From contig JAJYQJ010000091.1 in NCBI GenBank assembly GCA_021794655.1, positions 1-39,267 on the forward strand: 39,267 nt of DNA, written 5' to 3'. The stretch is from Actinomycetes bacterium. GTDB taxonomy: Bacteria; Actinomycetota; Acidimicrobiia; Acidimicrobiales; RAAP-2. Below are positions 1 to 39,267 of this stretch, in pieces; the first letter of the stretch is position 1; the number at the start of each line of letters is the position of its first letter. Under the pieces are notes generated by a model that made no database searches, was not told the DNA's origin, and was given only the letters and a program-made list of their open reading frames with translations. The position numbers and the translations under genes are program-made.

Positions 1-255
1 GTCGTCTGCGGACCACAACCCTTCGAGCGGTCCGACGGTGTGCACCTTCTCGAGTCGCTTCTTCACGACGGAGCGGATCGCGTAGGACGTCGTGTAGAGC
101 GCCTCGATAGCGTCGCGATAGCCGGTCGAGGTGTTCGGATCACCGTGGCCGTCGACCATGACGAAGCAAAGTTGTGGCACGTCGACGATCCGGAAATCGC
201 CCGGCTTTGGCGCGTAGAGGTCCTTATGTTCCTTCTTGATGTCGTACGTCTGCAT
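1..255 (-). CDS. GyrI-like small-molecule-binding domain protein (3' part cut off)
   Basis: Minus-strand gene starting with ATG at 255 and leaving the window at position 1, so only the first 85 residues are visible. The start is supported by an AAAGGAG ribosome binding site 8 nt upstream. The N-terminus (MQTYDIKKEHKDLYAPK, then a VDGHGDPNTS segment and an EALYTTSYAIR helix) matches my memory of the GyrI-like / SOUL-type effector-binding family, whose members are about 200 residues and bind small molecules. Nothing visible identifies a ligand. No partner regulator is seen beside it; the next gene is about 400 bp away. The family call is recognition by eye and fairly confident; the function is unknown. 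Confidence 0.75.
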   Translation of the reverse strand, partial: MQTYDIKKEHKDLYAPKPGDFRIVDVPQLCFVMVDGHGDPNTSTGYRDAIEALYTTSYAIRSVVKKRLEKVHTVGPLEGLWSADD

Positions 256-649
256 CGTGTTCTCCTTTGGGGCAGACACGGTGCTGTCGATGCTAGTTCG
301 TTCCGGAGGCGGTCGCGTGTGGATTCCGACCCATTCCAGACAGGGCAAGCAGATGGGAGGCGATCCGCGACTGAGCCGAGTTAGCACGGCACCGTTACCC
401 CCGGCCTGACAGCTTCTGTAATGCGGTCTATAGCGCAACTCAGTATTGGTCCAAAACGCGGGTAGGCCAGTTCCAACTGTGAAGGCGTGCTCCGTGTGCG
501 GCCGGCGCACATCTGAGCAGCCGACGTTTCACGTCGCGGTTGCACGATAGGCCCGCGTCCAGATGTGGAGTAGGGACTTCTCCAAACGTGATGACGTCAT
601 AGTGGTACTGAATTGTCGTTATTCGAACCCCGCCGCCGTGCGCCTTCGT
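256..649. other. Intergenic region, no gene recognised
   Basis: About 390 bp between two minus-strand genes. I find no convincing coding frame or tRNA. It contains a 10-bp palindrome (ATGACGTCAT, 591-600) with no clear partner. It must carry the promoter of the GyrI-like gene, but I cannot point to clear -35 and -10 boxes. Confidence 0.5.
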
Positions 650-1123
650 CTAGTCGGGCTTCTTTCGGCTCTCAATCCCTGGTCGTAGGGCCATGATGGC
701 AAAGGCCACTACGCCGGTCGCTACCAACACCATGCCGATCCCGAGCCAGGGCCACGGACTCCACTCTTGGGCGCAGGACCCGCCACTGGCGAAGGTGGTG
801 CAGACATTGCCCGGTCCACCTCGGTTGAGGTAGGCGACGTAGAGCAGCGGAAATCCCGCGCCCGAGATAATGCCTGGGAGGCCGATAGAGCTCGTTCGGC
901 GAGTAGCAAGTAGAACGGTCAAGGCGATGGCCACCGGCAGTACGAACACCCCGATGCTGAGGGCGCCGAGCACGGTCACCGCCCAACTCGCACCGGCTAC
1001 CAACCAGCACCCGAACCAGGCCAATGCAACAGGCGCCGCGCTTCGTCCCGGTGCGGCAACGCCGTTCATGGTGCGACCGCTGTCGACATTGAACCCATCA
1101 CCGGAAGTGGAGCTTGAGCTCAT
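650..1123 (-). CDS. Small integral membrane protein, unknown function
   Basis: Up to 157 residues with about four hydrophobic segments (roughly residues 30-50, 53-74, 80-98 and 125-147) separated by short loops. The loop between segments 3 and 4 carries two cysteines (NVCTTFASGGSC) that could form a disulfide if it faces outside. The reading frame overlaps the end of the upstream SDR gene by 26 bp, so it is probably the third gene of the tetR-SDR operon and translationally coupled. A shorter start (ATG at 1069, MNGVAAPG) would remove the overlap and a polar N-terminal stretch; neither start has a clear ribosome binding site. I do not recognise the family. Confidence 0.55.
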   Translation of the reverse strand: MSSSSTSGDGFNVDSGRTMNGVAAPGRSAAPVALAWFGCWLVAGASWAVTVLGALSIGVFVLPVAIALTVLLATRRTSSIGLPGIISGAGFPLLYVAYLNRGGPGNVCTTFASGGSCAQEWSPWPWLGIGMVLVATGVVAFAIMALRPGIESRKKPD

Positions 1124-2060
1124 TCGCGTACTGGGTGCCGAGGTGGGGCCCGTGCTCCATAAGCCAGCTCGATAGGGCGATAGAGCCAGTGTTAGGAGCG
1201 TCGGAGTCGGCGAGTCCCGCGGCCATCGACCTGTACTCGTCGGGGGTCAACAAAACGTCGTGCAAGGCCGTGCCAAGTGCCCTTGACATGACAAGCAACA
1301 GTGAACCAGGCACTCGGACGATGCGGGTACGGCTTCCTACGGCTTCACGGATCTGTAGTACCAACTCAACAAGAGTCGGACGCTCGGGCCCGACGGCATC
1401 AACGATGCGATCTTCGGTCCATGCAGACGCTTCCAGGGCGAGGGTGGCGAGGTCCTCCACGTGGATGGGACGGATGCGGTAGCGGCCGTCTCCTCCCACG
1501 GCGAACACGGGCAGCCGACGTAGCAGCCAGGCGATGTTGTTGAGCAGCACGCCGTGCTCATCGAAGAGGACTGACGGCCGGAGGATGGCATACGGAAGGC
1601 CGGTTTCAGCGAGAGCTCGCTCCACCAAGGCCTTGCCCCGAAAGTATGGATACGGAGAGGCCGCAGAGGGGTGCAGGATCGAGAGGTGGACGATCTTCTG
1701 GACTCCTGCTCTGCGTGCGGCTTTGAAGAGGGTGCGAGAGTTCTCGACGGCCAGGGTGTGGTCCACCGGCCCGTAGGCGAAGCGCACCCAGTACGTGTTG
1801 TAGAGCGTGTTCACCCCCTGGAGCGCAAGCGCGAGGCTCGCCGGATCGTCGAAGTCCAGGCCGTAGACCTCAATATCCGACTCGTTCCCTCCGCGCTTCG
1901 GGTGGCCGGTCAATGTCCGAACTCTCCGGCCAGCGTCGAGTAGCCGGTGAGCGATCGCACGGCCGGAATAGCTGAAGGCGCCCGTAACGGCATCGAGACG
2001 ATCGTCGGTACGAGAAGAGCTCGGCGTGGACTCCTGAGCCAACAGCGACTCGTTCATCAT
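1098..2060 (-). CDS. Atypical SDR-family NAD(P)-binding protein (NmrA/epimerase-like)
   Basis: 320 residues. After about 22 polar residues comes a Rossmann strand with a variant glycine motif (TGAFSYSGR, residues 26-34), a basic patch after the second strand (TGHPKRG) suited to NADP phosphate, and further on a YFRGK stretch matching the YxxxK catalytic pair of short-chain dehydrogenases. This layout is typical of atypical SDRs that act as NAD(P)-dependent reductases or redox sensors. The start codon overlaps the tetR stop by 4 bp (ATGA), so it is translated from the same transcript and is probably controlled by that repressor. The substrate cannot be told from sequence. Confidence 0.8.
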   Translation of the reverse strand: MMNESLLAQESTPSSSRTDDRLDAVTGAFSYSGRAIAHRLLDAGRRVRTLTGHPKRGGNESDIEVYGLDFDDPASLALALQGVNTLYNTYWVRFAYGPVDHTLAVENSRTLFKAARRAGVQKIVHLSILHPSAASPYPYFRGKALVERALAETGLPYAILRPSVLFDEHGVLLNNIAWLLRRLPVFAVGGDGRYRIRPIHVEDLATLALEASAWTEDRIVDAVGPERPTLVELVLQIREAVGSRTRIVRVPGSLLLVMSRALGTALHDVLLTPDEYRSMAAGLADSDAPNTGSIALSSWLMEHGPHLGTQYANELKLHFR

Positions 2061-2692
2061 CTTTCCTCCTTCAGCTGGCCGCCGAGCAGCTCCACAATCG
2101 GCGCCAGACGGCGGGCCTGGGAGAAAAGCGCCATTGCCGGAGCCCGGTCGCCGTCGAGATGAGACAGCAGCTCGAGGCCGAGGTAGAGCGCCACTACTGC
2201 GTGCGCAACCTCGGCTGAATCGACCACTTGGAGAATGGGTGACCGGCCGAGAACCGATTCAAGCGCCGCCACTGCGAAGTCATTCCAAGGTGCGATCCGT
2301 TCCTTCACGGCCGCCCCCAGACCGGGGGTCGAAGCGGCTCCGGCGATCATCTCCACGAGCACGGCCGCATCGCCCGAATCCAGGTCTTCACTGAAGACCT
2401 GGATGGCAAGTGCCACGAGCTCGCTGGTCGTCTCCACGGACTCAAGCGCAGCCTCGTAGCGATCTCTTCGTCGCGCACTCACCTCGTCAAGCGCGGCGAG
2501 AAGTAGGTTCATAACAGAACCGAAGTGGTAGAAGACGAGGCCCTGGTTGCATTCGGCTCGCCCAGCGATCGCGCGAGCAGTCGCGCCAGCAAATCCCTCG
2601 GTGCGTAGGACGTCGCAAGCCGCAGCTACCAGCGCTCGGCGGGTATCAGCAGAACGTTCGGCCGGCCGCCTGGCGCTTCCGGTCCTCACCAT
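2057..2692 (-). CDS. TetR/AcrR-family transcriptional regulator
   Basis: 211 residues. The N-terminal helix-turn-helix (about residues 17-65) has the TetR pattern: TRRALVAAACDVLRTEGF, then a recognition helix ending in GLVFYHFGS. The remainder is the helical ligand-binding and dimerisation domain. The ATG at 2692 has GAGG 8 nt upstream. It is first in an operon with the SDR gene (4-bp overlap) and the membrane protein. A perfect 16-bp palindrome 34 bp upstream is a likely self-operator. The usual TetR logic, repression relieved by a ligand that the co-transcribed enzyme handles, is inference. Confidence 0.88.
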   Translation of the reverse strand: MVRTGSARRPAERSADTRRALVAAACDVLRTEGFAGATARAIAGRAECNQGLVFYHFGSVMNLLLAALDEVSARRRDRYEAALESVETTSELVALAIQVFSEDLDSGDAAVLVEMIAGAASTPGLGAAVKERIAPWNDFAVAALESVLGRSPILQVVDSAEVAHAVVALYLGLELLSHLDGDRAPAMALFSQARRLAPIVELLGGQLKEER

Positions 2693-2725
2693 CGGGAGAC
2701 CTCATTGGCCTCTTGTCCACATGCT

Positions 2726-2741
2726 TTGAGCATATGCTCAA
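2726..2741. promoter_or_regulatory. Candidate TetR operator palindrome
   Basis: Perfect 16-bp inverted repeat TTGAGCATATGCTCAA centred about 40 bp upstream of the tetR start. On the minus strand it overlaps a plausible -10 (CATATG or TATGCT) about 17 bp after a CTGACA -35-like box, so a bound dimer would block the promoter. Size and place fit TetR operators. Confidence 0.55.
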
Positions 2742-3010
2742 CTTACCATACACTGTCAGGGCGTGCAAGGGCGGCCAACGCCGGCGGTGGGTGGCAAAAC
2801 GGGCGTCCGCGAAGAAATCTTCGCTGAAGGCCTCGACTTTGCGGCCCGATCGAACTCTCCTCCCTCGTTTGAGGCGCTCTCCCGGCCGCAGGGCACAGAA
2901 CCCATGTTGCAAAACCCGACGTCGGCGGCAACTTCGGTGCGCCTCGGCACCAAACTGACCGCGGTCCAGGACTCCCTGCATCCCAACTTCGGCATGCCGA
3001 GGCGCCCTTC

Positions 3011-3070
3011 GGCTGCCCTGTGTGCGGCTGCCCTGTGTGCGGCTGCCCTGTGTGCGGCTGCCCTGTGTGC
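3011..3070. repeat. 15-bp tandem repeat, four perfect copies
   Basis: The unit GGCTGCCCTGTGTGC repeats four times without mismatch, followed by a decayed fifth start (GGCTGACCGG). It lies in non-coding DNA upstream of tetR and downstream of the XRE gene. Confidence 0.95.
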
Positions 3071-3155
3071 GGCTGACCGGCGTGTGCTGGTGCTACTACT
3101 CCGCGAGCACCAAGTGTGATGACGCTCACGGAGAGATGACGGAGGAACTCGATCC

Positions 3156-3485
3156 TCAGATGAGTGGCGCCGCTGACGGCTTGATGGGTTTTCTTGGCAA
3201 AACGGAGACGCTCAGACTTAGGGCATCTGCGATCGCAACCAGCGTCGTCAAGGTGGGGTTTTTCCGCTGTTGCGAAAATAGCCTCCGCACAGCCGCCGGA
3301 GGCATGTTTGCTCGGTTCGCTACATCTGCCTTGGTCAATCCAAGCTCTCGACGTCTCGCATCGAGAGCACTTACGACGTCGTCAAACATGGTGATCCGCC
3401 GCGTCGCAGCGTGATAGGCCTCCTCGTACTCTGGCTGGGAGCGGAGCCGTGCGAAGCGTTCCTCCGCTTCAGTCCTGGGCTTCAT
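3156..3485 (-). CDS. XRE-family helix-turn-helix regulator, HigA-antitoxin-like, apparently orphan
   Basis: 109 residues. An N-terminal helical segment (EAEERFARLRSQPEYEEAYHA) precedes a Cro/CI-type helix-turn-helix at about residues 35-95 (LGLTKADVANRANMPPAAVRRLF, then NPTLTTLVAIADAL). The N-terminal part resembles XRE antitoxins of HigBA/RelBE-type loci. Such antitoxins normally sit beside a RelE-fold toxin, but upstream lies the tmRNA gene and downstream there is no toxin-like frame, so it is an orphan here. The ATG at 3485 has no ribosome binding site, but a -10-like TACACT ends 6 nt before it, suggesting a leaderless mRNA. Confidence 0.8.
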   Translation of the reverse strand: MKPRTEAEERFARLRSQPEYEEAYHAATRRITMFDDVVSALDARRRELGLTKADVANRANMPPAAVRRLFSQQRKNPTLTTLVAIADALSLSVSVLPRKPIKPSAAPLI

Positions 3486-3491
3486 TCGCCC

Positions 3492-3497
3492 AGTGTA
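3492..3497 (-). promoter_or_regulatory. -10 box of the XRE gene (leaderless type)
   Basis: On the minus strand TACACT ends 6 nt before the ATG at 3485. With no Shine-Dalgarno sequence present, transcription would start at or next to the A of ATG. No good -35 is visible. Confidence 0.45.
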
Positions 3498-3536
3498 ACA
3501 CTTACGACACGCGATTTCCAGGGCAAGTTGATGTCG

Positions 3537-3887
<351 letters not shown>

Positions 3888-4004
3888 TTCTAAGGTTTGG
3901 CGGCCCGGAGCGCCTCCGAGACGCCGCGGCCGACGGTCGGTACCGACGGCTGAGTAGAGCTTAGCGCGGTTTGACTCGGGAGGTCGCGGCAGCTCGGGAC
4001 ACTC

Positions 4005-4053
4005 CCGGTCGCCGGTCGCCGGTCGCCGGTCGCCGGTCGCCGGTCGCCGGTCG
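4005..4053. repeat. 7-bp tandem repeat, seven perfect copies
   Basis: CCGGTCG repeated seven times in the spacer between smpB and tmRNA (both minus strand), starting 15 bp past the smpB stop codon. If smpB and ssrA are co-transcribed, the array would be transcribed. The unit is not a multiple of three, consistent with non-coding placement. Confidence 0.97.
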
Positions 4054-4068
4054 TCGATAGCGCGGAAG

Positions 4069-4596
4069 CTAGCGCGGGCGGAGAGATCGTTTCGACGCAC
4101 GCTGGAGTTCTCGCGCGGAGTCACGAGCGGCGTCCCTCGCGGCGATCGCGTGGCGCTTGTCGTGGAGCCGCCGGCCTCTCGCGAGGGCGATCTCGACCTT
4201 CGCTCTGCCGTCGTGGAAGTAGACCGAGAGCGGGACGAGGGTCAACGCTTGCTGGGTCGTCTTTCCGGCGAGCTCGTCGATCTGCTTTCGATGCATCAGG
4301 AGCTTTCGTCGGCGGTCTGGGTCGTGCGCACCGACTCCGTGGGAGAAACGCCACGGAGGGATGTGCATGCCGAGCAGCCAGACCTCGCCGTCGATGACCC
4401 GTGCGTACGCGTCGGAGAGTTGTGCCTTTCCGTCGCGGAGCGACTTCACCTCGCTACCGTGCAGGACGATCCCGCACTCGAACGTCTCGATCAAGTCGTA
4501 GTCGTGGCGAGCCCTGCGGTTCGACGCGACGGTCCTGTCGCCGTCTTGGGCCCGGGAGGCCGCCCTCCGGGCGAGGACTGTTCGCGCACGAGCCAT
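4069..4596 (-). CDS. smpB: SsrA-binding protein SmpB
   Basis: About 175 residues from ATG 4596. SmpB binds tmRNA and brings it to stalled ribosomes. The hallmark core is present: NRRARHDYDLIETFECGIVL, GSEVKSLRDGKAQLSDAYA, a WLLGMHI strand, then HDPDRRRKLLMHRKQI and the basic C-terminal tail (RELQRASKR) that mimics an anticodon stem in the ribosome. A start at 4665 is possible but would overlap the divergent mec gene and add residues that do not look like SmpB. ATG 4596 has no ribosome binding site, and a -10 hexamer TAATCT ends 7 nt before it, so the mRNA is probably leaderless. tmRNA follows downstream. Confidence 0.95.
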   Translation of the reverse strand: MARARTVLARRAASRAQDGDRTVASNRRARHDYDLIETFECGIVLHGSEVKSLRDGKAQLSDAYARVIDGEVWLLGMHIPPWRFSHGVGAHDPDRRRKLLMHRKQIDELAGKTTQQALTLVPLSVYFHDGRAKVEIALARGRRLHDKRHAIAARDAARDSARELQRASKRSLRPR

Positions 4597-4603
4597 CCCG
4601 GAA

Positions 4604-4609
4604 AGATTA
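4604..4609 (-). promoter_or_regulatory. -10 box of smpB (leaderless type)
   Basis: Minus-strand TAATCT with 7 nt to the smpB ATG. It lies in the short divergent region shared with mec. Confidence 0.45.
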
Positions 4610-4644
4610 GTTGCTAAATCCGCGCTCTTCTCCGTCGAAAGCGT

Positions 4645-4650
4645 TACAAT
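4645..4650 (+). promoter_or_regulatory. -10 box of mec (leaderless type)
   Basis: TACAAT followed by 7 nt and then GTG (4658). The hexamer overlaps the alternative ATG at 4649, which argues that GTG 4658 is the real start. Confidence 0.5.
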
Positions 4651-4657
4651 GTCGACT

Positions 4658-5110
4658 GTGCTCAAGTTATCCCGTGAGATCTACGTCCAGATGGTCGCCC
4701 ACTGCATAAAGGGACTGCCCGATGAAGCGTGCGGCCTCCTCGCGGGCGACCCGGGGGAGGCCGAGGTGATGCGGTGCTACCCGACGAGAAACCTCGCGGC
4801 GTCCGCACGGGTCTATACGGTAGATCCAAAGGACCACCTCATCGCCGACCGCGACGCGGAGCGCGACGGCCACGAGGTGATCGGTGTCTTCCACTCTCAC
4901 ACCCACACCGACGCCTACCCTTCGCAGACCGACGTCGACCAAGCACCCGATCCGAACTGGCACTACGTCCTCGTGTCGTTGCGCGACACCCATCCGGTCG
5001 TACGGAGCTACTCGATCGTCGACGGGACGATCAAAGAGGAGTCGGTAGTCGTTCTTTCGGCGAGCGGCTCGGACCCCCAGGAGCGCGAGGCTGAGAGAGT
5101 CCCGGTATGA
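4658..5110 (+). CDS. mec: CysO-cysteine peptidase, JAMM/M67 metalloprotease (Mec)
   Basis: 150 residues with the full JAMM zinc site: catalytic Glu23 in PDEACGLLAG, and H79-x-H81-x7-S89-x2-D92 in HSHTHTDAYPSQTD. In M. tuberculosis Mec cleaves cysteine from the C-terminus of the sulfur-carrier protein CysO after CysM has built it there. The next two genes here are cysO and cysM, so the whole route is present. I chose GTG 4658 (MLKLSREIY) because it fits family N-termini and lies 7 nt after a TACAAT -10; ATG 4649 is the alternative. The stop codon lies inside the first copy of a 14-bp tandem repeat. Confidence 0.92.
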   Translation: MLKLSREIYVQMVAHCIKGLPDEACGLLAGDPGEAEVMRCYPTRNLAASARVYTVDPKDHLIADRDAERDGHEVIGVFHSHTHTDAYPSQTDVDQAPDPNWHYVLVSLRDTHPVVRSYSIVDGTIKEESVVVLSASGSDPQEREAERVPV

Positions 5111-5170
5111 AAGTCCCGGTGTGAAAGTCCCGGTGTGAAAGTCCCGGTGTGAAAGTGCCTGTATGAAAGT
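5101..5170. repeat. 14-bp tandem repeat, five copies, spanning the mec stop codon
   Basis: Units CCCGGTATGAAAGT / CCCGGTGTGAAAGT (x3) / GCCTGTATGAAAGT, then a partial CCCGGCAT. The first copy contains the mec TGA. Every copy contains TATGA or TGTGA, so each carries an overlapping start and stop codon. Confidence 0.95.
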
Positions 5171-5244
5171 CCCGGCATAACCGAGCTTTTTGGGCCGCGT
5201 CGACGTCGAACTCGCCTGAAAGGCGGCTTGCGTCCGCGACCCGG

Positions 5245-5303
5245 TAGAATCACAACTGAAACAGTCAGCATTCGATCGGGACCCGGTAGGCTCGACCGGG
5301 TCC
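5245..5303 (+). promoter_or_regulatory. Probable cysO promoter -10 and leader hairpin
   Basis: A good -10 (TAGAAT, 5245-5250) is followed by a leader containing a perfect 8-bp hairpin GGACCCGG/CCGGGTCC (5279-5286 with 5296-5303, 9-nt loop), then the cysO ribosome binding site. GACCCGGTAG occurs at both 5238 and 5280, each followed by CAACTGAAAC or CAACTTGAAAC, so the segment looks like an old imperfect duplication. A regulatory role is inference. Confidence 0.4.
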
Positions 5304-5327
5304 AACTTGAAACGCCGAGGAGGCCAA

Positions 5328-5603
5328 GTGTCCGTTACAGTCCGCTTACCTACGCTACTACGGCCTCACGCGGGCGGAGAGGCAGCGGTGACCGTTGCGG
5401 GCTCGACGATCGGCGAGGTCTTGAACGAGCTCGTTCAGCGTTACCCGGGCGTCACCGCGCAGGTCCTCAACGACGACGGGACTTTGCACAAGTTCGTGAA
5501 CGTCTACGTGAACGACGACGACGTCCGCTATCTCTCGTTACTCGAGACGCCGGTGAAAGACGGCGACGAGGTCTCGATACTCCCCGCGGTCGCGGGCGGA
5601 TGA
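5328..5603 (+). CDS. cysO: Sulfur carrier protein CysO (MoaD/ThiS ubiquitin-like)
   Basis: 91 residues from GTG 5328, which has a strong GAGGAGG ribosome binding site 4 nt upstream; an ATG at 5307 adds seven non-family residues and is unlikely. The fold is beta-grasp: a TVRLPTLLRPHAGG start, FVNVYVNDDDVRYL in the middle, and KDGDEVSILPAVAGG at the end. The terminal Gly-Gly becomes the thiocarboxylate that donates sulfur to CysM-bound aminoacrylate. It lies 10 nt before cysM and after mec, the same trio as in M. tuberculosis. The activating sulfurtransferase (MoeB/MoeZ type) is not in this window. Confidence 0.93.
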   Translation: MSVTVRLPTLLRPHAGGEAAVTVAGSTIGEVLNELVQRYPGVTAQVLNDDGTLHKFVNVYVNDDDVRYLSLLETPVKDGDEVSILPAVAGG

Positions 5604-5613
5604 GTTAACGCCG

Positions 5614-6579
5614 GTGGCAGCGTTCGCGAGCGTCTTGGATCTGATAGGCGATACGCCGATGGTTGACGTGAGCTCCGTCAGCCCGAGTCCGCGCGCGAGG
5701 ATCCTCGTGAAGCTCGAAGGTCGGAACCCGGGCGGCTCGGTGAAGGACCGGGTCGCGCTCTCGATGGTCGAGGCGGCGGAGAAAGACGGGCTCTTGACCC
5801 CGGGTAAGAGCGGTCAGGTCCTACTCGAGCCTTCGTCTGGAAACACCGGAATTGGTCTCGCGCTCGTGTGTCGGGTGAAGGGCTACAAGTTAAAGGTCGT
5901 CCTTCCGACGAACGTCTCGATAGAGCGGCGGCAGCTCCTGGAGCTGTGGGGGGCGGAGATCATCGAGTCGCCGGGGAGTGAAGGCTCCAACGGCGCGGTG
6001 CGGATCGCGCGCGAACTCGCGGCGGCGAACCCCGAGTGGGTCTTTTTGTACCAGTACGCGAACGAGGCGAATCCAAAGGCGCACTACGAAGGTACCGGCC
6101 CGGAGGTCTGGAGGGACTGTCCCGAGGTCACGCACTTCGTCGCTGGACTCGGTACGACGGGGACGCTCATCGGTGTCGGGCGGTTCTTGAAAGAGAAGAA
6201 CCCCGACGTCCAAGTGTGGGCGGTCGAGCCCCCCGCGGGTGAGACGGTCGACGGGCTGAGAAACTTAGACGACGGGTACATCCCGCCGATCTTCGAGACG
6301 TTGGGCGGCGCCGCACTGCTCGACAGAAAGACCGTCGTTCGACCGCGGGAGTCGATCGAGTGGACGAGGCGACTCGCCGACGCGGGACTCTTCGTCGGCA
6401 TATCGACGGGAGCGGCGATGGCCGGGGCGGCGAAGTGCGCGTCGGAGTTGGGCGAAGGAGAGGAGGCGGTCATAGTCGTCGTATCGGCCGACGACGGATG
6501 GAAGTACCTCTCGACAGGCGCGTGGACCGAAGACATCGACGTCGTCGCCGAGCGCGCGAAGTCGATAATCTACTTCTAA
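5614..6579 (+). CDS. cysM: O-phosphoserine sulfhydrylase / CysO-dependent cysteine synthase CysM
   Basis: 321 residues, fold type II PLP enzyme. PLP lysine is K44 (NPGGSVKDR); the phosphate-binding and substrate loop is EPSSGNTG (residues 72-79). It makes cysteine from O-phosphoserine (or acetylserine) with CysO thiocarboxylate as sulfur donor. An arginine that in M. tuberculosis CysM (Arg220) selects O-phosphoserine is kept here as R216 in GLRNLDDG, and the QYANEANPKAHYEGTGPE and GWKYLSTGAW stretches match that subfamily. GTG start 10 nt after the cysO stop; same operon. Confidence 0.93.
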   Translation: MAAFASVLDLIGDTPMVDVSSVSPSPRARILVKLEGRNPGGSVKDRVALSMVEAAEKDGLLTPGKSGQVLLEPSSGNTGIGLALVCRVKGYKLKVVLPTNVSIERRQLLELWGAEIIESPGSEGSNGAVRIARELAAANPEWVFLYQYANEANPKAHYEGTGPEVWRDCPEVTHFVAGLGTTGTLIGVGRFLKEKNPDVQVWAVEPPAGETVDGLRNLDDGYIPPIFETLGGAALLDRKTVVRPRESIEWTRRLADAGLFVGISTGAAMAGAAKCASELGEGEEAVIVVVSADDGWKYLSTGAWTEDIDVVAERAKSIIYF

Positions 6580-6584
6580 CGATC

Positions 6585-7358
6585 GTGAGCGGCGAGACGC
6601 GAGACGCTTCTTTGACGCCGGTCGTCGTCGTCCTCGGCTGTGACGGCAGCTATCCGGGGCCCGGTGGGGCTGGAAGCGGATACCTTCTTAACTACTCGAC
6701 GACGTCGGTCCTCTTAGACGCCGGCCCCGGGGTGTTCGCGAACCTCCAAAAGGTTCAGGACCCCGACCTCCTCGACGCCGTCGTCCTCTCCCACGAACAC
6801 CCGGACCATCGAAGTGACGTCGACTCACTCGCACTCTTCGCGCGCCACAAGGACCGTCGGCGCCCGGTCGACGTCTACGCACCGCCGGGGTTGCGAGAGA
6901 AGACCTACTACGGCGACGACACCGAGCTCTGCTGGCACGTCGTCGAGCCGTCGTACCAGATCGAGATAGGTGAGCTCTCGCTGCGGTTCGTCGCGACCGA
7001 CCACGGTCCACCGACGCTCGCCGTGAGGGTGGAGGCCGCCTCGACCGAGTTGGGTTCTTTCTCGGGCGGTGTACTAGCGTACTCAGCTGACACCGGCGCG
7101 GATTGGAGTCTCGAAGAGTTGGGAGTTGGCATCGATACGTTTCTCTGCGAAGCGACGTACACCCACGTTTACGAGGGGACGTTTCGACATCTGAGTGGAC
7201 GTCAGGCCGGGGCGGTCGCGGGGGGAGCGCGAGTCGAGAAGTTACTCTTGACACACCGCTGGCCTACGGTGTCTAAAGACGACGTGGAGCGAGAGGTACG
7301 TGAGGAGTTCGGCGGCAGTGTCCACAGCGTGCGAATCGGAGAGACGATCCCGTGGTGA
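6585..7358 (+). CDS. MBL-fold metal-dependent hydrolase (Rv1339-like, possible cyclic-nucleotide phosphodiesterase)
   Basis: 257 residues from GTG 6585, 5 nt after the cysM stop. Metallo-beta-lactamase fold: the metal motif H70-x-H72-x-D74-H75 is in LSHEHPDHRSD, with later ligands in ATDHGPP, YSADTGAD and LLTHRWP. It is in the same neighbourhood as M. tuberculosis Rv1339 (between cysM and the RNase PH gene), a protein described as an atypical class II cAMP phosphodiesterase; similar activity here is inference from synteny and fold. No signal peptide, so cytoplasmic. A TTG at 6612 is an alternative start. Confidence 0.85.
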   Translation: MSGETRDASLTPVVVVLGCDGSYPGPGGAGSGYLLNYSTTSVLLDAGPGVFANLQKVQDPDLLDAVVLSHEHPDHRSDVDSLALFARHKDRRRPVDVYAPPGLREKTYYGDDTELCWHVVEPSYQIEIGELSLRFVATDHGPPTLAVRVEAASTELGSFSGGVLAYSADTGADWSLEELGVGIDTFLCEATYTHVYEGTFRHLSGRQAGAVAGGARVEKLLLTHRWPTVSKDDVEREVREEFGGSVHSVRIGETIPW

Positions 7359-7379
7359 TCGAGAGGAGACGGCACGAAC

Positions 7380-8162
7380 GTGAGTGAGCAGAACGCCCGA
7401 GACGGTGGAGGAGTCGACGACCCGCGGGCGCTAAGGCGTGACGGCCGCCGGGTCGACGAGTTGCGTCCGGTCTCTTTCGACCGAGACTTCACCGTCTTCG
7501 CCCCCGGCTCGGTCCTCGTCTCGATGGGCCGTACCCGGGTCCTTTGTACCGCGTCGATCGAAGAGCGGGTCCCGCCGTGGATGAGGGGTTCGGGGAAGGG
7601 TTGGGTGACCGCCGAGTACTCGATGTTGCCCGGGTCGACCGCGGAGCGAGCGTCGAGAGAGGCCGCGAAGGGCAAGCAGTCAGGTCGGACCCAGGAGATC
7701 CAGCGGCTAATCGCGAGGTCACTTCGCGCGGTCTGTGACCTCGTCGCTCTCGGCGAGGCCCAGATCACCGTCGACTGTGACGTCCTCCAAGCCGACGGAG
7801 GGACGCGCACCGCCTCGATTTGCGGCGCCTACGTCGCGCTCCACGACGCGTTCACCCGCATGCTTCACCAGGGAACGATCAGCGAGCACCCACTCGCCGA
7901 GGCGGTCGCCGCGATCTCCGTCGGGATCGTCGACGGCGTCGCGATGCTCGATCTTCCCTACGAAGAAGACTCGCGGGCCGAGGTCGATATGAACGTCGTG
8001 ATGACCGGCTCGGGGAGGTTCGTCGAAGTCCAAGGTACCGCCGAAGGAGTCGCGTTCAGCCGCCGAGAGCTCGACGCGTTGCTCGGGCTCGCCGAGGGGG
8101 GAATCGCGACGCTCATCGAAGCACAGTCCGCCGTCCTCGCCGAACCCCCGGCGCCTCGCTGA
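7380..8162 (+). CDS. rph: Ribonuclease PH
   Basis: 260 residues; GTG start with GAGAGGAG upstream. Phosphorolytic 3'-5' exoribonuclease that trims tRNA 3' ends, normally a hexameric ring. Family blocks: [13 protein letters not shown] near the N-terminus, [16 protein letters not shown], the phosphate-binding [36 protein letters not shown], and [18 protein letters not shown]. It lies 3 nt before rdgB in the same operon, the usual actinobacterial pair. Confidence 0.96.
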
Positions 8163-8165
8163 CAG

Positions 8166-8834
8166 ATGACGTCCGTTCCGCTCACTCCAACTCAACCCCG
8201 CGACGCTCGGAGGCGCCGTCCGGTAGTCGTCGTCGCGACCGCGAATCCCGACAAGGTCGTCGAGATCCGCGAGATCCTCGCGTGCCGACTCGACGTCGAG
8301 CTCCTCGGACGCCCGGTCGACATCGGCGACGTCGAAGAGACCGGGGATACTCTCTTAGAGAACGCTCGTTTGAAGGCCGAGGCGATCTGTGCCGCGACCG
8401 GTCACGTCGCGATCGCCGACGACACCGGCTTGGAGGTCGACGCGCTCCGCGGCGCGCCCGGCGTCAACTCCGCGCGCTACTCGGGACCCAACGCGACCTA
8501 CGCGAGCAACGTGAAACGGCTCTTGAGCGACCTCTGTGCCCTCCAAGACCACGGCGGCTCCCGACGAGCGAGATTTCGCACCGTCGCGCTCGCCGTCTTT
8601 CCCGACGGCGCCGAGATCCACGCCGAGGGAGTCGTCGCCGGCCACATCGCCGACGCGCCCCGGGGGTCCGGCGGGTTCGGCTACGACCCCGTCTTCGTCC
8701 CCGACGAGGGACGTGGTCACACCTTTGCAGAGATGGGACCGACCGAGAAGCACGCGATCTCACATCGAGGAAGGGCGTTCAGGGCGCTCGCCGCCCAACT
8801 CGCCACCAGGCTCAAGGAGCCCGTCGGATCGTAA
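8166..8834 (+). CDS. rdgB: Non-canonical purine NTP pyrophosphatase (dITP/XTP), RdgB/HAM1 family
   Basis: 222 residues. It hydrolyses dITP, dXTP and ITP to monophosphates, keeping deaminated purines out of nucleic acids. Signature blocks: TANPDKVVEIREIL (substrate and base contacts), ADDTGLEVDALRGAPGVNSARYSG (metal and catalytic Asp), GSGGFGYDPVF and the C-terminal EKHAISHRGRAF. About 17 extra residues precede the first strand. ATG 3 nt after rph; last gene of the mec-rdgB run. Confidence 0.95.
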   Translation: MTSVPLTPTQPRDARRRRPVVVVATANPDKVVEIREILACRLDVELLGRPVDIGDVEETGDTLLENARLKAEAICAATGHVAIADDTGLEVDALRGAPGVNSARYSGPNATYASNVKRLLSDLCALQDHGGSRRARFRTVALAVFPDGAEIHAEGVVAGHIADAPRGSGGFGYDPVFVPDEGRGHTFAEMGPTEKHAISHRGRAFRALAAQLATRLKEPVGS

Positions 8835-8866
8835 CGCCGCCGTGCGTCGAGGCGATGAAAGGATCC

Positions 8867-9091
8867 ATGAGCGGGTACCAGGCGACCGGGGTAGCGATGG
8901 CTACCGGAGGGACGGCCGCCCAAGTCGCGGCGTGGGTCGCGAACAGACCGTCGTCCGCGGGTACTCCCGGAGGCCCAAACCGCGGCCTAGCGAGCGTTCC
9001 TCCAACCAGCCACGTGACGGTCTGTGTGCTAAGAGGTGTGTTCCCGAGCACCGCCCCCCCGTTGGCGAACGGGTTCGCCGCCGCCCGCTGA
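8867..9091 (+). CDS. Possible small protein, unknown
   Basis: A 74-codon frame starting at ATG 8867 with AAAGGA 3 nt upstream (an in-frame ATG at 8855 is an alternative). The translation is rich in Ala, Gly, Thr and Pro (MATGGTAAQVAAWVANR) with no recognised motif or transmembrane segment. It fills most of the 388-bp gap between rdgB and the ATPase gene. The ribosome binding site is the only real support; it could be chance. Confidence 0.25.
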   Translation: MSGYQATGVAMATGGTAAQVAAWVANRPSSAGTPGGPNRGLASVPPTSHVTVCVLRGVFPSTAPPLANGFAAAR

Positions 9092-9176
9092 CCGCAGCGT
9101 TGGTGCTGAGCCGGCCGAGCACCCGAGAGCGATCCCGGGTAGGCCGTCGTTAGTAGTCGTTATGATTGTGTGATGT

Positions 9177-9191
9177 GCTAGTCAAACTAGC
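9177..9191. promoter_or_regulatory. Inverted repeat upstream of the rloA-like gene
   Basis: Perfect GCTAGT-CAA-ACTAGC inverted repeat ending 19 bp before the -10 of the ATPase gene, overlapping where a -35 would lie. Candidate operator; the regulator is unknown. Confidence 0.4.
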
Positions 9192-9210
9192 GGGATCGTG
9201 GAGAATCTGC

Positions 9211-9216
9211 AATAAT
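9211..9216 (+). promoter_or_regulatory. -10 box of the rloA-like gene (leaderless type)
   Basis: AATAAT ends 6 nt before ATG 9223, and there is no Shine-Dalgarno sequence at that ATG. Confidence 0.45.
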
Positions 9217-9222
9217 CGACCT

Positions 9223-10575
9223 ATGACCGAGCCTAAGCCATCTTGTGGCGCCTCCGTGCTTCTCGCTTTCCGTGCTCAGAACGTCCGTTCTTTTCGCGAC
9301 GCGTTCGAGATTTCGTTCGTCGCGTCCAGATTGGCGCAGAAGGACGTCGTGCGCGAGGTGCCTTGGAGAGCAGGTGGCCGTGTGGTCGGGGTACTTCCAG
9401 CCGTCGGGGTGTTTGGTGCGAACGGTTCGGGGAAGTCCACCCTCCTTAAAGCGATGGACGATATGCGGACCCACGTCCTGCACTCGTTCCGAGCTGGGAA
9501 CCCAACCGGCGGCGTTCGGCGTCGCCCGTTCCTGCTCGACCCGGTGGCCCGGGAGGAGCCGTCACGTTTCGAGGTCGATCTCGTCGTCGATGGTGTCCGT
9601 CACGAATACGGCTTCGTCGTCGACGACCATCGAGTCCTCGAGGAGTGGGCCTACCGCTACCCGCATGGCAAGGCCGCGCTGCTCTTCCGCCGAGAGAAAG
9701 ACCGTGTCGACCTCGGTGCCGCTGAACGGGCGAAAGGCCGAGCGGTCATGGAGCTGTTGCGCCCAAATGCCCTGTTCCTATCGACGGCCGCGTCGGCGAA
9801 CCACCAGAATCTGCTGCCGTTGTATCGATGGTTTGGGCACAACCTACGGCTCGCCGAGGCCCACAGTCGTCCCTTCCGCCAGGCGCTGACCACTCAGTTG
9901 CTCGACGACGAGGTTCATCGCGAGCAGGTGCTCGCGATGCTAAGGGCCGCTGACCTCGGCGTCATCGGGGCGAGGAAGCGCGACCTCGATCCGGTGATGA
10001 AGGATCGGCTTCAGCGTGCCGTTCGTATCCTTGCAGGAGTCGACGGTGAACCAGAAGGCTCTGATGAAGGACCGGCGTTTGACGAGCTCGGAGTCCACCT
10101 CGTTCATCGAGGGGTTGGTGGGGAGGTAGAACTCGATCCAGGGGACGAGTCCCTTGGCACACTCGTTTGGTTCGGCCTCGTCGGCCCGGTCGTCGAGGCG
10201 CTCGCTGACGGCGTGGTCTTTCTGGCAGACGAGTTGGACGCGAGCCTGCACCCAGCGCTCGTCTCCGAGCTGGTCCGGCTATTCCAATATCCGGTGACGA
10301 ACCCTCGTCGGGCCCAGATCGTGTTCAACTCCCACGACGCGACGCTGCTCGGCGACGCTACGAGCGAGACCCTTCTCGGACGAGACCAGATTTGGTTCAC
10401 GGAGAAACGCCAGGACGGCAGCACCCGCGTCTACCCGCTCGCAGACCTCGATCCCCGCAAGGACGAGGCCGTCGGACGCCGCTATCTAGCAGGTCGATAC
10501 GGTGCGACGCCGATCCTCTCTCGCCAGGAGTTCGACGCGGCAGCGGAACTCATTACCTCCGGCGATCGGGAGTGA
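9223..10575 (+). CDS. AAA/ABC-type ATPase, RloA / AbiLi-like, of a candidate anti-phage pair
   Basis: 450 residues from ATG 9223. Starts with the NVRSFRDAFEISF strand typical of the AAA_15/AAA_21 SMC-like ATPases, then Walker A GANGSGKS (65-72), an ABC-signature-like DESLGTLVWFG segment, Walker B FLADELDASLHP (catalytic D336-E337) and a switch histidine in NSHDATLL. This is the ATPase partner of RloB proteins; such pairs occur as AbiL abortive-infection systems and beside restriction-modification genes. The stop codon overlaps the start of the RloB-like gene (GTGA). Apparent frame extension upstream to 9166 lacks motif or start-site support. The immune role is inferred from family knowledge. 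Confidence 0.88.
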   Translation: MTEPKPSCGASVLLAFRAQNVRSFRDAFEISFVASRLAQKDVVREVPWRAGGRVVGVLPAVGVFGANGSGKSTLLKAMDDMRTHVLHSFRAGNPTGGVRRRPFLLDPVAREEPSRFEVDLVVDGVRHEYGFVVDDHRVLEEWAYRYPHGKAALLFRREKDRVDLGAAERAKGRAVMELLRPNALFLSTAASANHQNLLPLYRWFGHNLRLAEAHSRPFRQALTTQLLDDEVHREQVLAMLRAADLGVIGARKRDLDPVMKDRLQRAVRILAGVDGEPEGSDEGPAFDELGVHLVHRGVGGEVELDPGDESLGTLVWFGLVGPVVEALADGVVFLADELDASLHPALVSELVRLFQYPVTNPRRAQIVFNSHDATLLGDATSETLLGRDQIWFTEKRQDGSTRVYPLADLDPRKDEAVGRRYLAGRYGATPILSRQEFDAAAELITSGDRE

Positions 10576-11195
10576 GTGCGAGCGGGCCGCCTCGCCGACG
10601 CGTAACGAGGGCCGCGGTCCGTCGTGAGTTACTCGTCTTCGTAGAAGGTCGCCGAACCGAAGAGATGTACCTGGTCGACTGGCACCGTCGACACCGCGAC
10701 GAGGTGAGCGTAAGCATCGACCCTTTCCGCGGCGGACCGTTGCAACTCGTTGAGCACGCAGTTGAGGCTCAGTGGGAGGAAGCCTACGACGCCAAACGTC
10801 AGAGAGGTAGGCCCCATGACCAGATCTGGTGTGTGTTCGACCGTGACGATCACCCGAACTTCGTGGCCGCTGTTGATCTCGCTATGCGCCACGATATCCG
10901 TCTTGCTATCTCCAACCCGTGCGTGGAGCTTTGGTTCCTGCTTCACTTCGAGGACCAGAACGCCTTCATCGACCGCCGGCAAGCGCAGGATCGTGCCGAA
11001 GCGGTTCTGCACTGCTCCAAGGTCCTCACGCCAAGAGCGCTCCAAGCGCTATCTAATCGTTACGATGAGGCGAAGGCGCGAGCGATCAAACTCGACGAGA
11101 AGCACGAAGGCGATGGATCGGCCCCCGGCAGCAATCCAAGCACCCGCATGTGGACGATCGTCGATCAACTTCGTGAGAGCAACAGGCCGTCGTGA
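10572..11195 (+). CDS. RloB / AbiLii-like putative nuclease, partner of the preceding ATPase
   Basis: 207 residues from GTG 10572, whose codon overlaps the ATPase stop (GTGA). Family signatures: ELLVFVEGRRTEEMYL near the N-terminus (E25), WCVFDRDDHPNF (D90, D92) and SNPCVELWFLLHF (114-126). The spacing of one acidic residue followed by a DxD resembles a TOPRIM-type nuclease site, as in OLD proteins; that functional reading is inference. The tight coupling to the ATPase indicates a two-component complex, as in AbiL/RloAB defence modules. No restriction-modification genes are adjacent. Confidence 0.86.
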   Translation: MSASGPPRRRVTRAAVRRELLVFVEGRRTEEMYLVDWHRRHRDEVSVSIDPFRGGPLQLVEHAVEAQWEEAYDAKRQRGRPHDQIWCVFDRDDHPNFVAAVDLAMRHDIRLAISNPCVELWFLLHFEDQNAFIDRRQAQDRAEAVLHCSKVLTPRALQALSNRYDEAKARAIKLDEKHEGDGSAPGSNPSTRMWTIVDQLRESNRPS

Positions 11196-11658
11196 GCGAT
11201 GCACGTTCGTTTACCTGCGAAGTGTCTACTGTCGTCACCCCATAAGCTCGCTTATCTGTATCGACTCGCTTCGCCTTAGCGACGCTTTAGCCGCATCTTC
11301 GTTGATTCGAGAGGAGGTATATTTGGTGTATAAAGCTTGAAATCCGTGCACGTCAGGCTCTTTGGGGTCACGCGCGTTGCATCCTTCTTGCAAGCATCGC
11401 CTTCTGAGAACCCTTCTTTTCTAGAGACAAGGAGAATTGTCGGTCGTCCCCCCGGTTTCATCATCGTCACGCAAGATCCAATTTCCACGATTGAGCCTGC
11501 CGGCGATTGTAGGTTAGCTCGCCGCCCGAAAAGGGTACCCTAGTGAGGCTCTATATTTCCCGCGTGGCTGACGCTATCGATTCGACGCGGGCCAACCCGG
11601 TATGCCTGTCGGATCGGACCGCGACGGATGCCACCGGTAACGATCGTGGAGACCTCCG
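11196..11658. other. Intergenic region of lower GC, no gene recognised
   Basis: About 460 bp between the RloB-like gene and the convergent toxin gene, visibly richer in A and T than its surroundings. A hairpin ATAAGC-TC-GCTTAT (11242-11255) could help end the rloAB transcript. GAGAGGAGG at about 11310 resembles a ribosome binding site but leads only to a frame of a few codons. A TTG-started frame follows from 11337 without recognisable content. Possibly decayed DNA of the accessory island. Confidence 0.45.
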
Positions 11659-12075
11659 TTATATCTCCTTGCGCAAGGAAGTGCGCGTCGCCATGTAGAG
11701 CCATGGGCCGGGTAGCTCGCCCAGCTGTTCGAAGCGACGCCATTGGGTCACGATGATCTCGAGTTGTTGCCACTTGTTGAGCGCGTGACGTGCATCGAGC
11801 CTGAACATCTTTGCTTGTGCAGCCGTGAGGGCTTTGCGTTCGGCTGGGCGATGCTGGATATGGCGGTCCCTGCTAATAATGATCCACCCAGCTCGGGCAA
11901 CCTGAGGTATCCAGTCGACGTCCTTATCGCCCGCTCGCACAGAACACGGTGGTCGCTCGAATCCGTCCGGGCCCCGTCCGCCAGGGTCACCAGGGTAGGT
12001 CACGTCAGAGCGAACATCTACCAGGATCTTCGCTATCCCTAGTAGATCCGCGTCGATGTAGAAGCGGATCGCCAC
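11659..12075 (-). CDS. PIN-like ribonuclease toxin, VapC45-like
   Basis: 138 residues, GTG start at 12075. The N-terminal RFYIDADLLGIAKIL (D8, D10), central DKDVDWIPQVA (D50, D52, D54) and IIISRDRHI (D70) give the acidic cluster of a PIN-like nuclease, the domain of VapC45-type toxins that cleave RNA. The upstream gene, 8 bp before it on the same strand, encodes an HTH plus DUF433 protein of the VapB45 type, so this is a toxin-antitoxin operon with the usual antitoxin-first order. RNA target unknown. Confidence 0.8.
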   Translation of the reverse strand: MAIRFYIDADLLGIAKILVDVRSDVTYPGDPGGRGPDGFERPPCSVRAGDKDVDWIPQVARAGWIIISRDRHIQHRPAERKALTAAQAKMFRLDARHALNKWQQLEIIVTQWRRFEQLGELPGPWLYMATRTSLRKEI

Positions 12076-12083
12076 CGGCGCGC

Positions 12084-12785
12084 CTATGCAGCGCGCCCTC
12101 GATCAACCCGCTCGAAGCGCAGGGCGTCGATTGCGGTTGCCAGGTCCAGTCCGAAGTCTCGGGCAACGCTCTCGACTGAGTCCCCGGCATCAACCTGCTC
12201 GGCGATCGTCTCGGTTGGGATCCCGCCTACTACCGGAGACCCGAAACGGACCTCGGGGTCAATCACCACGGCTGAGTCGGGTCCGCTCGGGCGTAGCCGC
12301 ACCACCGCTCCGTTCTCCGCGGGATCGAACTCGACTCGTTCCAGGAAGCTTTCGGCTGGCGGGAGGAGTAGCATCACGCCACTTTGGGGTTCGACGCATG
12401 CCCACAGTTCAGGAGGAAGTCCCGCCTTCTCTTGGGCCGAGATGAACAGGTGCCGACCTGGGCCCACCCACGGCCGGGCGCTGGCGAGCGGGTAGGGCAC
12501 CGCGAGCTCGTCTCGAAGGTGCTCTATGAAGGCCCGGAGGTTCTGCATTGTTGCGCCAAGAGAACGTCGGTACTCTCGAAGGTAGCGCGCCTCGACGAAC
12601 TCGCCCCAGGTCACCGCGTGCGACCCGGTGGCCGCCGGCCTCAGGACTGGGGCGTAGGTCCGCCCCCGCCGATCGCCACCCTCCAGCCAGTAGTGGAGAG
12701 TTGTGCGCGGAACGCCAAGTATCTCAGCGGCGAGAGGCACATCGTAGAGTTCGCGCTCAAGAACGGTCATTACCACAGCGTCCAT
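12084..12785 (-). CDS. VapB45-like antitoxin (HTH + DUF433)
   Basis: 233 residues. The N-terminus contains a winged or MerR-like helix-turn-helix (PLAAEILGVPRTTLHYWLEGG, about 17-37); the C-terminus is a DUF433 domain (EVRFGSPVVGG, then DSVESVARDFGLDLATAIDALRFE, about 176-224). This combination is the VapB45 antitoxin type. ATG 12785 follows a GAGG-like sequence; ATG 12770 is an alternative. It should bind its own promoter and neutralise the PIN-like toxin encoded 8 bp downstream. Confidence 0.8.
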   Translation of the reverse strand: MDAVVMTVLERELYDVPLAAEILGVPRTTLHYWLEGGDRRGRTYAPVLRPAATGSHAVTWGEFVEARYLREYRRSLGATMQNLRAFIEHLRDELAVPYPLASARPWVGPGRHLFISAQEKAGLPPELWACVEPQSGVMLLLPPAESFLERVEFDPAENGAVVRLRPSGPDSAVVIDPEVRFGSPVVGGIPTETIAEQVDAGDSVESVARDFGLDLATAIDALRFERVDRGRAA

Positions 12786-12884
12786 CCTACCTCAACGGTG
12801 TATCGCTGGCGTGACCAGGTTCTTGGCGATTCAACTCATCACCGTTCAGCGCCGAGCGACGGTGCGACAACGGTTGCCGACCGC

Positions 12885-13904
12885 TCAGCCGGCGTCTCCG
12901 TCGTCAAATGGGTCGTCGTCGAGTCCGAGCAGCCAGGCGGGGTTTCGCTTGAGCATCGTGTCGATGTCGTCGCGAGGGACTCCGTGGGCGAGGAGCAGGC
13001 GTATGTAGAGCTTCATCGCTTCAACGGGAGGCGGGTTGAGCATTGAGCCGTAGTCCGTCGAGAGGACGATCTTGTCTGGACCAACCGTCTTGATGATCTC
13101 GAGAAACTCCTCGCGGTCACAGACCGGATTGTTGAAGTGGGGCACCGCGCTGTACATGAAGAGCCCGACATACGCGCCGAGCTTCGCCATCTCGGCTTGC
13201 TGATCGATCGAGGCGCGATTCACGCTCCACTGGGGGTGCGTGATGAGGATGCGTTCCACGCCGGCCTTTCGCGCCTCTTTGATTACTGCGAAACGTTCCC
13301 TCGTGCCAAGATGGCAGGTATCCAAGATCGCCCCGTACTCAGCGATCAAGTCGAAGATCTCGTACATCTCAGGGAGAAGCTCGCCGTCGTTAGAGAGGAC
13401 TTCGATCCCGCCGGACTCGCCCAGGACGCGCCTATGGTGTGCCGCGTCGTGACTCGGCATCCATACACACTTTCCGCCGAGTTTTAACGACGTCTTGACG
13501 GCTCTTGGGTTCAACCCGCCGACCGCGTAGTTTAGAACCACCCCTCCAAATACCTTGAAGCGGCCAGGGGTCCGACCGGTGTCCCTCGCGTAGTTATCGA
13601 TGATCTGTTGAACGAAGTAGGCCATCGGCGCGGTGTCTGAGTGCATGCTCTTGCAGCAGATCGCCCTCATCGAAGCGTCGTACGCGGACCGGCAGATCTC
13701 CGCGAAGTCCCAACCGGTGTCGACGAGAGCGTCAGGGTAGCCGTGTACGTGAATGTCGATCGCGCCTTTCAAGACCGGCGCTACGTCGGCTTCGGTAATG
13801 TTTCCCGTATCGCCGAGCTTTTCGACGGTGTGGTAGCTCAGTTTGGCCTTCTCGACCCAAACGGGCTTTAGGGACTCCTCTTGAACTTTCTCGTTGTCAT
13901 CCAT
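12885..13904 (-). CDS. DUF6282-type metal-dependent hydrolase (amidohydrolase superfamily)
   Basis: 339 residues. A complete amidohydrolase-like metal site can be read in order: HxH at H52/H54 (DIHVHGYPD), H198 in DTCHLGTRER, H223 in ILITHPQW and D284 in VLSTDYG, followed by the typical last helix KRNPAWLLGL. This matches my memory of proteins annotated DUF6282, which have no assigned reaction. No signal peptide, so cytoplasmic. The next gene upstream on the same strand is a crotonase 110 bp away, and two dehydratases face it, hinting at a shared CoA-thioester or ring-opening pathway; that is inference. Confidence 0.8.
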   Translation of the reverse strand: MDDNEKVQEESLKPVWVEKAKLSYHTVEKLGDTGNITEADVAPVLKGAIDIHVHGYPDALVDTGWDFAEICRSAYDASMRAICCKSMHSDTAPMAYFVQQIIDNYARDTGRTPGRFKVFGGVVLNYAVGGLNPRAVKTSLKLGGKCVWMPSHDAAHHRRVLGESGGIEVLSNDGELLPEMYEIFDLIAEYGAILDTCHLGTRERFAVIKEARKAGVERILITHPQWSVNRASIDQQAEMAKLGAYVGLFMYSAVPHFNNPVCDREEFLEIIKTVGPDKIVLSTDYGSMLNPPPVEAMKLYIRLLLAHGVPRDDIDTMLKRNPAWLLGLDDDPFDDGDAG

Positions 13905-14014
13905 CGTGGCGGTATCCTCTCTACTCGGCCCACCGGCTGCCTCCCTGCGTTACTGTCTAGCCCGGCGCCGCTTGGGTCGCCAAATCGATCTCGGCGAATC
14001 TCGCACTCGCTCGA

Positions 14015-14887
14015 TCAACGGATTCGTGGAGTAGTCCTCACCCCTGAGGAAAACGTGCGCTGGCCTTCGGCGAGGCTGTCTTGGTCCGTACCGAGGCCGA
14101 CGAACGCCCAGGCGAGACCGAGCGACTGCCCTCTGGAAAGCTCTCGCCCAGCCCATAGGGCACGCAGGGTTCCTTGGATCGCGAGTGGGGGGGCCTTCGC
14201 GATCTCCGTCGCGGCCCAAAGGGCGCGGTCGTGGAGCTCCGCGGGCGGGCAGATCTCTGATACGAATCCGACCTGGTGCGCCCGTGAGGCCGACATCCTT
14301 TCCGAGTTTCCAAGCAGGCTCAGGCGCAGGATCTCTTGAAAGGGCATCTTTGGCAGGAGCTGCAAGGGTTCGTAACCCGCGGTCATCCCGTAGCTTACGT
14401 GCGGGTCGAAGAACGTAGCGGTCTCAGAGGCGATGATGAAGTCGACCTCTCCGAGCATGTAAAAAGCTCCCCCGCAGGCCATTCCGTTCACCGCCGCGAC
14501 GACCGGCTTCCAAAGGTCGTTCGACTTCGGGCCGATGTTCTCCCCTGGATCGTCGAACATGAACGGGGTGCTCCCGGAGCCGACGTGGATTGGAGGCTCT
14601 CCGGCCGCGGGATCGGGACCGTCGCCGGAGTTGCGTCTCGCCGAGAGGTTGGTCTCCTTGGAGGTTCCCATCACCTCGCCACGGTCGATTCCGGTGCAAA
14701 AAGCCTTCTCGCCGCTTCCCGTCAGAATCACGGCACGAACTGAGTCGTCCCTGCGTAGCCAGCGCCACACCGTCTTTAGCTCGCGTTGCATCGTCGCGTT
14801 GAACGCGTTGTGGACCTCTGGGCGGTTCAACGTGACCCACGCAACCGCTTCGTCGCTTCTGTACTCGATAGTCTCGAAATCTGCCAC
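14015..14887 (-). CDS. Enoyl-CoA hydratase/isomerase (crotonase) family protein
   Basis: 290 residues; GTG start at 14887. Crotonase fold with both oxyanion-hole segments: AFCTGIDRGEV (around 62-72) and AVNGMACGGAFYMLGEVDF. Between them is an insertion of about 40 residues (ending PFMFDDPGENIGPKSNDLWKP), longer than in standard EchA proteins, which suggests a subfamily with an unusual acyl group. The positions of the two catalytic glutamates are not obvious; FFDPHVSYGM occupies that region. TAACAT ends 6 nt before the GTG, so the mRNA is probably leaderless. Divergent from the dehydratase gene at 15101. Confidence 0.88.
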   Translation of the reverse strand: MADFETIEYRSDEAVAWVTLNRPEVHNAFNATMQRELKTVWRWLRRDDSVRAVILTGSGEKAFCTGIDRGEVMGTSKETNLSARRNSGDGPDPAAGEPPIHVGSGSTPFMFDDPGENIGPKSNDLWKPVVAAVNGMACGGAFYMLGEVDFIIASETATFFDPHVSYGMTAGYEPLQLLPKMPFQEILRLSLLGNSERMSASRAHQVGFVSEICPPAELHDRALWAATEIAKAPPLAIQGTLRALWAGRELSRGQSLGLAWAFVGLGTDQDSLAEGQRTFSSGVRTTPRIR

Positions 14888-14893
14888 GTCGCA

Positions 14894-14899
14894 ATGTTA
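14894..14899 (-). promoter_or_regulatory. -10 box of the crotonase gene (leaderless type)
   Basis: Minus-strand TAACAT, then 6 nt, then the GTG at 14887. No Shine-Dalgarno sequence precedes the GTG. Confidence 0.45.
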
Positions 14900-15100
14900 T
14901 CCATCTTTTCGGGGTCATCTATCTTTGCCGGACGCGTCACAGTTCGAATCCGGGCGCTAACGTGTCGGTTGGCCCGAGGACCCCTCTGGCCGCTAACTTG
15001 GATCACTCACGGGCGAGTGGCTCGTGGAGTGGCGAGTTTAACTTTGGCTTCTCAGCTCAAGAGGCCAATCGATCGACGAGAGACCCGGAGGAGAATTGCA

Positions 15101-15616
15101 GTGACTGACGACACGACGAGCGTCGAAGAGCACCTAAAGGAGATAGTGGGAGAGATCACGACCAAGTCAAAGGTTGTTATCGAGCGCGGTCCCGTCTCGT
15201 TCTTTGCCGACGCAGTCCTGGAAAATAGCCCGATTTACAAAGACCCGAACGAGGCGAGGAAGGCGGGGCTCCCAGATATCCCGGGTGCGCCGACGTACTG
15301 CATCGGCATGGAGGCGTGGGGCAAGTTCCCCGAGATCCAGTCCGACGATCCACCTCCAGGGAGTCCGATCATGAAGGCGTTTGGTCCACTTATGGCCAAA
15401 GGTGGGATCATTCTCCACGGCGAGCAAGAGTTCGTCTACCATCGCCCGATCTTCGTAGGAGACGTCCTCGTCGGAGAAGGAAAGATCGTCGAGGCCTACC
15501 AGAAAGAGTCGAAGGGAAAGACGATGACATTTGTCGTCACCGAGACTAACTGGGTGGATGAAAAGACCGGTGAACCCGTCGTGACGTCGCTGTTCAACGT
15601 CATACACCGCGGTTAA
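15101..15616 (+). CDS. FAS1-like / MaoC N-terminal-type dehydratase (HadA-like)
   Basis: 171 residues from GTG 15101 with GGAGGAG 7 nt upstream. Single hotdog domain of the type forming the non-catalytic or N-terminal half of (3R)-hydroxyacyl dehydratases: RGPVSFFADAVLE, NPIY-like NSPIYKDPNEA, APTYC, then LHGEQEFVYHRPIFVGDVL and TNWVDEKTGEPVV. In mycobacteria the HadA subunit has this form and pairs with HadB, which carries the catalytic Asp-His. A HadB-like gene lies 0.6 kb downstream. The substrate (fatty acyl-ACP or a catabolic acyl-CoA) cannot be decided here. Confidence 0.85.
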   Translation: MTDDTTSVEEHLKEIVGEITTKSKVVIERGPVSFFADAVLENSPIYKDPNEARKAGLPDIPGAPTYCIGMEAWGKFPEIQSDDPPPGSPIMKAFGPLMAKGGIILHGEQEFVYHRPIFVGDVLVGEGKIVEAYQKESKGKTMTFVVTETNWVDEKTGEPVVTSLFNVIHRG

Positions 15617-15635
15617 TGCTCGAAGCGGTGACGTC

Positions 15636-16091
15636 GTGAAGACGACCTGGCTCAGCGCTATCGAGTGGCTCGCGGTCCTGAGAATCGGCTTGGGGCTGTG
15701 GTGGTTCGAGAGCTTCAGGCATAAGAACCTCGGGGCCTGGCTCAAGAGAGGGGCCGGTATCAGCTGGGGCAAGTCTGTCGCAGAGAAGCATAAGTGGGGT
15801 TTTGTGAAGTCGACGTTTGACTCAGTCGTCGCGCCGCATCCAAAGTCGATGGCCTACGTCGTCGTCTTCGGTGAGTTAGCGGTCGGACTCGGCCTCATAG
15901 CAGGCTTCTTGACACCGATCGCCGCGATCGCCGCGATCTTGTTGAATATCATGTACTTCATACTCATGATCTCGGACTGGGCGGAACAAGGCCAGAACCT
16001 TATGATGATACTCGCGGCAGTCGTAGTCCTCGGCTCCCACGCGTGGAACGTGTGGTCGATCGATCACCTTCTTCACATCTTCGGGGCGTAG
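15636..16091 (+). CDS. DoxX-family membrane protein
   Basis: 151 residues, GTG start 19 nt after the dehydratase stop. DoxX-type four-helix layout: a first membrane helix (WLSAIEWLAVLRIGLGLWWFE), a polar loop with basic residues, then helices at about 68-90, 91-108 and 121-142. DoxX proteins are linked to quinone-dependent thiol or sulfur oxidation, but most family members are uncharacterised. Its place between two dehydratase subunit genes is unexpected and may be simple co-transcription. Confidence 0.82.
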   Translation: MKTTWLSAIEWLAVLRIGLGLWWFESFRHKNLGAWLKRGAGISWGKSVAEKHKWGFVKSTFDSVVAPHPKSMAYVVVFGELAVGLGLIAGFLTPIAAIAAILLNIMYFILMISDWAEQGQNLMMILAAVVVLGSHAWNVWSIDHLLHIFGA

Positions 16092-16228
16092 GCGATCAGG
16101 TTGAGCGCAAGTACTCAGGCAAGTAGATAGGCAAGATTTGAAAGACGGAAGGACTCGCTTCGAAGGGTTGGCCCCAGGCGAGAGAAGAACGGAATTACAA
16201 ACAAACACGAGAGAGGTAGAAGTTCATC

Positions 16229-16660
16229 ATGGGAGAACAGAAGTTGTTTTTCGAGGACATAAAAGAGGGAGATTCGGGTCCGTCGCGAACACACAAGCTG
16301 ACGCGGACCGATCTCGTGCGTTACGCGGGGGCGTCGGGTGACTACAACCCTATGCACCACGACGAGATCGCGGCACAGGCGGCAGGACAACCTAGTGTCT
16401 TTGGTCACGGTATGTTCACGATGGGACTACTCGGTTCCGCTATCGAGGACTACGTCGGTGTTGCAAACCTCAAGCGTTACAAGGTGCGTTTCTCACGTCA
16501 GACCTGGCCGGACGAGGAGCTGACGACGAAGGTGGTCGTCGCGAAGAAGCGGAACGTTGACGGGAAGTCCCTCGTCGACCTCGACGTTCGGGTCGTGAAC
16601 CAAGACGGTGAAGAAAAGGTCGTCGGCGAGGCGACCGCTGAACTTCCCTCACGGAGCTGA
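16229..16660 (+). CDS. MaoC-family (3R)-hydroxyacyl dehydratase subunit (HadB-like)
   Basis: 143 residues. The catalytic hydratase-2 motif is clear: YAGASGDYNPMHHDEIAAQ (Asp and His of the active site) followed by GQPSVFGHGMF. The rest completes a hotdog fold (YKVRFSRQTWPDEELTTKV). It probably pairs with the HadA-like protein encoded at 15101. ATG 16229 has a weak GAGAGG about 12 nt upstream. The 137-bp gap from doxX has no gene. Confidence 0.88.
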   Translation: MGEQKLFFEDIKEGDSGPSRTHKLTRTDLVRYAGASGDYNPMHHDEIAAQAAGQPSVFGHGMFTMGLLGSAIEDYVGVANLKRYKVRFSRQTWPDEELTTKVVVAKKRNVDGKSLVDLDVRVVNQDGEEKVVGEATAELPSRS

Positions 16661-16676
16661 GTTCAAAGACTCCCGC

Positions 16677-16694
16677 GGCCTCAGCGGTGAGGCC
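16677..16694 (+). terminator. Hairpin after the HadB-like gene (weak terminator candidate)
   Basis: Perfect 7-bp stem GGCCTCA/TGAGGCC with a 4-nt loop, 17 nt past the stop codon. There is no T-run after it. A second hairpin GCCAAC/GTTGGC (16692-16713) overlaps it by three bases. If aroC is leaderless these lie upstream of its transcription start and serve the preceding gene. Confidence 0.35.
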
Positions 16695-16724
16695 AACTGT
16701 GAGCCACGTTGGCGTAACGACGGC

Positions 16725-16730
16725 TAAGTT
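16725..16730 (+). promoter_or_regulatory. -10 box of aroC (leaderless type)
   Basis: TAAGTT ends 6 nt before the aroC GTG; no ribosome binding site and no clear -35. Confidence 0.4.
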
Positions 16731-16736
16731 GTTGGG

Positions 16737-17948
16737 GTGCTGCGTTTCCTGACCGCTGGTGAGTCTCACGGTAAAGCTCTCGTCGTCGTCGTCGAGGGGC
16801 TCCCTGCGGGCCTGCGGGTGACCGTTCAAGACGTAGCGAACGAGCTCGCGAGACGGCGCCTCGGCTACGGGAGAGGCCCGAGGATGAGGTTTGAAGCCGA
16901 CGAGGTGACGCTTGTCGGTGGAGTGCGCCACGGCAGGACGCTTGGGTCGCCGGTCGCGGTGGAAATTGCGAACAGCGAGTGGCCGAAGTGGCAAGCCGAT
17001 ATGTCGCCGGATCCTGGGGAGCCATCGAAGGTATTGACGACGCCACGACCAGGGCACGCGGACCTTGCGGGTATGCAAAAGTATGGATTCGACGACGCCC
17101 GCGACGTCCTTGAGAGGGCGTCGGCACGTGAGACGGCCGCCCGGGTGGCGGCCGGGTGTATGGCAAAACTTCTCTTGGCCCAGCTCGGGGTGAGCGTCGT
17201 CAGCCACGTCGTCCAACTCGGTAGCGTCGAGGCGCCCAGAACACCTCGACCGACGCCGGGGGAGTTGGAGCGAGTTGACCTCTCACCGGTGCGTTGCTTT
17301 GACCAAGACGCACAAGATCGCATGGTTGCCGAGGTTAAAGCCGCCGCGAAGCAGGGAGACTCCCTCGGTGGGGTAGCAGAGGTCGTCGGTTACGGAGTTC
17401 CAGTCGGGCTCGGAAGCCACGTTCATTGGGATCGCAAGCTCGACGCGCTCTTGGCACAGGCACTAATGAGCATTCAGGCCGTCAAAGGCGTCGAGATCGG
17501 TTCGGGCTGGGAGGTGTCGAAAAAGCGCGGATCAGAGGCCCACGACGCGATCTTCTTCGACGAGACGAGCGAGAGCGGCGCTGGATCTTTACCCGAGTCC
17601 GGAGGGTTTAGGCGTGAGAGCGTGCTGGCGGGCGGCATCGAAGGCGGGATATCTATCGGGGGCCTCATCGTGGCGCGGGTTGCGATGAAGCCACTCGCAA
17701 CACTGAACCGCCCGGTTCTTAAGACGGTCGACGTGGCGACGAAGGAGCCAACCGTCAGCTTCAAGGAGCGCACAGACGTTACCGCAGTTCCAGCAATGGG
17801 GGTGGTGGCTGAGACGATGATGGCGCTCGTCTTGGCCTCCGAGTCGCTTCGCAAGTTCGGTGGGGACTCCGTTGCAGAAGTCGTGAGAAACCGCGACGCA
17901 TTTCTCGCCTCGATCGGGCAGACGTACTCTGGTGCGGTGCGAGAGTGA
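16737..17948 (+). CDS. aroC: Chorismate synthase
   Basis: 403 residues; GTG start. It makes chorismate from EPSP with reduced FMN, the last common step to aromatic amino acids. Family signatures: [22 protein letters not shown] at the N-terminus, [44 protein letters not shown], the [11 protein letters not shown] segment and [10 protein letters not shown] near the end. First gene of aroC-aroK-aroB-aroQ-pepQ-efp-nusB, the classic actinobacterial order. No ribosome binding site at the start; a -10 lies 6 nt before it. Confidence 0.97.
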
Positions 17949-17958
17949 GTCTTACCGA

Positions 17959-18498
17959 GTGAGTCATGAGAAGCCCTTGCGTATCGTGCTCGTCGGCATG
18001 ATGGGTTCTGGGAAGACGACGGTCGCCAGCTCGCTCGCCGAGCGGTTCTCCGTTGCCCACATCGATACCGACACGGAGGTGGAGCTAGCGCTTGGCTGCT
18101 CTTGTGCCGAGGCGTTCTCACGATTTGGTGAGTTGAAGTTCCGAGAGACCGAGTCGCGGATCTTAAAGAGAGTTCTTGACGAGACGCAAGGGTCGTCGTG
18201 TGTCGTCTCTCTTGGAGGTGGGGCGGTTCTAAGTGAGGAGAATCGAGACCTGATTCAAGGAGCAGGAACTGTCGTGTGGCTAAGAGCGCGCATCGAGACG
18301 CTGGAGGAAAGAGTCGGTGCGGGGACGGGGCGTCCGCTCCTCGCCGGTGGAGTCAGATCCTCCCTCGAAGGGATCTTGATTGAACGCGGGCCGACCTACG
18401 AGGAGTTGGCGACGGTCGTCGTCGACGTCGACGACCAAGACGTCTCAGATGTCGTCGAGACGATAGCCGATCGTTTGGGTGAGAGATGCGAAAAGTAG
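17959..18498 (+). CDS. aroK: Shikimate kinase
   Basis: About 179 residues from GTG 17959, 10 nt after aroC; GTG 17932 inside the aroC end is an alternative. Phosphorylates shikimate with ATP. Walker A GMMGSGKTT at residues 13-21, shikimate-binding DTDTEVE around 36-42, FRETESRIL, the GGGAVL glycine loop and a lid arginine region (GTGRPLL). The end overlaps aroB by 13 bp, pointing to coupled translation. Confidence 0.94.
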   Translation: MSHEKPLRIVLVGMMGSGKTTVASSLAERFSVAHIDTDTEVELALGCSCAEAFSRFGELKFRETESRILKRVLDETQGSSCVVSLGGGAVLSEENRDLIQGAGTVVWLRARIETLEERVGAGTGRPLLAGGVRSSLEGILIERGPTYEELATVVVDVDDQDVSDVVETIADRLGERCEK

Positions 18499-19577
18499 AG
18501 GTCCCTCTAGGGCAGCGATCCTATCAAGTAACGATCGGACAAGACGCCCGATTCGAGCTCGCCGATACTGTAGCGAGCATCGGGTCGGTGAGCAGAGTTG
18601 GTATAGTTACCCAAGATATTGTCGCGTCGACGGAGTGGTTCGCCTCGATCGATCCGGGCGTTCGTTTCGAAATCTTCACCGTCGGTGAAGGAGAACCTGC
18701 GAAGTCTCTCGCAACTGTCGAAGATCTCTGTCGGAAGTTCGCAAGTTATGGACTCGGACGCCACGACGCGGTCGTCGCAGTCGGCGGCGGTGTCGTAACC
18801 GACCTGGCCGGATTCTCAGCGTCGATCTACCTGCGTGGGGTCGCCTACGTGAACATAGCTACGACACTCCTCGCTCAAGTCGACGCCGCCGTCGGTGGCA
18901 AGACAGGCGCGAACCTCCCTGAAGGAAAGAATCTCGTAGGTACGTTCTGGCAGCCCAAAGGAGTAATATGTGACCTAGCGACACTTGAGACGTTGTCGGC
19001 GCGCGAGTGGGCGTGCGGGCGTGGAGAGATCGCGAAGTACGCGTTCTTGGTCCCACGAGGAACCGAGACGTTTTCGGCGGGAACCTCGATCGAAGACCAA
19101 GTTGTTCGATGCGTCGAGATCAAAGCGGACGTCGTCTCGGGAGACGAACGTGAGTCTGAGAGACGGATGGTTCTAAACTACGGACACACACTCGCCCACG
19201 CGCTCGAAGCGTTGGATCTCGCGAGACACTTCGAGACGAGAGGCGCCGGCAACCTGGGCCAAGGGATCTTGGCGCACGGGGAAGCGGTCGCCGTCGGCCT
19301 GATCTTCGCGGCGATTCTCGCTCGGCGGATGGGTAGGATAGACGACGGTAGAGTCGACTGGCATCGCAGGGTTGTGAGCGAGTTCGGGCTGTCGACCGAA
19401 CTGCCGTCGTTTGCGAGGGGCAAAGGAGAGGAGCTGGTCGAGTACATGCGAAGAGACAAGAAAGCGAACCACGATCTAACGTTTGTCCTCGACGGCCCAA
19501 GAGGGGTCGAACCGGTACGTGGAGTAGATATCAAAGACGTCTTTGAGAGCATCGAAGAGTTGGAGTCTCTGCCGTGA
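18486..19577 (+). CDS. aroB: 3-dehydroquinate synthase
   Basis: 363 residues. Converts DAHP to 3-dehydroquinate using NAD and a divalent metal. NAD-binding glycines GGGVVTDLAGF at about 99-109, then YVNIATTLLAQVDAAVGGKTG and NLVGTFWQPKGVI, the metal-binding stretch MVLNYGHTLAHALE and HGEAVAVGLIFAA. Overlaps aroK by 13 bp and aroQ by 4 bp (GTGA). Confidence 0.97.
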   Translation: MRKVEVPLGQRSYQVTIGQDARFELADTVASIGSVSRVGIVTQDIVASTEWFASIDPGVRFEIFTVGEGEPAKSLATVEDLCRKFASYGLGRHDAVVAVGGGVVTDLAGFSASIYLRGVAYVNIATTLLAQVDAAVGGKTGANLPEGKNLVGTFWQPKGVICDLATLETLSAREWACGRGEIAKYAFLVPRGTETFSAGTSIEDQVVRCVEIKADVVSGDERESERRMVLNYGHTLAHALEALDLARHFETRGAGNLGQGILAHGEAVAVGLIFAAILARRMGRIDDGRVDWHRRVVSEFGLSTELPSFARGKGEELVEYMRRDKKANHDLTFVLDGPRGVEPVRGVDIKDVFESIEELESLP

Positions 19578-20068
19578 ACACCGAGGGCGGCGATTCCAAT
19601 CGTCGGGTTCGGATCCTCATCTTGTCTGGAGCGAACCTCGACCTCCTCGGGGAACGTGATCCGAAGATCTACGGAAACGCTTCTTTAGAGGAGTGCATAG
19701 AGAGCGCGCGCAGCGAGGCGTACCGGTTGGGGTTCGAAGTCGATCACTTCCAATCGAACAGCGAAGGCGATCTAATCGACGCGATCCACAAAGCGCGGGG
19801 GAGCTGTGAAGCGATCGTGATCAACGCCGGGGCGCTGAGTCACACGTCGTGGGCGATTCACGATGCGCTCGCTTGTTTCGACGGCGTCGTGATTGAACTC
19901 CACCTATCGAACCCCGCGGCTCGAGAGCCGTTTCGCCACACTTCTGTCATCGCAGGGGTAGCGGACGGATCGATAGCTGGGTTCGGCCGTAGCGGGTACG
20001 CGATCGCGATTCTTGGCATCAACGAGCTCATGAAAGAGACCGAGAGAAGCGAGGTAGGGCGCGGGTGA
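19574..20068 (+). CDS. aroQ: Type II 3-dehydroquinate dehydratase
   Basis: 164 residues; GTG overlaps the aroB stop. Dodecameric type II enzyme that dehydrates 3-dehydroquinate. Landmarks: LILSGANLDLLGERDPKIYG with the active-site Tyr, FQSNSEGDLIDAIH, INAGALSHTSWAIHDAL and the catalytic His in IELHLSN. The usual NGPNLxxLG and INPGxxTHTS motifs read GANLDLLG and INAGALSHTS here, so two conserved prolines are alanines; the catalytic residues are kept. About 10 extra residues precede the first strand. Confidence 0.93.
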   Translation: MNTEGGDSNRRVRILILSGANLDLLGERDPKIYGNASLEECIESARSEAYRLGFEVDHFQSNSEGDLIDAIHKARGSCEAIVINAGALSHTSWAIHDALACFDGVVIELHLSNPAAREPFRHTSVIAGVADGSIAGFGRSGYAIAILGINELMKETERSEVGRG

Positions 20069-21240
20069 GCATAGAAGTTGCGGGCGATCTCGGCGTTTTG
20101 ACGGAGGAACTGCCCAAGATGGAGACGGGTCTACGAATTGGTCGGTTGAGGGAAGGTTTCGAGGCGGTGGGGATCGACGCGATCGTCGTAACGAATCTCA
20201 CGAACGTGCGTTACTTGACCGGCTTCACGGGATCCGCGGCGACTCTCTTGGTGACAGCGGAGGCGGCGCTGATCACAACCGACGGCAGGTATAGAACCCA
20301 ATGCCGAGAAGAGCTTGAGAACGCAGGAGTTGCGGCCGAGGTCGACGTCGAGATCGGTGGGCTCCAAGCCCAACGCGACGCGCTCAAGGCTTGCTTGGTC
20401 ACGAAGAACGCGCTGGGCGGAGCGCACGTCGGGCTGGAGTCCGAGAGTGTTTCGTGGGGGTCTGCGAAGAGGATGATTGAGCTCCTTGATGGGCTGAATG
20501 TGGTCGCAACCTCAGGGCTGGTCGAGGAGCTGCGAGAGTCAAAAGACGCAGGAGAGATAGCGCGGATCAAAAGAGCGGCTGGGATCGCGGACGCCGCGTT
20601 GGGCGAGGTGTTACCAATGTTGGCGACGAGGCAACGTTGCACGGGAGTTACCGAGGCGGATTTCGCGTTGGAGCTCGATACCGCGATGCGCCGCCTCGGC
20701 GCAGAGGGTGCCGCTTTTGAAACGATCGTCGCCGCCGGGGCGAACTCGGCGAAGCCTCACCACCAACCGACGTTAAGAGAGATCGTGCGCGGCGACGCGG
20801 TCGTCGTGGACTTCGGCGCGATTTACGAAGGCTATCGTTCGGACATGACGAGGACGTTTAGTGTCGGCGGGGATCCGGGCGGGGAGTTGGCGAGGGTATT
20901 TGACGTCGTAGAGACGGCTCAGGCACACGGAGTAGCGGCGGTGAAGGCGGGTGTGTCGACAAAGGACGTCGACGACGCCTGCCGGAAGGTGATCGCAGAC
21001 GCTGGTTGGGGCGAGGCGTTCGAACACGGGACCGGTCACGGTGTCGGCCTCGACATCCACGAGGACCCGACGGTTGGACCTCTGGGTTCGAAACTCTTGG
21101 CAACTGGGGTCGTCGTAACCGTCGAACCGGGCGTCTACTTGCCGGGCATCGGGGGAGTACGGATCGAAGATACGCTCGTCGTAACCGAAGGCGGGAGTTG
21201 TAGTCTTACCCGTTTTCCAAAGACGACCGTCCCGGCTTAG
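20065..21240 (+). CDS. pepQ: Xaa-Pro dipeptidase/aminopeptidase family protein (M24B)
   Basis: 391 residues; GTG overlaps the aroQ stop by 4 bp. Creatinase-like N-terminal domain (IVVTNLTNVRYLTGFTGSAA) followed by the pita-bread metallopeptidase domain with all five metal ligands: two Asp in VVDFGAIYEGYRSDMTRTF (about 250 and 261), His in HGTGHGVGLDIHE (about 325), and two Glu in VTVEPGVYLPG and GVRIEDTLVV. Cleaves peptides with proline in second position. Its place between the aro genes and efp is conserved in Actinobacteria and fits work on proline-rich peptides. Confidence 0.93.
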   Translation: MSIEVAGDLGVLTEELPKMETGLRIGRLREGFEAVGIDAIVVTNLTNVRYLTGFTGSAATLLVTAEAALITTDGRYRTQCREELENAGVAAEVDVEIGGLQAQRDALKACLVTKNALGGAHVGLESESVSWGSAKRMIELLDGLNVVATSGLVEELRESKDAGEIARIKRAAGIADAALGEVLPMLATRQRCTGVTEADFALELDTAMRRLGAEGAAFETIVAAGANSAKPHHQPTLREIVRGDAVVVDFGAIYEGYRSDMTRTFSVGGDPGGELARVFDVVETAQAHGVAAVKAGVSTKDVDDACRKVIADAGWGEAFEHGTGHGVGLDIHEDPTVGPLGSKLLATGVVVTVEPGVYLPGIGGVRIEDTLVVTEGGSCSLTRFPKTTVPA

Positions 21241-21398
21241 CGAACGTATCCGCTGTGAACCGGCGGCTCGGCCGACAGGGTTCGTCGCTGAGATCACGAC
21301 CCCGTGTTTCCTTACCGGCAGCCGGCGGGTAGTGTTAGGACCTGAACTTAGATGGCAGGGTTTGCAATGTAGCGTCTCTTGGAGGGCACTGATTACTG

Positions 21399-21959
21399 AT
21401 GGCAGTTTCGACTAACGATTTGAGAAACGGGATGACTCTCGACCTGCCTGAAGGGCTATTCGGTGTCGTCGAGTTCCAGCACGTAAAACCGGGCAAGGGC
21501 GGTGCGTTCGTTCGGACGAAGTTGAAGAACGTGAGAACGGGTGCGGTGGTCGAGAGGACGTACCGGGCCGACGAAAAGCTCGAACAGGCGATCATCGAAA
21601 AAAAGGAGATGCAGTTCCTCTACCGAGACGGTGACGACTACGTGTTCATGGACTCGCAGTCTTACGAACAGCTCCCGGTGTCTAAAGTTGCTCTTGGAGA
21701 CGCCGCGAACTACTTGAAAGAGTCAGATGAGGCGGTCCTCGAGATTTACGAAGGCGAGATTGTAGGCGTCGACCTGCCGGCGTCGACCGAGCTGAAGGTC
21801 TCAGAGACCGAGCCGGGCCTTCAAGGAGACAGGGTCTCTGGAGCGAGAAAGCCGGCCACCCTCGAGACAGGTCTCGTGGTCCAGGTGCCTTTGTTCGTCA
21901 ATCCCGGAGACCTGATAAAGGTAGACACCCGAACCGGTGAATACTTGACGCGAGCTTAA
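21399..21959 (+). CDS. efp: Elongation factor P
   Basis: 186 residues, the usual size. Relieves ribosome stalling at consecutive prolines. Three beta-barrel domains; the tip loop that enters the ribosome is HVKPGKGGAF with lysine at position 33, the site modified in many bacteria. Closing motif GDLIKVDTRTGEYLTRA is typical. ATG 21399; GGAGGG lies about 13 nt upstream, longer than usual. The 158-bp gap after pepQ contains an imperfect GC-rich hairpin (from about 21257) and may carry a separate promoter. nusB follows with no gap. Confidence 0.97.
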   Translation: MAVSTNDLRNGMTLDLPEGLFGVVEFQHVKPGKGGAFVRTKLKNVRTGAVVERTYRADEKLEQAIIEKKEMQFLYRDGDDYVFMDSQSYEQLPVSKVALGDAANYLKESDEAVLEIYEGEIVGVDLPASTELKVSETEPGLQGDRVSGARKPATLETGLVVQVPLFVNPGDLIKVDTRTGEYLTRA

Positions 21960-22406
21960 GTGGTCTCGGGCGCTCAAGAGAACACGCGCAGGCGTTCACG
22001 AGAGCGAGCTCTTTCGTTGCTCTACGAGGCCGAGATGAAGGGTTACGATCCAGGCGACGTGTTGAAAGACCAACCGATGCAGCCCGACGGTTTCGCTCGA
22101 ACTTTGGTTGAGAGGACTTCGGATAGTCGCGAAGAGACGGACGCTCTGATATCTAGTGCCTCGCTCGGCTGGCCGCTCGAGCGCATGGCGGTCGTCGACC
22201 GTTTGATACTCAACATGTCCGCGACAGAGCTACTCGATCCCGACGGTGCTCCGACCGCAGTCGTAATCGACGAGGCGGTCGAACTCGCAAAGATCTACTC
22301 CACGGAGGAATCGGGGAGTTTCATCAACGGGATCCTGTCGACTCTCGCCGCTAGCGTTCGTGACGTCGCTCCCGAGGAGAGCCCCGAGGAGAGTACTGGG
22401 TCTTGA
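21960..22406 (+). CDS. nusB: Transcription antitermination factor NusB
   Basis: 148 residues; GTG directly follows the efp stop codon. All-helical RNA-binding protein that joins NusE at boxA in rRNA leaders. Markers: RRRSRERALSLLYEAEMKG, WPLERMAVVDRLILNMSATELL, and IDEAVELAKIYSTEESGSFINGIL. The C-terminal tail contains a 12-bp duplication (PEESPEES) and its last codons lie in a 17-bp duplication that continues past the stop. Confidence 0.95.
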   Translation: MVSGAQENTRRRSRERALSLLYEAEMKGYDPGDVLKDQPMQPDGFARTLVERTSDSREETDALISSASLGWPLERMAVVDRLILNMSATELLDPDGAPTAVVIDEAVELAKIYSTEESGSFINGILSTLAASVRDVAPEESPEESTGS

Positions 22407-22425
22407 AGAGTAGTGGGTCTTGAAA
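22371..22425. repeat. Two adjacent tandem duplications at the nusB 3' end
   Basis: CCCGAGGAGAGC/T repeats twice (22371-22394, 12 bp, in frame). Overlapping it, AGTACTGGGTCTTGAAG (22392-22408) is followed at once by AGTAGTGGGTCTTGAAA (22409-22425), 17 bp each. The second copy supplies the TTGAAA -35 box of the pyr promoter. Confidence 0.9.
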
Positions 22426-22447
22426 CGAGCCGCGAACCTGCTAAGGT
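22420..22447 (+). promoter_or_regulatory. Promoter of the pyr operon
   Basis: TTGAAA (22420-22425), 16-bp spacer, TAAGGT (22442-22447). Transcription would begin about 22453-22455, at the foot of the PyrR hairpin. Confidence 0.6.
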
Positions 22448-22452
22448 AGGTA

Positions 22453-22493
22453 CCTGACCGTGAAGCGGGTCCGGTGAGGCCCGCACGGACAGG
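22453..22493 (+). promoter_or_regulatory. PyrR-binding RNA hairpin over the pyrR ribosome binding site
   Basis: Stem CCTG/CAGG, A-A mismatch, CCGT/ACGG, a 5' GAA bulge, then GCGGG/CCCGC closing a 10-nt loop TCCGGTGAGG. The loop fits the PyrR-binding consensus UCCnGnGAGG. The 3' side of the outer stem (22490-22493) overlaps the AGGAGG ribosome binding site (22491-22496), so PyrR with UMP/UTP would hide the site and reduce translation, as proposed for mycobacterial pyrR. Structure paired by eye. Confidence 0.8.
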
Positions 22494-22496
22494 AGG

Positions 22497-23069
22497 ATGA
22501 TGGCAGAACGAGAACGAAGCCACACACGCCCTCTAGGCGGGGTGTTTATCCCTCGTGCCCAGGTTCTCTCCGCAGCAGATCTACAGCGCGCTCTGACGCG
22601 CATGTCCCACGAGGTTGCGGAGCGAAACGGAGGGATCGAAGAGGTGGTTCTGGTTGGCCTCCAGACCGGAGGCGTCCCAATCGCTAAGCGCATGGCCGCC
22701 GTCCTCACCGAGATCGAGGGCGCAGAGCCGCCCGTTGGCACCTTGGACGTCGCGTTCTACCGCGACGACATCGGACTGCGCCCCGTCCTACCCGAGGCGA
22801 CGACAGATATCTCAATGGACCTAACTGGGGCGATCGTCGTCTTGGTCGACGACGTGTTGTTCACCGGGCGGACCGTGCGGGCCGCGCTGAACGCGCTCGG
22901 TGACTACGGTCGGGCAAAGGCGATCCAGCTCGCGGTCGTAGTCGACCGAGGACATCGCGAACTACCGATAAGGCCCGACTTCGTCGGCAAGAACCTGCCG
23001 ACGAACCGTGAAGAGATGGTCGACGTCAGCGACGACGGTGTGATGATCGGGACGGTCGAAGGGAGATGA
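22497..23069 (+). CDS. pyrR: PyrR, pyrimidine operon regulator / uracil phosphoribosyltransferase
   Basis: 190 residues. RNA-binding regulator with a phosphoribosyltransferase fold; PRPP loop [18 protein letters not shown] at about 113-130, [19 protein letters not shown] near the N-terminus and a [17 protein letters not shown] segment typical of PyrR. The gene has two tandem ATGs: the one at 22497 touches the AGGAGG, so the second at 22500 may be the one used. It lies directly behind a PyrR hairpin, implying autoregulation. Overlaps pyrB by 4 bp (ATGA). Confidence 0.95.
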
Positions 23070-24061
23070 CGGAGTTCAGAGCCCCGCGCCACTTGCTCTC
23101 TATCGACGACTTGGGTGCGAACGGCATCAGGGAAGCGATGAGCCTCGCCGAGGCGTTTGCAGAGGTCGAGCGTCGTGTAATCCCGAAGGTTCCAGCACTC
23201 AGAGGAAAGGTAGTTGCGACGCTGTTTTTCGAGGACTCGACGAGAACGAGGCTCTCCTTCGAGTCTGCCGCGAAACGCCTCTCTTGCGACGTCCTAACGT
23301 TTAACGCCGGTACGTCGTCGCTCAAGAAGGGTGAGTCGTTGAGGGACACCGTCGAGGTCATAGAGGCGATGGGCGCCGACGCAGTAGTCATACGTCACTC
23401 GTGTTCTGGGACGCCGGTTCAAGTATCGCGCTGGGTGAGCCGTGCGCGGGTGATAAACGGAGGGGACGGGTCACACGAGCACCCTACACAGGCGCTCGCT
23501 GACTGCCTGACGGTCCGCCAGGTCATCGCAGAGCGCCAAGGCGTCGAGCCGGACTCGTTGGGTGTCGAGTGCTTTAACGGCCTGAGGGTGCTCATCGTCG
23601 GCGACATCGCTCACTCACGAGTCGCACGGTCTCAAGTGTTGGCGTATACGACCCTTGGAGCACGGGTGACACTGTGCGCTCCAGGCACGTTGCTCCCGGG
23701 AAACGTCGAGTCGTGGCCGGTAGGGGTAGCGGGGGATCTCGACGCAGCTATCAAAGAAACCGACGTCGTATCCTTGCTGCGCCTGCAGCGCGAACGTGGC
23801 TCGGGAACCTACGTTCCCTCACTTCGTGAGTACACCCAGGGTTGGGGGCTGACTGCGAGGAGAGCGTCTCTACTGAAGAAAGAGACGATCATCACCCATC
23901 CGGGTCCGATGGTGCGAGGCGTCGAGATCGCGAGCGACGTCGCCGATATGGAACAAAGTGTCGTCAAGCGCCAGGTAACCAACGGCGTCGCGGTGAGAAT
24001 GGCCGTGTTGTTCCTCCTCCTCGCCACAAGCGACGCACGAGGAGGTATTCAACGTGGCTGA
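23066..24061 (+). CDS. pyrB: Aspartate carbamoyltransferase catalytic subunit
   Basis: 331 residues. First committed step of UMP synthesis: carbamoyl phosphate plus aspartate. Carbamoyl-phosphate loop [19 protein letters not shown] at about 54-72, [11 protein letters not shown] around 139-149, and the C-terminal [17 protein letters not shown] overlap with pyrR and an 8-bp overlap with pyrC. No pyrI regulatory subunit is present, as usual in this operon type. Confidence 0.97.
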
Positions 24062-25370
24062 GGGGCCCTTAAAGCTGTGCGTCATGGGTGGAACGCTCGT
24101 CGACTCGACCGGCGTACGGCGTGGGGACGTCTGCATAACAGGGGACGTCATCGTCGAGGTAGGCGCTGACTTGGAGCCGCCCGCCGGCTCGACGGTGCTC
24201 GACGCGTCCGGGTGTCTCGTTACCCCTGGACTCGTCGACTTGCATACCCACCTGCGCCAGCCGGGCGCCGAAGAGGCCGAGACGGTCGAGACCGGATCCC
24301 GGGCTGCAGCCCTCGGCGGCTATACCGCAGTCGTCGCGATGCCAAACACCGACCCACCGGTAGACAACGGGGCGGTCGTCGCCGAGGTCTTGGAGCTATC
24401 GAAGAACGCTCTCGTCGAGGTCGGTGTCGCCGGCGCGATCACGGTCGGGCGGGCCGGTGAACGCCTCTCTTTGATGCGCGAGCTCGCGGCCCTCGGGGTG
24501 AAGCTCTTCACCGACGACGGAAACGGCGTCCAAGACGGAGGGTTGATGAGGCGGGCTTGTGAGTACGCGGCCGGCCTCGGCGTTACCCTCGCCCAGCACT
24601 GCGAGGACGAGAGGATCGCGGGATACGGCGTTATGAACGAAGGAGTCTGGTCGTCGAAGCTGGGCCTCCGAGGGACTCCTGCGGCCGCAGAAGACACGAT
24701 GGTCGCGCGAGACATTTCTTTGGCCCGCTTGACCGGGGCGAAGGTCCATTTCATGCACCTGTCGTGTGCGAGTTCGGTAGAGCTCGTGCGTCTCGCGAAG
24801 GCCGAGGGTCTTTCAGTTACCGCTGAGGTGACACCTCACCACATGGTCTTGACCGACGACCTCGTTCGTGACTACGACCCTGTCTTCAAGGTCAACCCAC
24901 CGTTGAGAGGTGTCGACGACGTCGCCGCGATCAGAAGAGGTCTTCGTGACGGAACGATCGACGCGATCGCTACCGACCACGCGCCACACTCCCCGGAGTC
25001 CAAACAGCTCCCCTTTGACGACGCGCCACCCGGCATGATCGGACTACAGACCGCCCTAGCGGTGAGCTACGACACACTTTTGTCGAATGAGAATCACCCC
25101 TCTTTCAGTCAGCTGCAAGAGTTCTTCGCTCTCTTCACCTCACGGCCTGCACGGATCGCGGGCCTAAGTGCCCAAGGCGGGCCACTTTCGAAAGGGTCAA
25201 TCGCAAATATCTGCGTTTTCGACCCAGACGAGAGATGGACGGTAGAGAGCGACTCCCAGGCCTCCAGGAGCCGCAACACTCCCTTCGCCGGCAGGTCGCT
25301 GAAAGGAAGGGTTCGCCACTGCATCCTAAGAGGAGAACCGACCGTTGTCGACGCGGTGGCGCTTCGATGA
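24054..25370 (+). CDS. pyrC: Dihydroorotase
   Basis: 438 residues; GTG start overlapping pyrB. Closes carbamoyl aspartate to dihydroorotate. Class I (long) type with metal site VDLHTHLRQPG at about 61-71, later ligands in LAQHCEDE, HFMHLSCASS and ATDHAPHSPESK (about 305-316). No insertion or missing ligand seen. The stop codon overlaps the carA ATG (ATGA). Confidence 0.97.
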   Translation: MAEGPLKLCVMGGTLVDSTGVRRGDVCITGDVIVEVGADLEPPAGSTVLDASGCLVTPGLVDLHTHLRQPGAEEAETVETGSRAAALGGYTAVVAMPNTDPPVDNGAVVAEVLELSKNALVEVGVAGAITVGRAGERLSLMRELAALGVKLFTDDGNGVQDGGLMRRACEYAAGLGVTLAQHCEDERIAGYGVMNEGVWSSKLGLRGTPAAAEDTMVARDISLARLTGAKVHFMHLSCASSVELVRLAKAEGLSVTAEVTPHHMVLTDDLVRDYDPVFKVNPPLRGVDDVAAIRRGLRDGTIDAIATDHAPHSPESKQLPFDDAPPGMIGLQTALAVSYDTLLSNENHPSFSQLQEFFALFTSRPARIAGLSAQGGPLSKGSIANICVFDPDERWTVESDSQASRSRNTPFAGRSLKGRVRHCILRGEPTVVDAVALR

Positions 25371-26536
25371 CTACGTCGACCGAGCGCGGGAGCGAACACG
25401 GCGGCTTGGATCGCGTCCCGATGGATCTGAGTTCTCACGAGCGAGAGCGGGCACTCTTGGTTCTCGCCGACGGTGAGGTATTTGAAGGTGAAGCCGCCGG
25501 AGCGTTAAGGGACGTAGCTCTCGGTGAGCTCGTCTTTAACACCGCGATGAGTGGATACCAAGAGGTGATTACAGACCCTTCCTACGCCGGACAGGTCGTC
25601 GCGTTCACCTACACACACATCGGAAACTACGGGGTCAGCAAGGAAGACAGCGAGTCAGCTCACTCGTTCTGTAACGGCGTGATAACCCGAGACATCACGC
25701 CCCAACCGAGCTCGTGGCGAGCGACTGAGGGGTTCGAGACGTTCTTGATCGCGAACGGCGTCCCCGCGATCTGTGGCATCGACACGAGACGCCTGACGCG
25801 CCACATCCGAGAGAGCGGCGCGATGCCGTGCGCGTTCGGGACGATCTCAAAGAGTGCGTTACAAGACGTCGCAGAGTCGCTCGGCAACTTCGCCGACCCG
25901 GGGCTCGTCGATCGGGTGACGACGCCTACCCGCTACGAGATCGGCGGGGGTCCACTGAGGGTCGCGGTCTACGACTTCGGGGTAAAGCGCAGCATGCTCG
26001 GCCAGCTCGCCGCAGTCGCCACCCTCAACGTCGTGCCTGCTAACACGCCCGCCGACGAAGTTCTCGCCTGGGAGCCTGACGGCGTCTTCTTGTCGAACGG
26101 GCCCGGAGACCCAAGCGTCTTGGAGAAGCCGATCGCCGCCGCTTCGGACCTGCTCGGAAAGGTCCCGGTCTTTGGGATATGCCTCGGGCATCAGATCATC
26201 GGGCTCGCACTCGGTGGTCGCACGTACAAGCTCGCCTTTGGACATCACGGGTGTAACCATCCTGTTCAACACCTGAGCACCGGGCACGTCGAGATAACGA
26301 GTCAGAATCACAACTACGCGGTCGACGTCTCGACGGTTAGAGGAGCGGAGCTGACCCACGTCAACTTGAACGACGGCGTTACAGAGGGCATGGAGATGCG
26401 TAGCGCCAACGCGTTCTCGGTCCAGTACCACCCCGAAGCCGCTCCGGGTCCACACGACTCCTACTATCTTTTCCGCCGGTTCGTCGACGAGATCGAGTCG
26501 AGACGGTCCCGGGTCATAAGAGGCGGTCCGCGCTAG
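25367..26536 (+). CDS. carA: Carbamoyl-phosphate synthase small (glutaminase) subunit
   Basis: 389 residues from ATG 25367, whose codon overlaps the pyrC stop. Hydrolyses glutamine and channels ammonia to CarB. N-terminal CPSase domain ([38 protein letters not shown]), then class I amidotransferase with nucleophile Cys in [17 protein letters not shown] (about 271) and His/Glu in [11 protein letters not shown]. Before the family core the protein has about 25 extra polar residues (an internal ATG at 25421 could start a shorter form). Stop overlaps the carB GTG by one base. Confidence 0.96.
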
Positions 26537-29500
26537 TGCCGAGGCGTGACGACATCGAATCGATCCTCGTAATTGGATCCGGCCCGATCGTGATCGGACA
26601 AGCGTGTGAGTTCGACTACTCAGGCACTCAGGCTTGCCGCGTGATAAAGGAGGAGGGTTACCGGGTAATTCTCGCCAACTCGAACCCCGCGACGATCATG
26701 ACCGACCCGAGCGTCGCCGATCGAACTTACGTCGAGCCGCTCGTAAGAGAGGTCCTTGCGAGCATCGTAGAGATCGAGCGTCCCGACGCGATCTTGCCGA
26801 CCCTCGGGGGCCAGACCGCGCTCAACTTGATGATGGAGCTCGTCGAGGCGGGCACGCTTGAAGAGTTCGGTGTCGAGGTGATCGGCGCCCGTCCCGACGC
26901 CGTCGCGATCGCGGAGAACAGAGACAAGTTCAAGGCGGCGATGGAAGAGATCGGCCTCGACGTCCCAACGTCGGGATTCGCTCGTTCGATCGACGACGTC
27001 GAAGCGATCGCCGAGAGGATCGGCTATCCGATCATGCTGCGACCGAGCTACATCCTCGGCGGCGCCGGCACGGGGATCGTCACGAACAAAGACGACCTCT
27101 TACGTCTAGCGAGGGCCGGACTCGCCGCGAGCCCGGTCGCAGAGATACTCGTCGAGCGCTCGATCGCCGGATGGAAAGAGTACGAGCTCGAAGTCATGCG
27201 CGACTGCGCCGACAACTGCGTCGTCATCTGCTCGATCGAGAACTTCGACCCGATGGGGGTGCACACCGGAGACTCGATCACCGTCGCCCCTGCACAGACG
27301 TTAACCGACGTCGAGTACCAGGCGATGCGTAACGACGCCTTCTCGTGTATTCGTCGGGTCGGCGTCGAGACCGGGGGGTCCAACGTGCAGTTCGCCGTCG
27401 ACCCCGCGTCTGGGCGTCGCCTCATCGTGGAGATGAACCCGAGGGTCTCGCGATCCTCCGCCCTCGCCTCGAAGGCGACCGGGTTTCCAATCGCAAAGAT
27501 CGCCGCGAAACTCGCGATCGGTTACAGGCTCGAAGAGATCCAGAACGACATCACCCGGGTGACGCCCGCGAGTTTTGAACCGACGATCGACTACGTCGTC
27601 ACGAAGATACCCCGCTGGGCGTTCGAAAAGATCCCCGGCTCCGTTCCCGAACTCGGGACGCGGATGCAGTCGGTCGGGGAGGTGATGGCGATCGGGCGGA
27701 CGTTCTGTGAGTCCCTCCAGAAAGCGATCCGCTCGCTCGAACAAGGACGCGCCGGGCTCAACGCGGACGCGTCGGAGAGAGAACTCGACTCGATCGCGAT
27801 CGACGAGCTTCTAAGAAACATCACGCAGGCTACCCCTGAGAGAGTCTTCGAGATCGAGTCTGCGATACGCAGAGGGGTCGATCTCTCGACGTTGAACGCG
27901 CTCAGCGGGATCGACCCATGGTTCCTCGCACAGATCGCCCGCATCACCGAGGAACGTCGCCGCCTCGAACTGCACTTCTCTCGTGTAAGCGACGAGCGGC
28001 TCGAGGCTCCCTCTGGGGATCGCGCTAGGGCTCGCGCGGTCTTGAACCTCGGCGCCGAAGAGCTCCGCAGGGCGAAACGCCTCGGGTTCTCCGACGCACA
28101 GATCGCCTACCTCGCCGGGGCAGACGAAGACAGCGTCCGCTCCGAGCGCCTCGCACTAGGGGTCGTTCCGACGTATAAGACGGTTGACACCTGTGGTTCA
28201 GAGTTCGAGGCGTTCACGCCCTACCACTACTCGACCTACGAGGACGAAGACGAGGTCCAACCGAGCTCGCGCAAGACGGTCGTCATCCTCGGGTCTGGTC
28301 CGAACAGGATCGGGCAGGGTATCGAGTTCGACTACTGCTGCGTCCACGCCTCGATCGCACTGAGGGAGGCCGGTTACGAGACCGTTATGGTCAACTGCAA
28401 TCCCGAGACCGTCTCGACCGACTACGACACGTCTGATCGGCTCTACTTCGAGCCGCTCACGAAAGAGGACGTCTTGAACGTGATCGCCGCGGAGACTAGG
28501 GCTAACTCGCTCCCCTCGGGCCCCGAGACCAAGATCGCCGGTGTCATCGTCTCACTCGGCGGCCAGACTCCGTTGAAGTTGTCCCACGCGATCCCAAGTG
28601 AGCTCATCCTCGGGACGAGCCCCGCGTCGATCGATCTCGCTGAGGACCGTGGCGCCTGGAGCGCACTGTGTCTCCGCCTCGGCATCCAACAGCCACCCGG
28701 AGGGACCGCGACGACGACGAGGGAGGCTCTATTGATAGCCAAGGAGGTCGGCTACCCGGTCCTCGTTCGTCCGAGCTACGTCCTCGGAGGTAGGGCGATG
28801 GAGATCGTCTACGACGACGACGGGACTCGTCGCGTGATGGACGGGTTGCTCGGGCGTAGCGCCACTTCGTCGCGTCGCGAAGAACTCGGGTCGCTCCTCA
28901 AGGAGGGCGGAGTCTCCGCGGAGCGTCCGGTCCTCGTCGACCGGTTCTTAGAAGACGCAGTCGAAGTCGACGTCGACGCGTTGCGAGACCGAGACGGCGA
29001 GACGCTCATCGCGGGCGTGATGGAGCACGTCGAAGAGGCCGGCGTGCACTCGGGAGACTCCGCATGTGCGCTCCCACCACAGACCCTCTCAGAAGCAGTG
29101 ATAACACAGCTCGAGTCCCACACGAGAGCACTCGCCGACGCACTCGAAGTGCGAGGGCTGTTGAACGTCCAGTTCGCCTGCAAGGGAACCGAGGTCTACG
29201 TCATCGAGGCGAACCCACGTGCGAGTAGAACCGTGCCGTTCGTCGCGAAAGCGACCGGCGCCGCGATCGCGAAGGCCGCCGCACGGATAATGGTCGGCGC
29301 GACACTCTTGGAACTGCGAGCTGACGGGACGCTGCCGAGTGACGCGGTTGGTACCGTAAAGTGCCTCGGGCACGTGAGCATGAAAGAGGCGGTCTTGCCC
29401 TTCGACCGGTTCCCCGGCGCCGACACCCTCTTGGGTCCCGAGATGCGCTCGACCGGTGAGGTAATGGGTATCGACACGACCTTTGGCCTCGCGTTTGCAA

Positions 29501-29952
29501 AAAGCCAGCTCGCAGCAGGCGGAGGGCTACCGTTAAAAGGCACCGTCTTGTTCTCGTTAGCCGATCGCGACAAGCCGGCGGGCTTAGAGGTCGCAAGGGA
29601 GTTCACCCGCTTGGGATTCTCCCTCGCCGCAACGTTCGGGACGGCCGCGTTCTTGCGGGACAACGCGGTCCCAGTCGAGACGCTCGTCGCCAAAGTCGGC
29701 GAGGAGCGACTAGCGGCCGACGCCGTCGACCTCATCTCGAGTGGAAAGATCCAACTCGTCGTCAACACTCCCCGGGGCAGAGGGTCGCGGTCCGACGGGA
29801 TCCAGATCCGCTCCGCCGCATTAGCGTCGAAGGTGCCCTGTCTTACGACCCTCGCCGCGGCAAGGGCGGCAGCCGCCGGTATCTCCGATCGTGGATCAGA
29901 CCCCTTCAGCGTCGCCGCTCTCCAAGATCTCCACAACTTCGAGCCGCTCTGA
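26536..29952 (+). CDS. carB: Carbamoyl-phosphate synthase large subunit
   Basis: 1138 residues, somewhat longer than the roughly 1070 usual. Two homologous ATP-grasp halves: the first opens with [22 protein letters not shown], the second with [20 protein letters not shown] at about residue 580; each contains a glycine-rich ATP loop ([15 protein letters not shown] and [15 protein letters not shown]). The C-terminal allosteric MGS-like domain follows ([24 protein letters not shown]). Extra length includes serine- and arginine-containing loops after the second ATP loop. GTG start coupled to carA. Confidence 0.97.
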
Positions 29953-29976
29953 CGGCGTCTTGGATATGAGTTTGAA

Positions 29977-30930
29977 GTGAGGAAGCGACTCTTCAGTGGT
30001 CACGACCGAGACGTGTCTTTGGAGACTCGAATCGGCTCCGTCACGTTGCCGAACCCAGTGATGACCGCCTCTGGTACGAGCGGGCACGGTAGCGAACTAG
30101 CCGCCTTCGCCGACTTGAACGACCTCGGCGCCGTCGTCGTCAAATCGCTCTGCGCTACTCGCTTTAACGGTAACGACGCCCCCCGGCTCTACCCGCTGCC
30201 CGTCGGGATGCTCAACAGCGTCGGACTCCAAGGTCCAGGGCTGAAGGCCTGGATCGAACACGACCTCCCAGCAGCCGCACGCAACGCAGAGCGGATCGTC
30301 GTGAGTATATGGGGGAGAACGGTGGAGGACTACGCGAAGGCGGCCGCGATTCTGAAGGGTTCGCCTGCAGTAAAGAGGTCGGTGATCGCCGTCGAAGTGA
30401 ACGTGAGCTGTCCAAACATCGAAGACCGTTCCCGGATGTTCGCACACTCCGTGACAGCGACGAGCGAGGCGGTCGCCGCCGCAGAGTGTGGGCTGCCGCG
30501 TTGGGCGAAGCTCAGCCCGAACACCCATGAGATATGCGAGGTCGCCGCCGCCGCCCTTCAAGCCGGCGCCGAGGCGTTGACCCTCGTCAACACCGCGATG
30601 GGAGTCGCCGTTGACGTCGAGAGGAGGAGTGCCGTGCTCGGCGCTGTCGGAGGGGGACTCTCAGGGCCCGCGCTGAAGCCGATCGCGATGAGAGCGGTCT
30701 GGGAGTGCCGGGACGCCTTTCCCGACGCGAGCATCATCGGCGTCGGCGGCGTCGCCTCCGGAGTCGACGCGTTGGAGATGATCATGGCTGGTGCAAACGC
30801 CGTCCAGGTCGGAACTGCGACGTTTCGGGATCCGAGGGCGCCGTGGAAGGTGATCTCTGAAATTCGGAGTTGGTGCAAGAAGAACGGAGAGACGAGATTG
30901 GAAGACCTCGTCGGCGTCGCCCATGCCTGA
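29977..30930 (+). CDS. pyrD: Dihydroorotate dehydrogenase, class 1 type
   Basis: Up to 317 residues. FMN barrel oxidising dihydroorotate to orotate. The core begins SLETRIGSVTLPNPVMTASGT; the catalytic base lies in VEVNVSCPNIEDRS, with Cys (about residue 145) as in class 1 enzymes rather than the Ser of membrane-bound class 2. GGGLSGPALKPIAM and GVGGVASGVDALEMIMAGANAVQVGT bind the FMN phosphate. Two GTG starts are possible: 29977 (used here) and 30013, closer to the family N-terminus; neither has a good ribosome binding site. No pyrK electron-transfer gene is next to it. Confidence 0.92.
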   Translation: MRKRLFSGHDRDVSLETRIGSVTLPNPVMTASGTSGHGSELAAFADLNDLGAVVVKSLCATRFNGNDAPRLYPLPVGMLNSVGLQGPGLKAWIEHDLPAAARNAERIVVSIWGRTVEDYAKAAAILKGSPAVKRSVIAVEVNVSCPNIEDRSRMFAHSVTATSEAVAAAECGLPRWAKLSPNTHEICEVAAAALQAGAEALTLVNTAMGVAVDVERRSAVLGAVGGGLSGPALKPIAMRAVWECRDAFPDASIIGVGGVASGVDALEMIMAGANAVQVGTATFRDPRAPWKVISEIRSWCKKNGETRLEDLVGVAHA

Positions 30931-31888
30931 GGGACCCGTGTCCGAGGAGCGCGTGGCTGAGGGGTCTATGCCTGAGGGGTCTATGCCTGAGGGGTCTATG
31001 CCTGAGGGGTCTATGCCTGAGGGGTCTATGCCAGTGAAGAGAGACTTAACGGTCGCGAACTTCGCAGAGAAACTGTCGACAGCGACTCATGCGACGGGTC
31101 CGTTGTGCCTCGGGGTCGACCCGTCGTCGCAGCTGCTTGACAGCTGGGGGATCGACGACTGCGTCGACGGACTCCGTCGATTCTGTGATCGATCTCTCGA
31201 GGCGTTCGTCGGAACCGTCGGCGTCATCAAAGCTCAGGTCGCGTTCTTTGAACGGTTCGGAGCTCGCGGCATCGAAGTTCTCGAATCGTTCATCCAAACT
31301 GCCAGAGGCTCTGGAGTTTTCGTGATCGCAGACGCGAAGCGCTCAGATATCGCCTCGAGTGCCGAGGGCTACGCACAGGGGTGGCTCGACGACGACAGCC
31401 CGCTGTGTTCGGACGCGCTGACCGTCGTCGCTTACATGGGGCTCGGCGCGCTGAGCCCCATCATCGACAAATCCGTATCGGGTGGAAAAGGAGTTTTCGT
31501 TGTCGTTCGTTCGAGCAATCCAGAGGGCCGCTCGATCCAGGAGGCAACCGGAACTGACGGAGTGTCAGTTGAGGACCGACTCCTGGCCGAGATAGCCGCG
31601 TTCAACGGCAAGATCGGCTTGGAACTCGGACCGCTCGGAGCCGTCGTCGGGGCGACGTTGAAGCCTTCGAATTTCGAGTTATCCCAGTTGAAAGGGGTGT
31701 TCCTAGTGCCAGGCATAGGAGCTCAGGGGGCTACGTTCAAAGACGTCGAGGCGCTGTTCAAGAGCGCTCCGACCGGCTCGGTACTACCCGTCGTCGCCCG
31801 CTCGGTGCTCGCAGAGGGCCCCGACGTAGAGCGCCTGCGAGCCGCAGCGGAGCGGGCCCGCGACGAGGCGATAGAGCGCTTAACGTGA
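30923..31888 (+). CDS. pyrF: Orotidine 5'-phosphate decarboxylase (type 2) with repeat-encoded N-terminus
   Basis: Up to 321 residues from ATG 30923, overlapping pyrD by 8 bp. Last step to UMP. The catalytic core starts around residue 38 (KRDLTVANFAEKL); substrate and catalytic residues are in LCLGVDPSSQLL, VGVIKAQVAFFERFG, the Asp-Lys-Asp site DAKRSDI at about 137-143 and LVPGIGAQGA near the end. Before the core lie five identical pentapeptides (EGSMP) from a 15-bp DNA repeat. Each repeat contains GAGGGG and an in-frame ATG, so any of five internal starts could yield a protein without some or all of the repeats. Confidence 0.94.
   Translation: MPEGPVSEERVAEGSMPEGSMPEGSMPEGSMPEGSMPVKRDLTVANFAEKLSTATHATGPLCLGVDPSSQLLDSWGIDDCVDGLRRFCDRSLEAFVGTVGVIKAQVAFFERFGARGIEVLESFIQTARGSGVFVIADAKRSDIASSAEGYAQGWLDDDSPLCSDALTVVAYMGLGALSPIIDKSVSGGKGVFVVVRSSNPEGRSIQEATGTDGVSVEDRLLAEIAAFNGKIGLELGPLGAVVGATLKPSNFELSQLKGVFLVPGIGAQGATFKDVEALFKSAPTGSVLPVVARSVLAEGPDVERLRAAAERARDEAIERLT
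30957..31031. repeat. 15-bp tandem repeat, five perfect copies, inside the pyrF 5' end
   Basis: Unit CTGAGGGGTCTATGC. In frame it encodes EGSMP repeats. Each copy holds a ribosome-binding-like GAGGGG 3 nt before an ATG in the pyrF frame. Confidence 0.98.
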
Positions 31889-31913
31889 CCTGGCGCTCGA
31901 AAAGCGCTATGGT
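31885..31913 (+). promoter_or_regulatory. Promoter of mihF (leaderless type)
   Basis: GTGACC (31885-31890), 17-bp spacer, TATGGT (31908-31913), then 6 nt to ATG 31920. Of the leaderless candidates in the window this has the best -35. Confidence 0.5.
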
Positions 31914-31919
31914 CATGTC

Positions 31920-32237
31920 ATGCCTCAACCGCCTGCACTTACACCAGAACAGCGCCAGGCCGCGCTCCAAAAGGCCGCAAGGGTCCGGCGCGAGCGCGCC
32001 GAGGTGAAAGAGAAGCTCAAGATGGGCTCGCTTTCACTCGCGGAGCTCTTGACGTTGGCCGCCCAAGACGAGACCGTCGGCAAGATGAAGGTCATATCTG
32101 TCCTCGAGTCCCTCCCCGGTCTCGGCAAGGTAAAGGCCCGCCGGATGATGGAGACCGTCGGCATCAGTGACAGCCGTCGGCTGCAAGGCCTCGGGGCCAA
32201 GCAGCGCGAAGAGCTTCTAAAAGAGACTGCTCGCTGA
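31920..32237 (+). CDS. mihF: Integration host factor, actinobacterial type (mIHF)
   Basis: 105 residues. Nucleoid-associated DNA-binding protein unrelated to HU/IHF, specific to Actinobacteria. Family features: N-terminal helix LTPEQRQAALQKAARVRRERAEVKEKL, LTLAAQDETVGKMKVISVLESLPGLGKVKARRMME, with a helix-hairpin-helix-like PGLGKVKA that binds DNA, and ending in GLGAKQREELL. Neighbour gmk directly downstream is conserved. Good promoter just before ATG with no room for a leader. Confidence 0.96.
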   Translation: MPQPPALTPEQRQAALQKAARVRRERAEVKEKLKMGSLSLAELLTLAAQDETVGKMKVISVLESLPGLGKVKARRMMETVGISDSRRLQGLGAKQREELLKETAR

Positions 32238-32250
32238 TCCGATCGTCTTC

Positions 32251-32796
32251 GTGCTCATCGGTCCCGGCGGGGCCGGTAAGGGCACGCTGGCCAGACTGCT
32301 CACCTCCAAGGACCCGCACCTGTGGCTAAGCAGGTCGTGGACTACGCGGCCGCGCCGTCCCGGCGAAGACGACGACGCGTACGTCTTCGTTGACCGAGCA
32401 GAGTTCGAGGAGCGGGCACGAAGTGGCGGTTTCGTAGAGTTCGCCGAGTTTCTCGGAAACCTCTACGGCACCCCCTGGCCACAGCCGCCGGACGGCTCTG
32501 ACGTGCTCTTGGAGATCGACCTCCAAGGTGCGCGCCAGGTGCTCGCCCGCTACCACGACGCGACCGTCGTGTTGTTGGTGCCTCCTTCGACCGACGTCCA
32601 ACGTGAGCGGATGCTGGAGCGCGGCGACAGCTTGGACCAGGTTCAAGAGCGTCTCGCGAAGTCCAAAGAGGAGATTGAGGGCGGTCGCGCGATCGCACGC
32701 CACGTCGTCGTGAACTGTGATATCGGCGCGAGCGTTGCCGAATTGGAGGCTATAGTAGAGGCCACCCGCTCGGGAAGAAGAGAAAAGGACTGTTGA
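32251..32796 (+). CDS. gmk: Guanylate kinase
   Basis: 181 residues from GTG 32251. Phosphorylates GMP to GDP. P-loop GPGGAGKGT lies only at residues 4-12 with this start; GMP-binding SRSWTTRPRRPGEDD and VEFAEFLGNLYGTP follow, then VLLEIDLQGARQV. The first beta strand would be cut short: in-frame codons upstream read ADPIVF, and an in-frame CTG at 32227 would restore a normal N-terminus (MLADPIVFVLIGP) while overlapping the mihF end by 11 bp. No ATG, GTG or TTG lies between the in-frame stop at 32218 and 32251. Confidence 0.92.
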   Translation: MLIGPGGAGKGTLARLLTSKDPHLWLSRSWTTRPRRPGEDDDAYVFVDRAEFEERARSGGFVEFAEFLGNLYGTPWPQPPDGSDVLLEIDLQGARQVLARYHDATVVLLVPPSTDVQRERMLERGDSLDQVQERLAKSKEEIEGGRAIARHVVVNCDIGASVAELEAIVEATRSGRREKDC

Positions 32797-33264
32797 ATGC
32801 CAGACAAGCGCGCGACGTTGATGGACCCGCCGATCGAGTCACTCCTCGACAAAGTCGACTCTAAGTTCACCCTCGTCGCGCTCGGATCGCTTCGAGCTCG
32901 TCAGGTGAACGCCTACTACAACAGCCTCGGAGAGGGCCTCGGCCGGGTGGTGCCTCCTCAGGTGACCTCTATTTCGGGTAAGCCGCTCTCAATCGCGTTC
33001 GAAGAGATAGCTGCTGGAAAGGCCACCTACGAGCGCTTCGACCCTGAAGAAGAGGCACTCCTCGCAGAACAGGCCGCCGCTCAAGACGCCGAGGCCGCGA
33101 ACCTCGCGAGCGGCGACGGCGCTATGACCCCAGAGGGGGGCTTCTTGCTCGGCTCGAAATGGATCTCCGACCCCGGGAGTGCCGGCGAGGACTCCGTGAC
33201 CGGAGCCGACGCAGACGAGGCGAGCCCGGCTATCGACGAGGACGAAGGGCCTGCCGCCAGCTGA
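32797..33264 (+). CDS. rpoZ: RNA polymerase omega subunit with long acidic C-terminal extension
   Basis: 155 residues; ATG directly follows the gmk stop. Omega core at about 8-77: MDPPIESLLDKVDSKFTLVALGSLRARQVNAYY, then KPLSIAFEEIAAGKATYERF. It helps assemble the beta' subunit. Typical omega proteins are about 90-110 residues; here about 75 further residues follow, rich in Glu, Asp, Ala and Ser with little predicted structure. Order gmk-rpoZ-coaBC is conserved in many bacteria. Confidence 0.93.
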   Translation: MPDKRATLMDPPIESLLDKVDSKFTLVALGSLRARQVNAYYNSLGEGLGRVVPPQVTSISGKPLSIAFEEIAAGKATYERFDPEEEALLAEQAAAQDAEAANLASGDGAMTPEGGFLLGSKWISDPGSAGEDSVTGADADEASPAIDEDEGPAAS

Positions 33265-33288
33265 CGTGGTTCAGCCCGGGGTCCGTCG

Positions 33289-34602
33289 GTGAGCAGCGAG
33301 TCCGAACTGGGGAAGCAGGAACTGGGGCGACCTGAACTGGGGCGACCTGAACGCCGACGAATAGTTCTTGGGGTCTCAGGCGGGATAGCTGCATACAAGG
33401 CAGTCGAGCTGTGCAGGAGACTCGTGGACAACGGTTACTTCGTGACCCCGGTCCTGACCCACAGCGCGACGCGCTTCGTTGGCGCGGCGACGTTCTCTGC
33501 GCTCGCATCAGAGCCCGCACGTACGAAGCTCTTCGATGATTCAAGAGGCAACACCAGCGCTCTCACGCCGATCGTACACACGCGCCTCGGCCAAGAAGCC
33601 GACCTGGTGTTAGTAGCGCCGGCGACCGCACATCTCCTCGCACGCTACGCGACGGGGATGGCCGATGACTTGTTGACAACGACCCTCCTCGCGACTCGCT
33701 CACCAGTGATCGTCTGCCCGGCGATGCACTCTGAGATGTGGGATCACCCTGCCGTTCAGGAGAACCTCTCGATTCTCGCGAGCCGGGGGGTGATCGTCGT
33801 TCCTCCAGCTGAGGGTAGGTTGGCCGGGGGCGACGTTGGGATGGGACGACTCGCTGATATCGAAGCAATCCTGGAGCGTGTGGAAGACGTAGTTGGCTCA
33901 GGTGCTGCGTCGACTCGAAGAGAGTTGAGTGGAGTACGGGTCCTCGTGAGTGCCGGAGGCACCCGTGAGCCGATCGATCCTGTTCGCTTCATATCGAATC
34001 GCTCTTCTGGAAAGCAAGGCCACGCGCTCGCCGAGGAAGCATATCTCCGTGGCGCTGAAGTGACTCTCGTCACCGCGTCACGCCTTGGGGCGACTGAGGG
34101 AGTAAAGGTTGTCCCGGTCGAGACCGCTTCTGAGATGGAAGAGGCGATGATGAAAGAGGCGCCTATGGCCGACGTCGTTATCATGGCCGCAGCGGTCGCG
34201 GACTTCAGGGTGAAGACTCCTCGTGGCGAGAAGATCAAGCGCTCCGACGGTACTCCTGAAATCCTCCTCGAACCCACCCCCGACATCCTCGCTAAGTTGG
34301 TCAAGTGTCGCAGGAGCGGCCAGGTGCTGGTAGGGTTTGCCGCCGAAACGAGCGACGTTATCGAACGCGGCCATGAAAAGCTGGTTCGAAAGGGCGTCGA
34401 CATCTTGGTGGTAAACGACGTTTCAACTCCGGGAGCTGGATTCGATCACGATACAAATGCGGTATCTATTCTGGGGCCCGGAGGAGTCGTCCACGAAGTC
34501 GCTTTGGCGACGAAAAGACGCGTCGCAGGTGTAATCCTCGATAGGATCGCGCTCGAGTTGAACAAGAGGAGCAAGACGATGGAGAAAGAGGCGAGCTCAT
34601 GA
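33289..34602 (+). CDS. coaBC: Bifunctional phosphopantothenoylcysteine decarboxylase / phosphopantothenate-cysteine ligase
   Basis: 437 residues; GTG start. Two steps of coenzyme A synthesis. CoaC flavoprotein half (about 22-195): [48 protein letters not shown] (the PxMNxxMW motif with His for Asn). The E. coli Dfp loop with Cys158 (ACGD) reads LAGGD here, so that cysteine is absent; I believe related actinobacterial proteins also vary. CoaB half (about 215-430): [43 protein letters not shown] and KSKRS-like KIKRSDG. The first 20 residues come from a 15-bp tandem repeat. The stop overlaps metK (ATGA). Confidence 0.95.
33304..33348. repeat. 15-bp tandem repeat, three copies, in the coaBC 5' end
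   Basis: Units GAACTGGGGAAGCAG, GAACTGGGGCGACCT, GAACTGGGGCGACCT, then a partial GAAC. In frame they encode [15 protein letters not shown] before the flavoprotein core. Confidence 0.93.
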
Positions 34603-35795
34603 GCACTCGTATGACGTTTACATCCGAGTCGGTCACCGAAGGTCACCCTGACAAGATGGCCGATCAGGTCTCTGATTCGGTCTTGGACGCTCTGCTGGAA
34701 GGAGACCCAAACTCCAGGGTCGCCTGTGAGACGATGCTCACGACCGGCCTCGTCGTCGTCGCGGGTGAGGTGAGTACGAAGACTTACGTCGATATCCCAT
34801 CGCTCGTCAGAACAACGATCTGCGAGATCGGCTACGACAACGACGCTTACGGATTCAACGGTAAGACCTGTGGAGTGATGGTCGCGCTCGACGAACAGTC
34901 ACCCGACATCGCCCAAGGTGTCGACTCGGCATTCGAGCTCCGAACCGGTTCGGGTGGAGAAGATCAACTTAACGCACAAGGAGCCGGCGATCAAGGGATG
35001 ATGTTTGGGTACGCGTGCGACGAAACCCCAGATCTCATGCCGCTTCCAATCTGGCTGTCGCACCGGCTCGCACAGCGTCTCGCTCAGGTAAGAAGGGTCG
35101 GGGTGCTGCCCTACCTGCGGCCAGACGGTAAGACCCAAGTGAGCGTAGAGTACGAAGACGGACGACCGGTAAGGGTGGAGACGGTCTTGATATCGACCCA
35201 ACACCAACCTGGAATTGACCTAGAGACACTCTTGCTCCCCGACCTTCGAGAGCACGTGATCAACCCGCTCTTGCCGACGGACTTGGACACCGAGGGACTC
35301 AGGGTTCTCGCGAACCCGACCGGTTCGTTCGAGCTCGGCGGTCCACACGCGGACACCGGGCTCACCGGGCGAAAGATCATCGTCGACACCTACGGCGGGA
35401 TGGCCCGTCACGGTGGCGGCGCATTCTCGGGGAAGGACCCTTCAAAGGTCGACCGATCAGCGGCCTACGCAGCGCGCTGGGTCGCAAAGCACGTCGTCGC
35501 CTCACGCGCCGCTTCTCGTTGTGAGGTCCAAGTCGCGTACGCGATCGGGGTAGCGAGGCCCGTATCGTTGCTCGTCGAGACCTTCGGCACCGAGGCGGTG
35601 GATCCAGCGAGGATCGCGGCAACGGTCACGGATCTCTTCGACCTTCGCCCCGCCGCGATCATCCGCGACCTCGACCTTCGCCGCCCTATCTACCGGCGCA
35701 CCGCGGCCTACGGCCACTTCGGGCGAGCTGACAAGGAGTTCACCTGGGAGGCAACCCCAAAGGTCGACGAGATGCGCCAGGCCCTCGGGCTCTGA
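34599..35795 (+). CDS. metK: S-adenosylmethionine synthetase
   Basis: 398 residues, normal length. Makes SAM from methionine and ATP. Family signatures: [23 protein letters not shown] at the start, [15 protein letters not shown] (ATP-binding), [21 protein letters not shown] and [19 protein letters not shown] (P-loop). ATG overlaps the coaBC stop. The last bases form CTGA with an in-frame CTG of the priA frame. Confidence 0.98.
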
Positions 35796-37750
35796 GCGTC
35801 CCTAGGGTTCCTAACGCTTCGGAGGTCTCGGGCGTTTCGGGCGTTTCGGAGGAGGCTCCTCGGCTAAGGGTTGTACGGGTCGTCCCAGACGTAGCTGGTC
35901 TGCATCGTTCGTTTGACTACTACGTGCCAAGAGAGTGGGAGTCCTCGGTTAGGGTCGGAACGATCGTGAAGATCACGTTGCACAACAGGCGGGTGAAGGG
36001 ATGGGTCGTTAAAGATGACGTCTCGGCGCCTGAGGGTGTCGAACTGCTCCCGATCCTCTCGGTGAGCAGTCTTGGACCGCCGATCGCAATTCTCGAGTTG
36101 ACCAGGTGGGCAGCGTGGCGCTGGGCCGGAACCCAGGTCGCGTTCTTGCGCATGGCTTCGCCAAAGAGAGTGGTTAGATCGACCAGCACGCTAAACGAGA
36201 GTTCCCCTGAAGCGGTCGTCGCGTCGAGTGGGAGAGCTAACGATACTCAATCAAAGGGTGTTTTCAAAGAAGCGACGGACCTCGCTCGATCACACCCCGG
36301 ACAACCGTTGCTCGTTAAAGTGCCGCCATCGATGGACCTGATCGAACTCGTCGAGTTTGCGGTATTTGAGTCGCAGCGGACGCCGAAGAACGGCTCGGTC
36401 CTAGTTCTCGTTCCAAGCAAGGGTTGGGCTGAGCGTTTGTGTAAGCGGCTCGTCAAAAGAGGATTTCGCGCGACAAGGGAGTGGGAGCAAGCTCTTGCTG
36501 GTTGGCCAGTCGTCGTCGGTAGTCGTGCAGCCGCGTGGGCGCCGATCGAGCGTGTCGCTGCAGCTGTTGTAGTAGACGCCCATGACGGGGCGTATCGTAG
36601 CGAGCGCGCACCAACTTTCAACGCAGTCGACGTCGTCGTGAGAAGAGCCGAACTAGACGGGGCGCCTTGTTGGCTGACCTCACCGTGTCCGACTCCAGAG
36701 CTTGTCGTGCGTTTTCGACAGTGGAGCCCGGATCGCTCGATCGAAGGTAGCGGATGGCCAAAGCTGGTCGTCGTGGATCGGCGTGGCGAAGACCCACGCA
36801 CCGGACTCATCTCCGAGGAGCTAGTAGCGCTCGCTCGAGACGTTCTCGAACGAGGGTCTCGCGCGGTCTTCGTCTTGAACCGCACCGGAAGGGCTCGCCT
36901 CATCGCCTGTGGATCCTGTGGCGAGCTCGCACGCTGCGAACGTTGCGGGAGCGCACTGATCCAAGAGGTCGATCTCTACAAGTGCCGGCGCTGTGAGACC
37001 GAGAGGCCACCGCTTTGTTCCGCGTGTGGTTCGACGAAGATGAAGACGTTGCGCTCAGGAGTGTCCAAGGTGCGAGACGAACTCGAGGCGTTGTTAAAAG
37101 TTAGAGTCGACGAGATTACGAGAGACTCGCGTCCGCTACGCCCGAGCGACCCACCGCGTGAGCGCGACTCGGGTAGTAAGTACCCCAGGCATCAAGAGCA
37201 CGCCGTCGCGGTCGTCGGCACCGAGGCTGTCCTTCACAGGACTCGTGACGCAGGTTTAGTCGCTTTCTTGGACTTCGATCAGCACCTTCTCAGACCCGAG
37301 ATAGGCGCATCGCACGAAGCGCTCTCGTTGATCGCGAGAGCCGGCCGACTGGTCGGGGCACGCCGGAGCGTCGCTTCGCTGTCTTCGGATTCGCATTCGC
37401 ACCCGAGAGACAACGGAGTCGTTCTAGTTCAGACTCGCATCCCAGAACACGACGTGATCCTCGCGGCGGAGCGAGGAGACCCCGGCCCCCTCGCAAGATC
37501 CGAGATCGAACTGCGGCGCGAGCTCTCCTTACCGCCCTTTTGCGCGTTTGCCTCGTTGTCGGGGTCCGGCGCGCCACCCTACGCTGAGTCCCTGATAGCG
37601 GCGGGCTGTCGCGACGTGGAGGTCTCCGATCTCGGCGCCGGCCGCTGGCTCGTACGTTCACCTCGCCACGCCGAGCTCTTAGACACTCTCGCGGCAGTTC
37701 CTCGACCGAGCGAGCGCACCCGCGTCGAGGTCGACCCCGTTCGCATCTGA
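35792..37750 (+). CDS. priA: PriA-like primosomal protein N', helicase motifs degenerate, probable CTG start
   Basis: About 652 residues if CTG 35792 is the start. The conserved N-terminal DNA-binding domain reads [21 protein letters not shown], then [19 protein letters not shown]. All of [16 protein letters not shown] lies upstream of the first canonical start (GTG 35924), and no ATG, GTG or TTG exists in frame back to the in-frame stop at 35729. Walker A is missing ([14 protein letters not shown] around residue 172) and the DEEH box reads DAHDGAY, as in other actinobacterial PriA proteins thought to lack helicase activity. Zinc cysteines are kept: [14 protein letters not shown] and [17 protein letters not shown] 9-bp repeat encodes SGV-SGV before the core. 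Confidence 0.85.
35828..35849. repeat. 9-bp tandem repeat in the priA 5' region
   Basis: TCGGGCGTT twice (35828-35845) plus a partial TCGG; in frame it encodes SGV-SGV-S. It lies in the stretch between the metK stop and the conserved PriA core. Confidence 0.8.
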
Positions 37751-37782
37751 GTCCTCAACGACGGTTCGAGTTGGTCAAGCAC

Positions 37783-37788
37783 TAAGAT
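37783..37788 (+). promoter_or_regulatory. -10 box of def (leaderless type)
   Basis: TAAGAT, then 6 nt, then ATG 37795. No ribosome binding site apart from a GAG touching the ATG. Confidence 0.5.
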
Positions 37789-37794
37789 ACTGAG

Positions 37795-38307
37795 ATGGCG
37801 ACATTTCCGATCCGCACCTACGGCGACCCGGTTCTGCGGCAACAGACTTTCGAGGTAGAAGAGATTGACGGAAGGATCGCGCGCCTCGCAAAGAACATGA
37901 TCGAGACGATGTACGCGGCGCCGGGGACCGGTCTTGCGGCCAACCAGGTAGGAGTGCAAAAAAGGGTCTTTGTATACGACATAGGTGAAGGACCTCAGGT
38001 GGTTGTGAACCCGGTGATAAAAGAGACCGACGGCGAGTGGACCTACGAGGAAGGGTGCCTTTCGGTTCCAGGGCTGAGTTGGCCGATCGTACGGCCAAAC
38101 GCTGTGCACCTCGTTGGAGTAGACCTCGATGGAAACGAGATCTCTATCGAGGCCGACACCTTGGAGGGACGCGTCTTTCAGCACGAGTTGGATCACTTGA
38201 ACGGCGTACTCGTCATCGAGCACTTAGACGACGACCAGAGGAGAGAAGCGCTCAAGACCCTGAGGCTGCGAACGCTCTATCTCGGCGATCCGGGTGAAAC
38301 CTTGTAG
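37795..38307 (+). CDS. def: Peptide deformylase
   Basis: 170 residues. Removes the formyl group from nascent proteins. All three motifs are present: GTGLAANQVG (44-53), EEGCLSVPG with metal ligand Cys88, and QHELDHLNG with His130, Glu131 and His134. Order metK-priA-def is typical of Actinobacteria; the usual next gene, fmt, is not seen. The start has a -10 hexamer 6 nt upstream, suggesting a leaderless mRNA of its own despite lying only 44 bp after priA. Confidence 0.97.
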   Translation: MATFPIRTYGDPVLRQQTFEVEEIDGRIARLAKNMIETMYAAPGTGLAANQVGVQKRVFVYDIGEGPQVVVNPVIKETDGEWTYEEGCLSVPGLSWPIVRPNAVHLVGVDLDGNEISIEADTLEGRVFQHELDHLNGVLVIEHLDDDQRREALKTLRLRTLYLGDPGETL

Positions 38308-38505
38308 CAGGATTGGCCCAACAAGAGCGACTGCAAGGCAGCTGCTGCAACTCCGTTGGCTCCACCGACCTCATCGTTGAGGCGCTGGGGCGCTACTGGT
38401 GAGGGTGAAGTGAGAGAAGAGCGCGAGGGGCGAAGACAGTTTGGGAAATGGCCAGTTGTGGTAAGCTGAACTTGCCATTACGATCTGCTCGTCCTAGGGG
38501 GTAAT

Positions 38506-39267
38506 ATGCAGGTCAAAGCTGTTCTGAGAGGTCTGATCGGGCCATTTGCTGCAGCAGTGCTTGTCGCCAGCCTCTATGCAACTGTGGGCCTCGGCTCGTC
38601 GACGGGGCTATCGCAGGTAGCACTTGTGTCCTCACAACACCCCGAGTTGGTAGGCCAAGCTGTCGAGACCTCGTCTACCTCAACCAACCCGAGCTGGTCT
38701 GGTCCTACTAACATTAGACTTCCGTCCAATGCTGCACGTGACAGTGGTGTCGGCAAACCCGTAGAGTTCTGCTCCTCCACTGGAAACTGTGAACTTCTCA
38801 ACACCTATGGCACAAACGGGATAGTGGCTCTCTACGCCCAGGTCGAGGCCGGCGGTAACTGGAAAACTCCAACCCAACTTCACCCTCCTGCGAACTCGAT
38901 TGGCGGTGTCTCGCTCACCAACCTCACCTGTACTTCAGCTGGTAACTGCGAGGCTGTTGGGACTTATCAAACCAACGCCACCAACAACCCAACCGAACCC
39001 TTCGCTATCACCGAGACGAACGGCACCTGGGGCACCGGGGTCGAACTCTCCCTACCAGCGGGTTTCGTAGGTTTCAGTCTCTCGCTCACCAACCTCACCT
39101 GTAGCTCTGCTGGTAACTGCGCGGTTGTTGGGATCTTTGACACCTGCTGCATTAGCAACAACGAAGGTGCACCCTTCGCTATCACCGAGACGAACGGCAC
39201 CTGGGGCACCGGCGTCGTCCTACACCTGCCAGGGAACTCGGTTAGAGTCCCCCTCGCCGACGACACT
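38506..39267 (+). CDS. Secreted repeat protein, probably beta-propeller-like (3' end cut off)
   Basis: Open frame from ATG 38506 to the window edge (254 residues visible). AGGGGG lies 4 nt before the ATG. The N-terminus is a Sec-type signal peptide: basic start (MQVKAVLRG), hydrophobic core (LIGPFAAAVLVASLYATVGLG), then a Ser/Thr-rich stretch. From about residue 85 repeats of 55-60 residues appear, with pattern LTNLTCxSAGNC...VG then PFAITETNGTWGTGV; two are close copies and one before them is decayed. The cysteine pair in each repeat and the short beta strands suggest an extracellular propeller or beta-solenoid. Function not recognised. Confidence 0.75.
   Translation, partial: MQVKAVLRGLIGPFAAAVLVASLYATVGLGSSTGLSQVALVSSQHPELVGQAVETSSTSTNPSWSGPTNIRLPSNAARDSGVGKPVEFCSSTGNCELLNTYGTNGIVALYAQVEAGGNWKTPTQLHPPANSIGGVSLTNLTCTSAGNCEAVGTYQTNATNNPTEPFAITETNGTWGTGVELSLPAGFVGFSLSLTNLTCSSAGNCAVVGIFDTCCISNNEGAPFAITETNGTWGTGVVLHLPGNSVRVPLADDT
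38911..39252. repeat. Two 171-174-bp direct repeats in the secreted protein gene
   Basis: TCGCTCACCAACCTCACCTG occurs at 38911 and 39082, and CCCTTCGCTATCACCGAGAC at 38998 and 39172. Near-identity at DNA level indicates recent duplication or gene conversion. The repeats probably continue past the window edge. Confidence 0.85.

Follow-up and report, generated by a model that had tools for sequence, protein, structure and literature searches.

The window, the whole stretch of 39,267 nucleotides that was analysed, contains the pyrimidine operon ORFs pyrB, pyrC, carA, carB, pyrD and pyrF, followed by mihF, gmk, rpoZ, coaBC and metK, of which mihF, gmk, rpoZ and coaBC lie downstream of pyrF on the same strand. 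The names of pyrF, pyrD, pyrC, mihF and gmk were checked with Pfam, and those of pyrF, pyrD and mihF also with NCBIfam; the remaining operon names (pyrB, carA, carB, rpoZ, coaBC, metK) were read from translations. mihF encodes an integration host factor of the actinobacterial type (NF041260), which together with the gene order of the operon indicates an actinobacterium. pyrD, encoding dihydroorotate dehydrogenase (PF01180, E 1e-61; NF005574, E 3e-92, above cut-off), occupies positions 29977 to 30930 on the forward strand, which also carries the junction features described below, and ends with TGA at 30928-30930. pyrF, encoding orotidine-5'-phosphate decarboxylase, extends in its longest form from ATG 30923 to 31888. 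Its identity was established by the equivalog TIGR02127 (E 4e-71; residues 47-308) and by PF00215 (residues 60-307), and the alignment with the best solved relative, 3v75_A, begins at residue 43.

pyrD and pyrF meet in the start/stop overlap ATGCCTGA (30923-30930; distance -8), so that ATG 30923 lies inside the 3' end of pyrD; it has no ribosome-binding site of its own. Downstream follows a perfect 15-bp minisatellite, CTGAGGGGTCTATGC, which TRF reported as 76 bp at 30957-31032 (5.1 copies, 100% match, score 152) and which encodes (MPEGS)n. The longest self-match run at period 15 was 61 bases, compared with a maximum of 13 when 20 first-order Markov resamples of the window were scanned at periods 6-30. 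Head-to-tail repetition is therefore well above chance, as in coding minisatellites (VNTRs). An earlier note had described five tandem GAGGGG-plus-ATG modules at the start of pyrF. GAGGGGTCTATG was indeed found five times, in register and in the frame of the ORF 30923-31888, and the array proved larger than described, with three degenerate units upstream that raise the number of starts to eight. These 15-bp units (30923-30967) read ATGCCTGAGGGACCC at 30923, GTGTCCGAGGAGCGC at 30938 and GTGGCTGAGGGGTCT at 30953, with three, seven and two differences from the consensus and with ATG, GTG and GTG as starts, and GAGG occurs in each. They are older than the exact array.

In total, eight in-frame pyrF starts are present between 30923 and 31028, two of them GTG (30938 and 30953), and GAGG is located 5 nt upstream of every array start except the first. 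The three degenerate units carry 12 substitutions between them, yet each has retained its start codon and GAGG; this could reflect selection, although the motif was chosen post hoc. TGA in the pyrD frame recurs at 30928, 30958, 30973, 30988, 31003 and 31018. The true pyrD stop (30928) is the first of this series, and the exact units contribute one TGA every 15 nt from 30958 to 31018. Because the pyrD-frame TGA is repeated too, each exact unit is a copy of the stop/Shine-Dalgarno (SD)/start junction, in the order start, two bases, stop, SD-like GAGGGG overlapping the stop, spacer and next start.

The period of 15 bp preserves the frame and the ORF 30923-31888 is open throughout, as expected of a coding minisatellite; in a phase-variable contingency locus a change in copy number shifts the frame, which a 15-bp unit does not do. 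The proposal that copy number would alter the number of possible starts and the length of the tail without a frame shift was likewise borne out, since each unit adds a start with an SD of moderate strength (-7.7 kcal/mol, RNAduplex). The last in-frame ATG of the array (31028) is followed by a leader of about 10 residues (31028-31060) up to the conserved PyrF core at residue 47. As TIGR02127 begins only at this residue of the long form, the (MPEGS)n tail lies outside the enzyme core. A search of genome contigs with the repeat-bearing PyrF N-terminus yielded four loci that resemble it by low-complexity likeness only.

SD energies were calculated with RNAduplex and a textbook anti-SD, as the assembly yielded no 16S 3' end. 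They amounted to -1.7 kcal/mol at 30923, -6.1 at 30938, -7.9 at 30953 and -7.7 at each later ATG. Among 62 overlap starts (-8 or -4) from the family, a list that includes some out of frame with pyrF (e.g. that of locus L049), ATG 30923 had the second weakest SD (median -6.2), and among the -8 starts the weakest. SDs as strong as those of the array are not rare, as 28% of the ATG/GTG codons of the region reach -6.0 and 14.5% reach -7.0. In reporter work, efficient termination-reinitiation was described for start-stop distances of about -8 to +10 nt (PMC10666635), a range into which ATG 30923 (-8) and GTG 30938 (+7) fall. Since only these two starts do so, the ATGs of the array would need de novo initiation. 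An SD before the downstream start, which is common and not universal in such coupled overlaps, is missing at 30923. Its loss was reported to lower termination-reinitiation in four of five E. coli pairs tested (PMC6728339), and translation of the full array from 30923 may hence be inefficient. The region 30880-31080 was predicted to fold no better than shuffled sequences (z 0.74; equal or greater stability in 154 of 200 shuffles), which gives no reason to propose a structured riboregulator.

For comparison, 172 family genomes were searched, including that of the window, which is the only one of its genus among them; a pyrF match was obtained in 165. Analysis was performed on 81 loci, consisting of the window and 80 others (a set of 60, to which 20 from the large genus g10 were added). 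In 75 of the 81, window included, pyrD lies next to pyrF, and no adjoining pyrD was found beside pyrF in the six loci L090-L095 (five from genus g11, one from g19). An in-frame ATG or GTG at the -8 position is shared by 41 of the 75 junctions, again counting the window, and 30923 is therefore likely the ancestral start position. The distance from the pyrD stop to the conserved PLCxGxD motif was 169 nt in the window (median 49 nt, range 31-205 over the 75 junctions). In at least 10 relatives the pyrF start is displaced downstream, in several with a strong SD of its own, so that in the window, too, the main start could lie within the array.

TRF arrays (score of at least 50) were present at seven of the 75 pyrD-pyrF junctions, that is, in the window and six of 74 relatives. 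No two had similar units, and in-frame pyrF starts are repeated in five of them. The longest of the others (L058) is a 12-bp GTGTCTGAGCCT-type GTG repeat encoding a VSEP tail; its first GTG has a strong SD (-11.8) and the inner GTGs have mostly weak ones, a pattern more in keeping with a tail repeat than with an initiation array. The remaining junctions carry a 15-bp GGAGGATCACATGAC repeat of 2.5 copies (L049, genome G045), a 15-bp unit of 2.3 copies around GTGA (L060), a 9-bp GTG repeat (L074), a 30-bp repeat without starts (L067) and a frame-breaking 13-bp GTGCCCGAGTGAA-type repeat (L064, 2905-2943). The last forms tandem start-Pro-Glu-stop mini-ORFs ahead of a displaced pyrF start. A relation between a weak overlap SD and the presence of an array was considered and dropped, as L060 has an SD of -7.4 and the L049 start with -13.9 does not share the pyrF frame.

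Array density was 1.41 per kb at pyrD-pyrF, 0.94 at carB-pyrD, 1.03 at rpoZ-coaBC and 0 to 0.15 in gene cores. A hotspot specific to pyrD-pyrF was thus not supported, since other weakly conserved junctions have a similar density. In counts, arrays were found at six of 74 carB-pyrD junctions, nine arrays occurred in 57 rpoZ-coaBC junctions and one in 58 pyrF-mihF junctions, and mihF-gmk (59 junctions) and gmk-rpoZ (57) had none. The period was divisible by 3 in 21 of 23 junction arrays. Repeated in-frame pyrD starts were clear in one of the six carB-pyrD arrays (L051, GTG); start-bearing units are therefore not general. Repeat-built N-terminal tails of pyrD were seen at carB-pyrD in L058 (1711-1811), L096 (1827-1925) and L087 (2006-2083), and the tail types of relatives at this junction were GGQDA-, SPTGA- and RDRA-type.

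The genome of the window is itself rich in repeats. In a sample of 351,862 bp, window included, TRF gave 78 rows with a score of at least 50 (overlapping rows counted separately), of which 51 had a period divisible by 3, some of them in N-terminal tails of other genes. Further minisatellites within the window mark a repeat-rich region: 3010-3075 (15 bp, 4.4 copies), 4005-4053 (7 bp, 7 copies), 5098-5175 (14 bp, 5.6 copies) and, in the N-terminal tail of coaBC, 33319-33352 (15 bp, 2.3 copies). Outside the array, the 16-mer of the unit had four forward and 11 reverse matches in the assembly with up to three mismatches, compared with 16 and 15 for the reversed control. One copy with a single mismatch (C3) and one with two (C75) were inspected and had no recognisable gene-start context. 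The unit is accordingly not dispersed over several operon junctions in the manner of mycobacterial interspersed repetitive units (MIRUs), and origin from a dispersed element was rejected because matches elsewhere did not exceed the control level.

Tandem GAGG-N5-ATG did not occur elsewhere in the assembly except for one non-identical pair inside coaBC (34141). Across the family, GAGG-N5-ATG-N3-GAGG-N5-ATG gave 23 rows in 19 of 172 genomes, and the reversed control pattern one. True tandem copies, with identical halves, were present at five loci in the 172 genomes: the pyrF starts of the window and of G045, the starts of a cytochrome P450 gene (G080) and a DUF885 gene (G156), and a site without a long ORF (G056). 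A second spacing pattern gave twelve rows in nine of 172 genomes, the pyrF of G045 among them, and means little by itself because the reversed control gave a similar or larger count. Four rows of this pattern came from L161 (end of contig C101 in G074), where a short ORF holds a five-unit 15-bp GGAGACCTCGATGTT-type repeat encoding (MLETS)n. Duplication of the start module is rare and recurrent, and pyrF was hit twice. Two cases suggest more than chance for one gene among thousands, and they hint at pyrF as a permissive or favoured site, with the small number and the derivation of the pattern from this very locus to be borne in mind.

The array is probably a coding minisatellite of recent date, private to this lineage, which arose from the pyrD/pyrF overlap through slippage or unequal recombination and gave PyrF an (MPEGS)n tail. 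Anatomy and frame of the array, the homologous position of its first start, the unconserved tail, the repeat-rich genome and the parallel arrays of relatives are the observations behind this reading. The unit would comprise the overlap (ATG..TGA) and the GAGG run, and each added copy would then repeat the stop, the SD-like site and the start. Slippage between short repeats such as ATGCC at 30923 and 31028 would yield such a unit. Added copies stay in frame because the unit measures 15 bp, and expansion would be nearly silent because the old coupled start is preserved in the first copy and a start near the enzyme in the last; the additional residues would form a dispensable N-terminal tail. Ribosomes that finish pyrD would most likely reinitiate at ATG 30923 or GTG 30938 and read through the array, and some inner ATGs may initiate de novo, which would produce a ragged set of N-termini. 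Neutrality, slippage and the choice of start are what we infer. Growth of a minisatellite from the overlap is the cheapest account: it explains why the array keeps frame, why it is private and recent, and why the arrays of relatives are unrelated. It leaves the loss of the SD at 30923 and the two RBS-ATG duplications at pyrF unexplained.

These two features are where the tuning idea of the earlier note, recast as a multiplier of initiation sites, gains ground; we regard it as possible and unlikely. Up to seven SD-start pairs would replace the SD-less overlap start, and the PyrF level and the PyrF:PyrD ratio would follow copy number. The weak overlap SD (-1.7, against the median of -6.2), the array SDs of -6.1 to -7.9, the starts and GAGG retained in degenerate units and the independent duplication at pyrF of the relative G045 (L049) are all consistent with it. 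On the other hand, starts beyond 30938 lie at least 22 nt past the pyrD stop and hence outside the reported reinitiation range (PMC10666635), and ribosomes elongating from upstream starts would cover them. SD energies of this order are common in the region, as given above, and the L058 array combines a strong first SD with mostly weak inner ones. Against tuning in particular, unrelated arrays occur at the same junction in six of 74 relatives, and other poorly conserved junctions have them at similar density. Overall, a real effect of the array on translation is improbable, and graded tuning by copy number even less probable. The stronger proposal of a translational rheostat, in which an expandable stop-SD-start row tunes PyrF:PyrD and start-module duplication is a recurrent adaptive route in the family, taken twice independently at pyrF, is rather doubtful.

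It is likewise doubtful that translation begins only at the last start or starts near 31028, with the array as an untranslated spacer that a displaced start left behind. Displaced downstream starts with a strong SD do occur in L046, L048, L063, L096 and others, and the leader of about 10 residues between 31028 and the conserved core has the usual length of the family. However, all eight units are in the pyrF frame without a stop in that frame, weak evidence with a chance expectation of about one in three, and an untranslated repeat need not keep frame, as the 13-bp units of L064 illustrate. That the copy number is an artefact of a draft, probably metagenome-assembled genome is very unlikely: the assembly has 155 contigs and tandem repeats are known to cause assembly errors (PMC6868369), but 76 bp is well within an ordinary read or read pair, and the repeat lies between diverged units and a unique gene.

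As a coding minisatellite, the array resembles the in-frame VNTRs of bacteria in its short unit, its period divisible by three and its peptide repeat in an unconserved part of the protein; satellites with periods divisible by 3 have been interpreted as coding amino-acid repeats (PMC6749651). Unlike these, the pyrF unit holds a start codon, an SD-like site and the stop of the upstream gene, across an operon overlap. With ATGCCTGA the junction belongs with the termination-reinitiation overlaps of the -8 ATGNNTGA class, reported to rank third in frequency among prokaryotic overlap classes (PMC10666635); it differs from them in lacking the expected SD ahead of its overlap start and in the downstream multiplication of the junction. 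MIRUs are likewise repeats at start codons that keep the downstream gene translationally coupled; they are described as apparently mobile, with an ORF of their own that is coupled at -4 nt (PMC12548453), whereas the pyrF unit is 15 bp long, is not dispersed in the genome and is fused in frame to PyrF. The TAACTGA direct repeats of Beggiatoaceae also lie at the ribosome-binding region and were proposed to affect translation there (PMC4679880). They are 7 bp long, have little SD character and precede the start (PMC4679880), unlike the pyrF array, which repeats the SD-like site and the start codon together. Searches of the open-licence PMC literature, in which exact phrases can miss synonyms, brought up no title or abstract on tandem SD-start repeats at a bacterial gene.

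If the array is a tail repeat only, it represents a neat case of in-frame duplications tolerated across a start codon and of the origin of an N-terminal extension. If it did tune translation, it would control a core biosynthetic enzyme by slippage and in a graded manner, whereas contingency loci are usually described as on/off. For gene finders, the pyrF start is ambiguous at eight places. Elsewhere in the operon, the pyrC start GTGGCTGAGGGG was located at 24054-24065, inside an 8-nt overlap with pyrB, and its 12 bases recur as the degenerate unit that begins the GTG 30953 module of the pyrF array.
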